Below are positions 1 to 64,000 of a stretch of 64,000 nt of DNA, piece after piece. The translations under genes and the position numbers were made by a program. Source of the DNA: Shinella zoogloeoides. GTDB lineage: Bacteria > Pseudomonadota > Alphaproteobacteria > Rhizobiales > Rhizobiaceae. Position 1 is the stretch's first letter. Every line of letters starts with the position of its first letter. The notes under the pieces are model-generated. The model did no database searches. It had not been told where the DNA came from and saw only the letters and a list, made by a program, of their open reading frames with translations. Where the stretch lies: positions 1 to 64,000 of the forward strand of contig NZ_QNUJ01000015.1 in NCBI RefSeq assembly GCF_003574625.1, written 5' to 3'.

Positions 1-228
1 GAGCGCGGCCAGCGGTTCGGCGAGATTGTTGCCGAGGCTGGCATCGTCGGCGAGCAGGACCTTGGAGACGCCCGAGAGCTTGGCGGCCGCATCGGCCGCA
101 GCCTTGGCACCCGAGCCGGTGACGAGCACATGCACGTCGGAGCCGATCTTGCTCGCTGCCGTCAGCGCCTTGGCGGTCTGGTCGGAAAGGGTGGCGTTGT
201 CGTGATCTGCCAGAAGAAGAATGGCCAT
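1..228 (-). CDS. etfA: Electron transfer flavoprotein alpha subunit (partial, N-terminus)
   Basis: Only the first 76 codons lie in the window; the gene runs off the left edge. The translation begins MAILLLADHD and continues with an Ala-rich alternating helix and strand pattern typical of the N-terminal ETF domain I. ETF alpha binds FAD with the beta subunit and passes electrons from acyl-CoA and other dehydrogenases to ETF-ubiquinone oxidoreductase. It sits 21 bp downstream of etfB on the same strand, the usual etfBA operon order, which is the main support for the call. The ATG at 228 follows a purine-rich stretch (ggagata). Confidence 0.85.
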   Translation of the reverse strand, partial: MAILLLADHDNATLSDQTAKALTAASKIGSDVHVLVTGSGAKAAADAAAKLSGVSKVLLADDASLGNNLAEPLAAL

Positions 229-249
229 GGTTGTATCTCCCTTTCCTGC

Positions 250-999
250 TTACAGCACGCCGGCTTCGGTCTTGAGCTTTTCGACCAGCTCGGCGACCGT
301 CTTGACCTTGACGCCCGCCTTGCGGCCGGACGGCTCCTCGGTCTTCAGCACCTTCAGGCGCGGGCTCGTATCGACGCCGAAATCGGCCGGAGCCTTCTTG
401 TCGAGCGGCTTCTTCTTCGCCTTCATGATGTTCGGCAGCGAGGCATAACGCGGCTCGTTGAGGCGAAGGTCGGTGGTGACCACCGCCGGAAGCTTGACCT
501 CGATGGTCTGCAGACCGCCGTCGACTTCGCGCGTTACCTGGGCCGAGCCGGAACCGATCTCCACCTTGGAGGCGAACGTCGCCTGAGCCCAGCCGAGCAG
601 GGCCGAGAGCATCTGGCCGGTCTGGTTCGAATCGTCGTCGATCGCCTGCTTGCCGACGATGATCAGGCCGGGCTGTTCTGCCTCGGCAACACCCTTCAGA
701 ATCTTGGCAACCGCCAGCGGCTCGACGGCGTCGTCCGTCTCGACCAGCACGGCGCGGTCGGCGCCCATGGCGAGCGCGGTGCGCAGCGTCTCTTCGGCCT
801 TCGCAGGGCCGATCGACACGACCACCACTTCCTCCGCCTTGCCGGCTTCCTTCAGACGCAGCGCCTCCTCGACCGAGATCTCGTCGAACGGGTTCATCGA
901 CATCTTCACATTGGCAAGCTCGACACCCGAGCCATCAGACTTCACACGGATCTTTACGTTGTAGTCAACAACACGCTTGACTGGGACCAGGATCTTCAT
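250..999 (-). CDS. etfB: Electron transfer flavoprotein beta subunit
   Basis: The protein has 249 residues, the normal length for ETF beta. It starts [20 protein letters not shown], the classic N-terminus of the family. Further recognisable stretches are the NPFDE segment around residues 37-41, the [12 protein letters not shown] region of the AMP-binding site, and [16 protein letters not shown], the ETF beta signature near residue 120. EtfB binds AMP and forms the heterodimer with EtfA for electron transfer from dehydrogenases to the quinone pool. It is first in a two-gene operon with etfA. The start ATG at 999 is preceded by a ggaagg ribosome binding site. Confidence 0.95.
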
Positions 1000-1181
1000 G
1001 GCTTCCTTCCTTCAAATGCCCACGAGGGAAAATGCGCCTTTCAGAGGCGACCTGATTGCCGGTTGGCGACATCGATACGCGTTTTTTCCCCAATTACAAT
1101 GCATCATCCGCCCTCCCAGGTGAAAACGGAAGGCTTATAAATTACCTTTACGTTCACGTCAATTTTCGCTGTATGTCGCCA

Positions 1182-1967
1182 TCATCGACCCCAATGGCGC
1201 GGCGGCGCCGGGGTGGGGACCGGCGCCGCCTCGGCGGGAACCGGCCCCGCCTCCACATGCCTGACGGCCCTCGGCGTCACGATGGTCCGGTCGAACAGCG
1301 GCACGCCGCGCCGGCGCAGGACGAGCACGAGAACCGCCCCCGCCAGGATGCCGCCGACATGCGCGCCCCAGGAGACGCCGCTGTCGCCGTCGGCCAGCAG
1401 CATGTAGAATTGCTGGGCGATCCAGAAGGCAAGCGGGATGACCGCCGGCAGCGGCAACGGGATGCGGAAGAACACCAGAACCCAGACCCGCACCTTCGGA
1501 TGCAGCAGGAAATAGGCCGCGACCACGCCCGAGATCGCCCCCGACGCGCCGATCAGCGGCGCTTCCGAATCCGGTTGCACCAGCCCGTGCACCAGGGCGC
1601 CCGCCGCCGCGCAGAGAAGGTAGAAGACGAGGAAGCGGAAATGCCCCAGTGCATCCTCGACATTGTCGCCGAACACCCAGAGGAACAGCATGTTCGAGGC
1701 GAGATGCATGAAGTCGCCATGCAGGAAGGCATAGGTGATGTAGGTCGCGTCCTCCGGCACCAGGACGAGCCCCGGCTCCAGATCGGCGAAGTCGAAGACG
1801 ACCGCGGGAATATAGCCGAGCCCCACCACCGCGGCATCGGAAAAGGCCTGCGTGGAGGCAAGGCCCGTCACCAGCCAGATGGCGACATTCGCCACGATCA
1901 GGCCGATCGTGACATATTGCACCTTGATGTATTTCAGGGCGTTCGCGTCATGCAGCGGTATGAACAT
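1182..1967 (-). CDS. Rhomboid family intramembrane serine protease
   Basis: This 261-residue membrane protein carries the rhomboid catalytic features: HxxSN (H88, N92), GASG around S142 (nucleophile) and WGAHVGG with H203. About six or seven hydrophobic segments span residues 18-220, and a Pro/Ala-rich tail follows. Rhomboids cleave substrates within the membrane; the physiological substrate cannot be told from sequence. It is encoded on the same strand as the adenosyltransferase upstream but is separated from it by 67 bp. Comparable genes lie beside etfBA in other rhizobia (recollection, not searched). Confidence 0.88.
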   Translation of the reverse strand: MFIPLHDANALKYIKVQYVTIGLIVANVAIWLVTGLASTQAFSDAAVVGLGYIPAVVFDFADLEPGLVLVPEDATYITYAFLHGDFMHLASNMLFLWVFGDNVEDALGHFRFLVFYLLCAAAGALVHGLVQPDSEAPLIGASGAISGVVAAYFLLHPKVRVWVLVFFRIPLPLPAVIPLAFWIAQQFYMLLADGDSGVSWGAHVGGILAGAVLVLVLRRRGVPLFDRTIVTPRAVRHVEAGPVPAEAAPVPTPAPPRHWGR

Positions 1968-2034
1968 GGATCCCCTTCCGGCCCGCGGCCCCTTGCGCGA
2001 TTTTCGACGCGCTCGCAGGACCCTGCCGGAGAGC

Positions 2035-2613
2035 TTACCTGTTCTGCCCCGGCACCCACAATATGTCCGCGCGCCCCTTGTCGTTCACCCAGCGCGCCGC
2101 GACGAAGAGGAAATCGGAAAGCCGGTTGATATAGGCGACCGCCGCCGCCGACACGGTCTCGCCTTCGCTATCCTGCAGCGCGACGATGCGGCGCTCGGCC
2201 CGGCGCGCGACGGTGCGCGCAAGATGCAGCGCCGCCGCCGCGGGCGTGCCGCCCGGCAGCACGAAGGAGCGCAGCGGCTCGAGATCGGCGTTGAGCGCAT
2301 CGATCTCCTTTTCCAGCCGGTCCACCTGCGCCTGCGCGATGCGCAGCGGCTCGTAGTCTAGCTTCCTGCCGGTCTCGGGGGTGGCAAGATCCGCGCCGAG
2401 GTCGAAGAGGTCGTTCTGGACGCGCATCAGCATCCGGTCGAGCGCCGGGAAATCGGCAAGATGCTGGCGGGCGAGGCCGATAACGGAATTGGCCTCGTCC
2501 ACCTCGCCGTAGGATTCCACGCGCAGGTCGTGCTTCTTGCGGCGCGGGCCAACGACGAGGCCCGTCGTGCCGTTGTCGCCCGTGCGGGTATAGATCTTGT
2601 TGAGCTTGACCAT
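2035..2613 (-). CDS. Cob(I)alamin adenosyltransferase, PduO type
   Basis: From the start at 2613 the protein is 192 residues and begins MVKLNKIYTRTGDNGTTGL. The TRTGD(N/K)GTT segment is the ATP-binding signature of PduO-type corrinoid adenosyltransferases. A second family stretch, the SYGEVDEANS motif, lies near residue 40. The enzyme transfers the adenosyl group of ATP to cob(I)alamin, giving adenosylcobalamin. An in-frame ATG 27 bp upstream exists, but 2613 is preferred because it overlaps the stop of the upstream small membrane protein in a TGATG arrangement, suggesting translational coupling. A cobalamin riboswitch occurs elsewhere in the window (23671-23853). Confidence 0.9.
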   Translation of the reverse strand: MVKLNKIYTRTGDNGTTGLVVGPRRKKHDLRVESYGEVDEANSVIGLARQHLADFPALDRMLMRVQNDLFDLGADLATPETGRKLDYEPLRIAQAQVDRLEKEIDALNADLEPLRSFVLPGGTPAAAALHLARTVARRAERRIVALQDSEGETVSAAAVAYINRLSDFLFVAARWVNDKGRADILWVPGQNR

Positions 2614-2813
2614 CAGCCGCGCCCGCCGCCGGTGATCCACAAGGTCAGCATGATGAGGATGATGGCGATCGCCTGCAGCAGCACGCGCGCCTGCATCAGC
2701 TTGTTCGAGGTGTTGCCGCTGCCGCCTCTGGCCATGTTGACGAGACCGCGCACAAGCACGATGGCGACGAGGCCCATGACGAGCATGGTCAGGAAGGTGA
2801 GGAAGGAAGACAT
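2613..2813 (-). CDS. Small twin-transmembrane HIG1-like protein
   Basis: This 66-residue protein has two hydrophobic helices, about residues 5-27 and 43-62. They are separated by a Gly/Ser-rich loop with the RGLVNMARGGSGNTSNKLM pattern of bacterial HIG_1 domain (twin transmembrane) proteins. Eukaryotic relatives assemble with respiratory complexes; the bacterial role is not established. It overlaps the adenosyltransferase start by one base (TGATG), so the two genes form a coupled pair. The assignment rests on topology and loop sequence; function is inferred only. Confidence 0.75.
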   Translation of the reverse strand: MSSFLTFLTMLVMGLVAIVLVRGLVNMARGGSGNTSNKLMQARVLLQAIAIILIMLTLWITGGGRG

Positions 2814-2913
2814 GCCAACGATCCGGTTTGATTTCTGTCAGCCCTATTCAAATAGGGCATTTCGCGCAAAGTGCACGCATTTTGCGGCGTGAAGCCTGCG
2901 ACGCCGCGCCGCG

Positions 2914-3762
2914 TCAGCCGAGCCGCCCGATGATACGGTAGAAGAGCGCCGCCGGCAGCAGCTTCTTGAGAAGAACGCCCTGCCGCGCCGGCGATGTCAC
3001 GACATAGTGCGGCCGGGGCGACCTTGCCGTCAGCGCATGGCGCAGCACCGCATGCACCGCCTCCGGCCCGAGCTTGCCGCGTGCCGGCTTCGCCTCCCCG
3101 CGCAGCCGCCGCAACTGCCGGCGATATTCCTCCGCATGCACCGAATTCTCCAGATCGATGGCCTTCTCGATCTGCACCAGCGCATTGGCGGTGAAGCGCG
3201 AGGCTATGGGCCCCGGCTCGATGAGGCTGACATGGATGCCCGAGCCGGCAAGCTCCATGCGCAGCGTCAGCGACAGGCCCTCCAGCGCGAATTTCGAGGC
3301 ATTGTAGGCGCCGCGCCAGCGATAGGGCACGATGCCGAGGATCGACGAGCATTGTACGATGCGCCCGTGCCCCTGCCGGCGCATCACCGGGATCACCCGC
3401 CGCGTCAGGTCGTGCCAGCCGAAGACATTCGTCTCGAACTGCGCGCGCAGCGCCTCGACCGGGAGGTCCTCCACCGCGCCGGCCTGGCCATAGGCCCCGT
3501 TGTTGAAGAGCGCATCGAGCCGGCCGCCGGTGCGCGCCAGCACGGTCTCCACCAGGGCGGCGATGGTCTCGGGCCTGGTATAGTCCATGAGCAGCGCCTC
3601 GATGCCGTCCGCCGCGAGCCCCGCAAGGTCCTCCTCCCGCCGCACCGTCGCGAAGACGCGCCAGCCCTCGGCCTTCAGCGCGCGGGCGCAATGGGCGCCG
3701 ATGCCGGAGGAACAACCCGTGACGATGATGCTCGGCGGCACGGACGCATTCTCAGAAGACAT
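2914..3762 (-). CDS. Short-chain dehydrogenase/reductase
   Basis: From ATG 3762 the protein is 282 residues. It has the SDR cofactor motif TGCSSGIG at residues 15-22, an NNGAYGQ segment (the NAG motif variant NNGAY) near residue 87, Ser139/140, and the catalytic pair Tyr153 and Lys157 (YNASK). The arginines following the first strand (TVRRE) suggest NADPH preference, but this is inference. It resembles classical SDRs annotated as SDR family NAD(P)-dependent oxidoreductase; the substrate is unknown. The open frame extends far upstream, but there is no SDR homology before MSSEN. Confidence 0.9.
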   Translation of the reverse strand: MSSENASVPPSIIVTGCSSGIGAHCARALKAEGWRVFATVRREEDLAGLAADGIEALLMDYTRPETIAALVETVLARTGGRLDALFNNGAYGQAGAVEDLPVEALRAQFETNVFGWHDLTRRVIPVMRRQGHGRIVQCSSILGIVPYRWRGAYNASKFALEGLSLTLRMELAGSGIHVSLIEPGPIASRFTANALVQIEKAIDLENSVHAEEYRRQLRRLRGEAKPARGKLGPEAVHAVLRHALTARSPRPHYVVTSPARQGVLLKKLLPAALFYRIIGRLG

Positions 3763-3954
3763 GGCGGTTTCCTGTACAAATCCGCGCCGGTTTCCCATAT
3801 TCACCGCCAGGCCCCGCGCCGCTTTCGCGACGCAAGGCGGCCTTCGAATGGTAAATCCGCGCGTAACCTTTAAACAAAAGCCGATGTAAGGGGTTATGAC
3901 CGGAGAGACAATGAATGAGGCGGCCGTGCGGCCGCAAGGGACTGGGATACGCCG

Positions 3955-4899
3955 ATGCCGACCGCCATCCGTTGCGCCTACAAGGTCATTTTCGATGCGA
4001 TCTGGCATTTTTCCGAGGACGACGGCTGGGCCATGGCGAGCCATGTGGCGCTTTCCACCTTGCTCGCCGTCTTTCCCTTCCTGATCTTCGGCACCGCGCT
4101 CGGCTCTTTCCTCGGCGCCGACCAGTTCGCCGAGACCGCCGTCCACCTCATCTTCGATACCTGGCCGGAATCGATCGCCGCGCCGATCTCCCGCGAGGTC
4201 GTCGCGGTGCTGACCATCCCACGCGGCGGGCTGCTGACCGTCTCCGTGCTCGCCGCCGCCTATTTCGCCTCCAACGGGGTGGAGGCGTTGCGTATTTCCC
4301 TCAACCGCGCCTATCGCGTGGCCGAAACGCGCTACTGGTACATGACGCGCCTTGCCAGCCTCGGCTTCGTCATCGCGGGCGTGCTGGCGCTTGCCGTCAT
4401 CAGCATCGTACTCGTCGCCGCGCCCCTTGCGGTGCGCGCCACCGGCGACTGGCTGCCCTGGCTTTCCTATGTCTATTCCTGGGTGGAAAGCTGGGGGCTC
4501 GTCGGCACCGTGCTGGTGCTGCTGATCGGCCTGCTGATCGCCCATCTCTGGCTTCCCGCCGGCCGGCGCAGGATCGCCGACGTGCTGCCCGGCATCCTGC
4601 TGACGCTGCTCTTCTGGGCGGTCGGCGCCTATGCCTTCGCTTCCTACCTCACCGCCTTCGCCAACTATGTATCGACCTATGCGGGCCTCGCCTCGATCAT
4701 GATCGCGCTGGTCTTCCTCTACATGATCGGAGCGATCTTCATCATGGGCGCCGAGATCAACGCCGCGCTGCTGAAATACCGCGTCAAGCACCTGATCCTC
4801 GACCGCATCCGCGGCGTCAGGAAAACGCAGCAAGCCGACGAGGAATCAATGGAGGACGAAGCCATAGCCCGCGAGCAGGGCGCGAATGCCGGCCGGTGA
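3955..4899 (+). CDS. YihY/virulence factor BrkB family membrane protein
   Basis: This 314-residue inner-membrane protein has about six transmembrane helices. It shows the family pattern DDGWAMASHVALSTLLAVFP near residue 20, an ASNGVEALRISLNRAY segment, and a last helix MIGAIFIMGAEINAAL. BrkB/YihY proteins were once called ribonuclease BN in error; their function is undefined. The C-terminus is charged. The gene ends convergently with gluQ and the two coding regions overlap by 54 bp at their 3' ends (4846-4899). Confidence 0.9.
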   Translation: MPTAIRCAYKVIFDAIWHFSEDDGWAMASHVALSTLLAVFPFLIFGTALGSFLGADQFAETAVHLIFDTWPESIAAPISREVVAVLTIPRGGLLTVSVLAAAYFASNGVEALRISLNRAYRVAETRYWYMTRLASLGFVIAGVLALAVISIVLVAAPLAVRATGDWLPWLSYVYSWVESWGLVGTVLVLLIGLLIAHLWLPAGRRRIADVLPGILLTLLFWAVGAYAFASYLTAFANYVSTYAGLASIMIALVFLYMIGAIFIMGAEINAALLKYRVKHLILDRIRGVRKTQQADEESMEDEAIAREQGANAGR

Positions 4900-5754
4900 G
4901 ACGCCCTTGTCGCGATAGGCGGCGATCCCCGTATCCTGATTGCTCTTGGAGAGTTTTCGCCCGTCCGGGCCCGGCACCAGTCCGTGATGGGTATAGCACG
5001 GCGCGGGCAGGCCGAGCAGGCATTGCAGCAGACGGTGGACGGCCGTCGCATGGAAGAGGTCCTGCCCGCGCACGACATCGGTGACGCCCTGCGCCGCATC
5101 GTCGAGCACGACGGCCAGATGGTAGCTTGCCGGCGCATCCGGCCGCGAGAGGATGACGTCGCCCCAGCGCTCCGGAAGGGCCGCGACCGTCCCCGTCTCG
5201 CCCTCCGGCCCCTCGCCGCTCTCCGACCAGTCCAGCGCCGCCGGCGCGAGCGCCCGGGCCCGCTCCATGTCGAGCCGCCAGGCGTGCTGCCGGCCTTCCG
5301 CGATGAGGGCGAGCGCCTTCGCCCGATCGAGCCCGCGCTCCTCCGCCGGATAGAGCGGCGCGCCGTCCGGATCGCGCGGCCAGACGCCGCCCGCCGCCTC
5401 ATGCGCCTCGACGCGCGCCTTCACCTCGCCCCGGCTGAGGAAGCCGGGATAGAGCACGCCCATCGCCTTCAGCCGCTCCAGCGCCTCGGCATAGAAGGCG
5501 AGATGCTCCGACTGTCGCCGCACCGGCCTTTCCCAATCGAGCCCGAGCCAGGCGAGGTCGCGATAGATCGCCGCCTCGAATTCGGGCCGCGAGCGCGCCG
5601 GATCGATGTCCTCGATGCGCAGCAGGAAGCGCCCGCCGCAGGCCGCGGCAAGGTCATGGTTGAGGATCGCCGACAATGCGTGGCCGAGATGCAGCAGGCC
5701 GTTGGGGCTCGGCGCGAAACGGAAAACGCGATTTTTTGACAAAGGGCTTTGCAT
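4846..5754 (-). CDS. gluQ: Glutamyl-Q tRNA(Asp) synthetase
   Basis: The protein is 302 residues from ATG 5754 (an alternative ATG lies at 5769). It is a truncated GluRS paralogue lacking the anticodon domain. FRFAPSPNGLLHLGHALSA carries the HIGH motif, and GRKLSKSNQDTG carries the KMSKS motif. GluQRS attaches glutamate to queuosine-34 of tRNA(Asp). The segment that usually holds the zinc ligands (YPCFCTR-like in family members) reads LYPGFLSRGEV here, so both Cys are absent. The gene diverges from the glycosylase gene, with overlapping 5' leaders, and is tail-to-tail with the BrkB gene. Confidence 0.92.
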   Translation of the reverse strand: MQSPLSKNRVFRFAPSPNGLLHLGHALSAILNHDLAAACGGRFLLRIEDIDPARSRPEFEAAIYRDLAWLGLDWERPVRRQSEHLAFYAEALERLKAMGVLYPGFLSRGEVKARVEAHEAAGGVWPRDPDGAPLYPAEERGLDRAKALALIAEGRQHAWRLDMERARALAPAALDWSESGEGPEGETGTVAALPERWGDVILSRPDAPASYHLAVVLDDAAQGVTDVVRGQDLFHATAVHRLLQCLLGLPAPCYTHHGLVPGPDGRKLSKSNQDTGIAAYRDKGVSPAGIRALLAGYGFVLH

Positions 5755-5814
5755 GAGGTCTTCTGGCATGAAGAGGCGTGTCGCGCCATCACCGCGCAAG
5801 GACCGCTTGGAACC

Positions 5815-6471
5815 ATGCAACTGCACATGATCAGAACGGAGGCGGATGTCGCCGCGGGGCTCGTCGACCTCGCGCTGCTCGACGCGCGCCTTTTCACCGT
5901 CATCGACAAGGCCGGCCCGGTGCCGCTGCGCCGGCTTGCACCGGGTTACCGCGGCCTTGCCGGCATCATCGTGGCGCAGATGGTCTCGCGGGCGAGCGCC
6001 GATGCGATCTGGCGGCGGCTGGAAGAGAAGGCCGGCGACATCACGCCCCACCACATGCTCGGCCTTTCCGACGAGGCTTGCCGCGCCGTCGGCCTGTCGC
6101 GCGCCAAGGCGGACACCCTGCGCAGGGCGGCCGAGGCGGTCGACCGCGGCGACCTCGATCTCGACGCCGTCTGCACGATGGAGGCGGTGGCCGCGACGCG
6201 CAAGCTCACCGCCATCAAGGGCATCGGCCGCTGGACGGCGGATGTCTATCTGCTCTTCTGCGGCGGGCATCCGGACATCTTCCCCTCGGGCGACATCGCC
6301 CTTCAGAACGCCGTCGCCCATGCGCTCGGCCTTGCCGTCCGCCCGAGCCCGCAGGAGCTCGACCGGATCGCGGAAAGCTGGTCGCCCTGGCGCGGCGTCT
6401 CGGCCCGGCTTTTCTGGGCCTATTACGCGCGGGAAATGCGCCGCGAAGTGGCGCCGGTGCTGGAGGGCTGA
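5815..6471 (+). CDS. DNA-3-methyladenine glycosylase II, AlkA-like HhH-GPD
   Basis: Starting at ATG 5815 the protein has 218 residues. It contains the helix-hairpin-helix LTAIKGIGRWTADVYLLF followed by the catalytic-type Asp in IFPSGDIALQ, the hallmark of HhH-GPD base-excision glycosylases. The N-terminal mixed region lacks the extra AlkA domain, so this is the short form common in Proteobacteria. It would remove alkylated purines. An AAGGA sequence about 12 bases upstream supports this start; longer in-frame starts would overlap the gluQ leader. Confidence 0.88.
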   Translation: MQLHMIRTEADVAAGLVDLALLDARLFTVIDKAGPVPLRRLAPGYRGLAGIIVAQMVSRASADAIWRRLEEKAGDITPHHMLGLSDEACRAVGLSRAKADTLRRAAEAVDRGDLDLDAVCTMEAVAATRKLTAIKGIGRWTADVYLLFCGGHPDIFPSGDIALQNAVAHALGLAVRPSPQELDRIAESWSPWRGVSARLFWAYYAREMRREVAPVLEG

Positions 6472-6509
6472 GCCCTCAAAATACCTTGTTTTCGCTTTTT
6501 CTTTCTTGC

Positions 6510-6539
6510 TTCACAATGCTGTAACAACAGGCCTAATAT
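6510..6539 (+). promoter_or_regulatory. Candidate sigma70 promoter for the HNH endonuclease gene
   Basis: TTCACA (6510-6515), an 18-base spacer, then TAATAT (6534-6539) lie in a short AT-rich gap, 37 bp before the HNH start codon. Only sequence resemblance supports this. Confidence 0.3.
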
Positions 6540-6575
6540 AGAAAGGCAGATGCCGAATCGCGCGAGGAGACGCCC

Positions 6576-7133
6576 TTGACGATTTCTGTTTCACCACAGG
6601 CCCTGCCAGCCCTTGTATTGAATGCTGACTACAGGCCGCTGAGTTATTATCCCTTGTCGCTGTGGTCCTGGCAGGACGCGATCAAGGCCGTGTTTCTTGA
6701 CCGCGTAAACATCATCGCCGAATACGAACATTCGGTCTCCTCTCCCAGCTTCACGATGCGCCTGCCGAGCGTCGTGTGCCTGAAAACCTACGTGCAGCCG
6801 TCACGCCATCCGGCCTTCACCCGGTTCAACGTGTTCCTGCGCGACAAGTTCGAATGCCAGTACTGCGGGTCGCCGGACGACCTGACCTTCGACCATGTCA
6901 TCCCCCGCGCCCATGGCGGCGAGACGACGTGGCACAACGTGGTCGCGGCCTGCTCCCCGTGCAATTTGAGAAAAGGCAGCAAGCTGCCGAAACAGGCGGG
7001 CATGCACCCGCATCAGAAGCCCTACCACCCCACGGTTCAGGATCTGCACAACAACGGGCGACTGTTTCCACCCAACTATCTGCATGAAAGCTGGATGGAC
7101 TATCTCTACTGGGACGTCGAACTGCAACCCTGA
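6576..7133 (+). CDS. HNH endonuclease
   Basis: This 185-residue protein has a C-terminal HNH domain: FECQYCGSPDDLTFDHVIPRAHGGETTWHNVVAACSPCN. It contains two CxxC zinc pairs (QYC-region CQYC and CSPC), the DHVIPRAHGG metal-binding His and the WHN Asn. An N-terminal region with VLNADYRPLSYYPLSLW is typical of a highly conserved alphaproteobacterial HNH family encoded on the chromosome. It is not part of a recognisable restriction system; the cellular role is unclear. The start codon at 6576 follows a GAGGAGA ribosome binding site. Confidence 0.9.
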   Translation: MTISVSPQALPALVLNADYRPLSYYPLSLWSWQDAIKAVFLDRVNIIAEYEHSVSSPSFTMRLPSVVCLKTYVQPSRHPAFTRFNVFLRDKFECQYCGSPDDLTFDHVIPRAHGGETTWHNVVAACSPCNLRKGSKLPKQAGMHPHQKPYHPTVQDLHNNGRLFPPNYLHESWMDYLYWDVELQP

Positions 7134-7196
7134 GGCCTGCCGCGCGGGAGCGCTTTCGCGCAGCTGCGGCATGCATTCGAGATCAGGTTGCGGGCA

Positions 7197-7700
7197 TCAA
7201 GCTTTCGCCGACCGCGCGCCGGAAAAGGCGATCGCGGCGAGGATCAGGCTTGCGATCACGTTCCAGCCGGCGAACGACAGGCCGAGCAGGCGGAAGGACG
7301 CTTCCGTGCAGGACGGGCCGTGCTTGGCATTGAGGTCGGAGAGGAGGTCACCGGCATTCTGCGTAACGCCCTGCGCGGAGGTGGCGCAGGTCGCAGGTCC
7401 CTCCCAGAAGCCCCATTCCACGCCCGCGTGATAGACGCCCATGCCGGCACCGACGAGCATCATGATGCCCGCGACGGCGAGCAGCAGCCGCGTCAGCCAG
7501 GCCGGACCGCCGAAGAGGGCGGAAAGCAGAGCCGCGACGGCCACCGGAATGCCGTAGTAATAGGGATCGCGCTGGAGAAGGCAGAGCGCACAGGGAATAT
7601 AGCCGCCGATATGCTCGAAGGCGAGCGCCCCGCCCACGGTCGCGGCCATGCCGAGCGAAAGGAGGCCTGCGGATGTCTTGCGGGAAAGGGATACGGTCAT
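7197..7700 (-). CDS. Disulfide bond formation protein B family
   Basis: This 167-residue inner-membrane protein has four hydrophobic segments. The first cysteine pair is C37 and C40 (CALC) after the first helix and the second pair is C105 and C131 in the second periplasmic loop. This matches DsbB, which reoxidises DsbA and passes electrons to quinone. The QRDPYYYGI stretch after CALC is typical of the rhizobial form. It is a monocistronic gene lying just left of tRNA-Leu and belongs to the core chromosome. Confidence 0.9.
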   Translation of the reverse strand: MTVSLSRKTSAGLLSLGMAATVGGALAFEHIGGYIPCALCLLQRDPYYYGIPVAVAALLSALFGGPAWLTRLLLAVAGIMMLVGAGMGVYHAGVEWGFWEGPATCATSAQGVTQNAGDLLSDLNAKHGPSCTEASFRLLGLSFAGWNVIASLILAAIAFSGARSAKA

Positions 7701-7869
7701 CGGGCTCGTCCAGAAAGACCGGCGGACATGCCGGCGAAACGGCGCCGAGTTCTATCAGGTGGGCCGGCTTTGTAAATGCACCGCACGCATAAGTGATCGC
7801 ACCCGCCCGCCGTTTTGCCGGTTGCCGCCCGCAGGCGCTTCGTGTAAACGCGGTTGCTGCAAGTGCCGT

Positions 7870-7954
7870 GCCCCATTGGCGGAACTGGTAGACGCGCTCG
7901 ACTCAAAATCGAGTTCCGAAAGGAGTGCTGGTTCGATTCCGGCATGGGGCACCA
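7870..7954 (+). tRNA. tRNA-Leu(CAA)
   Basis: A cloverleaf can be drawn. The acceptor arms gccccat (7870-7876) and atggggc (7944-7950) pair. The D-arm region is ggcggaactggtagacgcg and the anticodon stem ctcga/tcgag encloses loop ctCAAaa, giving anticodon CAA. A long variable arm and a T-arm with ggttcgattcc follow, and the encoded CCA ends at 7954. A long variable arm fits the class II leucine tRNA. Its last 13 bases are the left attachment core of the integrative element. Confidence 0.95.
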
Positions 7955-7955
7955 T
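7942..7955 (+). repeat. attL core (tRNA-Leu 3' end)
   Basis: GCATGGGGCACCAT is identical to 20706-20719. A second block at 7976-7992 (AATTTCAAGAAGATAGC) matches 20740-20755 at the same offset of 34 bases, so similarity continues beyond the exact core. Confidence 0.88.
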
Positions 7956-8029
7956 ATTTCTTAGAAAGACGCAATAATTTCAAGAAGATAGCACTCTGAC
8001 TGAGGGCGCCATCCCCTTTTTATCCCCCA

Positions 8030-8962
8030 TTGACAATGTGCTACCTGCGCACTTTGTCGAAGCCGCGCACTTCCCTACAAGGGAGTGACGAACCATCGAG
8101 CAACCCGCGTCGACTCACCGTATTTCCAATATCCATTCTGGAATACGGACATGAATCAAACGCTTTAGCAGCTAGCAACTTGTCCGATCAGAAGCCTATT
8201 ACATCTGTCCGAGTTCAACTGAAAAAACCAAAATCAGAGAAGGCCCTTCGCGCTGAACGTGTCCGGGAGTGGGAGCTCCGCGAGGGCCGATCCTTTGAAG
8301 ACACCGTTGCTCACATGATCGCCATTACTCTGGCGTGTTTTGGGGAAAACCCTAAGCATTTTTCTCGTGAGATCGAACGAGCACAAAGAAATTTTGAGTT
8401 TTTCTTAAACCAAATTCAAATGGGCATGAGCGACAGCCTGCATGAATGTATAGATCGAGAACTTGGATATTCAGATTCAATACGAAAAATTGATGCCGAA
8501 GAATGGAAAGAATCCTATAATATTATTATGGAAATAGATAAATTACTTGATAGAATTCCAAAAAAGAAACTAGCAATTATCTCCAATCATCTTGAGAATT
8601 ACGGCTATGCCAATCTCACAAAGATCGTTCGCCCATCGATCAGAAGAAGCAGAATAATGTCACTAAACCGGAAGAGGCGTTATGAACTGCGCGGAAGCAA
8701 ACGAACGCCAGTATCCACATTGGCATTGGCACTATTCGACAATTTAGAATGGCGACTGAATTGTAATCTTGCACGCTCTTTTGCTATAGCGCCATCGAAG
8801 GAGGAGCTTAAGCGCCATCCGGAGCGCAAATCCGTCCGCGATTTTGTCGGCCTCGACGCAAAACTTATTTTTCGGGTAGTGTGCACCGTAAAACCCAATG
8901 CAGTGATAGATACCGTTCAAAGCGCGCTAAAGGCCATGCCCTCTCAAAAGTCCGAGAAATAA
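8030..8962 (+). CDS. Hypothetical protein, AT-rich island gene
   Basis: I do not recognise this 310-residue product. It is rich in Lys, Arg, Glu and Ile, predicted soluble and helical, with a basic central part (IRRSRIMSLNRKRRYELRGSKR, about residues 205-226). There is no signal peptide or membrane helix. Start choice is uncertain: TTG at 8030 or ATG at 8036, with TTGACA at 8030-8035 that could instead be a -35 box. Codon use is AT-rich and unlike the flanking core genes, which supports recent acquisition. It is the first gene inside the left end of the island. Confidence 0.6.
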   Translation: MTMCYLRTLSKPRTSLQGSDEPSSNPRRLTVFPISILEYGHESNALAASNLSDQKPITSVRVQLKKPKSEKALRAERVREWELREGRSFEDTVAHMIAITLACFGENPKHFSREIERAQRNFEFFLNQIQMGMSDSLHECIDRELGYSDSIRKIDAEEWKESYNIIMEIDKLLDRIPKKKLAIISNHLENYGYANLTKIVRPSIRRSRIMSLNRKRRYELRGSKRTPVSTLALALFDNLEWRLNCNLARSFAIAPSKEELKRHPERKSVRDFVGLDAKLIFRVVCTVKPNAVIDTVQSALKAMPSQKSEK

Positions 8963-8987
8963 CGCCAATTTGACGTTTTTTTGCCGA
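8961..8987 (+). terminator. Possible terminator after the 8030 gene
   Basis: A near-palindrome AACGCCAATTTGACGTT is followed directly by a run of T, overlapping the stop codon. The stem is short, so this is only a candidate. Confidence 0.35.
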
Positions 8988-9087
8988 TCCAGATGTTGTG
9001 GCATCAGGCCCATTTTTGTTGTGAATAGGGGGTCCCAGCAACAAAGGGACACACTATGACACAGGCATCAATGAAACTCTCCGACTG

Positions 9088-9276
9088 CTGCGCGTGCGGC
9101 AGATCGTCAAGCCGGACGGCATGCTTCCCATTTGCCGTTCCACTTTCTACCAAATGGTGAATCGTGGCCTTATTTCCGAGGGCATTCGCCTCGGTGCACG
9201 TACCCGTGTTTGGCGGGCTTCCGAAATCGCTAACCTGATCAATGGCCTCGAAAGCAAGGCAGGTGGCGATGTCTAA
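9088..9276 (+). CDS. AlpA-like helix-turn-helix regulator
   Basis: The readable frame LLRVRQIVKPDGMLPICRSTFYQMV...GIRLGARTRVWRASEI matches the AlpA / excisionase-like winged helix pattern: LLR..qv, then an HTH with srSTfYqmv, then i.Lg.R.vgWr.sEi. Such small proteins control integrase or excision on P4-like islands. No ATG lies in frame; a GTG at 9094 would cut off part of the first strand and CTG at 9088 is another option. An ATG at 9056 with a good AAAGGGA site is two bases out of frame, so a frameshift or non-AUG start is possible. Confidence 0.55.
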   Translation: MRVRQIVKPDGMLPICRSTFYQMVNRGLISEGIRLGARTRVWRASEIANLINGLESKAGGDV

Positions 9277-9367
9277 GCTGAAGCTGAACCTTCGCGGGAC
9301 TTTCACGTCCCGCCCCTTCGTGAAGGCTGCCGGAATGCGTCCGTGCGGAGGCCAGAACGATGGCTAA
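9269..9367 (+). CDS. Possible 32-residue leader peptide
   Basis: ATG 9269 lies inside the end of the AlpA-like gene and the frame ends at TAA 9365-9367, inside the start of the next gene (ATG 9360). The translation begins MSKLKLNLRGTFTSRPF and is basic. The nested overlaps suggest translational coupling, but with no homology this remains speculative. Confidence 0.25.
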   Translation: MSKLKLNLRGTFTSRPFVKAAGMRPCGGQNDG

Positions 9368-10787
9368 GAAATCGGATAATCCGAAAACTAACGAGGCTGC
9401 ATTGTCCACTGTCGAAGCCATAAACATGCTTCGCGCCGACTACGCAGCCGCAGATAAGGCACACCGCAAGCGTGTGCGAGCAAACATCTGTGAAGCGTAC
9501 GAACTGGGTTTGCAACTCAAGAAGAGCCCGCGCATGCCCGCCGGAGCCTCGACTGAGGTGAGCGTTACGGCAATGGCGCCACCGGTACTCGGACAGGAGT
9601 ATGCCCCGATACCGTTTAAGGCAGCCACGGCCCAGGAATTGTTTGCTCAGTTGGTGTTCCAACCGGAAGAGCCGATTGTTATGCTCTTCATGGTGTTTGG
9701 CCGAGGACAAGCGGGCGTTTTCCCTCACCAAGCGACCTTTCGGTTCAAGGGAAACGAACCTGACTGGATCGTACCAGCCACATCACCGTCTGCATATCCG
9801 GCGCTCAGCCGGGCCTTTCTGGAATGTCGCACTGAGCTAAACAAGTTCGGACACCGCATCTTTAGCTCCGTTGAAAGCAGCGCGACGTCCCCGTTCGCCA
9901 TGGACCAAAACACATCGACTAACCTAAACGCCGCGATGCCTTTAGGAACAGAGCATGGAGCGGCCGACGAGAAATCGGACGACACAGAGCTCTCAGCCGG
10001 GAGTACCACATCAGGCCGCTGGGCCTTCACGCACCACGAGGAAGACTGGGGTAACGTGTGCGTCGTCGAGGTGAAGAGGGATAATCTCCAGATCGGTTTC
10101 ATGGCCACACCCGGCTTGGAAAAGATCGCCTATATCGAGGGCCTGGATGTCCAATCTGCGAATGCAGTTTGGCAGGTAGACGCCAACAAGGCGTATCCCC
10201 TCAGAGGCGAACGCAGCGACTATTTCGGCTTCCTTGCATTTGATGTTCCTTCGCCGAATTTTATCGAAGAGGTGATGCAAGGTACCACGCTCAACATCTC
10301 GGTGATCGGCAAGGCCAAGTATGCGATCGACGTTTCTTCCGCTCGTAAGGCGTTTACGCAGTTCGTTGATTGTCATTCGAAGGGTGGGGCAACGGCAAAA
10401 GCCGGGGCGGCCGCGTCTGCCGCAGCGTGTTTGGATGTTCGCGACCAAGCTCAGCTGGTTTTCTCCGGTCGGTTGACGCAAAGCGTATTTCCAGGGCCGC
10501 CAAACTACGAATCCATCGACGCCGGCGACAAGGCCGAGACCGCTTTTCTGTTGGGCTTGACCCAGCCTATCTGTGCTTCCGGAGACGAGTTTCTTTCCTC
10601 AAATGAGGAGATCAGCACGATACACGTCTATTCGGACGACCCGCAGACCGCTGTCGAGCTGGAGCGGCTGGCTGATCAAGAGGTGCGTATCGTTGGGTCC
10701 GAAGCTTTTGGCTCGCATACTGGACACCATCGAGCACGGCTGGTGGTCCACGTCAGGTCCGCAGAACCAATCCAACTCAACCGATGA
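9360..10787 (+). CDS. Hypothetical protein with C-terminal DUF4431-like domain
   Basis: This 475-residue protein has no signal peptide. The N-terminal 60 residues are helical and charged (YAAADKAHRKRVRANICEAYELG), resembling other island proteins. A middle region is of unknown fold. The C-terminal 115 residues (LVFSGRLTQSVFPGPPNYES, GDKAETAFLLGLTQPICASGDEF, then VRIVGSEAF, HRARLVVHV) recall the DUF4431 beta-barrel domain found in bacterial secreted or lipoprotein-like proteins. This is recognition from memory, not a search. It sits between the AlpA-like gene and a 56-codon frame that overlaps its stop by ATGA. Confidence 0.6.
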   Translation: MAKKSDNPKTNEAALSTVEAINMLRADYAAADKAHRKRVRANICEAYELGLQLKKSPRMPAGASTEVSVTAMAPPVLGQEYAPIPFKAATAQELFAQLVFQPEEPIVMLFMVFGRGQAGVFPHQATFRFKGNEPDWIVPATSPSAYPALSRAFLECRTELNKFGHRIFSSVESSATSPFAMDQNTSTNLNAAMPLGTEHGAADEKSDDTELSAGSTTSGRWAFTHHEEDWGNVCVVEVKRDNLQIGFMATPGLEKIAYIEGLDVQSANAVWQVDANKAYPLRGERSDYFGFLAFDVPSPNFIEEVMQGTTLNISVIGKAKYAIDVSSARKAFTQFVDCHSKGGATAKAGAAASAAACLDVRDQAQLVFSGRLTQSVFPGPPNYESIDAGDKAETAFLLGLTQPICASGDEFLSSNEEISTIHVYSDDPQTAVELERLADQEVRIVGSEAFGSHTGHHRARLVVHVRSAEPIQLNR

Positions 10788-10954
10788 ATGAAGTGCTGGG
10801 TACCGTGCTTGGTCCAGACCAGCACAAGTCTACGCAGTGGCTCCAGAAACGAGTGAATGCTGGCTTTGTTCTGAGGAGCCATGCTCACGCCACTGCTGGA
10901 GGCGTGGAAGCGATACAGCCCTCCCTAGCGCGATGTAGATTCCGCGAAGGGTGA
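10784..10954 (+). CDS. Possible 56-residue small protein
   Basis: The start ATG overlaps the stop of the DUF4431-like gene (ATGA), and the frame runs to TGA 10952-10954. The product MNEVLGTVLGPDQHKSTQWL... is unrecognised. Only the coupling supports it. Confidence 0.3.
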   Translation: MNEVLGTVLGPDQHKSTQWLQKRVNAGFVLRSHAHATAGGVEAIQPSLARCRFREG

Positions 10955-11063
10955 GTTGACTCCACCGCAAAACAGAACATATTAGGAACAAACCGGCGAT
11001 GCCTGCCGCTCACTTTAATCCGACTTTCCCCCCGACTGTGGTATCTCACAGGAGAGTAACGAC

Positions 11064-11261
11064 GTGCGCCCGCTCGAAAGACAATATGAGAACCCAAGCG
11101 AGATCGACAATACGCTGGCATGGCATAATGGTGACGCCCGCGCTGCTATAGCCACACTTCTTGCCGATTGCGCTTATCTACGTTGGCAACTCGACCTAGC
11201 GAAGCGGGCTATGAGCCATGGTTTCAGCAGAGGTTGGCACCCCAAGCTATTGCGCGATTGA
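11064..11261 (+). CDS. Small hypothetical protein
   Basis: This frame of 65 residues starts with GTG, preceded by GGAGAG nine bases upstream. The product is MRPLERQYENPSEIDNTLAWHNGDARAAIATLLADC..., with an amphipathic helix in the middle and a basic end. It resembles small accessory proteins of rhizobial islands in length and in the WHNGDARAAI pattern, but I cannot name a family. Confidence 0.45.
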   Translation: MRPLERQYENPSEIDNTLAWHNGDARAAIATLLADCAYLRWQLDLAKRAMSHGFSRGWHPKLLRD

Positions 11262-11432
11262 ATGTGGTAATCTCTGGCGCCGGACGGTGAGACTCTAATG
11301 TCCCACTTGGCAAACGCAGGTGCTACCTTCGGCAATCGCCCTCAGTGGTGTAGGCGGCCTCCGCACGTGCTTTGATGCGTGGGATACGGTAACAAGGGAC
11401 AACAACAGGTGGATCGTTAGGAAAATGCCGCG

Positions 11433-11582
11433 ATGACGCTTTTCTACGCTGTATCCGCTCCAGGAATCATATCGGCGATCCTCGCTTTATCTCGTCCCAC
11501 AATATGAGCGATGCTCCTTGCTGGCAGCATGAATATTGCGGCGGCCATCTTGGCATGGAGTGTCTATTTCACCGCTGAATAA
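11433..11582 (+). pseudogene. Small two-helix membrane protein split by an in-frame stop
   Basis: ATG 11433 gives a hydrophobic helix (MTLFYAVSAPGIISAILALS). It meets TGA at 11505-11507 and continues in the same frame with a second hydrophobic helix (AMLLAGSMNIAAAILAWSVYF) to TAA 11580-11582. Two matched helices in one frame suggest one small membrane protein gene interrupted by a nonsense change. This would otherwise be a stretch of about 370 bases (11262-11626) with nothing else visible. Confidence 0.3.
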
Positions 11583-11662
11583 TTCCTCGCGATGTCATCT
11601 CTTTACCGTTTACGAATATACAACTCATGCTACAGTCGCCTTGGGATGAAGAGGACGCTGGG

Positions 11663-11857
11663 ATGCAAAAATCAAACGACAACGCCGACAGCGCACTCTG
11701 GCTGAAAATGCGAGAAACAGCCGAGCGAATGATGAGGGCCGGAAAACCTGCTGCTGAAGCAAAAGAGGCCTTAATCGAGATCATACAGGACCACCTTGAT
11801 CCCGCCGCGAAGCCTTTGGGCTTGTCGTCTCCACACCCTGCAAAAACCAACCATTAA
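11663..11857 (+). CDS. Small hypothetical protein
   Basis: From ATG 11663 (longer alternative at 11627) the product is 64 residues: MQKSNDNADSALWLKMRETAERMMRAGKPAAEAKEALIEI... It is helical and charged, with a Pro-rich end. GAGGACGCTGGG upstream may serve as a ribosome binding site. No family was recognised. It is one of several small ORFs in the middle of the island. Confidence 0.45.
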   Translation: MQKSNDNADSALWLKMRETAERMMRAGKPAAEAKEALIEIIQDHLDPAAKPLGLSSPHPAKTNH

Positions 11858-11921
11858 CAATCAACAATTGTCAGGGCGGCAATCCTAACGCAACGTAAGC
11901 TGCTCAACGGAGGCTGGCTTC

Positions 11922-12125
11922 ATGCCCCATCGCACCAAGAAGGACGCCCAAGTGAGGCTTGATCTCGGCGTGGCCCGAGTTAGCGCTCTCGAAGGGGATA
12001 CCCCCCGTGAATCGCTCGAAGCGCTCAAGACGCATCTTGAGAATGTCGATGCGCTTGAGCGCTCAGAAAAGCTTGCGGCAAACGATGAATCTGCCGGCCT
12101 CGCCCGCAAGAAAACCTGCGAGTAG
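11922..12125 (+). CDS. Small hypothetical protein
   Basis: This 67-residue, highly charged frame starts MPHRTKKDAQVRLDLGVARV and is predicted to be mostly helical, with Leu/Glu-rich segments that could form a short coiled coil (ESLEALKTHLENVDALERSEKL). CGGAGG lies 11 bases before the ATG. It converges with the minus-strand small gene at 12139. Function unknown. Confidence 0.45.
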   Translation: MPHRTKKDAQVRLDLGVARVSALEGDTPRESLEALKTHLENVDALERSEKLAANDESAGLARKKTCE

Positions 12126-12138
12126 ATAGGTAACCGCA

Positions 12139-12369
12139 TTATCGGCCACGGTGCTTTTGAGTCTGCTTCACACCGGTCTGCAGATCAAGGACGTGGGTTC
12201 GCGCCATGTCGAGAAGGTGAGCGAGAAACCAGTCAACCTCCGCTGCCTGACTGTGCATGTCCTTCAAAAGCGATGCCTGGAAGGCAAACACTTCCAATGC
12301 AGTAGGCGCCGCACGTTCTCGTGGCTGGCCCCCGGCCCTTACCTGTTTAAGTCTGGGCATCTCATTCAT
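12139..12369 (-). CDS. Small hypothetical protein with strong RBS
   Basis: The 76-residue product (MNEMPRLKQVRAGGQPRERA...) has an aromatic and acidic helical middle (QAAEVDWFLAHLLDMARTHV). It is preceded on the minus strand by GAGGAGGAAAAA directly before the ATG at 12369, among the strongest ribosome binding sites in the island, which argues that it is expressed. No family was recognised. The Pro/Arg-rich N-terminus and amphipathic helices could fit a small regulatory or partner protein, but this is speculation. Confidence 0.5.
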   Translation of the reverse strand: MNEMPRLKQVRAGGQPRERAAPTALEVFAFQASLLKDMHSQAAEVDWFLAHLLDMARTHVLDLQTGVKQTQKHRGR

Positions 12370-12559
12370 TTTTTCCTCCTCGGAATAGCGAGATCCGACA
12401 ACTTTAACGGTACAGAAGACCTAACAGTCATCAATTCCGATTAATGAAGGATGAAATATTGCACGCATAGGGATTGTAATAACGCGCGACACAATTATCG
12501 TATACAGATACGTCAAAGTTTCGTTAACAATATGAGGATGCGAGCAAGCTTACCCGGAC
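12370..12559. other. AT-rich intergenic gap
   Basis: No coding frame is convincing here. The AT-rich stretch probably holds the promoter of the minus-strand gene at 12139. The next 125 bases are an outer-membrane protein remnant, described separately. Confidence 0.5.
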
Positions 12560-12687
12560 TTAGAACTTAAAAGTCACACCAATCCGAAGGTCACTTGTCC
12601 GAAGATTGATCCTGCTCTCCTCCGCAGGAAAACCCCGGATGTCATATCGCGCCTCACCGAAGTCAGCATATCGGTAGATCAGCGAAA
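12560..12687 (-). pseudogene. C-terminal remnant of an Omp25/31-like outer membrane protein
   Basis: The minus strand reads LIYRYADFGEARYDIRGF, later LRTSDLRIGVTFKF, then TAA at 12560-12562. Alternating strands, YRYADFG (compare YLYADYG in the intact porin at 20845-21585) and the terminal Phe are hallmarks of the last strands of Omp25/31 barrels. Only about 41 codons remain and an in-frame TGA lies just upstream at 12688-12690, so this is a truncated fragment. It shows that the island has absorbed and lost other genes. Confidence 0.65.
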
Positions 12688-12704
12688 ATCAGAGGAATTT
12701 ACGC

Positions 12705-13304
12705 ATGTCTGATACGATGGTTGCCAAGTTATCTGCTGAAATTAGTGCCCGAATGATTGATGAGCCTGCACTACCTATTGAATACGCCTCCAGCAGCAGT
12801 CTGGAAACATTGATTGCCGACTTTGTAGAACAAGGCGTTGCAGAAAGGGGATACCTAACATCCGGCGACCTGAAACGGGTAGCGTTCGTGAAAAACGGTG
12901 AGAAACTCTCGAATAAGACGAAAAATGCTCTGGCTTCCAATACGGAAGAAGCTGTTCGTCAATTCACAAAAATGGCTCTTAGTGCAAGTAATCCAGAGTT
13001 TGCCGTTCGAATTCTACTAGGACTTGATGGTGTACGCCTTCCAACCGCCTCTTGCATACTCGCGTGGACGCTGCCTCATAAGTGGCCGGTGATTGATGTG
13101 CGATCATGGAGAAGTATCGCACGGCTAAGCCATGGACAGGTGGAGGAAAAGATGATCGGTGGCCTGAAGGTAAGGCATTGGATTGCTTACAATAAAATTG
13201 TTCAGTCAGTGGCCATTATTACTAATCGGACACCGCAAGAAATTGATGTCTGGCTTTATTCATATGATAAGAAGACCAAGAAAGCAAATAGGAAAGGAAT
13301 ATAG
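12705..13304 (+). CDS. Helix-hairpin-helix-like hypothetical protein
   Basis: The 199-residue product is soluble. A central stretch, residues about 103-135 (LLGLDGVRLPTASCILAWTLPHKWPVIDVRSWRSI), resembles the HhH hairpin plus Asp region of HhH-GPD glycosylases (GVGPATASAIL...FPVIDVR). The glycosylase zinc or iron-sulfur site is absent and the rest does not match known base-excision enzymes. A DNA-binding or repair-like role is inferred only. GC is low compared with core genes. The frame is preceded by AGAGGAAT near the start. Confidence 0.55.
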   Translation: MSDTMVAKLSAEISARMIDEPALPIEYASSSSLETLIADFVEQGVAERGYLTSGDLKRVAFVKNGEKLSNKTKNALASNTEEAVRQFTKMALSASNPEFAVRILLGLDGVRLPTASCILAWTLPHKWPVIDVRSWRSIARLSHGQVEEKMIGGLKVRHWIAYNKIVQSVAIITNRTPQEIDVWLYSYDKKTKKANRKGI

Positions 13305-13472
13305 AACTGGAGATTTCTTACGAGAGGGTATTTAGAATCCTTCGTGCGACCTTTTTCCCCATGGGTACTTTCGGTCTGACGACCTCTAAACGTCGCTCAT
13401 CTCTGCAGATAATCTTTTTAAACAACTTTCGCCATCTCCGAAGGACCTAAAGGGGATGGGAATTTGTCCATA

Positions 13473-13486
13473 AGGATATACCTTGT
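13473..13486 (+). repeat. Left copy of a 14-bp repeat flanking the recombinase
   Basis: AGGATATACCTTGT matches 14218-14231 (AGGGTATACCTTGT) at 13 of 14 positions. The two copies bracket the serine recombinase gene in the same orientation. Confidence 0.45.
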
Positions 13487-13549
13487 CGAACATCGGAGCT
13501 GTTCGAAATTAATGGGTCTATATGGCTCGAAGATTGCAATCGGACGGCG

Positions 13550-14116
13550 TCACGTGGAATTTCCGGTTACTCTGTGGGCACTCAAAATCCGATACACCTG
13601 CATACGCGAGCACGAAGCGCGCTCTGCGATTGCCGTGACACCCAAACCATGACAGTCTAGGTCACGGATTAGCGTGTAATCAATACGCTGACGACCGCCT
13701 TTGTAGACGCCCGCAGACTTGGCTCGCTCAATCCCCTCCTTTTGCCGCTCCTTTATGAAGCGGCGCTCCATTTGGGCGACCATGCCAAGGACCGTCAGAA
13801 TGATGTGCCCCATCTCCCCTCGGGTGGACACATGAGGATCGAGCACCGTCACGAATGCGCCTCGCTCCTGACACTCGTGCACGATGCTCAGAACGTCGCG
13901 CGTGTCGCGGCCAAGGCGATCCAAGCGTGTTACGACCAGCTCGTCTCCATGGTGAAGGAATTCTAAGACTGTCGAGAGCTCGTTACGGCCTTCGCGGCTT
14001 GCGCCCGACATTTTTTCTGACCGAATGATTTCGCAGCCCTCGGCCCGAAGCCGGTCAAGCTGCCCTTCTAAATCCTGATCGCCTGTGCTGACGCGTGCGT
14101 AGCCAATTCGAGCCAT
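13550..14116 (-). CDS. Serine recombinase (resolvase/invertase family)
   Basis: From ATG 14116 the protein has 188 residues and starts MARIGYARVSTGDQDLEGQL. Ser10 is the nucleophile in the YARVST motif, and the catalytic arginine region is ELVVTRLDRLGRDTRDVL. The long E helix (QMERRFIKERQKEGIERAKSAG) and a C-terminal helix-turn-helix (VTAIAERASCSRMQVYRIL) complete a small resolvase of the Tn3/Hin type. It would cut and rejoin DNA at a res-like site, possibly in the gap on its 5' side. No matching transposase is present. Confidence 0.9.
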   Translation of the reverse strand: MARIGYARVSTGDQDLEGQLDRLRAEGCEIIRSEKMSGASREGRNELSTVLEFLHHGDELVVTRLDRLGRDTRDVLSIVHECQERGAFVTVLDPHVSTRGEMGHIILTVLGMVAQMERRFIKERQKEGIERAKSAGVYKGGRQRIDYTLIRDLDCHGLGVTAIAERASCSRMQVYRILSAHRVTGNST

Positions 14117-14152
14117 GTGTGTAACTTCGACCTTTAGGCCCGAGGCTACCCT

Positions 14153-14192
14153 GTCACAAATAGCCGACGTCAACCCAGATGTGACGGCGGCG
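14153..14192 (+). repeat. 40-bp repeat, copy A
   Basis: This stretch matches 21774-21813 at 34 of 40 positions, beginning with an identical GTCACAAATAGC. The A copy also ends in a dyad: GTCACA at the left and TGTGAC at 14181-14186. It lies in the upstream region of the serine recombinase gene, where a res or operator site would be expected. Confidence 0.6.
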
Positions 14193-14217
14193 GGTGTAAC
14201 GCCGAAGCGGTCACGCG

Positions 14218-14231
14218 AGGGTATACCTTGT
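14218..14231 (+). repeat. Right copy of a 14-bp repeat flanking the recombinase
   Basis: AGGGTATACCTTGT; partner of 13473-13486. It contains the palindrome GTATAC. Confidence 0.45.
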
Positions 14232-14303
14232 TGCTAGCCATCAAGGGCTTTTGGTACTCGCATTCCGCTCCATTAAGTTTTCCTTGTGCAAATAAATAAG
14301 TCT

Positions 14304-14323
14304 CCTCACCCGATTAGGTGAGG
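14304..14323 (+). promoter_or_regulatory. 20-bp dyad upstream of the surface lipoprotein gene
   Basis: CCTCACC-cgatta-GGTGAGG is a perfect 7-bp inverted repeat, 65 bp before the lipoprotein start codon. The 20-bp span and position fit an operator for a dimeric helix-turn-helix regulator such as the LuxR-type protein encoded at 16580. It could also be a simple hairpin in the leader. Neither is tested. Confidence 0.4.
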
Positions 14324-14388
14324 CGTCGCGGAAAAATACAACTTCTATTTGGATACCCAGGTTGAAAACGGTACCGATAGGAGCAGGG

Positions 14389-15285
14389 ATGTATTCTTAC
14401 CGTAAAATCGCGCTACTCAGCTGTTTTGTAGCGCCACTGGCATTAGTGGGATGTGGAGGCGGATCTGGCGGACCCGGCGCAAAAACGCTTGATTTCCAAT
14501 CGTTCTCCGCGATTTCCACGAATCCGAAGAATCGTACCAAGTTCGAGGGGAATGGACTTGAGACGACCAATCAGGGAGATGAAGATCTGAGCACTCAGAC
14601 TTCGTCGCCGGTAACGGCTTATGTTACTGTGGACGGGAACCGGGAAATTACGTCTGTATCCTTGAAGACCGCTAATGATCCCCAGGAAAGCGTTTGGAAC
14701 GCAAACAACTCGACGGCCGATTATTCGACTGATGGGAAGTTGTTAATTGCCACAACCAACAACGGAAAGCGCACCGTCGTCGTTGGGTCACCGGACGATA
14801 ACGGGTTCGAATACCAGACTTATGGTGCCTGGGTGGACACTAACTTTTCGCCGGATGCCCATATGGGCGGCTTCAGCGTTGGCAAGGAAACGACCCAAGC
14901 GGAGTTGGATGCTCTTAACCTCAGCTCGACTGAAACCTTCACAGGTACTGCTGGCGGCATTTACTACGATGGCACCAACTATGACGTGATGAGTGCCGAC
15001 GCCCAGCTGAATGTTAATTTTGCTACCGCAAAGGCAGATTTCACGACGTCGAGCTCCAAGCTTGAGAATGGCGGTTCAAACAACGGTTTGAATATGTCTG
15101 CCACTGGCATGGACGTCGTGGGACGCTCCTTCTCCGGAACTGTCGGTACCACGGGGGGAATGTCGGGCACAGTTGATGGCCGCTTCTACGGTTCGGGAGC
15201 CGAAGAAGTCGGCGGTGCTTTTGTTCTGAATGATGGTTCCCCAGGTGGCGCGGTGCTGACGGGCGGTTACGGCGCCAAGCGATAA
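14389..15285 (+). CDS. Surface lipoprotein, TbpB-barrel-like (type XI secretion cargo)
   Basis: The ATG at 14389 is preferred, preceded by AGGAG. It gives a 298-residue protein with a signal peptide and lipobox LVGC (Cys22), followed by a Gly/Ser-rich linker. The C-terminal part, about residues 210-298, has the pattern of the TbpB-type eight-strand barrel: FTTSSSKLENG, GMSGTVDGRFYGSGAEEVGG, and a GAVLTGGYGAKR ending. In TbpB, HpuA, hemophilin and related cargo this barrel is recognised by Slam. The gene overlaps the Slam gene by one base (TAATG). The ligand is unknown; no haem- or transferrin-binding motif can be claimed. Confidence 0.75.
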   Translation: MYSYRKIALLSCFVAPLALVGCGGGSGGPGAKTLDFQSFSAISTNPKNRTKFEGNGLETTNQGDEDLSTQTSSPVTAYVTVDGNREITSVSLKTANDPQESVWNANNSTADYSTDGKLLIATTNNGKRTVVVGSPDDNGFEYQTYGAWVDTNFSPDAHMGGFSVGKETTQAELDALNLSSTETFTGTAGGIYYDGTNYDVMSADAQLNVNFATAKADFTTSSSKLENGGSNNGLNMSATGMDVVGRSFSGTVGTTGGMSGTVDGRFYGSGAEEVGGAFVLNDGSPGGAVLTGGYGAKR

Positions 15286-16454
15286 TGAAGTACACGAGCA
15301 CCATTTCGGCGCTCTTGCTTACCTGTGTGGCGGCGAACGCATTTGCCGCCACACAGGCGGAAGTAGATGTCGAATTCAAACGAGCGATGTTCGAGGCCTC
15401 GAAAGGGCATAGCGCGAGCGCCATTAAGCGTCTCAACCACCTCAAAAATCAAACAAATGCCCCGCGCATCCGGCTTGAGTTGGCGCGCCTTCTCATGCGA
15501 TCAGGCGCATACTCTGAAGCACTCGACATTTTTCGGCAGATTTATCTGGAGCCGGAAACGCCCCAGATTGTGAAGCGGAATATCCTGCCCTTCATCGAGG
15601 AGGCGGAACTGCGCGTGCTGCGTATTCGTTACGGCGCGCGAATGGCTACCGACAGCAACCCGTCAAAGGTGGGCGAAGGTGGGACAGTCTATTTCAATGG
15701 CATCCCGTTGGAGTATCAACCGCCGGCCCAGAAGAAGGTCTCGTATGGGATCGAGCCGTGGTTCTCCGCCGAGAAGCTTTGGAACAACGGCTATCTGACG
15801 AAATTCAACGCTTCGGCACGGCTTTTCAAGGAGGACACGCTCAGAAGTGGCACGGTTCAGGTTGCCGTGGCCAAGCAGGTCCCCGCGGTGCCCGGCCTTT
15901 TCCTGCAGGCCGCGTTGGAGAGCGAAGTCGTTAAGGACGGCTCCTATGTCCTGCCGAACGTGGAGAACTGGAAGCGCTTCCGGCTATCGGATCGTGCCGG
16001 CGTCGGACTGGGTGGTCAGGTTGGCTACATGTTTTCTGAGAACAAGGACGTGTCCGGACCGTTTTATCGTGGCTATGTCTTTGGGGACTGGACCTTCAGC
16101 CCCAATGCGACGGTCTTCAGCCGGCTCTCGGCCGAAACGCTCGACAGCCGAAACGACTTCTACCACTATTTCTCTACCAAGGCGGAGGTCGGTTTCAACA
16201 TCGACATCGCTAGCGTGCAGCTTGTGCCAAAGATAAGTTGGAAACAAACCAGTTTCACGCAAACAAACCCGCTCTGGGGCGCCAAGCGCAAGGATGTGAC
16301 GGTTCGCCCGGAGCTTACGCTTTCGAGTGAGGTTGTCGAATGGAACGGTATCCGGCCCGAGGTGAGTGTCTTTTATGAATGGCGCGAGAGCAATATCGAT
16401 ATCTATAAATACGATCAGATTGGTGGATATGTAAATTTTAAGAAATTATTTTGA
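15285..16454 (+). CDS. Slam / DUF560 surface lipoprotein assembly modifier (type XI translocator)
   Basis: This 389-residue protein has a signal peptide with likely cleavage after AFA (residue 21). Its N-terminal TPR-like domain, about residues 25-110, has the family pattern of a repeat pair, LARLLMRSGAYSEALDIFRQI, then TPQIVKRNILPFIEEAE. The beta-barrel of about 260 residues begins YGARMATDSNPS, a segment matching the Slam barrel start, and ends in Phe. Slam proteins move TbpB-like cargo across the outer membrane. Neisseria Slam1 is about 100 residues longer. It is coupled to the lipoprotein gene by TAATG. Confidence 0.82.
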   Translation: MKYTSTISALLLTCVAANAFAATQAEVDVEFKRAMFEASKGHSASAIKRLNHLKNQTNAPRIRLELARLLMRSGAYSEALDIFRQIYLEPETPQIVKRNILPFIEEAELRVLRIRYGARMATDSNPSKVGEGGTVYFNGIPLEYQPPAQKKVSYGIEPWFSAEKLWNNGYLTKFNASARLFKEDTLRSGTVQVAVAKQVPAVPGLFLQAALESEVVKDGSYVLPNVENWKRFRLSDRAGVGLGGQVGYMFSENKDVSGPFYRGYVFGDWTFSPNATVFSRLSAETLDSRNDFYHYFSTKAEVGFNIDIASVQLVPKISWKQTSFTQTNPLWGAKRKDVTVRPELTLSSEVVEWNGIRPEVSVFYEWRESNIDIYKYDQIGGYVNFKKLF

Positions 16455-16460
16455 TTATTT

Positions 16461-16483
16461 AAGAAATATATGAAATATTTCTT
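16461..16483 (+). terminator. Hairpin just after the Slam gene
   Basis: A perfect 9-bp inverted repeat (AAGAAATAT and ATATTTCTT, five-base loop) starts six bases after the Slam stop codon. It is AT-rich and lacks a trailing T run, so termination is possible but weak. Confidence 0.35.
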
Positions 16484-16579
16484 GGGGAGTGCGGAGAAGG
16501 CTCTCTAGTACGTCGTTTATTGCTAAATTTACTCGCTTCAGCGATCGGCAAGCACTAGAAGAAAATATCGGGGAAGGGC

Positions 16580-17677
16580 ATGAATCCGCGGGATTCTACC
16601 GGTGTGATTGACGCCATTTATGAAGCAGCATTGATCCCCGAAAAATGGGAGGATGCCGTCACAGCGCTGAGTAGAAACGCCGGCACGCTTGGTGGTGTAA
16701 TCTTCACACAGTCTGGACCGGACACGAAATTCATTACTAATCCGAATTCAGCGGCTTACTTCCAGCGTTTTGTGGACGAAGGGTGGGACAGATTTAATAC
16801 CCGGCGGGAACGTGCCGACCGGCTAAATCACAGTGGCTTTCTCACGGACCTCGACGTCTTTGAAACACATGAGCTTGCGGCGGAGCCGCTCTATCGAGAT
16901 TTTCTTTATCCAATGGGATTGGGATGGTCAGTTGGCACGCACTTGATGACGGCGGATGGTGACGCGCTGGCAGTAAGTCTGGACGGAGCATACGTTGACG
17001 GACCGGTCCCTCGAGAAGTAGTCGTTTGGCTTGACGGCATCCGCCCTCACCTTGCTCGTGCGCTGAGTATGACCGCAAGGCTGAAGACTACAGCGGCCAT
17101 TCAGGTTGCAGAGGGCTTGGGTGCCTTTGGGTTGCCCAGTTGCGTGATCAATTTCCAAGGGAGAATGCTGGCAGCAAATGGTCTTATGCACCCGCTTGTC
17201 CCTTCCCTTATTCTTGATCGGCGTGACCGTGTGATGCTTCGCCATCCCGAGAGTGATCAGTTACTGGTGAGAGCATTGAAATCGCTCTCCGAATCGCTGG
17301 CGGAAAGGCAAGTCATGTCGATCCCGGTTCCGGCCAACGAGGAGCAGGATGCGTGTGTTGTTCACGTTATTCCCGTGCGAAACAATGGGCGCGATCTGAT
17401 CCCCGGAGGCCTCTGCATTCTCGCGGTTAGTATTGTTTCGTCATTAGCCGTACCGGATTCGTCGCTGCTTCGCGGCCTGTTTGACCTAACCCCGGGCGAA
17501 GCGAGGGTCGCCCGCCACGTCGCAAATGGGGTCGCACCAAAAGATATCGATGAACTCGTCGGAACTAGCGCAAATACCGTCAAGACGCATCTCAAGGCCA
17601 TCTATGCGAAAACCGGTACGCATCATTACGGCGCGCTTGTGCGCCTGCTTTCCGGTACCTTGATGCTTTCTTCTTAG
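16580..17677 (+). CDS. LuxR-type transcriptional regulator
   Basis: This 365-residue protein has a C-terminal LuxR-type helix-turn-helix, about residues 300-357: LTPGEARVARHVANGVAPKDIDELVGTSANTVKTHLKAIYAKTG. The N-terminal 280 residues do not show the conserved Trp/Tyr/Asp pattern of acyl-homoserine lactone binding domains and look like an uncharacterised sensory region. Stand-alone LuxR proteins of this length (the helix_turn_helix LuxR family in Rhizobiales) are common. It starts 125 bp after the Slam gene on the same strand and may control the lipoprotein operon; that is inferred from proximity. Confidence 0.85.
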   Translation: MNPRDSTGVIDAIYEAALIPEKWEDAVTALSRNAGTLGGVIFTQSGPDTKFITNPNSAAYFQRFVDEGWDRFNTRRERADRLNHSGFLTDLDVFETHELAAEPLYRDFLYPMGLGWSVGTHLMTADGDALAVSLDGAYVDGPVPREVVVWLDGIRPHLARALSMTARLKTTAAIQVAEGLGAFGLPSCVINFQGRMLAANGLMHPLVPSLILDRRDRVMLRHPESDQLLVRALKSLSESLAERQVMSIPVPANEEQDACVVHVIPVRNNGRDLIPGGLCILAVSIVSSLAVPDSSLLRGLFDLTPGEARVARHVANGVAPKDIDELVGTSANTVKTHLKAIYAKTGTHHYGALVRLLSGTLMLSS

Positions 17678-18021
17678 GTCACTGCATGTTCCGAAAATGT
17701 TTCGCTCCTTGCGGACATCTGGATTGGCTTTGACTCGAATGTCCGCGTTTGGCGAAATAGAAACACCATAGTTTCGACTAGGATAAGGTCGGTTACTGAA
17801 CGGCAGCTACTTGCCGGGCCGATCTGAAGCCAGAAGGTCTGGATAAGGCCCCATTGCCGTCCGTCGTGCCCCTGACGAACGGTGGGTTTTCGGGTGCCAC
17901 CCGAAGCCTGTGAAAGATGACAATGGGGTCCGGCGATCTATGATCGTGGTCTCAGCGCTCGGTCGCCTCAAACTCTTGCCAATGCCGAACCATCCGCGAT
18001 CATCGAACCATATAAGGAAAA
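17678..18021. other. Gap with a short hairpin
   Basis: No coding frame is convincing in these 344 bases. TTCGGGT-gcc-ACCCGAA at 17889-17905 is a perfect stem that could end transcription of the minus-strand BrnA-like gene, though a T run is not obvious. Nothing else was recognised. Confidence 0.4.
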
Positions 18022-18255
18022 TCAGGGCAATTGTTTCATAGCGGCCCGCAGGATATCGTTGATGCGATCCTGCCATCCAGGCCCGTCCGCCTGAAAATGC
18101 GCCAGCACGTCGCTATCGATTTTCAGCGATACAAGTTCCTTGGCGTTCGGAATAGCTGGACGCTCGACTGCCGGGGCCGTCGCTTTCTTCGTAGGCTTGA
18201 ACAAAGCCTCGGCGGCGTCCTTTGGATTGGCCGGTCTTCGGGAAGTTGATGCCAT
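18022..18255 (-). CDS. BrnA-like antitoxin (orphan)
   Basis: The 77-residue protein has a basic, disordered N-terminus rich in Lys and Ala, then KELVSLKIDSDVLAHFQADGPGWQDRINDILRAAM. This matches the ribbon-helix-helix region of the BrnA / CopG-like antitoxins (VSLRID.DVL..F...GpGWQtrIN..L). BrnA normally follows brnT, encoding a toxin. No BrnT-sized frame is next to it, so it appears to be an orphan or a repressor without its toxin. The call rests on the motif; function as an antitoxin here is inferred. Confidence 0.7.
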   Translation of the reverse strand: MASTSRRPANPKDAAEALFKPTKKATAPAVERPAIPNAKELVSLKIDSDVLAHFQADGPGWQDRINDILRAAMKQLP

Positions 18256-18399
18256 TATTGATTCCTTTGGTAGCTATCCAGTTGTGCCTCTTTCCCTACG
18301 GCATGTCGAGCAGCGCTCGTGTCTCCTCGCCAAGCCAAACTATCGACCTTCCGTCACGGGTCGGTATATTTATTGCCGATTCCTTTGACAGGAGGCTTC

Positions 18400-18609
18400 A
18401 TGCCGTCTGAACTCCGTTCATCCCGGCTTGCCGTTCTCGTCGACGCGGACAATGCCTCCGCGAAGATTGCAGATGATCTGTTCGAGGAAATTGCCAAGAT
18501 CGGCGGGGAGCAGAATTTATGTGTTCGGAAAGCAGGTCGGTGCTGGCCGAGTTCTCCAGTTGTTAGGCGGCCTGCGGCAACTCCCATTTGTCCTGATCAT
18601 CATTCATAG
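18400..18609 (+). pseudogene. Truncated NYN-domain gene
   Basis: The frame starts at ATG 18400 after AGGAGG. It reads MPSELRSSRLAVLVDADNASAKIADDLFEEIAKIGGEQN, matching the first 35-40 residues of NYN/LabA-type nuclease proteins (VDADNA is the acidic active-site motif). After about residue 37 the frame turns into unrelated sequence. The intact family is 200-250 residues. It therefore looks like the 5' remnant of an NYN gene cut by recombination. Confidence 0.6.
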
Positions 18610-18616
18610 AATGCCG

Positions 18617-19291
18617 TCAACGCCTCATCGCCATCCACAAGACATGGCGCGCGCCACTGTTCCTGTTGCTGGCGCGCACGCTCACCTCGTCCGTGGCAAA
18701 CCCGACCTCGCGCAATCGACGTGTGAACGCCCGATCCGGCGCAGAGGACCAAACTGCCAACACACCGTTTGGGCGCAGTGCAGACTTGGCGGCTCTAAGA
18801 CCGTCATGGCTATATAGACCATCGTTGGAAGCGCGCGTCAGCCCATCGGGGCCGTTGTCGACATCAAGCAGGATCGCATCATACGCGGCCTTCCTCGATC
18901 GGATGAGGGCACCGACGTCACCGAGATGAATATCGACGCGTGGATCGTCGAGCGTGCCGTTATGGAGTTCCGCCAAAGGTCCACGACCCCATTCGACCAC
19001 GACCGGGACGAGTTCGGCGACAACCACGTGGGCATCTTGCGGCAGCGCGGCCAAAGCGGCCCGCAACGTAAATCCCATGCCCAGACCGCCAATGAGCATG
19101 CTTGGGTTCTTCCGGCCAACGATGCGCTCGCAGCTCAAGGTCGCCAACGCCTCTTCCGAACCGCTCAGCCGGCTGTTCATGAGCTCTGTCGAGCCGAGCA
19201 TGATAGAGAATTCGCTACCGCGCTGTTTCAGGCGGAGATCACCAGCTTCGCCGGGAATGGTCGCGCGATCAAGTTGGATCCAGGGAAGCAT
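18617..19291 (-). CDS. Spermidine synthase-like methyltransferase
   Basis: The 224-residue product has a short N-terminal region, then a Rossmann AdoMet fold. It shows LIGGLGMGFTLRAAL (motif I), VVVAELVPVVVEWGRG and DDPRVDIHLGDVGALI, then the acidic YDAILLDVDNGPDG (motif post I), as in spermidine synthase-like proteins. Chain length is short and the N-terminal beta-sheet domain of true spermidine synthase is missing, so the substrate need not be a polyamine. It lies beside the integrase and may be island cargo or an older passenger. Confidence 0.7.
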   Translation of the reverse strand: MLPWIQLDRATIPGEAGDLRLKQRGSEFSIMLGSTELMNSRLSGSEEALATLSCERIVGRKNPSMLIGGLGMGFTLRAALAALPQDAHVVVAELVPVVVEWGRGPLAELHNGTLDDPRVDIHLGDVGALIRSRKAAYDAILLDVDNGPDGLTRASNDGLYSHDGLRAAKSALRPNGVLAVWSSAPDRAFTRRLREVGFATDEVSVRASNRNSGARHVLWMAMRR

Positions 19292-19364
19292 CGGGGTATC
19301 TCGTTACATTGTTCGATGGCCTCGTACCATGGCAGCCGTCCCGACGACATCCCATCTCGATGAA

Positions 19365-20552
19365 TCAAGGAACCACCACAGATCCTTGGCGCGGCTTAGT
19401 TACGTGAGCTGCCCATAGCTCCAAAAGGCTTCTCCGCTGCTCAAGATGGTCGGTGCGCCGGTATGCGCGTTCCACCTTGCCGCCCACGGTATGCCCCAAT
19501 GTCGCCTCCGCAACCTCATAAGGTGTATTCGTCGCCTCGGCGATCCAGCCACGCAGGCTGGAACGAAAGCCGTGCGGGCGAGCCGCCATCTCACGGCGCT
19601 CCATCAACCGCGCCATGGTGGCATCCGAAATTACGCCCTTCCTGATGCTTGGAAAAAGATAGCCGTCGCGAGCGAGGGGCTTCGCCTGCTCGATGAGCGA
19701 TAGCGCTTCCGGTACGAGCGGGACACGAAAATCGGGCGTTTTGTCTTTGCGCCCCTTCTGCTTTTCACCGGGGATCGTCCAAACATCGCCCTCGATTTGC
19801 TCAAGTCGAAGGTAGCGCAGGGGCGCTGAGCGAACTCCCGTCAGGATCAAAAGCCGCAAGGCTAGGTGTGTCGTCGTGCCGTCGGAGAGGGAGGCATAGA
19901 AAGCCGGAACGTCTGCCCAAGGAAGCGCCGGGATGTTCTCCGCCTTATGCCTCTGCTGCCCCAGCAGCGCCCTCGCCTTCTCGGTCGCCTGCAGATCCAC
20001 CTCATGCCCCAAAGCGGCTGCATGACGCAGACAGATGGCAAGGCGGTTCAGAGCCTTTCGTGCCGTCTCGGCCTTCGAATGCCAAATCGGCAACAGAGTA
20101 TCGCGGATATCGATCTGGTCGATCTCTCCAACGGCCTTCTTCCCGAGTTTCGGCAGAATGTGGATTTCCAGCGGACTGAACCAGCGGCCGGATTTCCCAT
20201 CGTTCTTGAGTTCGGCCTTGCGGCTCTCGAAGGCGTCCTTGGCGACATCCTTCAGCAAGTGAAGACGCTTTTCAGCCTGCCGGCGCTCTCGCTCGCGTTC
20301 GTTGATCGGATCGAGGCCTTTGGCAACGGCAGAACGCCATTTGTCCGCGGCCTCTCGAGCGTCCTTCAAAGACACGTCCTGAACGGAGCCCAGCCCCATT
20401 TCCCGGCGTCGGCTATGCATCGTATAACGGAAGACCCACTGGCCCGGCCCCTCATCTCGCTTGTAAAGCCAGAGACCGCCGCCATCAGATAGTTTACCGG
20501 GACCGGCATTCTTTACGGCAAGCGCTGAAAGCTTGTTCAATGCCCTCGTCAA
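19365..20552 (-). CDS. Site-specific integrase (tyrosine recombinase, P4 type)
   Basis: The 395-residue protein has the N-terminal DUF4102 arm-binding domain (ALAVKNAGPGKLSDGGGLWLYK). Its catalytic domain contains TGVRSAPLRYL (R241), HGFRSSLRGW (H327, R330), LGHTVGGKVERAYRR (H354, Tyr364) and an acidic EQI between. All residues of the tyrosine recombinase site are present. The start codon is 154 bp from the right att core, the expected position for a P4-type island integrase. It is transcribed away from attR. It probably mediated insertion at the tRNA-Leu 3' end. Confidence 0.92.
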   Translation of the reverse strand: MTRALNKLSALAVKNAGPGKLSDGGGLWLYKRDEGPGQWVFRYTMHSRRREMGLGSVQDVSLKDAREAADKWRSAVAKGLDPINERERERRQAEKRLHLLKDVAKDAFESRKAELKNDGKSGRWFSPLEIHILPKLGKKAVGEIDQIDIRDTLLPIWHSKAETARKALNRLAICLRHAAALGHEVDLQATEKARALLGQQRHKAENIPALPWADVPAFYASLSDGTTTHLALRLLILTGVRSAPLRYLRLEQIEGDVWTIPGEKQKGRKDKTPDFRVPLVPEALSLIEQAKPLARDGYLFPSIRKGVISDATMARLMERREMAARPHGFRSSLRGWIAEATNTPYEVAEATLGHTVGGKVERAYRRTDHLEQRRSLLELWAAHVTKPRQGSVVVP

Positions 20553-20705
20553 TTGGTCCCCCTTTTGATCCCCCTTTCGCTTTTCGCTTCAGGTGAACAA
20601 AGGCATACTACAATGGACGCGACTTCACAAGTAAACGTAGGAAAATCAGCCGATCAACGCCATTATTGAGCAAAATTGTACCTAGCCGGGCAAGCATTCA
20701 ATACT

Positions 20706-20719
20706 GCATGGGGCACCAT
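20706..20719 (+). repeat. attR core (duplicate of the tRNA-Leu 3' end)
   Basis: GCATGGGGCACCAT is identical to 7942-7955. It is followed at the same offset by a degenerate copy of the tRNA downstream flank (20740-20755). The rest of a tRNA is not present here, so this is a fragment left by integration. The surrounding 20553-20844 gap holds only this site and the integrase leader. Confidence 0.87.
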
Positions 20720-20844
20720 TTTATCTAAAATCACCAAGCAATTTCAGGAAATAGCGCCCCTCAGGGGCCGACGGCGAACAACTGTCCCATCGCAGGCTGC
20801 ATGGACTCGTTCCGATGGAGACTTCCGCTCGAAAACCGTTCTTA

Positions 20845-21585
20845 TCAGAACTTGTAAGCTACACCCAACTTGATTGTCCCAACGGTCAAACTGTCCTTTG
20901 TCCCCGCATACCACGAGTTTCCCTGATCATCCGAGAAGTCGAGATCGCGGGTCTTGCCGTAATCGGCGTAAAGGTAGTCTGCGCGCATCACCCAGTTTGG
21001 GGACAAGCCGTATTCCACGCCCAGTCCCGCAGCCCAGCCTACTCTCGTCTGAGACTTGCTATAGGTATTTCCCGCGATATGCGTCCAACCGTCTTCAAAG
21101 TTGGAAAGCGCCACGCCGGCGGTGACATATGGAAGAAAAGCGTCGAAGGCGTAGCCCATTCGCACAAGCGCCGAGCCTTGATTTTTCAGTTTGCTGTAGC
21201 CGACGAAATTGGGATCAACACTGCCGGAATTGGTGCGGTGGGGGACATTGTCCGAATCCGCAAAGCTGTACGTGCCGTTGACTTCGACGCCAGCTACGAT
21301 GTTGTTGCTGAACTGGAAATTATACCCCGCATAGGCTCCGATCCCGGCACCTCGCGGGTCATAAATGAAGTACTCATGGTTGTTTGGGTCAAAGGACGCG
21401 TCGTCGTTCCTGGTCGCAGCCTTGCTGCGACTATAGCCGGCATTCAACCCGATATAGAATCCGCTCCAATCATATCGAGCACTTGATCGAACGCTGGCCT
21501 GAGATGCTTGAAGTGCGGCATCGTCAGCGAGAGCATCAGACATCAGCAATGGGAAAAACGCCCCAAGGAGCGGGAGGCATTTCAT
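20845..21585 (-). CDS. Omp25/31-like outer membrane beta-barrel porin
   Basis: From ATG 21585 (longer starts at 21618 and 21639) the protein is 246 residues. It has a signal peptide ending in ADA-LA near residue 20, then a porin-like barrel: YDWSGFYIGLNAGYSRS at the start, VGWAAGLGVEYGLSPNWVMRADYLYADYGKT in the last third, and a C-terminal KLGVAYKF with terminal Phe. This is the Omp25/Omp31 family of Rhizobiales. It lies just outside the right end of the island. A truncated relative occurs inside the island at 12560-12687. Confidence 0.85.
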   Translation of the reverse strand: MKCLPLLGAFFPLLMSDALADDAALQASQASVRSSARYDWSGFYIGLNAGYSRSKAATRNDDASFDPNNHEYFIYDPRGAGIGAYAGYNFQFSNNIVAGVEVNGTYSFADSDNVPHRTNSGSVDPNFVGYSKLKNQGSALVRMGYAFDAFLPYVTAGVALSNFEDGWTHIAGNTYSKSQTRVGWAAGLGVEYGLSPNWVMRADYLYADYGKTRDLDFSDDQGNSWYAGTKDSLTVGTIKLGVAYKF

Positions 21586-21749
21586 TGCGACCCCACGATA
21601 AATCCGCACGCGATTCATTTTGCGCCCCAAAATCAGCATCTAAAGCCACTTTGGGTATTAACCTTGCCTAGCGCTGACTACACTTCCCACTGTGCGCCAA
21701 CTGACAGCCTTAAATGGCAGAAGAGAAATCTTCCCCCATCAATGGGACG

Positions 21750-21792
21750 GAAGCCAGCTCATTTCGATTGCTAGTCACAAATAGCTGGCTTC
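21750..21792 (+). repeat. Perfect 10-bp inverted repeat
   Basis: GAAGCCAGCT (21750-21759) and AGCTGGCTTC (21783-21792) form a stem with a 23-base loop in the gap between the porin and LysR genes. The right arm lies inside copy B of the 40-bp repeat. Confidence 0.5.
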
Positions 21793-21813
21793 AATCCAGA
21801 TGCGATGGCGGCG
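21774..21813 (+). repeat. 40-bp repeat, copy B
   Basis: Direct copy of 14153-14192 (34 of 40 identical). It lies outside the island, so the element end and chromosome share sequence beyond att. Confidence 0.6.
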
Positions 21814-21842
21814 TCGCTACGGCAAGGCAGACGATGATACCG

Positions 21843-22736
21843 TCAAGCTGATGTCCGCCGCGATGTCGCTAGGAACCCGGAGATGAAATCGACGGCCTCG
21901 TCGCCGCTTCTCAGGCCGAGATGAATGCTCTTGGCTATTCCGATCTTCCCGATCCGGACCGCACATACGCCTAGCTCGGCTGCCTCCTGGCGAACGAGCC
22001 AGCTCGGAATGGCGCTGACGCCGCGACCTGCTGCAACGAGCTGAAGCATCATCTCCGTGGTCTCGACATTTCGGTGGTGTCGCGGGCGGCAGTGGGCGGG
22101 AACCAGGAATTGCGTGAACACATCCAGCCGCTCCGGCGGCACCGGATAGGTGAAGAGAGTTTCCTCCAGCAGATCCGCAGGTTCGGCATGGTCCTTGAGC
22201 GCAAGCGGGTGATCCGTCGGTACGGCGAGTATGAGTTCATAATCAAACACCGGCAGATAGTGGATGCCCGGCGCCTCGATCGGGTCCGGGGTGATCAGGA
22301 TATCGATCTCGTATCCTGCCAGCGCCGCAACCCCGCCGAAGGCAAACGATGTCGTCAGCTCCAGGTCGACGTCCGGCCAGTCCACCAGGTAGGGTTTCGT
22401 GACCCCCATCAGCCATTGGTGGCAGGGATGGCATTCCATGCCGATTTTGAGCGAGCCCCGCTGTCCCTGGCGGTAGTCGGACAAGACGTCTTCGGCCCTC
22501 TCCATCTGGGGCAGAACGCGTTGCGCCAGTCTGACGATGTAGCGGCCGGCCTCGGTGAGGCGAAGATTGCGTCCGTCCTTTTCCCACACGGCGACGCCGT
22601 AGCGCTCTTCGAGCTTTCGGATCGTGTGGCTGAGCGCGGACTGGGTCACATTCAGCCGTTCCGCCGCCGCCGTCAGGCTGCCCATGCGGTCGACTTCGCG
22701 CAGGATCGACAGATGTTGTCTGTCCAGCATGCTCAT
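21843..22736 (-). CDS. MetR-like LysR-type regulator
   Basis: This 297-residue LTTR has the N-terminal winged helix DRQHLSILREVDRMGSLTAAAERLNVTQSALSHTIRKLEERYG. Its effector domain resembles MetR closely: GMECHPCHQWLMGV (compare IECHSCIQWL in E. coli MetR), the PIEAPGIHYLPVFDYELILAV stretch, and the ETLFTYPVPPERLDVFTQFLVPA segment. MetR uses homocysteine as coinducer and activates methionine genes. Here its start overlaps the thioesterase stop by ATGA, so it is cotranscribed from the cobalamin riboswitch leader. Probable targets are the divergent mesX and mesD. Confidence 0.85.
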   Translation of the reverse strand: MSMLDRQHLSILREVDRMGSLTAAAERLNVTQSALSHTIRKLEERYGVAVWEKDGRNLRLTEAGRYIVRLAQRVLPQMERAEDVLSDYRQGQRGSLKIGMECHPCHQWLMGVTKPYLVDWPDVDLELTTSFAFGGVAALAGYEIDILITPDPIEAPGIHYLPVFDYELILAVPTDHPLALKDHAEPADLLEETLFTYPVPPERLDVFTQFLVPAHCRPRHHRNVETTEMMLQLVAAGRGVSAIPSWLVRQEAAELGVCAVRIGKIGIAKSIHLGLRSGDEAVDFISGFLATSRRTSA

Positions 22737-23569
22737 GCCCTCCCTTGTTCGAGGGCAACGGCTGTATCATGGACAGGAACCGGCCGGTGGTCCTTGTCGA
22801 TTGCCACCATGCTGAAGCGCCCCGTGGCTGTAACGTGCCGCTCGCCCGTCAGCAGGTTCTCGGACCAGAGTTTTGTCTCGATGGACATGGAACTGCGGCC
22901 GACGCGCTCGACGCGTGCCTCCGCCTCGACGATTTCACCGATCTCGATTGCCCTTGCAAAGTCGATGCGCTCGGACGATGCCAGCACCACCAGCTTGCCG
23001 GAATGGCGCGACGCTGCAACGAAAGCGGCCTTGGTCATGTAGGCGATTGCCTCGCCTCCGAACATCCGGCCGGCGCTGTTTGCCTGATCCGGGAAGACGA
23101 TATCGACCATCGTGACGGCCTCGCTCGGTTCCGGTTCCTCAGCAGGTAGGAGTTCGGGCAGGCCATAGCGCGCCGCATCCTCGCCTTCGGGTATGGCGAC
23201 CATGTGGAAGATGCCGCGCGTGCAGGTGTGCCGCTTGCGGCCGACAATGGTCTCCGCCGCCATTTCCACCTCGACGGTCAGGGAACGGCGCCCGGCCTTG
23301 ATGGGTATCGCCGTGAATTCCACGATGTGCCCGATGCGTGCGGGCTGCTTGAAAGCGATGCGTTCGCAGGAGGCGGTCACGAAGGGCGCCCGGCCGAAGC
23401 GGGTCGCCGCGATGAAGGCGACGCGGTCCATGAGGGCAAGGCCGGTTCCCCCGAAAAGGGTGCCGTGATGGTTGGTATCTCCGGGAAAGACAATGTCGAC
23501 AAGACGGGTTGTCGGGCCGCTCCGGGCGGGCTTTCCTGTCGTCGTGGTCTCTGTCATCGGCGCTGCCAT
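22733..23569 (-). CDS. Tandem-hotdog acyl-CoA thioesterase
   Basis: Two repeated hotdog domains (residues about 15-125 and 150-270) each contain the YciA/ACOT pattern: DIVFPGDTNHHGTLFGGTGLALMDRVAF, then SCERIAF, and DIVFPDQANSAGRMFGGEAIAYMTKAAF, then SSERIDF. The protein is 278 residues from ATG 23569; ATG 23557 (MTETTTTG) is an alternative. Such enzymes hydrolyse acyl-CoA to CoA and acid. Its 5' leader contains the cobalamin riboswitch, and it ends in an ATGA overlap with the MetR-like gene. Why a thioesterase is under B12 control is unclear. Confidence 0.85.
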   Translation of the reverse strand: MAAPMTETTTTGKPARSGPTTRLVDIVFPGDTNHHGTLFGGTGLALMDRVAFIAATRFGRAPFVTASCERIAFKQPARIGHIVEFTAIPIKAGRRSLTVEVEMAAETIVGRKRHTCTRGIFHMVAIPEGEDAARYGLPELLPAEEPEPSEAVTMVDIVFPDQANSAGRMFGGEAIAYMTKAAFVAASRHSGKLVVLASSERIDFARAIEIGEIVEAEARVERVGRSSMSIETKLWSENLLTGERHVTATGRFSMVAIDKDHRPVPVHDTAVALEQGRA

Positions 23570-23612
23570 CAGGTTGCGGCAGGGCAGGACATGACGCAGA
23601 GACGACGGCACG

Positions 23613-23639
23613 GGAGTACCGACGCGAAAGCGGCACTCC
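23613..23639 (-). promoter_or_regulatory. Hairpin between riboswitch and thioesterase start
   Basis: On the minus strand, GGAGTGCCG and CGGTACTCC form a nine-pair stem with one G-U pair. It lies 32 bases after the riboswitch and 44 bases before the start. It has no U tract, so a translation or Rho-related expression platform is more likely than an intrinsic terminator. Confidence 0.5.
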
Positions 23640-23670
23640 GGGACACCCCGCCCGTGGACGTTATCTATCG

Positions 23671-23853
23671 CGGCAGGTCTCCTGGCTTGCGGGTCGTTGC
23701 TTCCGTCCGTCTTCCCGAGAAACGCCTCAGTGACATGAATGGACTTTCGCTCGCCGCTTACAGTTGCGGGGGCAGCTTCGGATTCGGGCCATGCCCTCAC
23801 CGAGATTCCCTCTTAGCTCCGGACTTTCGCCCGCAGAACCACGATAGGGAACC
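23671..23853 (-). promoter_or_regulatory. Cobalamin riboswitch
   Basis: The minus strand shows the conserved class I elements in order. GGTTCCC opens the 5' half. GGAGCTAAGAGGGAATC, GAATCCGAAGCTG, then CCCGCAACTGTAAGCGG form the core. A CATTCATGTCACTG segment and CTCGGGAAGACGG follow. The B12 box AAGCCAGGAGACCTGCC closes it. Length is about 183 nt. It is followed by a hairpin (23613-23639) and the thioesterase start codon at 23569. Class I cobalamin riboswitches normally lower expression when adenosylcobalamin is bound. The element sits in the leader of the thioesterase-metR operon, not of the divergent mesX. Confidence 0.95.
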
Positions 23854-23998
23854 AATGTCGCATGACGGCGAGAGGGTCAAGGCGCGTGTCACGTGAATGT
23901 GCCGGAGATGTCCATCGCGCTGAAGCCTGCCTCCTTGAAGCCGCGGCTCATGCCCACGGCATTGCGAATTCTGGCCGGGGGGAGCGTTGCGCAGAACC

Positions 23999-24013
23999 AT
24001 GAGCATGTCTCAT
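23999..24013 (+). promoter_or_regulatory. Candidate LysR-type box upstream of mesX
   Basis: ATGAG-CATGT-CTCAT is a perfect 15-bp dyad with the T-N11-A spacing of LTTR sites. A second dyad, AGCATG-TCT-CATGCT (24002-24016), overlaps it. It lies in the divergent intergenic region, 179 bp before the mesX start codon and 146 bp from the riboswitch 5' end. Confidence 0.45.
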
Positions 24014-24134
24014 GCTTCAATGAGATAAAACCATTTTTTGCCAATGCTTTCGTCAGCTACATAGCACGCACCGCCGTTAGCTTCAGAGAGTACGAAGACT
24101 GCTGACTGAGAAAACCGGAAAAGAAGATTGGAAG

Positions 24135-24181
24135 CCCTGATTATCGGAAAAAAGATACAGGGTTTTTCTCGGAAATCAGGA
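24135..24181 (+). promoter_or_regulatory. Alternative stems in the mesX leader
   Basis: CCCTG (24135-24139) pairs with CAGGG (24158-24162) followed by TTTTT, a terminator-like shape. CCTGATT (24136-24142) instead pairs perfectly with AATCAGG (24174-24180), part of the ribosome binding site of mesX. The two stems exclude each other. Three copies of a CGGAAA-AAGAT motif also lie here. Confidence 0.4.
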
Positions 24182-24191
24182 TACGATCGCG

Positions 24192-25175
24192 ATGAAAAAC
24201 GATTTTACATTTACGATAAAGAGTATTTCCTTCGATGAGGATTATTCCCCATCGGAAAATACACGGATCACGACCAATTTTGCCAATTTGGCCCGAGGGG
24301 AAAGCCGCCAGGAAAACCTGCGCAACGCCTTGCGGATGATCGACAATCGTTTCAACGCCCTGGCGCATTGGGATAACCCCAACGGCGACCGGTATTCCGT
24401 CGAACTCGAAATCATTTCCGTCGAGATGAACATCGACGCGGGGGGCAAGAACGAAGCCTTCCCGTTGATCGAGATCTTGAAAACGAACATCGTTGATCGA
24501 AAGACGAACGAGCGCATTCAGGGCGTTGTGGGGAATAATTTCTCCTCTTACGTGCGGGATTACGACTTCAGCGTCTTGCTGCCGGAGCACAACAGGAACC
24601 GCCCCGAATTCAGCACGCCGGAGAATTTCGGCGAGCTGCATGGAAACCTGTTCAAGGGCTTCCTGAATTCAGAGGCCTATAAAGAGAATTTCCATAAGCC
24701 GCCGATTATCTGCCTGAGCGCTTCCAGCAGCAAGGCCTATCATCGGACTGACAATCATCACCCCATACTGGGTGTCGAGTATCATCAGAGCGAGTTCTCC
24801 CCGACCGACCAGTATTTCAAGAAAATGGGCCTGCAGGTTCGCTATTTCATGCCGCCGAACAGCGTTGCGCCGCTGGCGTTCTATTTTCTCGGCGACCTGC
24901 TTGGCGATTACACCAATCTCGAGCTTATCAGCACCATCAGCACGATGGAGACGTTCCAGAAGATCTACCGGCCCGAGATCTACAATGCCAATTCTGCCGC
25001 GGGCACCTGCTATCAGCCGAACCTGAAGCACTCGGATTATTCATTGACGCGCATTGTCTATGACCGGGAGGAGCGCAGCCGCCTGGCTGTTGAGCAGGGA
25101 AAGTTCGCCGAAGAGCATTTTATCAAGCCATACAAGACCATTCTCGATCAATGGTCTGCCAACTGCGTTCTTTGA
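24192..25175 (+). CDS. mesX: DUF1852 protein MesX, partner of core methionine synthase
   Basis: This 327-residue soluble protein starts MKNDFTFTIKSISFDEDYSPS and matches the DUF1852 family in length and in the segments TRITTNFANLARGESRQENL and HWDNPNGDRYSVELEIIS. DUF1852 (MesX) is required with MesD for folate- and cobalamin-independent, oxygen-dependent methionine synthesis in aerobic bacteria (established for other species). It is followed 27 bp later by mesD, the expected pair. The start has CAGGAT as ribosome binding site, inside the alternative leader stem. Confidence 0.9.
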   Translation: MKNDFTFTIKSISFDEDYSPSENTRITTNFANLARGESRQENLRNALRMIDNRFNALAHWDNPNGDRYSVELEIISVEMNIDAGGKNEAFPLIEILKTNIVDRKTNERIQGVVGNNFSSYVRDYDFSVLLPEHNRNRPEFSTPENFGELHGNLFKGFLNSEAYKENFHKPPIICLSASSSKAYHRTDNHHPILGVEYHQSEFSPTDQYFKKMGLQVRYFMPPNSVAPLAFYFLGDLLGDYTNLELISTISTMETFQKIYRPEIYNANSAAGTCYQPNLKHSDYSLTRIVYDREERSRLAVEQGKFAEEHFIKPYKTILDQWSANCVL

Positions 25176-25202
25176 CGAACGGAAAATACAAGGTCGCCTG
25201 CC

Positions 25203-26231
25203 ATGAAAAAACTGTTGCCCACTTCCACCGCCGGCAGCTTGCCGAAGCCCTCCTGGCTTGCGCAGCCCGAGACGCTCTGGTCCCCCTGGAAATTGCAGGA
25301 CGAGCAACTGACGGAGGGCAAGCAGGACGCCCTGCGCTTGTCTCTGGACGACCAGCGGCAGGCCGGCATCGATATCGTCAGCGATGGCGAGCAAACGCGC
25401 CAGCATTTCGTGACGACATTCATCGAGCACCTCGACGGCGTTGATTTCGAAAAACGCGAGACCGTTCGAATTCGCGATCGCTACGATGCGAGTGTCCCGA
25501 CGGTCGTCGGCGCCGTATCGCGCCAGAAGCCGGTTTTCGTTGAAGACGCCAGGTTCCTGCGCCAGCAGACGAAGCAGCCGATCAAGTGGGCGCTGCCGGG
25601 TCCGATGACCATGATCGATACGCTTTTTGACGACCACTATAAAAGCCGCGAGAAGCTGGCCTGGGAATTCGCCAAGATTCTCAACCAGGAAGCTAGGGAA
25701 CTGGAGGCCGCCGGCGTCGATATCATCCAGTTCGACGAGCCCGCATTCAACGTCTTCTTCGACGAGGTGAACGACTGGGGTGTCGCCACCCTGGAAAAGG
25801 CGATCGAAGGCCTGAAATGCGAAACCGCCGTGCATATCTGCTACGGCTACGGCATCAAGGCCAATACGGACTGGAAAAAGACGCTGGGGTCGCAGTGGCG
25901 GCAATACGAGGAATCGTTCCCCAAGCTGCAGAAATCCAGCATCGGCATGATCTCTCTGGAATGCCACAACTCTCATGTTCCAATGGATCTGATCGAGCTG
26001 ATCCGAGGCAAGAAGGTGATGGTCGGGGCCATCGACGTGGCAAGCAATACCATCGAGACCCCGGAGGAAGTTGCCGCCACGCTAAGGAAGGCCCTTCAAT
26101 TCGTGGATGCCGATAAGCTTTGCCCCTGCACCAATTGTGGCATGGCGCCGCTGTCTCGCCGCGTGGCAAGGGGCAAGCTGCAGGCCTTGAGTGCCGGCGC
26201 GGAAATCGTCCGAAAAGAGCTGTCCGCCTAG
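25203..26231 (+). CDS. mesD: Core methionine synthase MesD (MetE C-terminal-like, folate-independent)
   Basis: At 342 residues this lacks the N-terminal half of MetE (about 750 residues). It keeps the catalytic barrel: LPTSTAGSLPKP at the start, IDIVSDGEQTRQHF, the LPGPMTMIDT stretch, and IIQFDEPAF. Likely zinc and homocysteine ligands are His211 and Cys213 (VHICYGYG), Glu253 (SLECHNSH) and Cys312 (CTNCGMAPLSRRVA). MesD transfers a methyl group to homocysteine without methyl-folate or cobalamin but needs MesX and oxygen. It directly follows mesX on the same strand. Confidence 0.9.
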   Translation: MKKLLPTSTAGSLPKPSWLAQPETLWSPWKLQDEQLTEGKQDALRLSLDDQRQAGIDIVSDGEQTRQHFVTTFIEHLDGVDFEKRETVRIRDRYDASVPTVVGAVSRQKPVFVEDARFLRQQTKQPIKWALPGPMTMIDTLFDDHYKSREKLAWEFAKILNQEARELEAAGVDIIQFDEPAFNVFFDEVNDWGVATLEKAIEGLKCETAVHICYGYGIKANTDWKKTLGSQWRQYEESFPKLQKSSIGMISLECHNSHVPMDLIELIRGKKVMVGAIDVASNTIETPEEVAATLRKALQFVDADKLCPCTNCGMAPLSRRVARGKLQALSAGAEIVRKELSA

Positions 26232-26242
26232 TCTGGACGATC

Positions 26243-26257
26243 TCCCGGCCACCGGGA
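26243..26257 (+). terminator. Short hairpin after mesD
   Basis: TCCCGG-cca-CCGGGA is a perfect six-pair stem 12 bases after the mesD stop. There is no T tract, so termination is doubtful. Confidence 0.25.
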
Positions 26258-26357
26258 TGCGTAATCCCCGGGCGTGCCGGGGCGCATTGCATATGAACAG
26301 TGGACACTGCGTGACCGCCTCGGTTGCGCGCGTACCAAACGCACCTGAGAGGCCGAC

Positions 26358-26873
26358 ATGGGCATGGTGGACCACCGCTTCGACATTGTGGACAAGGCCG
26401 CGTTTCGCAGCGGTATGTCGCGCCTCGGCTCGGCGGTCAGCATCGTTACCACGAAATCTGGCGGCGAGCGCTACGGGTTTACGGCCTCCGCGGTCTGCAG
26501 CGTCAGCGATACGCCGGCAACGCTTCTCGTCTGCATCAATCGTGCGAGTTCGTGTTTTCATGCCTTCGAAAGCGCGCGCCATTTCTGCGTCAACACGTTG
26601 ATGCCGGGCCAGGAAGACATCTCTGACGCCTTCGGCGGCAAGACGCCGGCAAAGGACCGATTTGCGCTTGGCGAATGGGGAGAGGGCCTCACGGGTATCC
26701 CGGTCCTGGCCAATGCCTCGGTCAGCTTCGAATGCGAACTTACCAATGCCGTGGACGAGGCCACCCACCGCATCGTCTTCGGGCGCATAATCGATATTCG
26801 TGAGAACGAGGAACGGGCGACACTGCTGTACTGCATGCGTCGCTATCTTGGCGCCTGGGCCCGGAATCTTTGA
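26358..26873 (+). CDS. Flavin reductase family protein
   Basis: This 171-residue protein has the FMN-binding split barrel features: FRSGMSRLGSAVSIVTT at the start, YGFTASAVCSVSDTPATLLVCINRAS (flavin phosphate binding), and HRIVFGRIIDI at the C-terminus. Family members pass electrons from NAD(P)H to free flavin, which oxygenases consume. Its place 126 bp after mesD suggests that reduced flavin feeds the oxygen-dependent MesX/MesD reaction; this is inference. A GAGAGG site precedes the ATG. Confidence 0.85.
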   Translation: MGMVDHRFDIVDKAAFRSGMSRLGSAVSIVTTKSGGERYGFTASAVCSVSDTPATLLVCINRASSCFHAFESARHFCVNTLMPGQEDISDAFGGKTPAKDRFALGEWGEGLTGIPVLANASVSFECELTNAVDEATHRIVFGRIIDIRENEERATLLYCMRRYLGAWARNL

Positions 26874-27284
26874 TGAGCGGAGTTTGACGGTATTCCGCTG
26901 GTATTGATTCCGGCTTTTCCTCTCACGCAGGCAAGGCGCGATCGGCACGAACTCAACCGCGTCCGATACATGTTGGACGGTGTGCGCGGAGATAGCAGGC
27001 GAGACGATCGTGGCCGCATCGCATCGAAAGGGCGCTGCCAGCCGTCGCTCCGAAAATTTGTTCTTTAGCGGGAACAAATTTTGCGAAGCCGCATTTAATG
27101 TCGGCAACCGCAGACACCCCCGGATGCGGTTGTGAGGGGGACCCGAGAGCGATGTGCACGCTCTTGGGTCTCATCCGTTTCGGGGACTTCCACTATGATC
27201 CGAATGCGGGCAGGATCGCGCGGGCTGCGCGAACAAATCCGCCCGGCCCACGTTTCCCTGCAAAGCCTGCCATAGGAGCGCATC
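26874..27284. other. Gap with a long palindrome
   Basis: No gene was recognised. AAAATTTGTTC (27053-27063) and GAACAAATTTT (27072-27082) form a perfect 11-bp inverted repeat around an eight-base loop. The AT-rich arms contrast with the GC-rich surroundings. It could be an operator, a promoter region of the BON gene, or a terminator of the flavin reductase operon. Confidence 0.5.
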
Positions 27285-27548
27285 ATGGTTTTCAAGGAAG
27301 GCACCTTCAAGGGCGAATTGCCCGAGCATTTCGACGGTCCGCATCCCGCCTGGCTGGAAACGGCGGTGGCGGACGCGCTTTCGCTCGCCGGCGATGTCGA
27401 CGCCTCGGACATCACCGTGACCTGCAAGGGCACGCGGATCGTGCTTTCCGGCAGCGTCACCTCCCCGGAGGAGGCCGACCGCGCCGTGGCCGTGGCCGCC
27501 GCGATCAAGGACGTCACCGAGGTCGACAACCGCCTCTCCTGGCTCTGA
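27285..27548 (+). CDS. BON-domain protein
   Basis: The 87-residue product has one BON domain, about residues 20-87: WLETAVADALSLAGDVDASDITVTCKGTRIVLSGSVTSPEEADRAVAVAAAIKDVTEVDNRLSW. There is no signal peptide, unlike OsmY, so a cytoplasmic location is likely. BON domains bind phospholipid or other ligands; the function here is unknown. AGGAG precedes the ATG by about eight bases. It is a single gene between the mes region and an acyl-CoA synthetase. Confidence 0.85.
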   Translation: MVFKEGTFKGELPEHFDGPHPAWLETAVADALSLAGDVDASDITVTCKGTRIVLSGSVTSPEEADRAVAVAAAIKDVTEVDNRLSWL

Positions 27549-27621
27549 CCTTCGAAAGCCGCCATTGCGGTGCGGCCCTCCGGAATGCTAGTTGCAATGC
27601 AGCAAACTGGAGAGACACCGG

Positions 27622-29265
27622 ATGCTTGCCGAAAGATCGACCTACGACGCCCTGTACCGGGATTTCCGCTGGCAGATCCCCGAACGCTTCAACATCGGCA
27701 CCGCCGTTTCCGATGCCTGGGCGGCGCGCGAGCCGGACCGCGTCTGCCTCCAGCATTTCCTGCCCGACGCCCCGCCGCTCTCCATGACCTATGGCGAACT
27801 TGCCGCCCGCTCGGACGCCTTCGCCGCGGCGCTGCAGGCGGAAGGCGTCGGCAGGGGCGATCGGGTGGCGATCCTGCTGCCGCAGAGCTTCGAGACGGTG
27901 ATCGCCCATGTCGCGATCTACAAGCTCGGCGCCATCGCCCTGCCGCTGGCCCTGCTCTTCGGCGCGGACGTCCTTTCCTTCCGGCTGAAGAATGCCGAGG
28001 CGAAGGCCATCGTCACCAACCGGTTCGGCCTCGAACGCCTGAAGCCCATCCGGCAAGACTTGCCGACGCTCGACATCGTCATCGCGACCGAGGCGGCCGA
28101 CGATGCCGACGCGAAGAGCTTCCACGACCTTCTTGCCCGGCACGCCGGCCCGTTCGCCTCCGTCGACAGCGGCCCAGATGATCCGGCCATGATGATCTAT
28201 ACGTCCGGCACGACGGGTCCGCCGAAGGGCGCGCTGCACGGCCACCGCGTGCTGCTCGGCCATGTGCCCGGCTTCCAGATGCACCATGAATTCCTGCCGC
28301 AGCCCGGCGACCGCATCTGGACCCCGTCCGACTGGGCCTGGGCGGGCGGGCTTCTCAACGTTCTCCTGCCGGCGCTGCTGCTCGGCGTGCCGGTCGTCTC
28401 CTCGCCGGGCCAGAAATTCGACCCCGACATGGCCTATCGCATCATGCAGGACATGGACGTGCGCAACGCCTTCATTCCGCCGACGGCGCTGCGGCTGATG
28501 AAGACGGTCGCCAATCCGCGCGAAAAATACCGGCTCAACCTGCGCACCATCGGCTCGGCCGGCGAATCCCTCGGCCGCGAGACCTGGGAATGGGTGCGCG
28601 ACACGCTCGGCATCACCATCAACGAATTCTACGGCCAGACGGAGTGCAACATCGTGCTCGGCTCGATCGGCAAGCTCGGCGTGTCGCGCCCGGGGCCGAT
28701 CGGCAAGCCGGTGCCGGGCCATGTCGTCGCGATCATCGACGCCGAGGGCCGGGAGCTGCCGCGCGGCACCGTCGGCCAGGTCGCCGTGAAACGGCCCGAT
28801 CCCGTGATGTTCCTCGGCTACTGGCGGAACGACAGGGCCACGGCGGAGAAATTCGTCGGCGACTGGCTGATGACCGGCGATCTCGGCCGCATGGACGAGG
28901 AAGGCTACGTCACCTTCTTCGGCCGCGACGACGACGTCATCACCTCCTCCGGCTACCGGATCGGCCCGAGCGAGATCGAGGATTGCCTTGCCGGCCACCC
29001 CGCCGTGCAGCTCGCCGCCGCCGTCGGCAAGCCGGACCCGGTGCGCACGGAGATCGTCAAGGCCTATGTGGTGCTGCGCCCCGGCGAAGTGCCGTCGCCG
29101 GCCCTTGCCGCCGAGATCCGCGAATGGGTCAAGTCTCGGCTTTCCATGCACGAATATCCGCGCGAGGTGGATTTCGTCGATTCCCTGCCGCTCACGACCT
29201 CCGGCAAGGTCATCCGCCATCTCCTGCGCAAGCGGGCGGCGGAAGAGGCGGCCCGCGCCGCCTAG
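27622..29265 (+). CDS. AMP-dependent acyl-CoA synthetase
   Basis: From ATG 27622 (GGAGAG upstream) the protein has 547 residues. Adenylation motifs are A3 MMIYTSGTTGPPKGALH around residue 190, NEFYGQTECNIVLGS (A5), GDWLMTGDLGRMDEEGYVTFFGRDDDVI (A7-A8) and TTSGKVIRHLLRK (A10). The family activates short- or medium-chain fatty acids to acyl-CoA via acyl-AMP. Resemblance to AcsA-like proteins suggests a short or medium acyl substrate, which cannot be settled here. It is monocistronic, and faces the convergent CelD-like gene. Confidence 0.9.
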   Translation: MLAERSTYDALYRDFRWQIPERFNIGTAVSDAWAAREPDRVCLQHFLPDAPPLSMTYGELAARSDAFAAALQAEGVGRGDRVAILLPQSFETVIAHVAIYKLGAIALPLALLFGADVLSFRLKNAEAKAIVTNRFGLERLKPIRQDLPTLDIVIATEAADDADAKSFHDLLARHAGPFASVDSGPDDPAMMIYTSGTTGPPKGALHGHRVLLGHVPGFQMHHEFLPQPGDRIWTPSDWAWAGGLLNVLLPALLLGVPVVSSPGQKFDPDMAYRIMQDMDVRNAFIPPTALRLMKTVANPREKYRLNLRTIGSAGESLGRETWEWVRDTLGITINEFYGQTECNIVLGSIGKLGVSRPGPIGKPVPGHVVAIIDAEGRELPRGTVGQVAVKRPDPVMFLGYWRNDRATAEKFVGDWLMTGDLGRMDEEGYVTFFGRDDDVITSSGYRIGPSEIEDCLAGHPAVQLAAAVGKPDPVRTEIVKAYVVLRPGEVPSPALAAEIREWVKSRLSMHEYPREVDFVDSLPLTTSGKVIRHLLRKRAAEEAARAA

Positions 29266-29320
29266 TTTTAACCGGATTATACGACGCCGAAGCGATGCCC
29301 GCTTCGGCCGGAAAATGCCC

Positions 29321-30592
29321 TTAACGCCTGGCGAGCGAGCGGATCTTGTCCCGCAGCAACCGCGCGACATTGCGGGTATTGCGGTAGAGGTGAAGCTGTG
29401 TCGCCACCTGCCGCACATCGCGGTCGCGGTTCTGCTGCAGGCCGATGATGAGCGTGCCCATGTCCTCGCGCTCCTCCCAGAAGCGGCTCATCACCGGATG
29501 GTCGGGGATGGCGCAGGAATCCGAGCGCGCGATATTGGCGTCGTCGAGATGCCATTCGGTCAGCTCTGCAAGAAGCAGCTTGCCGGGCGAATAGCGGGCA
29601 TAGTCTTCGTTATAGGCCGTCTTCCAGGTATAGGCCTCGCCGCCGGTGAGGAAGACTATCATGGAGGCGATGGCGCGGCCGTCGAGGTCGAGCGTGTGGA
29701 TGCGCACGCCGTCCGTCTCGGCCAGGTTGGTGATCGCCTCGCGGGCGAAGGCGGCGCGGTAGCGGTCGTTGATCATCGCCGTGCGGCCGCGTCCCTTCCA
29801 GCCGCCCGCCTCCAAAAGCAGGAACTCCTCCATGCGAAGGCGGATATCGGCGGGCTGGCGCGCGACATTGTAGCTGAGCGCGCCGAGGCGATCGAGCTTG
29901 CGCCACTGCCGGCGCAATTCGCGGAAATGCTGCTGCGAGATCGCCTTCTGAAGATAGGTCTGGCCGTCGAGCAGGCTTTCCAGCATCGGCCGGCGATAGG
30001 TGTCGGTCACGGTGAGCGGCAGGTTCCGGCTGATGGCGACCGCGCGCATCAGCTGCGCGAAGGGACCGTTGAGGCGAAGGTCCGGCAGGACGAGCACCGG
30101 CGGCAGGCCGGTGGCAGGTCCCGCGAGCGCTTCGAGCAGGTTGTCCAGCGTTTCGGCGGCATCCTCGGCATCGACCAGCGGCGTGCCGAGCGGGCCGAAC
30201 GGGTTCGACCAGGCGCGCAGGATGCTGGTACCGATGGAAAAGCCCGGCTTCTCGACCGAGAAGGGCATGAGGAAGCGCATGCGGCTGCGCCCCTCGCTCT
30301 CGTCGCGGATGACGGAGAGGCGCACCGTACGGTCCTCCAGCCGCGGCATGGCCGGCGCGAGGAAACGGCCGGTAAAGAAGATGTTCGGATCCATGACGCG
30401 GTTCGACAGGAAGTCGAGTTCCTGCTGCAGCTCGTAGCCGGCCGTCGCCGGATAGAGCGACAGCGAGCGGCCCGGGCGACCGACGGGAATGCGCTGGTCT
30501 GCGGGCGGCTGCGCAAGCGGCGCCGCCGGCGGAATCACGGCCTGGGCGCGGCCCGCCGCGATCGCATGGTCGAGGCCGTGGCTATCGGTCAT
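29321..30592 (-). CDS. CelD/BioF2-like acetyltransferase family protein
   Basis: From ATG 30592 the protein is 423 residues. It has a C-terminal GNAT-type fold (FAREAITNLAETDGVRIHTLDLDGRAIASMIVFLTGGEAYTWKTAYNEDYARYSPGKLLL), as in the BioF2-like acetyltransferase domain of CelD-type cellulose biosynthesis proteins. The start overlaps the end of the flippase gene by 11 bp, so the two are cotranscribed. A role in exopolysaccharide modification is inferred from that link. The exact acceptor is unknown. Confidence 0.75.
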   Translation of the reverse strand: MTDSHGLDHAIAAGRAQAVIPPAAPLAQPPADQRIPVGRPGRSLSLYPATAGYELQQELDFLSNRVMDPNIFFTGRFLAPAMPRLEDRTVRLSVIRDESEGRSRMRFLMPFSVEKPGFSIGTSILRAWSNPFGPLGTPLVDAEDAAETLDNLLEALAGPATGLPPVLVLPDLRLNGPFAQLMRAVAISRNLPLTVTDTYRRPMLESLLDGQTYLQKAISQQHFRELRRQWRKLDRLGALSYNVARQPADIRLRMEEFLLLEAGGWKGRGRTAMINDRYRAAFAREAITNLAETDGVRIHTLDLDGRAIASMIVFLTGGEAYTWKTAYNEDYARYSPGKLLLAELTEWHLDDANIARSDSCAIPDHPVMSRFWEEREDMGTLIIGLQQNRDRDVRQVATQLHLYRNTRNVARLLRDKIRSLARR

Positions 30593-32096
30593 GGTTGTCC
30601 ATCCCGTTGGCAAGGTTCGCCCGCACCGGATCGGCAAAGGCGAAGAGAATGATCGAGAGCTTTCCGCGCACGGCGAGATGCAGCAGCACCGCCTCGACGA
30701 CCATGGCGCCGGCCGTGGCGATGGCGGCGCCCGTGACGCCGAAGAGCGGAATGAGCGTGACGTTGAAGGCGACGTTCGCCGCGAAGGCCACGGCATAGAC
30801 GCCGACGCAGAGCCGCTGCTCGCCCGACATGGTGAGCAATACCTCGCCGGGGCCGACGAGGGCTTTCGCCATGATGCCGGCAAGCAGGATCGCCATGAGG
30901 CTGTGGCCGGCGGTGAAGGCGGGGCCGAAGAGCGACAGCAGGAAATGGCCGAGCGCCAGCACGCCGAGCCCGACGGCTAGCGACGGCCAGAAGCTCCAGC
31001 GCACCGTCTCGCCGGCAAAGCGCGCCAGCGCCAGCCGGTCGCCAGAGGAAAACAGCGCCGAAAAGCGCGGCGCCGCGGCGGCCTTCACCGAGAAGAAGAC
31101 GAAATGCACCAGCGCCATCGTCTTGGCCGCCGCGAAATAGATCGCGACGCTCTCGGGGTCGAGGAAGAGGCCGACGATGATCACGTCGGAATTGGTCAGC
31201 AGGAAGCCGAAGCCCTCGATGAGGAAGATCGGCAGCGCCGCCTTCACCCAGAGCGACATCTCGATCTTGCGGGGGCCCGCGACATAGTGCCTGCCGAGCC
31301 GCCGGATGATGTTGAAGAACTGCACGACGGTCGTCAGATAGGTCGCCGCGAGGGCCGCGACCATCGCCGTCAACGCGGTATGCGGCGCGCCCGTCCGCAC
31401 GGCCAGCACCATGAAGACGAGGATCAGCAGCGGGCGGATGATATAGGTCGGGCTCAGCGCCGCCAGCGCCCAGCTATGCGCCCGCGCAGTGCTGTCCAGC
31501 ACGTCGCCGAGCGCGATCATCGGCATGCAGAAGAGGCCGATGAACAGCGGCACGACATAGTAGCCGGCAAAGCTCTCATGAAAGAGCCAGAGCACGAGGA
31601 AGCCGAGGATCGCCAGCGCCGTGGAGGACAGCATGGCGAAGATGCGCGCGGTCGAGGTGAGGCCGCGGATCTCCGCATGGGCATTGCGCCCCGCATAATC
31701 CGGCAGGAAGCGCACGACGGTCGTGTGGAAGCCGAGACAGGACATGTCGCCGCAGATCACGACGAGCGCCCAGGCGAAGACGAAGACGCCGTATTCGAAC
31801 TCGCCCATCACGCGGGCAAGGACGATCTGGGTGATGAAGGCGATGGCGGCGCTGGCGACACGAATGGCGAAGGTGACGAGCGCCATGCGTTGGGCGAGCG
31901 TACGGGGGTCGTTGCCGGCGGTAAGGCTCGCGAGCGTTCGCACGAACGGCTCGGCCTTGCCGCGCAGACCCGCAGGCAGCAATTTCTCCGCCGTCTGAAT
32001 GACCGCCATCAACACAGGAACCCGAACGCTACGCAAAACTGATGAAGCCAGTCTTGTCAGATCAGGGTTAACAAAGGGTTGGACGGCACCCTTCAT
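30582..32096 (-). CDS. Polysaccharide flippase (Wzx/MATE-like)
   Basis: About 12-14 hydrophobic segments are seen in 504 residues from ATG 32096 (another start is ATG 32009). The pattern is that of Wzx-type O-antigen or exopolysaccharide transporters in the MOP superfamily: TFAIRVASAAIAFITQIVLARVMGEFEYGVFVF near the start and FLTNSDVIIVGLFLDPESVAIYFAAAKT in the middle. It would move lipid-linked glycans across the inner membrane. It is followed by the CelD-like gene. The secA terminator lies just upstream, so it probably has its own promoter. Confidence 0.85.
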   Translation of the reverse strand: MKGAVQPFVNPDLTRLASSVLRSVRVPVLMAVIQTAEKLLPAGLRGKAEPFVRTLASLTAGNDPRTLAQRMALVTFAIRVASAAIAFITQIVLARVMGEFEYGVFVFAWALVVICGDMSCLGFHTTVVRFLPDYAGRNAHAEIRGLTSTARIFAMLSSTALAILGFLVLWLFHESFAGYYVVPLFIGLFCMPMIALGDVLDSTARAHSWALAALSPTYIIRPLLILVFMVLAVRTGAPHTALTAMVAALAATYLTTVVQFFNIIRRLGRHYVAGPRKIEMSLWVKAALPIFLIEGFGFLLTNSDVIIVGLFLDPESVAIYFAAAKTMALVHFVFFSVKAAAAPRFSALFSSGDRLALARFAGETVRWSFWPSLAVGLGVLALGHFLLSLFGPAFTAGHSLMAILLAGIMAKALVGPGEVLLTMSGEQRLCVGVYAVAFAANVAFNVTLIPLFGVTGAAIATAGAMVVEAVLLHLAVRGKLSIILFAFADPVRANLANGMDNHDR

Positions 32097-32106
32097 CCCC
32101 CGAAAG

Positions 32107-32132
32107 AAAATGCCGCCCGGAGGCGGCATTTT
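32107..32132 (-). terminator. Rho-independent terminator of secA
   Basis: On the minus strand AATGCCGCC-tccg-GGCGGCATT is followed by TTT. It begins a few bases after the secA stop codon. The stem is perfect over nine pairs. Confidence 0.85.
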
Positions 32133-32139
32133 CAGATCG

Positions 32140-34860
32140 TCACGCCTGCTCGAAGGCGCCGTGGCAATGCTTGTATTTCTTGCCCGAACCGCAGGGGCAC
32201 GGCTCGTTGCGCGCGACGCGGCCCCAGGTCGACGGATCGTTCGGATCACGGTCTTCCGGATCGACCGCATCGGCCATCAGGTTGCCGCCTTCGCCGAAAT
32301 CGTCCTCGCCGGTCGTGCCGTCGATGTGGTGGCCTTCCATGGACGGCGGCACCGGCGCGGGTGCATCGGCGGCTTGGCGCACCAGCTCGACGCGCATGAG
32401 CTGCGCCGTGACGGTCTGGCGAAGGTTCGCCAGAAGCGCCTGGAACAGCTCGAAGGCCTCGGCCTTGTATTCCTGCAGCGGGTCGCGCTGGGCATAGCCG
32501 CGGAAACCGATGACGGAGCGCAGGTGATCGAGGTTGACGATATGCTCGCGCCACAGGTGGTCCAGCGTCTGGAGCAGCACGGAGCGCTCGACATAGGCCA
32601 TGATTTCCGGGCCGAAGCGCTCGGCGCGGTCGGCGGCAGCGCCGTCGGCGGCGGCGCGCAGGCGCTCCAGGATGTCCTTCTCGTCGATGCCTTCCTCGGC
32701 GACCCACGCCTCGATGGGCAGGTCGAGGTTCAGCTGCTCGGCGACGCCCTGCTTGAGGCCGGGACCGTCCCACTGTTCGGCATAGGCGTTTTCCGGGATG
32801 TGCAGGCGCACGAGGTTCTCGACGACCTCGTGGCGCATGTCCGAAACGATCTCCGACAGGTTCTCGCTGTCCATCAGCTCGATGCGCTGCTCGAAGATGA
32901 CCTTGCGCTGGTCGTTGAGCACGTCGTCATATTTCAGGAGGTTCTTGCGGATATCGAAGTTGCGGGCTTCGACCTTCTTCTGCGCGCGCTCCAGCGCCTT
33001 GTTGATCCACGGATGGACGATGGCCTCGCCTTCCTTGAGACCGAGCTTCTGGAGCATGGAGTCCATGCGCTCGGAGCCGAAGATGCGCATCAGGTCGTCC
33101 TGCAGCGACAGGAAGAATTTCGAGCGGCCCGGGTCGCCCTGACGGCCCGAACGGCCGCGAAGCTGGTTGTCGATGCGGCGGCTTTCATGACGCTCGGTGG
33201 CGAGAACGTAGAGGCCGCCGGCGGCGAGCGCCTTCTCCTTGAGTTGCTTGACCTCGGCGATGATCGCATCGCGCTTCGCATCCCGCTCGGCGCCCGGCTC
33301 CATCTCGGCGAGCTCACGCTCCAGCCGCATGTCGACATTGCCGCCGAGCTGGATGTCGGTGCCGCGGCCGGCCATGTTGGTGGCGATGGTGACCGCGCCC
33401 GGTACGCCCGCCTGCGAGACGATATAGGCTTCCTGCTCGTGGTAGCGGGCGTTGAGAACCTGGAAGTCCTTGAAGCCCGACTTCTTGAGGAGTTCGGCCA
33501 GAAGCTCGGACTTCTCGATGGACGTCGTGCCAACGAGGACAGGCTGGCCCTTCTCGCGGGACGCCTTGATCTCCTCGATGATCGCCTTGTACTTCTCTTC
33601 CGCCGTCCGGTAGACCTCGTCGTCCTCGTCGAGACGCTGGATCGGCAGGTTGGTCGGCACTTCCACGACCTCGAGGCCGTAGATGTTGCCGAATTCCTCG
33701 GCTTCCGTGGAGGCCGTGCCCGTCATGCCGCCGAGCTTGTCGTACATGCGGAAATAGTTCTGGAAGGTGATCGAGGCCAGCGTCTGGTTTTCCGGCTGGA
33801 TCGTGACCTTTTCCTTGGCTTCCAGCGCCTGGTGCTGGCCTTCCGAATAGCGGCGGCCCGGCATCATGCGGCCGGTGAACTCGTCGATGATGACGATCTC
33901 GTCGTTACGGACGATGTAGTCCTTGTCGCGGGTGAAGAGCTTGTGGGCCTTCAGCGCGTTGTTGATGTGGTGGACGATGGCGACGTTCTCGACGTCGTAG
34001 AGCGATTCGCCCTTGAGAAGCCCGGCCTCGCGCAAGAGGTTTTCCAGCTTCTCCGTGCCGACTTCCGAGAAGTTGGCCGAGCGCTGCTTCTCGTCGATCT
34101 CGTAGTCGGCCTCTTCCAGCATGGGGATGAAGGCGTCGATGGTCGTGTAGAGGTCGGAGCGGTCGTCGAGCGGGCCGGAGATGATCAGCGGCGTGCGCGC
34201 CTCGTCGACGAGGATCGAGTCCACTTCGTCGACGATGGCGAAGAAGTGGCCGCGCTGGACCATCTGGCCGCGCTCGTACTTCATGTTGTCGCGCAGATAG
34301 TCGAAGCCGAGCTCGTTGTTCGTCGCGTAGGTGATGTCCGAGGCATAGGCCGCGCGGCGCTGGTCGTCGTCGAGGCCGTGCACGATGACGCCGGTCGAAA
34401 GGCCGAGGAAACCGTAGATCCGGCCCATCTGGGCGCTGTCGCGGGTGGCGAGGTAGTCGTTGACCGTCACGACATGCACGCCCTTGCCGGCAAGGGCGTT
34501 GAGATAGACGGGGAGCGTGGCGACGAGCGTCTTGCCTTCACCGGTCTTCATTTCGGCGATCGACTTTTCGTGAAGGATCATGCCGCCGATGAGCTGCACG
34601 TCGAAGGGACGAAGGCCGAGGACGCGGAACGCCGCCTCGCGGGCGACCGCGAAGGCCGGCACCAGGATATCGTCCAGCGTCTTGCCGGCGGCCAGCTGTT
34701 CGCGGAATTCCACGGTCTTGGCGCGGAGCGCCTCGTCGGAGAGCGCCTTGATCTCGGGTTCGAGCGCGTTGATCGCGTCGACGCGGGATTTATAGGAACG
34801 GACACGGCGATCGTTGGAAGAGCCGAACAACTTGCGGGCGATGCCGCCGAGGCTGACCAT
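32140..34860 (-). CDS. secA: Preprotein translocase ATPase SecA
   Basis: This 906-residue protein has the standard SecA layout. The Walker A motif is TGEGKTLVA at about residues 106-114, the Walker [14 protein letters not shown] lies near 210, and [15 protein letters not shown] is in the preprotein cross-linking region. The second nucleotide domain contains [18 protein letters not shown], and the C-terminus has the zinc tail [16 protein letters not shown]. SecA drives proteins through SecYEG. Length is typical for alphaproteobacteria. It diverges from the PPIase gene, which fits a secretion-linked region. Confidence 0.97.
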
Positions 34861-35097
34861 CAGGATGGTCCTTTCTTTGTGGGCGCCCGGCGCGTGACAG
34901 GTCGCACGATAATTGCGCGCAAAGCCGTGAAACGCCCGGAAACTGTTCTGGACGCGGGATTGCGTGACAGATAAGAGGGGGGTCGAATGATGTCAACGGC
35001 TCAGGCGGTTGCACAACGGCCACATTCTGGTGCTGTTGAGCCGTCTGGCACCGGATATCGGCCCGATTCCGGCGAGGATGTGAAAGGTCTTTTCGAT

Positions 35098-35997
35098 ATG
35101 TTCAAGTACAGCAAGCTCGCAACGGTCGCTCTTGTCGCGATCGTCGCCGCCGGCGGCATCGCCCGTGCGCAGGATGCGGCAGCCGATCCGGTCGTCGCCA
35201 AGGTCGGCGCGGTCGAGATCCACGAATCGGAGCTGAAGCTCGGCATGGCCGGCCTCGATCCGCAGCTCGCCAACCTGCCGGACGACCAGAAGCGCGTCGC
35301 CGCCCTCTCCTCGATCATCGACGTCAAGCTGCTCGCCGCAGACGCCGACAAGGAAGGCCTCCAGGACACCGCCGACTTCAAGCAGCGCCTCGCCTTCCTG
35401 ACGGATCGCGAGCTGCACAACGCCTACTTCAAGAAGCACGTCGTCGACGCCGTCACGCCGGAAGAGGTCAAGGCGCGCTACGAGAAGGAAATCGCCGCCA
35501 TCGAGCCGCAGGACGAGATCCGCGCCCGCCATATCCTCGTCAAGACCGAGGAAGAGGCCAAGGCCATCATCAAGGACCTCGACGCCGGCAAGGACTTCGT
35601 GGAGATCGCCAAGGAGAAGTCGACCGACCCGAACAAGTCGGAAGGCGGCGACCTCGGCTATTTCGCCAAGGGCCGCATGGTCCCGGAATTCGAAGCGGCC
35701 GCCTTCGCGCTGGAAAAGGGCGCCTATTCCAAGGAGCCGGTGAAGACGCAGTTCGGCTATCACGTCATCAAGGTCGAGGACAAGCGCAAGCAGCAGCCCC
35801 CGGCGCTCGACCAGGTCGAGCCGCAGGTCCGCCAGCTCGTCATGCGCGACAAGTATCTGGAACTGCTCGAAAAGGCCAAGGCCGCAGCGCCGATCGACAT
35901 CACGGACGCCGCCCTGAAGACCGCCTATGACGCGGTCAACAAGCAGGAAGCGGAAGGCGCGGAAGACGCCGCCCCCGCGACCGAAGGCCAGCAGTAA
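35098..35997 (+). CDS. Parvulin-type peptidyl-prolyl isomerase (periplasmic)
   Basis: From ATG 35098 the protein is 299 residues. It has a signal peptide ([16 protein letters not shown]), an N-terminal SurA-like helical region, and a parvulin domain near residues 140-240: [45 protein letters not shown] and [12 protein letters not shown]. The end is acidic. It should help fold proteins exported by Sec. It is divergent from secA, and a similar arrangement is known in rhizobia. Upstream in-frame codons exist but show no signal peptide. Confidence 0.9.
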
Positions 35998-36047
35998 GAC
36001 GACCATGGCCCGGCGCGAGCCGGGCCTCCACCCTTCAGGAAAGCGCC

Positions 36048-37286
36048 ATGTCCGGTTCCATCTCCCCGCTCGCCCCGAAAACCTATGCCGAAATGCCGCC
36101 GGTGCGCGGCGTGCGCATGGCGACCGCCGCCGCCGGGATCAAGTACAGGAACAGGACCGACGTGCTGATGATGGTCTTCGACCGTCCCGCCGCCGTCGCG
36201 GGCGTCTTCACCCGCTCCAAGTGCCCTTCGGCCCCGGTCGATTTCTGCCGCGCCAACCTTCCGGGCGGCGTCGCCCGCGCCGTGGTGGTCAATTCCGGCA
36301 ATGCCAACGCCTTCACCGGCCGCAAGGGCCGCGAATCGACGAAGCTGACCGCCGAGGCCGCGGCCAAGGCCGTCGGCTGCGGCGAAGGTGAGGTCTTCCT
36401 CGCCTCGACCGGCGTGATCGGCGAACCGCTCGACGCCACAAAATTCTCCGGCGTGCTCGACGGCCTTGCCGCCTCCGGCACGGAGGATTTCTGGTTCGAG
36501 GCCGCCAAGGCGATCATGACGACCGACACCTATCCGAAGGTGGCGACGCGCACCGCCGAGCTCGGCGGCGTCACCGTCCGCATCAACGGCATCGCCAAGG
36601 GCGCCGGCATGATCGCACCCGACATGGCGACGATGCTCTCCTTCGTCGTGACCGATGCCGACATTCCCGCCGGCGTGCTGCAATCGCTGCTGTCGGCCGG
36701 CGTCGGTCCGACCTTCAATTCCGTCACCGTCGACAGCGACACCTCCACCTCGGATACGCTGATGCTGTTCGCCACCGGCGCTGCCGCCGCCGACGGCCAG
36801 AAGCCGGTCACGGCCGACAATGCATCCCTCGATGCCTTCCGCGCCGCCCTGGGCGATCTCCTGCGCGACCTTGCCCTTCAGGTCGTCCGCGACGGCGAAG
36901 GCGCGCGCAAGATGGTGGAGATCACCGTGGAAGGCGCCGAGAGCGACGAGGCGGCCAAGCGCATCGCGCTTTCCATCGCCAATTCCCCGCTGGTCAAGAC
37001 CGCCGTCGCCGGCGAGGACGCCAATTGGGGCCGCGTCGTCATGGCCGTCGGCAAGTCCGGCGAGATGGCCGACCGCGACCGCCTCGCCATCTGGTTCGGC
37101 GACGTGCGCGTCGCCGTCGACGGCGAGCGCGACCCGTCCTATTCCGAAGCGGCCGCCACCGCCGTCATGAAGCGCGAGGATATTCCGGTGCGCGTCGAGA
37201 TCGGCCTCGGCCAAGGCCGGGCGACGGTCTGGACCTGCGACCTCACCAAGGAATATGTCGAGATCAACGGCGACTACCGCAGCTAG
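36048..37286 (+). CDS. argJ: Bifunctional ornithine acetyltransferase / N-acetylglutamate synthase
   Basis: This 412-residue protein has the autocatalytic cleavage site [14 protein letters not shown], with the nucleophile Thr195. Other conserved stretches are [13 protein letters not shown] (about residues 79-91), TTDTYPK (158-164) and [14 protein letters not shown], and it ends ...EINGDYRS, the usual C-terminus. ArgJ transfers acetyl groups between ornithine and glutamate in arginine biosynthesis. It is the first gene of a short operon with a GNAT and MutT. Confidence 0.95.
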
Positions 37287-37365
37287 GCAGTTCCGGAAAA
37301 GCGCGCAGCGGAATTGCGCCAGAATGGAGGCCCGGAGCGTGACCCCTTCCGGACAGAAGACGACG

Positions 37366-38124
37366 ATGAGCGATCTCCCGAAAGTCCGGCGGCTGGAAGC
37401 CGTCGGCTTCCGCGCATGGCCCGCGGCCAGCGTGCAGTATGACGGAAGCTGGCTGTGCCGGCTGACGGCGGGCCATCCCTCGCGCCGGCTGAACTCGGTC
37501 AATCCGCTCGATCCCTCCGATACGCGCGACATCGAGATCCGTCTCGAAAAGGCGGCCAAGCGCTTTGCCGATTATGGCCGCCCCCTGCTGGTGCGCCAGA
37601 CGCCCCTTACCCCCGAAAAGCTCGTCGCCTTCATGGACGAGGCCGGCTGGGCGAATGTCGGCCGGACCGTCGTCATGATGGTGGACCTTGCGGATCTGTC
37701 GCGCGACGAGGGCCTCGACCACCTGCCGAGCCGCGACGTCGGCCGCTTCGTCGATGCGCGCATCCGCGTCGCCGGCGACGATCCCGGCCTCAAGCCGGGT
37801 CTTACCGAGATCATCAACGCCATCAAGCCGGAGGCCGGCCTCTTCATCTTCGAGGAGCCCGATTTCGGCCCGACCGCCGTGACCATCGCCGTGCAGGACA
37901 ACGACCTTGCCGGCATCCTCCAGCTCGGCGTTGCACAAGAGCGACGCGGCCGGGGTCTCGGCACGGCGATCCTGCATGCCAGCCTGCGCTGGGCCAAGCT
38001 CAAGGGCGCCCGCCACGCCTGGGTGCAGGTCGAGGCGGACAATGCCGCCGCGCTTGCGCTCTACCGCCGCGCCGGCTTCCGGGACGTCTACGAATACAGC
38101 TACCGGGGACCGAACGCGGCATGA
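37366..38124 (+). CDS. GNAT family N-acetyltransferase
   Basis: From ATG 37366 the protein has 252 residues (ATG 37324 is an alternative). A C-terminal GNAT domain is seen: GILQLGVAQERRGRGLGTAILHASLRWAKLKGARHAWVQVEADNAAALALYRRAGFRDVYEYSYRGP, with the RGRGLG acetyl-CoA loop. The N-terminal half (WLCRLTAGHPSRRLNSVNPLD) is typical of the N-acetyltransferase family found next to mutT in rhizobia. The acceptor is unknown. It overlaps mutT by ATGA. Confidence 0.88.
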   Translation: MSDLPKVRRLEAVGFRAWPAASVQYDGSWLCRLTAGHPSRRLNSVNPLDPSDTRDIEIRLEKAAKRFADYGRPLLVRQTPLTPEKLVAFMDEAGWANVGRTVVMMVDLADLSRDEGLDHLPSRDVGRFVDARIRVAGDDPGLKPGLTEIINAIKPEAGLFIFEEPDFGPTAVTIAVQDNDLAGILQLGVAQERRGRGLGTAILHASLRWAKLKGARHAWVQVEADNAAALALYRRAGFRDVYEYSYRGPNAA

Positions 38125-38543
38125 CCGAGACCATCGCCAAACAGCGCCGCATCCTCCTCGTCGCCGCCTGCGCGCTGGTCGATGCCGACGGCCGCATCCT
38201 TCTTGCCCAGCGCCCCGAGGGCAAGCAGCTCGCGGGCCTGTGGGAATTTCCGGGCGGCAAGGTCGAGCCCGGCGAAACGCCGGAGGAGACCCTGATCCGC
38301 GAGCTGGACGAGGAACTCGGCATCGCCACGAAGATCCCGTGCCTCGCGCCGCTGACCTTCGCCAGCCACACCTATGACGACTTCCACCTCCTGATGCCGC
38401 TCTATGTCTGCCGGCGCTTCGAGGGCACCGCGCGGGGCCGCGAGGGGCAGGCGATCAAGTGGGTGCGGCCGAAGGCGCTGCGCGATTATCCGATGCCGCC
38501 GGCCGACGAGCCGCTCATCCCCTTCCTGATGGACCTGCTCTGA
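38121..38543 (+). CDS. mutT: MutT-like Nudix hydrolase
   Basis: This 140-residue protein contains the Nudix box GGKVEPGETPEETLIRELDEELGI at about residues 45-68 (GX5EX7REUXEEXGU). The N-terminus ILLVAACALVDADGRILLAQRPEGKQLAGLWEFPGG matches MutT, which hydrolyses 8-oxo-dGTP. Its start overlaps the GNAT stop by four bases. Substrate is inferred from the MutT resemblance and genomic context. Confidence 0.88.
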   Translation: MTETIAKQRRILLVAACALVDADGRILLAQRPEGKQLAGLWEFPGGKVEPGETPEETLIRELDEELGIATKIPCLAPLTFASHTYDDFHLLMPLYVCRRFEGTARGREGQAIKWVRPKALRDYPMPPADEPLIPFLMDLL

Positions 38544-38656
38544 GCCTCAAGGCAGGGAATAACCTCGCATTTTCCGGTCTGCGTTAAGCAATCATTTAGC
38601 ACCCTCGTTCAAAGATTGGGCCTAAACGTTGCAATGAATGCTTACGAGACCCTGTG

Positions 38657-38977
38657 ATGCGTGACGAAGACTTCTGGAAAGCCGTTCAGGAGAAGGATTT
38701 CACCCCGGCCGGCGACACCCGGACCGGTGCGCTGAACCTTGCCCTGTTGTTCGGTACGGCGGTGATCGCCCTTGCACTGGTCCTCACCCCGGTCCTGTCG
38801 GCCAAGACCGACAAACGCATAATGGCGAATGTGCCGGACGAGTTCGACATGATCTCCACGGGCTCCGTCCAGCCGGCGGAAACCGGCAAGCGCTACACGG
38901 TCCGCCGCAGCGTGCTGCAGGAAATGCCGGGCGCCGTCTGCATCGTCGACGGCCCGGGAGCGGGCAGCGGCTGCTGA
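38657..38977 (+). CDS. Small membrane-anchored hypothetical protein
   Basis: The 106-residue product has a charged N-terminus, one transmembrane helix (LALLFGTAVIALALVLTPVL, about residues 27-46) and a periplasmic C-terminal region ending GAGSGC. I recall similar genes beside Flp pilin genes in rhizobia, but no function is known. The ATG at 38657 is used rather than GTG 38654. The pilin gene follows 46 bp later. Confidence 0.75.
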   Translation: MRDEDFWKAVQEKDFTPAGDTRTGALNLALLFGTAVIALALVLTPVLSAKTDKRIMANVPDEFDMISTGSVQPAETGKRYTVRRSVLQEMPGAVCIVDGPGAGSGC

Positions 38978-39023
38978 ACCGCGCGCGAAAGTCACGTGCC
39001 GCATGGCACACGGGAGAGGTGGA

Positions 39024-39200
39024 ATGATTGCAGGACTAGTACGATCGTTCCTCTCCGACGAAAAAGGGGCGACCGCCGTGGAATACGGCCTCCTCGCCGC
39101 CCTCATCTCCGTTGGCCTTCTCGCGGGCCTGACGGCGTTCAGCGACAGCCTGAACAACACCTTCATGACGCTCAACGACAAGATCAAGTCGCCGAACTGA
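39024..39200 (+). CDS. Flp family type IVb pilin
   Basis: From ATG 39024 (GAGAGGT upstream) the protein is 58 residues. It shows LVRSFLSDEKGATAVEYGLLAALISVGLLAGL, the prepilin-like motif with Gly before ATAVEYGL, and a hydrophobic N-terminal helix of the mature pilin. Flp pilins are processed by a TadV/CpaA peptidase and assembled by a Tad system. No tad genes are in this window, so the assembly machinery is elsewhere. Confidence 0.9.
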   Translation: MIAGLVRSFLSDEKGATAVEYGLLAALISVGLLAGLTAFSDSLNNTFMTLNDKIKSPN

Positions 39201-39203
39201 CGG

Positions 39204-40073
39204 CTATTCCTGTCCGCCCTGCTTGAGCGCATCGGCAAGGCGCATCTTCGCCGAGCCGGGTTTCAGCGGCTTCTGCTGGCTTTCATGCGGCGCCCAGCCC
39301 GAGACATAGATGATCGAGAATGTCGCCCGGATGCGCCCGTCCGGATCGGAAAACCGTTCCGCATAGAGCTCCGCCGCCCGAAGCAGGATACCCCGCGTCA
39401 GCGGCCGCCGGCTGCGGCCGGTAAGCGGATTGGCCATGCCCATGGCGCGCAGGTCCTTCATCAGCGGGAAGATCGAATCGTAGCGGACCGTATAGCTCTC
39501 CTTGTCCGTCACCGGCAGGGCGAAGCCGCCGCGCTGGAGCAGCGCGCCGACATCGCGCACATCCGGGAAGGGAATGACCCGCGGGCTCGCCCCGCCCGCG
39601 ATCTCGCTCTCGGCGGCGAGCAGCACCTCGCGCAGCTCCTGCAGCGTGCCGCTGCCCGGAATGGCCGCGAGGAACAGCCCGTCGGGCTTCAGCGCACGGC
39701 GGATCTGCACGAAGACGCCGGGCGTATCGTTGGTGAGATGCAGGGAAAGCGGCGAGACGATGAGGTTGACCGACTGCGGCTCCAGCGGCACCGTCTCGAG
39801 CGGCGAGACGACGACCGCCTCCCCTTGCCCGGCAAAGCGCCGGTCGCTCTCCACGCGCTCCAGCGCATCCACCTTGCCGGTCTCGACGATGGCCCGCGCC
39901 GCTGCCCCGGTATGGCCGTGCAGCTCGACGGCGCGCTCGAAGCGGCGATCGATGACACTGAGCCGTTCGGCAAGCTCCCGCGCCACCACGTTGAGGAGGA
40001 AGTCCGCCGGCTCGCCGCGCAGCGCCCGCAGGCGGTTGGCATCGATGAGGGCGTGGTCGAAGAGCGTTTCCAT
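39204..40073 (-). CDS. Class I SAM-dependent methyltransferase
   Basis: From ATG 40073 the product is 289 residues. It has a Rossmann-type methyltransferase domain (VELHGHTGAAARAIVETGKVDALERVESD, then SVNLIVSPLSLHLTNDTPGVFVQIRRALKPDGLFLAAIPGSGTLQELREVLLAAE). Sequence and length resemble BioC/NDUFAF5-like methyltransferases; the rhizobial members are not well characterised. The protein has no membrane segment. It faces the divergent comF gene. Confidence 0.8.
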   Translation of the reverse strand: METLFDHALIDANRLRALRGEPADFLLNVVARELAERLSVIDRRFERAVELHGHTGAAARAIVETGKVDALERVESDRRFAGQGEAVVVSPLETVPLEPQSVNLIVSPLSLHLTNDTPGVFVQIRRALKPDGLFLAAIPGSGTLQELREVLLAAESEIAGGASPRVIPFPDVRDVGALLQRGGFALPVTDKESYTVRYDSIFPLMKDLRAMGMANPLTGRSRRPLTRGILLRAAELYAERFSDPDGRIRATFSIIYVSGWAPHESQQKPLKPGSAKMRLADALKQGGQE

Positions 40074-40134
40074 GAGAGAAGTCCCGTTCGGATTTCCTTC
40101 GCTTTGGCCGCGAACTGCGACTATTGTCAACCGC

Positions 40135-40926
40135 ATGGGCGAAATCGAGGCGGATCCATTGCCGGCAGTCCCCTTCCGGCAGGCTGCCGCCCGCCGGTTT
40201 CTCGCCCTTGCCGGCGCCGCGCTCGACATCGTCTATCCGCCGGCCTGCGCGGGCTGCGGCGTGCTCCTCGGCAGCAAGGCGAGCCTGTGCCCGCATTGCT
40301 GGTTGAAGCTGGCGCTGATCGAGCGGCCCTATTGCGACGTGCTCGGCACGCCCTTCTCGCACGATCTCGGCCCCGGCATCCTCAGCGCCGACGCGATCGC
40401 CAATCCGCCGCCCTTCGACCGACTGCGCTCCGTCGCGCTTTATGACGATCTTGCCCGCATCCTCGTCCAGTCGCTGAAATACCGCGACCGCACCGATCTC
40501 GCGCCCATGATGGCCGGCTGGATGCTGCGCGCGGGCGATGGCAGCGTGCAGGCGGCGGATGTCATCCTGCCCGTGCCGCTGCATCGCTCCCGCCTCATCT
40601 GGCGCAAGTTCAACCAGGCGGCCGAGCTTGCCCGCGCCATCGGAAGGCTTGCTGGCAAGCCCGTGCTTGTCGACGCGCTCCGCCGCACGAAGCGCACGCG
40701 CCGGCAGGTGGGCCTTGGCCCGCGCGCCCGCGAGGAGAACGTGCGCGGCGCCTTCGCCATCACGACCGCCGGCCGGGAAACCCTGTTCGGCCGCCGCGTC
40801 GTCCTTGTCGACGATGTCTATACGACAGGGGCCACCGTCGCCGCCGTGACGCGCAGCCTGAAACGGGCTGGCGTCAGCGACGTGACCGTTTTGACCTTTG
40901 CAAGGGCGCTTCCCGGACCTATATGA
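40135..40926 (+). CDS. ComF family phosphoribosyltransferase-like protein
   Basis: This 263-residue protein has an N-terminal Cys cluster (PPACAGCGVLLGSKASLCPHCW) that could bind zinc, and a PRTase fold with VVLVDDVYTTGATV (PRPP-binding motif) near residue 225. ComF is needed for DNA uptake in competent bacteria, while in rhizobia the role is unclear. The gene is 34 bp upstream of grxC. Confidence 0.9.
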   Translation: MGEIEADPLPAVPFRQAAARRFLALAGAALDIVYPPACAGCGVLLGSKASLCPHCWLKLALIERPYCDVLGTPFSHDLGPGILSADAIANPPPFDRLRSVALYDDLARILVQSLKYRDRTDLAPMMAGWMLRAGDGSVQAADVILPVPLHRSRLIWRKFNQAAELARAIGRLAGKPVLVDALRRTKRTRRQVGLGPRAREENVRGAFAITTAGRETLFGRRVVLVDDVYTTGATVAAVTRSLKRAGVSDVTVLTFARALPGPI

Positions 40927-40960
40927 AAGGCAGGTTTTTCAAGCATTGGAGCAGGAACGC

Positions 40961-41215
40961 ATGGCTTCGGTCGTCATCTACACGCGTCAGTTCTGCGGCT
41001 ATTGCAGCGCCGCAAAAAAACTCCTCGAGACGAAGGGCGTAGCCTATGAGGAGCATGACGCCACCCACGCGCCCGAGCTTCGCCAGGAGATGATCCAGCG
41101 CGCCGGCCGGAGCACCTTCCCGCAGATCTTCATCAACGATCGCCATGTCGGCGGCTGCGACGACCTGCATGCGCTGGAGCGCGCGGGCGAGCTCGACGCC
41201 CTGCTCGCCGCCTGA
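40961..41215 (+). CDS. grxC: Glutaredoxin 3
   Basis: An 84-residue protein starting MASVVIYTRQFCGYCSAAKKLL, with the redox pair CGYC (Cys12, Cys15) in place of the usual CPYC, TFPQIFIND and GGCDDLHALE. It reduces disulfides and glutathione mixed disulfides. It sits between comF and the nitrilase gene, a familiar rhizobial order. The start at 40961 is 34 bp after comF. Confidence 0.93.
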   Translation: MASVVIYTRQFCGYCSAAKKLLETKGVAYEEHDATHAPELRQEMIQRAGRSTFPQIFINDRHVGGCDDLHALERAGELDALLAA

Positions 41216-41226
41216 GGAGACCGCCC

Positions 41227-42096
41227 ATGACCGTCACGATCGCCGCCGTCCAGATGTGCTCCGGGACCGATCCGGTCCGCAACGTGGAGACGATGCGGCG
41301 GCTCGTGCGCGAAGCGGCCGCCAAGGGCGCCACCTACGTCCAGACGCCGGAAATGACCGGCGCCCTGCAGAGGGACCGCGCCGGCCTCAAGGCCATCCTG
41401 CGGCAGGAGGAGGACGACCCCGTGGTCGCCGCAGCAGCAGCGCTTGCGGCCGAACTCGCCATCCACGTCCATGTCGGCTCCACCGCCATCGCGCTTGCCG
41501 ACGGCAAGGTCGCCAATCGCGGCTTCCTCTTCGGTCCGGACGGCGCGCGCATCTGCACCTACGACAAGATCCACATGTTCGACGTCGACCTCGACAATGG
41601 CGAGAGCTGGCGCGAGAGCGCGGTCTATTCGCCGGGCGCGGTCGCGCGCCTTGCCGACCTTCCCTTCGGGCGGCTGGGCTTTGCCATCTGCTACGATGTG
41701 CGCTTCCCCGAGCTCTTCAAGGCCGAGGCGCAGGCCGGCGCGCAGATCATCTCCGTTCCCGCCGCCTTCACCCGCCAGACGGGCGAGGCGCATTGGGAAA
41801 CGCTGCTGCGCGCCCGCGCCATCGAGAACGGCGTCTATATCGTCGCGGCCGCGCAGGCGGGCCTGCACGAGGACGGCCGCGAGACCTTCGGCCATTCGAT
41901 GATCGTTGATCCCTGGGGCCGCGTGCTCGCCTCTGCCGGCGGCACTGGCGAGGCCGTGGTGCTGGCTGAGGTCGACACCGCCGCCGTGAAGGCCGCCCGC
42001 GACAAGATTCCCAACCTGCGCAACGGGCGCAGCTTCAGCCTGGAAGTGACGGGCGAAGAGCCCGGCGCGCCCGCGAAGGGAGGCGTTGCCGCTTGA
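41227..42096 (+). CDS. Carbon-nitrogen hydrolase (nitrilase family)
   Basis: The 289-residue protein has the Glu-Lys-Cys triad of the nitrilase superfamily: TPEMTGAL (Glu), YDKIHMFDVD (Lys) and GFAICYDVRFPELF (Cys). It resembles the Nit1-type deaminated glutathione amidases, which hydrolyse the deaminated glutathione side product. Position beside grxC supports a glutathione link; this is inferred. Its stop overlaps the next start by TTGA. Confidence 0.9.
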   Translation: MTVTIAAVQMCSGTDPVRNVETMRRLVREAAAKGATYVQTPEMTGALQRDRAGLKAILRQEEDDPVVAAAAALAAELAIHVHVGSTAIALADGKVANRGFLFGPDGARICTYDKIHMFDVDLDNGESWRESAVYSPGAVARLADLPFGRLGFAICYDVRFPELFKAEAQAGAQIISVPAAFTRQTGEAHWETLLRARAIENGVYIVAAAQAGLHEDGRETFGHSMIVDPWGRVLASAGGTGEAVVLAEVDTAAVKAARDKIPNLRNGRSFSLEVTGEEPGAPAKGGVAA

Positions 42097-42521
42097 TCCG
42101 CTACGAACTCTCCTGCGACAACGGCCACGCCTTCGAAGGCTGGTTCGGCTCGGCGGACGATTTCGACCACCAGCAGAAGATGGCGCTCGTCTCCTGCCCG
42201 ACCTGCGGCTCGACCCACGTCGCCAAGCGCCTGATGGCGCCTTCCGTGTCGACCGCCCGCAAGAAGCAGCAGCGCCAGGAGCTGGCGGTGCAGACCGGTC
42301 AGCGCGAGATGATGGCGAAGCTGCGCGAGATCGTCTCGACCATCCGCGCGAATTCCGAGGATGTCGGCGACCGCTTTCCCGAGGAAGCCCGCAAGATCCA
42401 CTATGGCGAGACCGAGCAGCGCGGCCTGATCGGCCGGGCGACCGCGGACGAGGTACGCGACCTTCTTGAGGAAGGCGTCGAAGTCGCCCCCCTCCCCGTC
42501 CTGCCCGACGACACGAACTGA
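42093..42521 (+). CDS. DUF1178 family protein
   Basis: The product is 142 residues from TTG 42093. It has an N-terminal zinc-ribbon-like region, MIRYELSCDNGHAFEGWFGSADDF, with CPTCGST further on, and a helical C-terminus: EMMAKLREIVSTIRANSEDVGDRFPEEARKIHYGETEQRGLIGRATADEV. These features define DUF1178, whose function is unknown. Four-base overlap with the nitrilase gene suggests the same operon. Confidence 0.88.
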   Translation: MIRYELSCDNGHAFEGWFGSADDFDHQQKMALVSCPTCGSTHVAKRLMAPSVSTARKKQQRQELAVQTGQREMMAKLREIVSTIRANSEDVGDRFPEEARKIHYGETEQRGLIGRATADEVRDLLEEGVEVAPLPVLPDDTN

Positions 42522-42546
42522 CGCCGCCTCGCCCTGAATGCGAAGA

Positions 42547-43296
42547 TCAGGCGGACGCGCGGCGCGCGACCAGCATGTAGTTCACGTCCATGTCCTTCGA
42601 GAGGTTCCACTGGTTGAGCAGCGGATTGAAGAACACGCCCGTGCGGTCCGTCACCGTCAGGCCGGATGCCGTGAGCGGCTTTTCGATCTCTTCCGGCCGC
42701 ACCAGCTTCTCGTATTGATGGGTGCCGCGCGGTAGCCAGCGCAGCACGTTCTCCGCCGCGAAGATAGCCAGCGCCGCCGCCTTCAGCGTGCGGTTGATCG
42801 TGGCGACGAACATCATGCCGCCGGGCCGCACCATGGAGGCGCAGGTGCCGAGGAAGAAATCGACATCCGAGACGTGTTCGACCACTTCCATGTTGAGCAC
42901 GACATCGAAGGTCTCGCCCGCTTCCGCCAGCGCCTCGGCCGTCACCGCGCGGTAATCGACCGGAACGCCGCTGCCGGCCGCATGGGCCTTGGCAATGCCG
43001 ATATTCTTTTCCGACGCATCCGCACCGAGCACATCCGCCCCCATGCGCGCCATCGGCTCGGAGAGCAGGCCCCCGCCGCAGCCGATATCGAGGATGCGCA
43101 GACCTTCGAGCGGGCGATGGGACCGCGGATCGCGGCCGAACTGGGCGGAGACGAGATCGCGGACATAGGTAAGGCGAACGGGATTGAACTTGTGCAGCGG
43201 CCGGAACTTTCCGGTCGGGTCCCACCACTCGGCGGCCATGGCGGAAAAGCGGTCGACTTCCGCCTGGTCGATCGTCGTGCGGGCTGCCTCACTCAT
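42547..43296 (-). CDS. ubiG: Ubiquinone biosynthesis O-methyltransferase UbiG
   Basis: This 249-residue protein has the UbiG pattern: [25 protein letters not shown] at the start, [34 protein letters not shown] (AdoMet motif I), and [18 protein letters not shown]. It catalyses both O-methylations of ubiquinone synthesis. It is a single gene on the minus strand, divergent from the phosphatase. ATG 43296 is used; longer frames lack homology. Confidence 0.95.
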
Positions 43297-43429
43297 GGCT
43301 CGTCTCCTTCGCGTCTTCTCCCCCCGTGAAGTCGGCCTCAACGCGGCGGATGTCAAGAGGGCGAAGTGAAGCGCGGCCGCCCCTGCCCAGCGCGGCAACG
43401 GCTCTGGACCGCGCCCCGCCCGGGCGGCT

Positions 43430-44188
43430 ATGACAGTCACCATGACCGCATCCGCCTCCTCCCCCCGCCAGCGTCTCACCCTTGCCGCCGACCGGCCGCT
43501 CATCTACGCCATCGGCGACGTGCACGGCTGCGATGCCACGCTGCTGACGCTGGAGGCGCGCATTCGGGAGGATGCGGCCGGCCATCCGGGCACGCAGCCG
43601 TTGATCATCTATCTCGGCGACTATGTGGACCGCGGCCCGGCCTCGAGCGCCGTCATCGAGCATCTCGCCGCGGAACGCCATGGCGACGGCATCGAGCGCA
43701 TCGCGCTCTGCGGCAATCATGACGACACGTTCCTGAAATTCATCGCCGATCCGCCCCAACACCAGCGCTGGCTCGATTTCGGTGGCGATGCGACGCTACG
43801 CTCCTACGGGCTGGAACCTTCCGGCTATCTCGACCGCCCCGGCGGCCTGCAGGCCCTAGGCGCAGACCTTCGGGCACGCATACCCGCCCGCCATATCGCC
43901 TTCCTGCAAGGCCTGCCGATCGCCGCCCGCTGCGGCGACCGCCTCTTCGTGCATGCGGGCATCCTGCCCGGCGTGCCGCTGCGCCAGCAGGAAGACCACG
44001 ACATGATGTGGATCCGCGAGCCCTTCCTCAGCGACGGACCGGGCCTGCCCGTCACCGTCATCCACGGTCACACGGCGGGGCCCGAGCCGGTCTTCCGCCC
44101 GGGCCGCATCTGCATCGACACGACCTGCTACGCCACCGGCCGCCTGACGGCCCTGAAGGTCACACCCGACGGCGAGACGCTTCTCTAG
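43430..44188 (+). CDS. Metallophosphoesterase (serine/threonine phosphatase type)
   Basis: This 252-residue protein has the PPP-type motifs [17 protein letters not shown] and GNHDD, followed by HGHTAG. Such enzymes use a two-metal site. The substrate is not known. The first 20 residues before [12 protein letters not shown] are variable; the start ATG is uncertain by a few codons. The gene ends convergently with manC, overlapping it by four bases. Confidence 0.88.
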
Positions 44189-45612
44189 CCGCGGCCGAAC
44201 TCGTCCTCGATGCGGATGATGTCATCCTCGCCGAGATAGGAGCCGGTCTGGACCTCGATGAGCTCCAGCAGGATCTTGCCCGGATTGGCGAGCCGGTGCA
44301 TCTCGCCCTGCGGGATATAGACCGACTCGTTCTCGCGCAGCGGGATCGTCCTGTCGCCGATCGTCACCTCGGCGGTGCCGCGCACGACGATCCAGTGCTC
44401 CGAGCGGTGATGGTGCTTTTGCAGCGACAGCCGCTTGCCGGGCGTCACGAACAGGCGCTTGACCTGGAAGCGCTCGCCGTTCAGCACCGACGTATAGCCG
44501 CCCCAGGGGCGATAGGACGTCGGATGCGTCTCCGTCAGCTTGGCCGTCTTCGGCAGCGCCGCGAGATGTTTCACCAGCCTGCCGACATTCTGGCTGTCCT
44601 CCAGCCGCCCGACATAGACGGCATCCTCGCTGGCGACGACCGCGACATTTTCCAGCCCCTGCACGGCGACATGGATATCGCGGGAAATCACCAGCGAATT
44701 GCGCGTGTCGAGAACCGTCGTGCTGCCGTCGGCGACATTGCCCGCCTCGTCCCGCTGGCCGGTCTTCCACACGGAATCCCAACTCCCGAGATCGGACCAG
44801 GAGATGGGCGAAGGCACGACCGCGGCGATCGGCGTCTTCTCGAAGATAGCGTAGTCGACGGAAATATCCGGCGCGCGGGCGAAGGCCTCGGCATCCAGCC
44901 GCTCGAAATCGAGGTCGTGCTGCGCCTTGGCGACCGCTTCGCTCGCCGCATTCAGCACCTCGGGCGCATATTGCTGCAGCTCGCGCAGGAAATGGCCGAC
45001 CGGTAGCATGAACATCCCGGAATTCCACAGATAGCCGCCCGTCGCCAGCATGGCGGCGGCGTTGTCGTGGTCCGGCTTCTCGACGAAGCGGCGCACCGCA
45101 TGGGCGCCGTTGCCGAGCTCCTCGCCGATCTCGATATAGCCGTAGCCGGTCGCCGGCTCCTTGGGCGTGATGCCGAAGGTCACGAGGCGTCCGGTGCGGG
45201 CGGCGGCGGCCGCCTTGGCGATGCAGTCGAAATAGGTCGCATCGGCGTCGATCTCATGGTCGGAGGCGAGCACCTGCATGATCGCGTCACTGCCATGGAC
45301 ACGGGCGATCAGCGTCGCGGCGGCTGCGAGCGCGGGCGCTGTGTTGCGCGCCACTGGCTCAAGAAGGATGGAGGTCAGCGCCATGTCGACCGCCCGCGCC
45401 TGCTCGGCGACAAGGAAACGGAAATCGCTGTTGGTGACAATAACCGGCGGCTCGTAAAGCGCCTTGTCGGAAACCCGCGCCAGCGACTTCTGGAAGAGCG
45501 TCGTTTCCCCGAGGAATTCGAGGAACTGCTTGGGCGCCGAAGCGCGCGACAGGGGCCAGAGGCGGGTGCCTTTTCCGCCGGCCATGATGACGGGTACGAT
45601 CTTGCTGCTCAT
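44185..45612 (-). CDS. manC: Mannose-1-phosphate guanylyltransferase / mannose-6-phosphate isomerase
   Basis: This 475-residue protein starts MSSKIVPVIMAGGKGTRLWPLSR and contains the sugar nucleotidyltransferase motifs. WNSGMFMLP (around residue 205) and the C-terminal cupin (RPWGGYTSVLNGERFQVKRLFVTPGKRLSLQKHHHRSEHWIVVRGTAEV) mark the bifunctional ManC/AlgA type, which makes GDP-mannose. It would supply polysaccharide or lipopolysaccharide synthesis. Confidence 0.93.
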   Translation of the reverse strand: MSSKIVPVIMAGGKGTRLWPLSRASAPKQFLEFLGETTLFQKSLARVSDKALYEPPVIVTNSDFRFLVAEQARAVDMALTSILLEPVARNTAPALAAAATLIARVHGSDAIMQVLASDHEIDADATYFDCIAKAAAAARTGRLVTFGITPKEPATGYGYIEIGEELGNGAHAVRRFVEKPDHDNAAAMLATGGYLWNSGMFMLPVGHFLRELQQYAPEVLNAASEAVAKAQHDLDFERLDAEAFARAPDISVDYAIFEKTPIAAVVPSPISWSDLGSWDSVWKTGQRDEAGNVADGSTTVLDTRNSLVISRDIHVAVQGLENVAVVASEDAVYVGRLEDSQNVGRLVKHLAALPKTAKLTETHPTSYRPWGGYTSVLNGERFQVKRLFVTPGKRLSLQKHHHRSEHWIVVRGTAEVTIGDRTIPLRENESVYIPQGEMHRLANPGKILLELIEVQTGSYLGEDDIIRIEDEFGRG

Positions 45613-45774
45613 CCATTCCATCCTGACATCCAGCCGCCATCGCGGCGACCGCATCTCGCGCCAATCTCCTCTCGTCCCGTAAAGAAACAGGAAATCGCGC
45701 CGCGGTTGTCAGAATGAAGGGTGAGCCATTCTCGCGGAAAGGTAAAGGAGTCCTTCCGCCCGAAACAAGGCAAC

Positions 45775-45798
45775 AAAAAACCCGCCGGAGCGGGTTCG
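45775..45798 (-). terminator. Terminator of the ATP synthase operon
   Basis: On the minus strand ACCCGC-tccg-GCGGGT runs into a T tract (TTTTTT). It lies 22 bases after the atpC stop codon, so it ends the atpHAGDC operon. Confidence 0.9.
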
Positions 45799-45819
45799 AT
45801 GTGTTTCATGCGGCCGGCA

Positions 45820-46227
45820 TCAGACCGGCATCACGATGCCCTGGAGCGTCGTCAGCTCAGCGAGATAGGTCTCGATGCCGAACTTCTGGTCGTCCGTCTT
45901 CACGTGGTCGAGCTCCTTGCGGACAGCCTCGATGCGGCGCGTGATGTCGTCGTTGTTGAATTCGTCGACATGGACCGCCGATTCGGCGAGCAGCGTGCAG
46001 CCGGTCGGAATGATGTCGGCGAAACCGCCGAAGACCACGTAGCGGTCCTTCTTGCCGTCGGCCGTCTTCACGGTGACGATGCCCGGCTTGATCGTCGTCA
46101 TGGTCGGCGCATGGTTGGCCATGACGGTCATCTCGCCCTCGGTCGCCGGGATGACGACTTCGCTGACGCTGCCGGAAACCAGCAGGCGCTCGGGGGAAAC
46201 GAGTTCAAAGTTGAAACTGTCAGCCAT
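45820..46227 (-). CDS. atpC: F1 ATP synthase epsilon subunit
   Basis: The 135-residue protein begins MADSFNFELVSPERLLVSG (ATG 46233 is an alternative start). It has the epsilon pattern VVIPATEGEMTVMANHAPTMTTIKPG and a C-terminal pair of helices. Epsilon couples the central stalk and regulates ATPase activity. It is the last gene of the atpHAGDC operon, followed by a strong terminator. Confidence 0.95.
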   Translation of the reverse strand: MADSFNFELVSPERLLVSGSVSEVVIPATEGEMTVMANHAPTMTTIKPGIVTVKTADGKKDRYVVFGGFADIIPTGCTLLAESAVHVDEFNNDDITRRIEAVRKELDHVKTDDQKFGIETYLAELTTLQGIVMPV

Positions 46228-46297
46228 GACCATTCACTTCTTCTGATTTCATACGGCCGGGAAGAGAAGGGCGCCCGGTGCGGGCGCCCGACAATCA

Positions 46298-48798
<2,501 letters not shown>

Positions 48799-48898
48799 CC
48801 GTTTTCCGTCCTGTAACACGATCCGGAGGGATCATGCGTCAAATCCAAAGTTCGGGGCGCCTGCGCGCCGGTGAGCGCGCAGGGCTAGAACCGTCAGC

Positions 48899-50428
48899 TC
48901 AGCCGAAGGTCTTGGCGAAGGCGTCGAGAGCAGCCTTGAGCTTGCCCTTCGTGTCGTCGCTGATGGCCTTGTCCGTGCGGATTGTGTCGAGGATAGCCTT
49001 GCCCTCGGAACGCATGTAGCCGAGCAGGCCCTGCTCGAACTTGCCGACCTGTGCGACCGGAAGCTTGTCGAGGTAGCCATTGACGCCGGCGAAGATCACG
49101 ACGACCTGCTCTTCCGTCTTCAGCGGCGAGAACTGCGGCTGCTTCAGGAGTTCGGTCAGGCGTGCACCGCGGTTGAGCAGGCGCTGCGTCGCGGCGTCGA
49201 GGTCCGAGCCGAACTGGGCGAAGGCTGCCATTTCGCGATACTGGGCAAGCTCGCCCTTGATCGAGCCGGCGACCTGCTTCATCGCCTTGATCTGTGCGGA
49301 CGAGCCCACGCGGGAAACCGACAGACCGACGTTAACGGCCGGGCGGATACCCTGGTAGAACAGGTCCGTTTCAAGGAAGATCTGGCCGTCGGTGATCGAG
49401 ATCACGTTGGTCGGGATGAACGCCGAAACGTCGTTACCCTGGGTTTCGATGACCGGCAGAGCCGTCAGCGAGCCAGCGCCCATGTCGTCGTTGAGCTTTG
49501 CAGCGCGCTCGAGGAGACGCGAATGCAGGTAGAAGACGTCGCCCGGGTAAGCTTCGCGGCCCGGCGGGCGGCGCAGCAGCAGCGACATCTGGCGATAGGA
49601 AACGGCCTGCTTGGAAAGGTCGTCGTAGCCGATGAGGGCGTGCTTGCCGTTGTCACGGAAGTATTCGCCCATCGCGCAGCCGGCGAACGGTGCGAGGTAC
49701 TGCATCGGCGCCGGGTCGGACGCGGTTGCAGCAACGATGATCGAGTACTGGAGAGCGCCGCGCTCTTCGAGAACCTTCACGAACTGGGCGACGGTCGAAC
49801 GCTTCTGGCCGATGGCGACGTAGACGCAGTACAGCTTGTCGCCGTCCGGGCCGTTGTCGTGGATGGCCTTCTGGTTCAGGATCGTGTCCAGAATGATGGC
49901 GGTCTTGCCGGTCTGGCGGTCGCCGATGACGAGCTCGCGCTGGCCGCGGCCGACCGGGATCAGGGCGTCGATGGCCTTGAGGCCGGTCGACATCGGCTCA
50001 TGAACCGACTTGCGCGGAATGATGCCCGGAGCCTTGACGTCGACGCGTGCGCGCTGCTTGGCATTGATCGGGCCCTTGCCGTCGATCGGATTGCCGAGCG
50101 CGTCGACGACGCGGCCGAGCAGTTCCGGACCGACCGGAACGTCAACGATGGCGCCCGTACGCTTGACGGTGTCGCCTTCCTTGATGTCACGGTCCGAACC
50201 GAAGATAACGACACCGACGTTGTCGCTTTCCAGGTTCAGCGCCATGCCGCGGATGCCGCCGGGGAACTCCACCATTTCACCGGCCTGGACATTGTCGAGG
50301 CCGTAAACGCGGGCGATACCGTCACCGACGGAAAGCACCTGGCCGACTTCCGAGACTTCCGCCTCTTTGCCGAAGTTTTTGATCTGATCTTTGAGAATTG
50401 CGGAAATTTCCGCGGCGCGGATATCCAT
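48899..50428 (-). CDS. atpA: F1 ATP synthase alpha subunit
   Basis: This 509-residue protein has the GDRQTGKTA Walker A at residues 169-177, [25 protein letters not shown], and [17 protein letters not shown] near the C-terminal domain. Length and motifs are typical. It overlaps the atpH stop by one base (TGATG-type), so translation may be coupled. Confidence 0.97.
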
Positions 50429-50994
50429 CAGCCGACCTCTTTCAGTGCAAGCTTAAGAGTAGAGAGTTTGGTGCGAAGGGACGTGTCGATCTGGCGCGAT
50501 CCCACCTTGACGATCAGACCACCGAGAATGGACGGATCCACGGTGACGGCAACCGCCACGTCTTTGCCGGTGACGCCTTTCAGCGCCGCCTTCAATTCGT
50601 TTTCCTGCGCTGCGGTCAGCGCATGGGCCGAGGTGACGTCGGCCGTGATTTCGCCGCGGGCGCGGGCCGCGATGACGCGGTACGCCTTGATCATGCCGGG
50701 AACGGCAAAAAGACGACGATTGGACGCAACCACCTTGAGGAAGTTTGCCACGAGGCCCGTGATGCCGGCCTTGGCGGCGACGGCGGCAATGGCCTTGGTC
50801 TGATCTTCGGCGGAGAAGACAGGGCTGGCGATCAGCCGCTTCAGGTCGTCGCTTTCGTCGATCAGCGCCTGGAAACGGGCGAGATCGGCACCGACACTGT
50901 CAGCCGAACCGGCTTCCTGAGCGAGGTCGAAAAGCGAAGACGCGTATCTTTCTGCAACACCGGAAACAAGCTGGGATGTGTCTGCCACGGGCAC
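50428..50994 (-). CDS. atpH: F1 ATP synthase delta subunit
   Basis: The product is 188 residues from GTG 50994; it shows [17 protein letters not shown] at the start and [24 protein letters not shown] at the C-terminus. Delta joins the peripheral stalk to F1. It is the first gene of the operon. The start codon is GTG; an in-frame GTG two codons later is an alternative. Confidence 0.93.
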
Positions 50995-51256
50995 AAGCTT
51001 CTCTTCTTATCATCCAGAGCGCTGGGCAGTAGCGAAGCTACGGTCCTAACCATCTGAAATCGTTGCGGTAATCTTCAGTTCCCACAGGCTCGGGCGCCCG
51101 CTTTTTCTGAATTTCGCGGTTCGTCTAGCATACGAAACCGGGACTCGCAACACGCCGGACGCAGGAATGCGCCATAAGTCGGCCACAGTCGGGGCAAAAG
51201 TTGACTGCGCGTGGTCTATTTACACGTCTGCGGGCCTTCGCGGCCCGGTTTTCCGG

Positions 51257-51640
51257 TCAGATGAAGCCGAAGGCGTAGCCGAGCGGCAGGGCGGCGAGCA
51301 CCGCCTGCACGAGGAGCGCGAGAAGGTTCTTCAGCGAGAAGGAACGGTCCGACATCAGGGAGAGGATGCGACCGAAGGCGGCCAGCGCGAAACCGCCACC
51401 GATGGCCATGTAGATCCAGCTCTGCGCCATCATCAGCGCCACGATTGCAAGCCCCGCATGAAAACCGCCGGCCGAACGGGCGAAGGCATAGGCCTCACGG
51501 CTGCCCTCCTTCGGCTGGAGCCCGGCGAACTTGAGCGCCATGCCGGGCGCGAAGAGCACGAAGAGGCCGAAAAGCCCCGTGACGATGGCCGCCAGGAACG
51601 CCAGGAGCTCGCCGGTCTCGGTGGGGATGTAGAATTCCAT
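51257..51640 (-). CDS. Small membrane hypothetical protein
   Basis: From ATG 51640 the product is 127 residues with about four hydrophobic segments. There is no signal sequence beyond the first helix. The pattern ELLAFLAAIVTGLFGLFVLFAPGMALKFAGLQPKEGSREAYAFARSAGGFHAGLAI resembles a DUF4345-like membrane family, but I am not certain. It sits between priA and the ATP synthase operon, a common position in rhizobia (recollection). Confidence 0.7.
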   Translation of the reverse strand: MEFYIPTETGELLAFLAAIVTGLFGLFVLFAPGMALKFAGLQPKEGSREAYAFARSAGGFHAGLAIVALMMAQSWIYMAIGGGFALAAFGRILSLMSDRSFSLKNLLALLVQAVLAALPLGYAFGFI

Positions 51641-51743
51641 CTGGCGTCTCTCCCGTCGGTTGCTGCGGCCTTCTATCGCACAGGCGCCCGGCGCGCAGAA
51701 GCGCACGGGGCCAATTCGCACAACTCTTTGTTAACCTTGCGCC

Positions 51744-53948
51744 TCACAGGAAGCTCTGCGGGTCGATATCGAGCTGGACCTGGAGCGAGGCGCGCTCCTT
51801 GGGCCCGTTCGCCAGCATGGCGCGCAGGAAGGTCTGCATATCGCTGCCCCGCCGGCCGTGCACCAGCAGGCGGAACCGATGGCGGCCCCGCACCAGCGCC
51901 AGCGGCGCCTCCGCCGGACCGAGGATCGAAATGCCGTCGACATGGGGCGCGGCCTGTCGCAGCCCCCGCGCATGCGCCTCCGCCTCGCCGCGGCTGTCGG
52001 CCGAGACGATGACCGAGGCGAGCCGCCCGAACGGCGGTAGCAACGCCTTTTCTCGCTCGCCGATCTCGCGGTCGTAGAAGGCCTGTGCATCGCCCGAAAC
52101 GATCGCCTGCATGACGGGATGGGCCGGCTGGTAGGTCTGGATGAGGCCGTGGCTCTTGAGGCCCGAGCGCCCGGCGCGGCCGGTCACCTGCGAGAGAAGC
52201 TGGAACGTCCGTTCCGCCGCGCGCGGATCGCCGTTGGAAAGGCCGAGATCCGCATCCACCACCCCGACCAGCGACATCAGCGGGAAATTGTGCCCCTTGG
52301 CGACGAGCTGCGTGCCGATGACGATATCCGCCTCGCCCCGCGCAATGGCCTCCAGCTCCAGCCTGAGGCGCTTGACGCCCATGAGGTCGGAGGAGAGCAC
52401 GATGGTCCGCGCCTCCGGGAAATGCCGCTCCACCTCCTCCGCGATGCGCTCCACCCCCGGCCCGCAGGCCGCCAGATGATCGAAGGTGCCGCATTCCGGG
52501 CAGGCCTCGGGCGTGCGCTCGGCATAGCCGCAATGGTGGCACTGGATCTGCCCACGGAACCGGTGCTCCACCAGCCAGCTCGAGCATTGCGGGCACTGGA
52601 AGCGATGGCCGCAGACACGGCAGAGCGTCAGCGGCGCATAGCCGCGACGGTTGAGGAAGAGCAGTGCCTGCTCCTCCTTCTCGATTGTGCGGGCGATACC
52701 GCGCAGGAGGATCGGCGAGAGGAAGCCGCCGCGCGCCGGCGGATGGCGGCGCATGTCGATGAGGTGCAGGTCCGGCAGCGCCGCATCGCCGTAGCGCGTC
52801 GGCAGGTGCAGCTTGCGGTAGCGCCCGACCTCGCTGTTGACCCGGCTTTCGACCGACGGCGTCGCCGAGACGAGCACGGCCGGGAAATCGCCGATGCGCG
52901 CCCGCACCACCGCCATGTCGCGGGCATTGTAGAAGACGCGGTCTTCCTGCTTGTAGGCCGGGTCGTGCTCCTCGTCGACGATGACGAGGCCGAGATTCTC
53001 GAAAGGCAGGAACAGCGCCGAGCGCGCGCCGGCCACCACCCGCACATCCCCCGTCGTCACCTGCCGCCAGACCTTTTCGCGGATGCGCGGGGCAAGATCG
53101 GAATGCCACTCCGCCGGCTTGGCCCCAAAGCGGTCGTGGAAGCGCTCGAGAAAACTCGCCGTCAGCGCGATTTCCGGCAAGAGGATGAGCACCTGCCGGC
53201 CCTGCCGCAACGTCTCGGCGATCGCCTCGAAATAGACCTCCGTCTTGCCCGAGCCGGTGATGCCGTCGATCAGCGAGACGGAAAAGCCGCCCTTGCGCAC
53301 GCTCTCGACCAGATCGGCCGCGCTCTCCGTCTGCGGCCCTTCGAGCCGCGGGGCGACATAATCGGGATCGGGCGCGGCCACCACCGGCGGCGGCGGCAGG
53401 AACACGGTCTCGAAACTGCCCTGCTTCACCAGCCCGTCGATGACGCTCGTCGAGGTGCCGGAGGCATGGGCAAGGCCCGACCGGGTCCACGGGATGCCGT
53501 CCTCGACCATTTCCAATACGCGCTCGCGCGCGCTCGTCAGCCGCTCCGGCCGGTGGCCGGTGAAGCGCAGGCCCTCGATCATCGGCTCCGGATCGAAGGC
53601 CGCCGGCGCGCGCAGCGCCATGCGGGCGACGAGGCCCGGCGGCGTCACCGTATAGGCGGAGACCCAGTCGAGGAAATCGCGCATCTCTTTCGAAAGCGGC
53701 GGGCAGTCGAAGACCTTCTCGATGGGCCGCAGCTTCTTCGGATCGACCCTGCCGTCATCCCCGCCGTCCCAGACGACGCCGGCGACAAGGCGCGGGCCGA
53801 GCGGCACCTGCACGATGGAGCCCGGCTCCACCGCCATGCCCTCCGGCACCGTATAGGAATAGGCGACGGCCGTCGGCACCGGCACAAGGACGGGCACGGT
53901 GCGTGGAAAAAGCCTTTCCCCGAAGAGGTTGGTCGAATCGCTGCTCAT
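51744..53948 (-). CDS. priA: Primosomal protein N' (replication restart helicase)
   Basis: The 734-residue protein has an N-terminal 3'BD region (VPVLVPVPTAVAYSYTVPEG). Its helicase core shows LIDGITGSGKTEVYFEAIAE (Walker A), LVIVDEEHDPAYKQED (DEEH) and LLFLNRRGYAPLTLCRVCGHRFQCPQCSSWLVEHRF, the zinc-binding cysteine region. PriA restarts collapsed replication forks. Normal length. Confidence 0.95.
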   Translation of the reverse strand: MSSDSTNLFGERLFPRTVPVLVPVPTAVAYSYTVPEGMAVEPGSIVQVPLGPRLVAGVVWDGGDDGRVDPKKLRPIEKVFDCPPLSKEMRDFLDWVSAYTVTPPGLVARMALRAPAAFDPEPMIEGLRFTGHRPERLTSARERVLEMVEDGIPWTRSGLAHASGTSTSVIDGLVKQGSFETVFLPPPPVVAAPDPDYVAPRLEGPQTESAADLVESVRKGGFSVSLIDGITGSGKTEVYFEAIAETLRQGRQVLILLPEIALTASFLERFHDRFGAKPAEWHSDLAPRIREKVWRQVTTGDVRVVAGARSALFLPFENLGLVIVDEEHDPAYKQEDRVFYNARDMAVVRARIGDFPAVLVSATPSVESRVNSEVGRYRKLHLPTRYGDAALPDLHLIDMRRHPPARGGFLSPILLRGIARTIEKEEQALLFLNRRGYAPLTLCRVCGHRFQCPQCSSWLVEHRFRGQIQCHHCGYAERTPEACPECGTFDHLAACGPGVERIAEEVERHFPEARTIVLSSDLMGVKRLRLELEAIARGEADIVIGTQLVAKGHNFPLMSLVGVVDADLGLSNGDPRAAERTFQLLSQVTGRAGRSGLKSHGLIQTYQPAHPVMQAIVSGDAQAFYDREIGEREKALLPPFGRLASVIVSADSRGEAEAHARGLRQAAPHVDGISILGPAEAPLALVRGRHRFRLLVHGRRGSDMQTFLRAMLANGPKERASLQVQLDIDPQSFL

Positions 53949-54006
53949 TTCCCGCGAAGATGCCCCCGCCGTCGCGCAAAGAGAACCGCAAAGATCGCCG
54001 CGCCGC

Positions 54007-55140
54007 TCATTCGTCCTCGTCCATTTCGCCGGTAAGCCGCATGCCGTCGATCCAGGTGGCCCCGTCGTTGCGCACGACGCGCTTCGCTCGCACCCCGCAG
54101 CGCGCCTCCACCTCCTGCGCCAGCCGTTCGGAATGGGTGACGATCCAGATCTGGCTCGTCTCCGCCGCCCGCGCGATCATGCCGGCGAGCGGCGGCAGCA
54201 TGTCGGGATGAAGGCTCGCCTCCGGCTCGTTGAGCGCGATCAGCGGCGGCGTGCGGTAGGAGAGCAGCGCCGCGGCGAGCGAAAGGAAGCGGATCTGCCC
54301 GTCGGAGAGTTCGCGCGGCTGGAAGACGCGCTGCGGAAACTGCGGGAAGACCAGCCCGAAGGATGCGAATTCCTCCGGCTCCGGCACGGAAAGCTTCGCC
54401 CCGCCGAAGGCCTCCGCGACGGCGCGGTCGAGATCGACCGTATCCTCCCGCGTCCACACGAGCGTCGCGAAGACCGCCGCCATGTTGGCGCCGTCCTCGT
54501 CGAGCAGCGGCGCGGTGACGGCAAGGCAGGGCTGGCGCAGCGCCGAGCCGCGATCCGAGCGGAAGCCGTGGAAGAAGCGCCATTGCGACACCGCGCGGCG
54601 GAAGGTTCCGATCTCGGGATAGTGCCCGGCATCGCCGAGAAGGGCGATCGCGGTTTCCGAGGTCAGCGCCTGCTCGGGATGCTCGACCATGCGCCCGGTC
54701 TCGTCCCGGACCATGATCCCCGGCCCCGCGCGCTTCATCACCGTCACCGGCCGGCGGCCGGTTTCAATGGAAAGCTCCTCGGCCTTCACCTGCGGCTCGA
54801 AGGCGAAACCCGCCGACGCCTTCGGCGGGCGCAACCCCGCCTCGACGCGGTAGCGGAAGGTGATCGCCCGGTCCTCGTCGAGCAGTTCCGTCTCCAGCCG
54901 GATGCGCACCGGCTCGTTGGCCCGCCGCCTGCCGGTCCACAGCGCCGAAGCCATGCCGCCCTCCGCCGCGATCTCGTGGGCGAAGGTGCCGCGCACCGCG
55001 GCCTGCACCAGTTGCAGCGAGCGATAGAGGTTCGATTTGCCGGCCCCATTCTCGCCGACGAACAGGTTCACCCGCCCGAGATCCATGCGGATCGAGCGGA
55101 GCGACCTGTAGTTTTCGGCGGACATGGAACGAAGCAGCAT
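54007..55140 (-). CDS. AAA family ATPase (RecF/OLD-like)
   Basis: The 377-residue product has SAENYRSLRSIRMDLGRVNLFVGENGAGKSNLYRSLQLV, a Walker A (GENGAGKS) as in SMC/RecF/OLD-type ATPases. The signature LSDGQIRFLSLAAALLS and the Walker B region PLIALNEPEASLHPDMLPPLAGMIARA follow; it reads NEPE where many family members have DEPE. No TOPRIM nuclease domain is present. Function is unknown; defence or repair roles have been seen for relatives. Confidence 0.85.
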   Translation of the reverse strand: MLLRSMSAENYRSLRSIRMDLGRVNLFVGENGAGKSNLYRSLQLVQAAVRGTFAHEIAAEGGMASALWTGRRRANEPVRIRLETELLDEDRAITFRYRVEAGLRPPKASAGFAFEPQVKAEELSIETGRRPVTVMKRAGPGIMVRDETGRMVEHPEQALTSETAIALLGDAGHYPEIGTFRRAVSQWRFFHGFRSDRGSALRQPCLAVTAPLLDEDGANMAAVFATLVWTREDTVDLDRAVAEAFGGAKLSVPEPEEFASFGLVFPQFPQRVFQPRELSDGQIRFLSLAAALLSYRTPPLIALNEPEASLHPDMLPPLAGMIARAAETSQIWIVTHSERLAQEVEARCGVRAKRVVRNDGATWIDGMRLTGEMDEDE

Positions 55141-55311
55141 GCGCTTACCCGGATGCGGAAGAAAGCTCTCTCTCTATACGAGCCACCATGTCTAGAGGAA
55201 GGCGGCCATGCTTGCCCAGCCCCGGCGCGGAACGTTAGCAATTCCTTAGCCATGCATCGCCCATCCTGTCCCGAACGCCAGAAGGCTATCGCACGTGCAA
55301 GGAGGGCGTCT

Positions 55312-55375
55312 CTCCATCCCCCTCATCCGACCCTTCGGGCCACCTCTCCCCGAGGGGAGAAGGAGAGGGCGGAAA
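55312..55375. repeat. Rhizobium-type intergenic mosaic element (RIME-like)
   Basis: The stretch cctcatccgacccttcgggccacctctccccgaggggagaaggagag contains two hairpins (CCCTTCGGG, and CTCTCCCCGAGGGGAGAAGGAGAG). It resembles RIME1-type elements scattered in rhizobial intergenic regions. It lies about 45 bp upstream of xerC. Confidence 0.7.
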
Positions 55376-55421
55376 CCTCGAATTTCCTATGCGATAGCCT
55401 TGCAAATGCCGGAGGCAGGAC

Positions 55422-56357
55422 ATGACCGAACTTCTCATCATCGCCGATCCGGCGCTCATGGCCGAGCGGCAAGGCTGGCTTGCGGCGCTTGCCGGCGAGC
55501 GCCGGCTTTCCGACAACACGCTGGAAGCCTATGAGCGCGACACGCGCCAGTTCCTCGCCTTCCTCACCGAACATATCGCCGCCCCTGCCAGCCTCAAGGA
55601 CATCGAGGCCCTGCGCCCGGCGGACCTGCGCGGCTTCCTCGCTGCCCGTCGCCGCGACGGCGCCGGCGCGCGCACGCTCGGCCGCGGCCTTGCGGGCCTG
55701 CGCTCCTTCCTGCGCCATCTCGAGCGCAAGGGCCTTGCCAATGCCGCGGGCGCGACCGCGGTGCGCTCGCCCAGGCAGCCGAAATCCCTGCCCAAGCCGC
55801 TGTCGGACCGGCAGGCCATCGCCGTCGTCGATGCCCATGAACAACTGGCCGAGGAACCCTGGATCCGCGTGCGCAATGCGGCGGTCCTGGCCCTCCTCTA
55901 CGGCTGCGGCCTGCGCATCTCCGAGGCGCTGTCGCTGACCCCCGCCGATTTTGCCGGCAGCCCCGCATCGCTGCGCATCACCGGCAAGGGCGGCAAGACA
56001 CGCATCGTGCCGCTGATTACGCCGGCCCGCACGGGCGTCGAGGACTATATCAAGCTCTGCCCCTACCCGCTCGGCGAAGACAGACCGCTCTTCCGCGGCG
56101 CGCGTGGCGGCCCCCTGCAGCCCGCCATCATCCAGCGCGAGATGCAGAAGCTGCGCGGCGCGCTCGGCCTGCCGGACAGCGCGACGCCCCATGCGCTGCG
56201 CCATTCCTTCGCCACCCATCTGCTCGCCGGCGGCGGGGATCTGCGCACCATCCAGGAACTGCTCGGCCACGCCAGCCTTTCCACCACGCAGGTTTATACC
56301 GGCGTCGATTCGGCGCGCCTGCTCGAAATCTACGACCGTGCCCATCCCCGCGCCTGA
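55422..56357 (+). CDS. xerC: Tyrosine recombinase XerC
   Basis: The 311-residue protein has the XerC layout: an N-terminal core-binding domain (LSDNTLEAYERDTRQFLAFL), then LYGCGLRISEALSLTP (Arg), ITGKGGKTRIVPL (Lys), TPHALRHSFATHLLAGGGDLRTIQELLGHASLSTTQVYTGVD (HxxR, His, Tyr). XerC with XerD resolves chromosome dimers at dif. It lies in core DNA, unlike the island integrase. Confidence 0.93.
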   Translation: MTELLIIADPALMAERQGWLAALAGERRLSDNTLEAYERDTRQFLAFLTEHIAAPASLKDIEALRPADLRGFLAARRRDGAGARTLGRGLAGLRSFLRHLERKGLANAAGATAVRSPRQPKSLPKPLSDRQAIAVVDAHEQLAEEPWIRVRNAAVLALLYGCGLRISEALSLTPADFAGSPASLRITGKGGKTRIVPLITPARTGVEDYIKLCPYPLGEDRPLFRGARGGPLQPAIIQREMQKLRGALGLPDSATPHALRHSFATHLLAGGGDLRTIQELLGHASLSTTQVYTGVDSARLLEIYDRAHPRA

Positions 56358-56419
56358 TCCGTTAAGGGATTGTGAGGAGGAGGACGGCTAGGGTCCGGCG
56401 AAATTCGGAGCGTTCGACC

Positions 56420-57502
56420 ATGACAGTCCTTCTTCACAAAACCCGACTGGCGCTCGCCGACCGGGCCGCCGATGCGGGCCTCTGGCTGCTCGCCGCCATC
56501 AACGTCCTCCTCGCCCTGTCCTTCCTCCTCGTGCTGGCGACCCTTTCCCCGGCGCATGCGCAGGAGCCGCCGGCCTGCGGCGGCGAGAACCTGCTGGTCC
56601 AGTACGAGAAGGACGATCCCGCCGGCTATGCGAAGCTGCGCGCCGAGGCCGACGCGCTGCCCAACGGCAAGGGCATCTTCTGGAAGATCGAGAGGGATGG
56701 CCGCCCCGCCTCCTGGCTGCTCGGCACCATGCATGTGACGGACCCGCGCGTGCTCGCCATGCCGGAGGCCGCCCGCACCGCCTATGCCGCGGCTTCGACA
56801 GTCATCGTCGAATCGGACGAGATCGCCGACGAGAAGAAGGCCGGCGCGACGATCATGGCCCGCCCGGACCTCACCATGTTCGCGGACGGCAAGTCCATCA
56901 CCGACTTCATCGACAAGGCCGAAGCGGAAAGGCTGGCGGAGGGCCTGAAGAGCCGCGGCCTGTCGCTTGCCGCCGTCAGCCGCATGAAGCCGTGGATGAT
57001 CGCCAGCTTCGTCGCGCTGCCGGCCTGCGAGATCGCCCGCAAGACGGCCGGCGCCGCCTTCCTCGACCAGCGCCTCGCCAAGGATGCGCTTGCCGAAGGC
57101 AAGACGCTGAAGGGCCTCGAAACGCTCATCGAGCAGATTTCCGCCCTCGATTCCCTGCCGGTCGAGCCGCAGATCCAGGGCCTCGTGCAGGCGGTCGAAC
57201 TCGGCGACAAGCTGACGGACGTCATCGAGACGATGAGCCAGCTCTATCTTGCCGGCGACACCGGCATGATCATGCCGATGATGCGCGCCGCCGCGCCCGA
57301 GACGACCGAGGACGCGAAGGCCTATGCGGATTTCGAGCAGCGCATCATCGTCGACCGCAACCATGTGATGGCGACACGCGCCGCGCCGATCCTTGCGGAA
57401 GGCAATGTCTTCATGGCCGTCGGCGCGCTGCATCTGGCAGGCCCGGAAGGCGTCGTCGAACTGCTGCGCAAGGAAGGTTTTTCGGTCACCGCGGTGAAGT
57501 GA
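56420..57502 (+). CDS. TraB/GumN family protein
   Basis: From ATG 56420 the product is 360 residues. It has a signal peptide or N-terminal anchor (LWLLAAINVLLALSFLLVLATLSPAHAQ) and the TraB/GumN motifs ASWLLGTMHVTDPRV and NVFMAVGALHLAGPEGVVELLRKEGFSV. Family members are predicted metalloproteases or Tiki-like; GumN lies in xanthan gene clusters. The start is preceded by a weak site. Confidence 0.88.
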   Translation: MTVLLHKTRLALADRAADAGLWLLAAINVLLALSFLLVLATLSPAHAQEPPACGGENLLVQYEKDDPAGYAKLRAEADALPNGKGIFWKIERDGRPASWLLGTMHVTDPRVLAMPEAARTAYAAASTVIVESDEIADEKKAGATIMARPDLTMFADGKSITDFIDKAEAERLAEGLKSRGLSLAAVSRMKPWMIASFVALPACEIARKTAGAAFLDQRLAKDALAEGKTLKGLETLIEQISALDSLPVEPQIQGLVQAVELGDKLTDVIETMSQLYLAGDTGMIMPMMRAAAPETTEDAKAYADFEQRIIVDRNHVMATRAAPILAEGNVFMAVGALHLAGPEGVVELLRKEGFSVTAVK

Positions 57503-57980
57503 GGACCCGCTCGCCGATGCCCGACAGCATCCTGCGCACGATCAGCTTGTGGAACGGCATGACCGCCGCGAGATAGAGCCGGCCGATCAGGTTGTTGCGA
57601 TGGACCAGTGTCATCACGGAAAGGGTCTGGCCGCTCGGCCGGTCCTGCAACACGTCGATGACGATGCGGAAATCGAGATGCCGGTCGTCGAAGCCGAGGA
57701 CGACCCGGCCGTCGCTGGCGCTGACCACCGGGAAACCGCCGATCTCCGTCTCCGACGTCGCCACCCTTTCCGCCGCCCCCTTGAGGCCGAAGGGCGCCAC
57801 CAGCGCGTTGCGCAGCACCATGAGCCTGCGCACCCAGCCCGGCGGATGCTCCAGCGCCAGCCGCGCCGCCTCCCGCGCCGTCAGCCCCTCGACCGCAAGG
57901 CCGAGCGTGAAGCGATCCGCCCAGTCGGCGGCGGGAAGAATGGGATGGGGCAGCGAGACGGGTCTCGACACGGGCGACAT
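57486..57980 (-). CDS. DUF2867 family protein
   Basis: From ATG 57980 (ATG 58004 is an alternative) the product is 164 residues. It shows LHPILPAADWADRF-like segments at the start, and LDFRIVIDVLQ and SVMTLVHRNNLIGRLYLAAVMPFHKLIVRRML, the pattern of the DUF2867 family. No function is known. It converges with the GumN gene and their 3' ends overlap by 17 bp. Confidence 0.8.
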   Translation of the reverse strand: MSPVSRPVSLPHPILPAADWADRFTLGLAVEGLTAREAARLALEHPPGWVRRLMVLRNALVAPFGLKGAAERVATSETEIGGFPVVSASDGRVVLGFDDRHLDFRIVIDVLQDRPSGQTLSVMTLVHRNNLIGRLYLAAVMPFHKLIVRRMLSGIGERVLTSPR

Positions 57981-58062
57981 GCAGGCCTCCTTGAGTGCCT
58001 GCATGCTGCGCCTGTTCGAACGGGCAGGACAGGCGGCCGGTTGTCGCAGCCGCCTGTCGCCA

Positions 58063-59469
58063 TCACATATGGATCGGCTTGGCGAAGGTCGCGAGCGCGG
58101 CTTCCTTGACGGCTTCCGACATGGTCGGATGCGCGTGGCAGGTGCGGCCGAGGTCCTCGGAGGAACCGCCGAATTCCATGAGGACGGCCGCCTCGTGGAT
58201 CATCTCGCCGGCGCCGAAGCCGACGATGTGGACGCCGAGCACGCGGTCCGTCTCCTTGTCGGCGAGCACCTTCACGAAGCCGTCCGTCGCCAGCATGGCG
58301 CGGGCGCGGCCGTTGGCGGTGAAGGGGAACTTGCCAACCTTGTAGGCGACGCCTGCAGCCTTCAGCTCCTCTTCCGTCTTGCCGACGGAGGCGACTTCCG
58401 GCTGGGTGTAGACGACGCCGGGGATGACGTCGTAGTTCACATGGCCGGCCTGGCCAGCGAGGATCTCAGCGACGGCGACGCCCTCGTCCTCCGCCTTGTG
58501 TGCGAGCATCGGGCCGCGAACGACATCACCGATGGCGTAGATGCCGGGAACGTTGGTCTGGAAGTGCTTGTCGATCTCGACACGGCCGCGGCTGTCGAGC
58601 GTGACGCCGGCTTCCGCAAGGCCGAGGCCTTCCGTGTAGGGCTTGCGGCCCGTCGCGATCAGCACGACGTCGGCGTCAATGGTGGTGGCATCGCCTCCCT
58701 TGACGGGCTCGAAGGTCACCTTCGCGCCAGAGCCGGACTTCGTAACGCCCGTCACCTTGGCGCCGAGCTTGAAGTCCATGCCCTGCTTGGCGAGCATGCG
58801 CTGGAACTGCTTGGAGACCTCGCCGTCCATGCCGCCGAGGATGGCGTCGAGATATTCGACGACCGTGACCTTGGCGCCGAGGCGGGCCCAGACAGAGCCG
58901 AGCTCGAGGCCGATGACGCCGCCACCGACGACCACCAGATGGCCCGGCACCTTGTCGAGCGCGATGCCGCCCGTCGAGGAGACGATGACCTTCTCGTCGA
59001 TTTCGACCGGAACGCCCGGAATACCGGCGACGTCCGACCCCGTGGCGATCACGATATTCTTCGTCTCCAGGACCTGTTCCTCGCCCTTGTCACTGGTGAC
59101 GGAGACCTTGCCCGCGCCGAGCACCTTGCCGGTGCCCTGGATGCCGTCGATCTTGTTCTTCTTGAAGAGGAAGGCGACGCCGTCGACATTCGACTTCACC
59201 GTCGCATCCTTGTGCGCCATCATCTTCGACAGGTTCAGCGTGGGCTTCACGCCCTCGATGCCGAGCGCCTCCATGCCGTGGGCGGCGTGGCTGTAGGTCT
59301 CGGAGGCGTGCAGCAGCGCCTTGGAGGGGATGCAGCCAATATTGAGGCAGGTGCCGCCATAGGTCGCGCGCTTCTCGACGACCGCGACCTTCAGGCCGAG
59401 CTGGGCCGCCTTGATGGCTGAGACATAGCCGCCGGGGCCGGAACCGATAACGATGAGATCATATGCCAT
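58063..59469 (-). CDS. lpd: Dihydrolipoyl dehydrogenase (E3)
   Basis: The 468-residue protein starts MAYDLIVIGSGPGGYVSAIKAAQLG (FAD fold). Its redox-active disulfide is C41/C46 in GGTCLNIGCIPSK; an NAD fold and YAIGDVVRGPMLAHKAEDEG follow, and the catalytic C-terminal pair is HAHPTMSE. Lpd serves the 2-oxoglutarate, pyruvate and glycine cleavage complexes. It is the last member of the sucAB-linked cluster on this strand. Confidence 0.96.
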   Translation of the reverse strand: MAYDLIVIGSGPGGYVSAIKAAQLGLKVAVVEKRATYGGTCLNIGCIPSKALLHASETYSHAAHGMEALGIEGVKPTLNLSKMMAHKDATVKSNVDGVAFLFKKNKIDGIQGTGKVLGAGKVSVTSDKGEEQVLETKNIVIATGSDVAGIPGVPVEIDEKVIVSSTGGIALDKVPGHLVVVGGGVIGLELGSVWARLGAKVTVVEYLDAILGGMDGEVSKQFQRMLAKQGMDFKLGAKVTGVTKSGSGAKVTFEPVKGGDATTIDADVVLIATGRKPYTEGLGLAEAGVTLDSRGRVEIDKHFQTNVPGIYAIGDVVRGPMLAHKAEDEGVAVAEILAGQAGHVNYDVIPGVVYTQPEVASVGKTEEELKAAGVAYKVGKFPFTANGRARAMLATDGFVKVLADKETDRVLGVHIVGFGAGEMIHEAAVLMEFGGSSEDLGRTCHAHPTMSEAVKEAALATFAKPIHM

Positions 59470-59492
59470 GGCAAGTCCTTCCTGCGCGGGGC

Positions 59493-60245
59493 CTAGCGGC
59501 CGCCGCTGACGTTGAGGGCGGCACCCGTCACATAGGATGCCGCGTCGGAGAGAAGATAGAGAATGGAGTGGGCGACTTCGTCGGCCGTGCCCGGCCGCTG
59601 CATCGGGATGAGCGAGGCCATGTCGCGAGCACGATCCGGCAGGCCGCCGGAGGCGTGGATCTCGGTGTCGATGATGCCGGGGCGCACGAGATTGACCCGG
59701 ATGCCCTCGGCCGCGACCTCGCGGGCAAGGCCGATGGTGAAGCTTTCGATGGCGCCCTTGCTGGCGGCGTAGTCGACATATTGCCCCGCCCCGCCGAGCT
59801 GCGCGGCGACCGACGAGACATTGACGATGGAACCGCCCTCTCCGCCACGGCGGGTCGACATGCGGCGCACGGCTTCCTGCGCGCAGCGGATCGAGCCCAT
59901 GACGTTGACCGCGAACATGCGCTCCAGCCGCTCGGCGGACATCTCGTCGACGCGCTGCGGCGTGGCGACGATGCCCGCATTGTTCACGAGGCCGTCCAGC
60001 CGGCCGAAGGTGCCGTCGATGGTCGAGAAGATATTGGCAAGGCCAAGCTCGCTGCCGACATCGCCCTGAACGGGGATTGCCGAGCCGCCGGCATCGCGGA
60101 TCTCCGCCACCACCGCCTCGGCCGCCGCGACATTGGAGACATAGTTCACCGCGACCTGCCAGCCGGCAGCGCCCGCCATGCGGCAGACGCTTGCGCCGAT
60201 ACCGCGGCTGCCGCCGGTGACGAGAAGAACGGGCGCCTCGCTCAT
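59493..60245 (-). CDS. SDR family oxidoreductase
   Basis: From ATG 60245 the protein is 250 residues. It has the classical motifs VTGGSRGIG, NNAGIV, Ser in SSVAAQLGG, and YVDYAASKGAIE with catalytic Tyr and Lys, followed by RPGIIDTEIH. The substrate is unknown. It lies between a periplasmic protein gene and lpd, and its start overlaps the upstream stop by four bases. Confidence 0.9.
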   Translation of the reverse strand: MSEAPVLLVTGGSRGIGASVCRMAGAAGWQVAVNYVSNVAAAEAVVAEIRDAGGSAIPVQGDVGSELGLANIFSTIDGTFGRLDGLVNNAGIVATPQRVDEMSAERLERMFAVNVMGSIRCAQEAVRRMSTRRGGEGGSIVNVSSVAAQLGGAGQYVDYAASKGAIESFTIGLAREVAAEGIRVNLVRPGIIDTEIHASGGLPDRARDMASLIPMQRPGTADEVAHSILYLLSDAASYVTGAALNVSGGR

Positions 60246-60727
60246 GCCTTGCATCCCTTCCGCTTGAAGACGTCCCACGGCACGGCGCTCGCCTTGCCCT
60301 CGTCCCAGAGTTTCGAATAGCGCAGCGAGGCGCCGAAGCCGGAAAGAAGAAGTGTTTCGGCCGCCGGCCTGCCCTCTTCCGGCAGGAGCGCGGCATCGCC
60401 GCCGGCAAGGGCGTAGATCACGCCTTCCCAGACGGTGCAGGCGGCGATCTCCTCACCCGTGGAATCGCCCTCGGGGCAATCGTGCATGGCCATGCCGTTC
60501 GAGCGCGCCGGATCGCCCGGCATGACCATGCCGTCGAGCACCGTATCGCTGGCCAGGACCTTCAGCTTGAAGTGATGCGTGGTCACCGCGGCGTCGGAGC
60601 CGACGGGTTCGAAGGCGAGCTCATAGCCCCCGTCGCGATCCGCATAGATCGCATGCTCCTGCCGGCATTCCGCTGCGGAGGCGGCGGTCGCGGCGAGCAA
60701 TCCGGCAAGGACGAGGGCGGCGCGCAT
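60242..60727 (-). CDS. Hypothetical periplasmic protein
   Basis: The 161-residue product starts with a signal peptide (MRAALVLAGLLAATAASAA) and is then unrecognised; C-terminal FGASLRYSKLWDEG and VPWDVFKRKGCKA. Two pairs of Cys are possible. It is part of the run of genes between lpd and sucB, but no functional link is visible. Confidence 0.8.
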   Translation of the reverse strand: MRAALVLAGLLAATAASAAECRQEHAIYADRDGGYELAFEPVGSDAAVTTHHFKLKVLASDTVLDGMVMPGDPARSNGMAMHDCPEGDSTGEEIAACTVWEGVIYALAGGDAALLPEEGRPAAETLLLSGFGASLRYSKLWDEGKASAVPWDVFKRKGCKA

Positions 60728-60730
60728 TCG

Positions 60731-61372
60731 TCAGTGGGCCTTTTCCGTGGCGAGCTTGATGCCGAGCGCGATGAAGACGAGGCCGCTCGTGCGGTCGATC
60801 CACTGGCTCATGCGCGAGAAGGCGGCCTGCATCTTCGGTGTCGTCATGAACAGCGAGACGCCGACGAACCAGGCGATGAGGCAGGTCGCCATGACGAGGC
60901 CGTAGCCGAACTTGACGGCGATCGGCGTATGGGCGCCGACGACCGTCGAGAAGATCGACAGGAAGAAGAAGACGGCCTTGGGATTGAGCGCATTGGCAAG
61001 GAAGCCGAGGCCGAAGGCGCGCAGCGCCGTCTGCCGGCCCCTGTCCTCCTCACCGCCCATCGCCTCGACGGAAAGATCAGCCTTGCCGGCGCGCAGCGCC
61101 TTGATGCCGATATAGACGAGATAGGCGACGCCGCACCACTTCACGATGTTGAAGAGGTAGATCGACTGCGAGATGATGAGGCCGAGCCCGAGGATCGTAT
61201 AGGTGACATGCAGCATCAGCGCCGCGCCGATGCCGAAGGACGTGACGATTGCCGCGCGCCGTCCCTGCACGATGGACTGGCGCATGACCATGGCAAGGTC
61301 CGCGCCGGGAGAGACGATGGCAAAGGCGAAGATCGCCATCAGGGAAGCTAGTTCGAAGAGATAGGGATGCAT
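60731..61372 (-). CDS. LysE/RhtB family exporter
   Basis: The 213-residue protein has about six membrane helices. The LysE family pattern is present: FAIVSPGADLAMVMRQSIVQGRRAAIVTSFGIGAALMLHVTYTILGLGL, then LVYIGIKALRAG and ALNPKAVFFFLSIFSTVV. The substrate could be an amino acid but is not identified. It sits three bases before the hypothetical periplasmic gene. Confidence 0.9.
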   Translation of the reverse strand: MHPYLFELASLMAIFAFAIVSPGADLAMVMRQSIVQGRRAAIVTSFGIGAALMLHVTYTILGLGLIISQSIYLFNIVKWCGVAYLVYIGIKALRAGKADLSVEAMGGEEDRGRQTALRAFGLGFLANALNPKAVFFFLSIFSTVVGAHTPIAVKFGYGLVMATCLIAWFVGVSLFMTTPKMQAAFSRMSQWIDRTSGLVFIALGIKLATEKAH

Positions 61373-61404
61373 CGCATCTGCTCCGTTTCAGGCGCAAGCC
61401 GCCG

Positions 61405-61830
61405 TCAAGAGACCAGCGCCGCGAACATCGCGGCAAGGCCAAGCATCGAGCCGACCCATGCCAGCGAGCGGACATAGGGCACGCCAGCCAGATAGAGCGG
61501 AATGTAGACGATACGGCAGGCAAACCACAACCAGGCGCCGCCAATGCCCCAGCCTGAGGCATCGCCCCTCAGCGCGAGGGCCAGCGCCAGCGCGATGAAG
61601 GCCGGATAGGTCTCGCGGAAATTGCCGGATGCCCGCGCGGCGCGGCCGGCGATCTTGCCGGAAGGCTTGAAGTCCACGTCGCGCGGCCCGGGATTCCACG
61701 ATGCGCCCATCGTCCTTGCGGCTTCCGCGCTCATCGTGAAGGCCTGCAGCATGACATGGACAGCGAGGAGAACGGCGCTCCAGCCGACCATCGGCAGGAA
61801 AGGCGATGCGGAAAGGGAGGACAGGTCCAT
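61405..61830 (-). CDS. MAPEG family membrane protein
   Basis: This 141-residue protein has three to four hydrophobic segments and the MAPEG pattern: RAARASGNFRETYPAFIALALAL, with ARASGNFRE and RIVYIPLYLAGVPYVRSLAW. It may act on glutathione or lipid peroxides; the real substrate is unknown. It lies 74 bp after sucB. Confidence 0.85.
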   Translation of the reverse strand: MDLSSLSASPFLPMVGWSAVLLAVHVMLQAFTMSAEAARTMGASWNPGPRDVDFKPSGKIAGRAARASGNFRETYPAFIALALALALRGDASGWGIGGAWLWFACRIVYIPLYLAGVPYVRSLAWVGSMLGLAAMFAALVS

Positions 61831-61904
61831 GGCAATTGCGCTTCCTGGCTTCTGGCTCGGTCGAAGCCGCCCCTGCTACGGGGCGGCTTCGGTCTCGCGA
61901 ACGA

Positions 61905-63137
61905 TCAGAGATCGAGAACGAGGCGCTCCGGGTCTTCCAGGCTTTCCTTGACGCGCACCAGGAAGGTCACGGCTTCCTTGCCGTCGACCATGCGGTGGTC
62001 GTAGGAGAGCGCGAGATACATCATCGGACGGATGACGATCTGGCCGCCGACGACGACCGGGCGCTCCTGGATCTTGTGCATGCCGAGGATGCCCGACTGC
62101 GGGGCGTTGAGGATCGGCGAGGACATCAGCGAGCCGTAGACGCCGCCGTTGGAGATGGTGAAGGTACCGCCCTGCATGTCGGCCATCGACAGCGCGCCGT
62201 CACGGGCGAGCTTGCCGAGACGGCCGATTTCCTTCTCGATCTCGGCGATCGACATCTGGTCGGCATCGCGCACCACCGGGACCACGAGGCCCTTGTCCGT
62301 GCCGACGGCGACGCCGACATGGCAGTAGTTCTTGTAGATGATGTCCGTACCGTCGATCTCGGCGTTGACGGCCGGCAGTTCCTTCAGCGCGTGGGTGACG
62401 GCCTTGGTGAAGAAGCCCATGAAGCCGAGCTTCACGCCGTGCTTCTTCTCGAAGATGTCCTTGTAGCGGCTGCGCAGGTCCATCACGGCCTTCATGTCCA
62501 CCTCGTTGTAGGTGGTCAGCATGGCGGCAGTGTTCTGCGCGTCCTTGAGGCGCTTGGCGATGGTCTGGCGCAGGCGCGTCATCTTCACACGCTCCTCGCG
62601 CGGCGCGTCGGCCGCCGAGGAGGCCGGACGGGCGGCAACCTTGACCGGCTCGGCCGAGGCGGCGGGGGCCGTGATGCCCTTGGCGACGGCGGCGATGACG
62701 TCGCCCTTCAGCACCTGGCCACGCTTGCCGGAACCATCGACCTGATCGGCCGCGATGTTGTTTTCGGCGAGCAGCTTGGCAGCGGCCGGAGCGGGCGGCA
62801 TGGAGGACGCGCCGGCAGCGGGCTTGGCCTCGGCGGCAGGTGCCGCGGCGGCAGCTTTCTCGACCTTCTCGGCAGCGGCCGGAGCAGCGGCGGCGGCAGC
62901 GCCCTCGGCAATCTGGCCGAGCAGGCCGCCCGGCTCGACGGTGTCGCCGGCATTGGCGGTGATTTCCGACAGGACGCCGGAGGCCGGGGCCGGCACTTCG
63001 ATCGTCACCTTGTCGGTTTCCAGTTCACAGAGCGGCTCGTCGGCCTTGATGGCGTCGCCCACCTTCTTGAACCAGGTGCCGACGGTCGCTTCGCTGACGG
63101 ATTCGCCCAAAGTCGGGACGCGGATTTCGGTAGCCAT
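61905..63137 (-). CDS. sucB: 2-oxoglutarate dehydrogenase E2 (dihydrolipoyl succinyltransferase)
   Basis: The 410-residue protein has one lipoyl domain with Lys43 in ETDKVTIEV and an Ala/Pro-rich linker. A peripheral-subunit binding domain ([33 protein letters not shown]) and a catalytic domain ending [20 protein letters not shown] follow. It forms the core of the 2-oxoglutarate dehydrogenase complex. It is 49 bp after sucA. Confidence 0.96.
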
Positions 63138-63186
63138 GAGTTGAGTTCCGTTCGTTCGTGTCTTTGCGTTAGGGGAACCGGGCGGC

Positions 63187-64000
63187 TTAGCCGCCCAGTG
63201 CGTCCTCGAGGAAGGCGGCAAGCTGCGCGAGATGCTTGGACATCAGGCCCGTCGCCGGCGAGGCGGCGGCCGGACGGCCGGTATAGCGCACGCGCTGGTA
63301 CTTGGCGTCGATATGCGCCAGCACCCATTCCAGATACGGGTCGATGAAGGCCCAGGCGCCCATGTTCTTGGGCTCTTCCTGGCACCACACCATCTCCGCG
63401 TTGCGGAAGCGGGAGAGCTCGTTGATCAGCGCCTTGGCCGGGAACGGGTAGAGCTGTTCGAGGCGCAGCAGGTAGACGTCGTCGATACCGCGCTTCTCGC
63501 GCTCTTCCAGAAGGTCGTAATAGACCTTGCCCGAGCACATCACGACGCGGCGGATCTTGGCGTCCTTCTGGAGCTTGATCGGGCCGTCCTTGATGACCTC
63601 GGCATCGTCCCACAGCAGGCGATGGAACGAGCTTTCGCCCGCCATTTCCGACAGCGAGGAGACGGCGCGCTTGTGGCGCAGCAGCGACTTCGGCGTCATC
63701 ATGATCAGCGGCTTGCGGAAGTCGCGCTTCACCTGGCGGCGCAGGATGTGGAAGTAGTTCGCCGGCGTCGTGACGTTGGCGACCTGCATATTGTCTTCCG
63801 CGCAGAGCTGCAGGAAGCGTTCGAGGCGGGCGGAGGAGTGCTCCGGACCCTGCCCCTCATAGCCGTGCGGCAGGAGGCACACGAGGCCCGACATGCGCAG
63901 CCATTTGCGTTCGCCCGACGAGATGAACTGGTCGAAGATGACCTGCGCGCCGTTGGCGAAGTCGCCGAACTGGGCTTCCCACAGGGTGAGCGCGTTCGGG
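63187..64000 (-). CDS. sucA: 2-oxoglutarate dehydrogenase E1 (C-terminal part)
   Basis: The gene continues past the right edge. The visible 270 residues include [55 protein letters not shown] and [14 protein letters not shown], the conserved C-terminal E1 features. It decarboxylates 2-oxoglutarate with thiamine diphosphate and passes the succinyl group to SucB. The order sucA-sucB-lpd, with four or five genes between sucB and lpd, is expected for rhizobia. Confidence 0.95.

Follow-up and report, generated by a model that had tools for sequence, protein, structure and literature searches.

Why would a cobalamin riboswitch stand at the head of an operon for a transcription factor, when the genes for cobalamin-independent methionine synthesis lie divergently beside it? 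The question is raised by the window analysed here, 64,000 nucleotides of Shinella zoogloeoides DNA, for which the initial annotation proposed a cascade running from B12 through MetR to mesXD. The cascade is supported as a prediction from the DNA, by the constancy of the riboswitch beside metR in relatives, by MetR-type boxes and by a host with MetH and no detectable MetE. It is amended in two respects: the thioesterase between riboswitch and metR is treated as a second payload, and control is placed more likely at translation.

The locus and its host

The aptamer lies on the minus strand (23655..23858) and matches the cobalamin riboswitch model RF00174 over its full length (model positions 1-189 of 189) at 131.3 bits (E 9e-33), where the gathering score that we required is 31.5. 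It heads an operon of two genes on its own strand, the first encoding a two-hotdog acyl-CoA thioesterase (TE; 22733..23557, minus) with the solved relative 2gvh (AGR_L_2016p; E 3.6e-150), and the second a MetR-like LysR regulator (21843..22736, minus), both assigned by profile searches. With the regulator gene downstream of the riboswitch, after TE, this is the arrangement of a riboswitch-controlled transcription factor. The TE frame most likely opens with the ATG at 23557 and ends at 22733, its stop overlapping the metR start as ATGA, a detail absent from the initial annotation.

Divergent from this operon, on the plus strand, are mesX (24192..25175; PF08908, 634 bits), mesD, the core methionine synthase (25203..26231; NF006589, 708 bits against a cut-off of 392), and a RutF/HpaC-like flavin reductase (26358..26873; profile searches). 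A PF08908 gene adjoining a MesD-type core synthase is what defines the MesX-MesD system, and the accessible text on methionine synthesis by MesD and MesX (PMC7857596) describes the same enzymes with a nearby flavin reductase; its main text nowhere uses the word riboswitch. The riboswitch before a thioesterase-metR operon and the divergent mesX (given there as DUF1852), mesD and flavin reductase had all been named in the initial annotation, whose coordinates enclose the aptamer, and the family matches bear these assignments out.

The same is true of its assumption that B12-dependent MetH is present in addition to mesXD, since the host genome has MetH and yields no MetE above the cut-off. Elsewhere in this genome, B12 riboswitches lead an nrdE/nrdF-type reductase operon, a gene for a FecCD transporter and one for a Rieske oxygenase. 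The genome also carries a CbiC/CobH-type gene, so that the host may make its own cobalamin, which would bear on when the switch is used.

Which gene does the riboswitch serve?

We refer to a riboswitch before [TE-]metR, divergent from mesX, as layout A, and to a riboswitch directly on mesX as layout B; in layouts C and D, MetR is present without a riboswitch. Layout A comprises 13 loci (the window, L123, L124, L125, L128, L011-L015, L020, L021 and L024), and in each of them the riboswitch and metR remain together, the conserved order that the initial annotation had proposed looking for in mesXD neighbourhoods.

The most serious alternative, which we nevertheless consider unlikely, is that the riboswitch serves TE, metR being a passenger of the operon and mesXD answering to homocysteine alone. 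Layouts C and D do have MetR with no riboswitch, and TE homologues stand beside cobalamin riboswitches without metR, namely behind an Rfam-matched riboswitch in L204 and in metE-TE operons at B12 boxes in L205-L209, the latter found by the B12-box pattern. Against this, the TE body is missing from 4 of the 13 layout-A loci, and in these the riboswitch, the start region and metR remain. The shortened frames, opening at the conserved riboswitch-controlled start, are 23, 23, 26 and 103 aa long and stop only a few bases from where metR begins; as the frame still reaches metR when the TE body is gone, metR is a maintained target. The riboswitch lies directly before metR in L020, L021 and L128, and a B12 box (pattern only) does so in L119, a fragment discussed below. 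Moreover, for 5 of the 11 TE homologues outside layout A, the search of the flanks revealed no strong riboswitch.

The opposite extreme, TE as a pure passenger, was suggested by the loss of its body in those four loci and was dropped in view of the homologues in metE-TE operons by B12 boxes. Because TE recurs beside B12 riboswitches, the operon probably has two payloads, TE and metR, and the co-transcribed TE is probably a second B12-shortage gene.

The regulator and its predicted boxes

The regulator has the LysR helix-turn-helix and substrate-binding domains (PF00126, PF03466). Its best NCBIfam family is MetR, yet at 196.6 bits it falls below the equivalog cut-off of 382, and we therefore call it MetR-like. 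The published MetR motif is ATGAA-N5-TTCAT, as given in the accessible part of PMC4239095, and upstream of the methionine synthase genes we find a fit to its variant ATGAR-N5-YTCAT. Predicted box 1, ATGAGCATGTCTCAT (23999..24013), is the sole match to the 15-mer in the window and one of six in the 5.4-Mb genome. A probable box 2, ATGAGATAAAACCAT (24020..24034), lies 21 bp from box 1; it is weak in the window and was recognized by motif comparison across loci, and L126, L127 and the majority of layout-C loci have a version nearer the consensus. These boxes had not been remarked upon in the initial annotation. Of the six full 15-mers, four fall inside frames, and mesX and a LysR gene each have one upstream (judged on mechanical frames of at least 80 aa), a count on which we rejected MetR as a regulator of many targets.

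Among the 13 layout-A loci, all have the 15-mer less than 500 nt from mesX, as against 37 of 1600 random 500-nt chunks drawn from the 80 named mesX loci. The looser pattern TGA-N7-TCA within 400 nt of mesX occurs in 13/13 loci of layout A, 6/6 of C and 2/2 of D, and in 0/15 of B. A MetR anywhere in the genome (E <= 1e-25) was found for 5/5 of A, 5/5 of C, 2/2 of D and 0/12 of B, the layout-B search covering all but three named loci (L018, L030, L041). A box thus stands before mesX where the genome or neighbourhood has MetR, and none where mesX carries its own riboswitch.

It is improbable, more so than the passenger role for metR, that the boxes bind some other LysR regulator and that MetR has no action on mesX. 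The score below the NCBIfam MetR cut-off and the shortness of LysR boxes would allow it; the boxes, however, match the motif published for MetR (PMC4239095, accessible text), they go with the presence of a MetR-like protein among the 24 searched genomes with a whole mesX, and the solved relatives of the regulator include the MetR domain 5fo5.

Distribution and origin of the layouts

The 80 named mesX loci were examined for riboswitches through Rfam in 18 cases and through the B12-box pattern only in the other 62, and in those 62 an absence is weak because the pattern missed the riboswitch of L018. L126 is the same place as L017, and L127 the same as L016, each being counted once; L018 was counted in layout B, and the Bosea locus L028, with the same divergent metR and no riboswitch, in layout C. 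Two partial loci were set aside. G561 (L119), a 3.4 kb contig whose end cuts mesX, was left out of the 13; besides its B12 box it has two MetR-type boxes 21 bp apart (pattern only). G017 (L146), with only the last third of mesX, has no MetR and no riboswitch in the stretch retrieved.

The riboswitches of layout A fall into a single clade, and the MesXD tree holds one independent contrast between MetR and a mesX riboswitch on well-supported branches, or five if all branches are counted; the exclusion pattern therefore does not amount to many events, and as judged from these trees layout A has a single origin with one well-supported independent contrast. A close MetR is found in 6 of 385 genomes of a class sample, our host included, with no riboswitch in the stretch retrieved around metR in any of the other five, and in 7 of 397 genomes of an order sample, again with the host, where one of the six others has a riboswitch. 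In this one, L147, a homocysteine methyltransferase (metH-type) gene comes after the riboswitch-metR pair, an arrangement that the simple logic of the cascade does not explain.

Mode and direction of control

Between aptamer and TE lies a putative expression platform (23558..23654, minus), a hairpin with the loop GCGGGG followed by structured RNA up to the TE start codon. The loop is complementary to CCCCGC in the aptamer, both being invariant in all 13 layout-A loci, and this predicted pairing would correspond to the kissing loop L5-L13. The TE start codon is paired in the minimum-energy fold and unpaired in the centroid. Directly 5' of the aptamer, TTGACC (23875..23880, minus), likewise invariant in 13/13, is a possible -35 element of the riboswitch transcript; a sigma-70 consensus scan of 23500-24250 returned no promoter. 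A transcription terminator as the platform was considered and rejected, the sole terminator-like site in 23500-24250 being on the plus strand, with a chance expectation of 0.8. Since the scan of that interval found no intrinsic terminator on the riboswitch strand, control is more likely exerted at translation than by termination.

That the riboswitch should be an ON switch, or act mainly by an antisense or read-through effect on the divergent mesX transcript, is very improbable, for all that the layout is divergent and that a cobalamin riboswitch is known to control a regulator through antisense (PocR; PMC9943018, accessible text), because the riboswitch transcript points away from mesX without overlap, and because in relatives this riboswitch family leads mesX directly and is also found ahead of metE and of nrd genes, where OFF is the sensible direction.

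Relation to known systems

The accessible text of PMC4239095 predicts MetR control of PF08908-metE2 in other Proteobacteria. The regulon described there shares with ours the MetR box before mesX-mesD and the divergent orientation of metR and a B12-independent methionine synthase gene; alphaproteobacterial MetR is reported in that text for Rhodobacterales only, and no cobalamin riboswitch on metR is named. In the accessible account of cobalamin riboswitches on isozymes of B12-dependent enzymes (PMC3766115), B12 directly turns off the B12-independent substitute, as layout B would do on mesX; here the riboswitch instead heads the operon of the activator.

Two systems resemble ours in riboswitch control of a regulator, as far as their accessible texts describe them. 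The purine riboswitch of nupR in Bacillus thuringiensis (PMC9430930) is likewise a sense riboswitch in a transcription-factor leader, but has guanine as its ligand, a GntR-family regulator and premature termination. Listeria PocR (PMC9943018) is likewise under a cobalamin riboswitch, but this is antisense at the 3' end and serves B12-dependent enzymes, the opposite logic. Riboswitch-controlled regulators are thus already known, one of them a cobalamin case by antisense, and a sense cobalamin riboswitch on MetR is not named in the open-licence literature searched; among the matches listed, the accessible parts of PMC4239095, PMC3228920, PMC8620254, PMC11841063 and PMC12013260 name none, older riboswitch surveys falling outside the scope of the search.

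A proposed circuit

We consider it likely that the locus encodes an indirect cobalamin circuit in which the riboswitch governs MetR and MetR governs mesXD. At the level of sequence, the riboswitch, the boxes, the gene order, their conservation, the presence of MetH without MetE and, among the loci examined, the mutual exclusion with a riboswitch directly on mesX are established. Cobalamin-bound riboswitch, which we infer to be an OFF switch, would shut the start of the TE-metR message, most likely at translation, and metR would follow TE through translational coupling. When cobalamin drops MetR would be made, and homocysteine would rise as well when MetH stalls. Homocysteine, the co-activator of MetR in other species (PMC4239095, accessible text), is presumed to play this part here, and the loaded MetR, which we infer to activate and not repress, would bind the tandem boxes before mesX and switch on mesX, mesD and the flavin reductase, whose products would synthesize methionine independently of folate and cobalamin. 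The outcome would be an AND gate needing low B12 and high homocysteine together. More speculatively, TE perhaps releases the CoA held in acyl-CoAs left uncleared by B12-dependent mutases.

A wider reading, to which we lean slightly less than to its negation, would make this a B12-shortage module of the Rhizobiaceae. A sense cobalamin riboswitch would govern both a MetR activator and a dedicated TE, with mesXD needing low B12 and high homocysteine; the module might have arisen by re-using the metE-TE riboswitch on metR, might replace the direct mesX riboswitch of sister lineages, and its TE might relieve the acyl-CoA build-up behind stalled B12-dependent mutases.

If true, the circuit would add a case of a vitamin-sensing RNA working through a transcription factor, in an order for which the accessible text of the published regulon study (PMC4239095) lists no MetR, and it would implicate in the B12-shortage response a thioesterase that has received little study. 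It would also offer a natural comparison, since the enzymes and the vitamin that governs them are common to related species, some of which use direct control and others an activator, and with both designs among relatives the benefit of the extra regulatory layer can therefore be tested.

Organization of the Riboswitch Operon

In the window, the placement of a cobalamin riboswitch at the head of a thioesterase-metR operon by the initial annotation was borne out by a full-length match (23858-23655, minus strand, 131.3 bits). Next on this strand come the gene for a two-hotdog acyl-CoA thioesterase (TE) and a LysR regulator gene, metR, whose start overlaps the TE stop as ATGA. The best NCBIfam family for the regulator is MetR, with a score of 196.6 bits that lies below the cut-off of 382. 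Its nearest solved structures by sequence, 4ab5 and 4ab6, are labelled LysR-family regulators and represent Neisseria MetR; it also matches 5fo5, labelled MetR. Equally upheld was the divergent arrangement of mesX (PF08908, 634 bits) and mesD (NF006589, 708 bits against a cut-off of 392), which lie on the opposite strand together with a flavin reductase gene. No terminator was found on the riboswitch strand within 23500-24250; the start region forms a stable fold (-45.9 kcal/mol, z -2.8) in which the start codon is paired at minimum energy and open in the centroid.

Arrangements of Riboswitch, metR and mesX

Loci (numbered L) were drawn from the best 80 of 586 named mesX loci, from the 24 genomes, out of 394 in the family, that carry mesX and from 4 of 61 relatives, and the 36 alphaproteobacterial loci with a whole mesX were sorted by layout. 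In layout A (n = 13: the window, L123, L124, L125, L128, L011-L015, L020, L021 and L024), the riboswitch precedes metR, with or without TE, and is divergent from mesX. Layout B (n = 15: L129, L130, L133, L134, L137, L139-L145, L018, L030 and L041) has the riboswitch directly on mesX and no adjoining metR, while in layout C (n = 6: L131, L132, L135, L136, L138 and Bosea L028) metR adjoins mesX and the riboswitch is on neither; in the Bosea locus metR is divergent, as in layout A. MetR is encoded elsewhere in the genome, with no riboswitch near it, in layout D (n = 2: L126 and L127). Both A and B occur within the genus of the window (genomes G013 and G005, respectively).

Three loci deserve comment. 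L017 (JAHREI010000005.1) is titled Bacillus subtilis SK6B4, but its mesXD is Pseudochrobactrum-like and it is the same place as in genome G718 of the window's alphaproteobacterial family, so the label looks wrong. In L146 (7001-8849, genome G017), only roughly the last third of mesX remains, next to a full-length mesD match and a flavin reductase gene; MetR was not found in that genome, nor a riboswitch in the stretch around the locus. L147 (4704-7618) carries a riboswitch-metR pair with no mesX within the stretch around it, a small frame before metR and, after it, a gene with a homocysteine S-methyltransferase domain (metH type), an arrangement that does not fit the simple circuit logic.

Predicted MetR Boxes and Putative Direct Riboswitch Control

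Across the 13 layout-A loci, most of the riboswitch-mesX spacer is dissimilar; the exceptions are TTGACC beside the riboswitch and a single block before mesX. The first element of this block, ATGAR-N5-CTCAT, is a fit to the published MetR motif ATGAA-N5-TTCAT (PMC4239095), and a second, weaker copy, more distinct in L126, L127 and the majority of layout-C loci, lies 21 bp on; the predicted boxes of the window are at 23999-24013 and, for the weaker, 24020-24034. The box 15-mer occurs at one place in the window and six in its own genome (a backward control pattern at none), and upstream of mesX in 45 of the best 80 of 586 named loci, mostly beta- and gammaproteobacterial. A full 15-mer was also seen at G000:C21:411021-411035 (L161), where another LysR regulator frame begins 14 nt downstream.

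TGA-N7-TCA is found within 400 nt of mesX in every locus of layouts A (13/13), C (6/6) and D (2/2) and in none of layout B (0/15), and the strict 15-mer is at mesX in 13/13 of A, 0/15 of B and 1/8 of C and D jointly. A search of 25 genomes (E <= 1e-25) detected MetR in 5/5 with layout A, 5/5 with C, 2/2 with D and 0/12 with B, as well as 0/1 for G017, where mesX is cut short. Since the distributions of boxes and MetR differ between layouts A and B, cobalamin control of mesXD appears, in the loci examined, to be either direct (B) or exerted via MetR (A), and no locus among those compared combines a direct riboswitch with MetR control. In the MesX+MesD tree, A, B, D and Bosea form one clade (93/94, short of the star) and the rest of layout C clusters with sequences from beta- and gammaproteobacteria; the layout-A riboswitches also form one clade (96/90). 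The exclusion pattern is conserved but may have arisen few times, with one independent contrast on well-supported branches and five on all branches.

The Thioesterase Gene and a Possible Origin of the Riboswitch

TE is whole in nine layout-A loci, measuring 273-278 aa when read from its conserved start codon (274 aa in the window), and its body is absent from the other four, where a shortened frame from the same start codon (23 residues in each of the sisters L020 and L021, 26 in L128 and 103 in L011) ends a few bases at most from where metR begins. Judged by tree position, the four appear to represent three separate losses, although L128 is poorly placed. Because the riboswitch-controlled start stays beside metR in all four, they are the strongest hint that metR would be a maintained target and that control would act on translation.

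A survey of 346 family genomes found TE homologues in 14, and 11 of these lie outside layout A. Five of the 11 (L205-L209) share one gene order: a B12 box, then metE (or, in its stead, a MesD-like match), TE, a second B12 box and nrd genes. NCBIfam confirms metE in L205 and L208; in L206 and L207 the assignment comes from a weak MesD-like match alone, and in L209, where TE is followed by two other genes, metE reads as two frames. The first boxes were found as pattern matches, the second by Rfam in L194-L197, short versions of L206, L205, L207 and L208. L204 reads riboswitch-TE-riboswitch-nrd, and the remaining five (L198-L202) have no riboswitch in their 1.5-kb flanks apart from a weak upstream match in L198 (46.7 bits). 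As TE recurs beside B12 riboswitches outside layout A, it appears to be a long-standing part of the response to B12 shortage; that it relieves CoA trapped behind B12-dependent mutases is a guess. In the 60 nt that follow the layout-A B12 box, mean ungapped identity is highest to the L204 TE riboswitch (88.5%) and the metE riboswitches (77%), against 58% for nrd and 50% for B, so the layout-A riboswitch may derive from a metE/TE riboswitch; the riboswitch tree did not single out its sister. In L204-L209, L020, L021, L124, L125 and L128, nrd genes with B12 boxes adjoin the genes of mesXD/metR or metE-TE, a clustering that resembles a B12-independence island.

Genomic Context

The 5.4-Mb genome of the window, whose closest named mesX loci (among the best 80 of 586) are from Rhizobium and whose family appears to be Rhizobiaceae as broadly drawn by GTDB, encodes a MetH activation domain within a 1287-aa frame and no MetE over cut-off, the sole match being mesD itself. 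It has two methylmalonyl-CoA-mutase-family matches and probably its own cobalamin route, judging from one marker, a CbiC/CobH-type gene. Three other cobalamin riboswitches score over cut-off: one leads an nrdE/nrdF-type reductase operon, one lies before a FecCD transporter gene, and the third, a weaker match (64.8 bits; L155 6660-6852, plus strand), lies before a glycine-betaine-monooxygenase-like gene. Cobalamin riboswitches also precede Rieske oxygenase genes in L138 (2889-3075, minus), L141 (11408-11622, minus) and L147 (7775-7976, plus); the L155, L138 and L147 oxygenases score 511-542 bits, under the cut-off of 670, for the glycine betaine monooxygenase GbcA, which they resemble, and the L141 oxygenase shares 70% identity with the one in L155.

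A Predicted B12-MetR-mesXD Circuit

Riboswitches that act on regulators include that of TfoY. Others are known for NupR (PMC9430930) and, by antisense, PocR (PMC9943018). Genes for substitutes of B12-dependent enzymes are well-known targets of cobalamin riboswitches (PMC3766115). Regulation of PF08908-metE2 by MetR has already been predicted in print, and alphaproteobacterial MetR was reported from Rhodobacterales only, in the available text of PMC4239095; among the matches listed in the open-licence literature, as excerpted, none names a cobalamin riboswitch on metR or mesX. The proposed cascade, in which low B12 would let MetR be made and MetR with homocysteine would activate mesXD, is supported as a prediction from sequence, conserved in one clade, and would represent a variant on the known riboswitch control of regulators.
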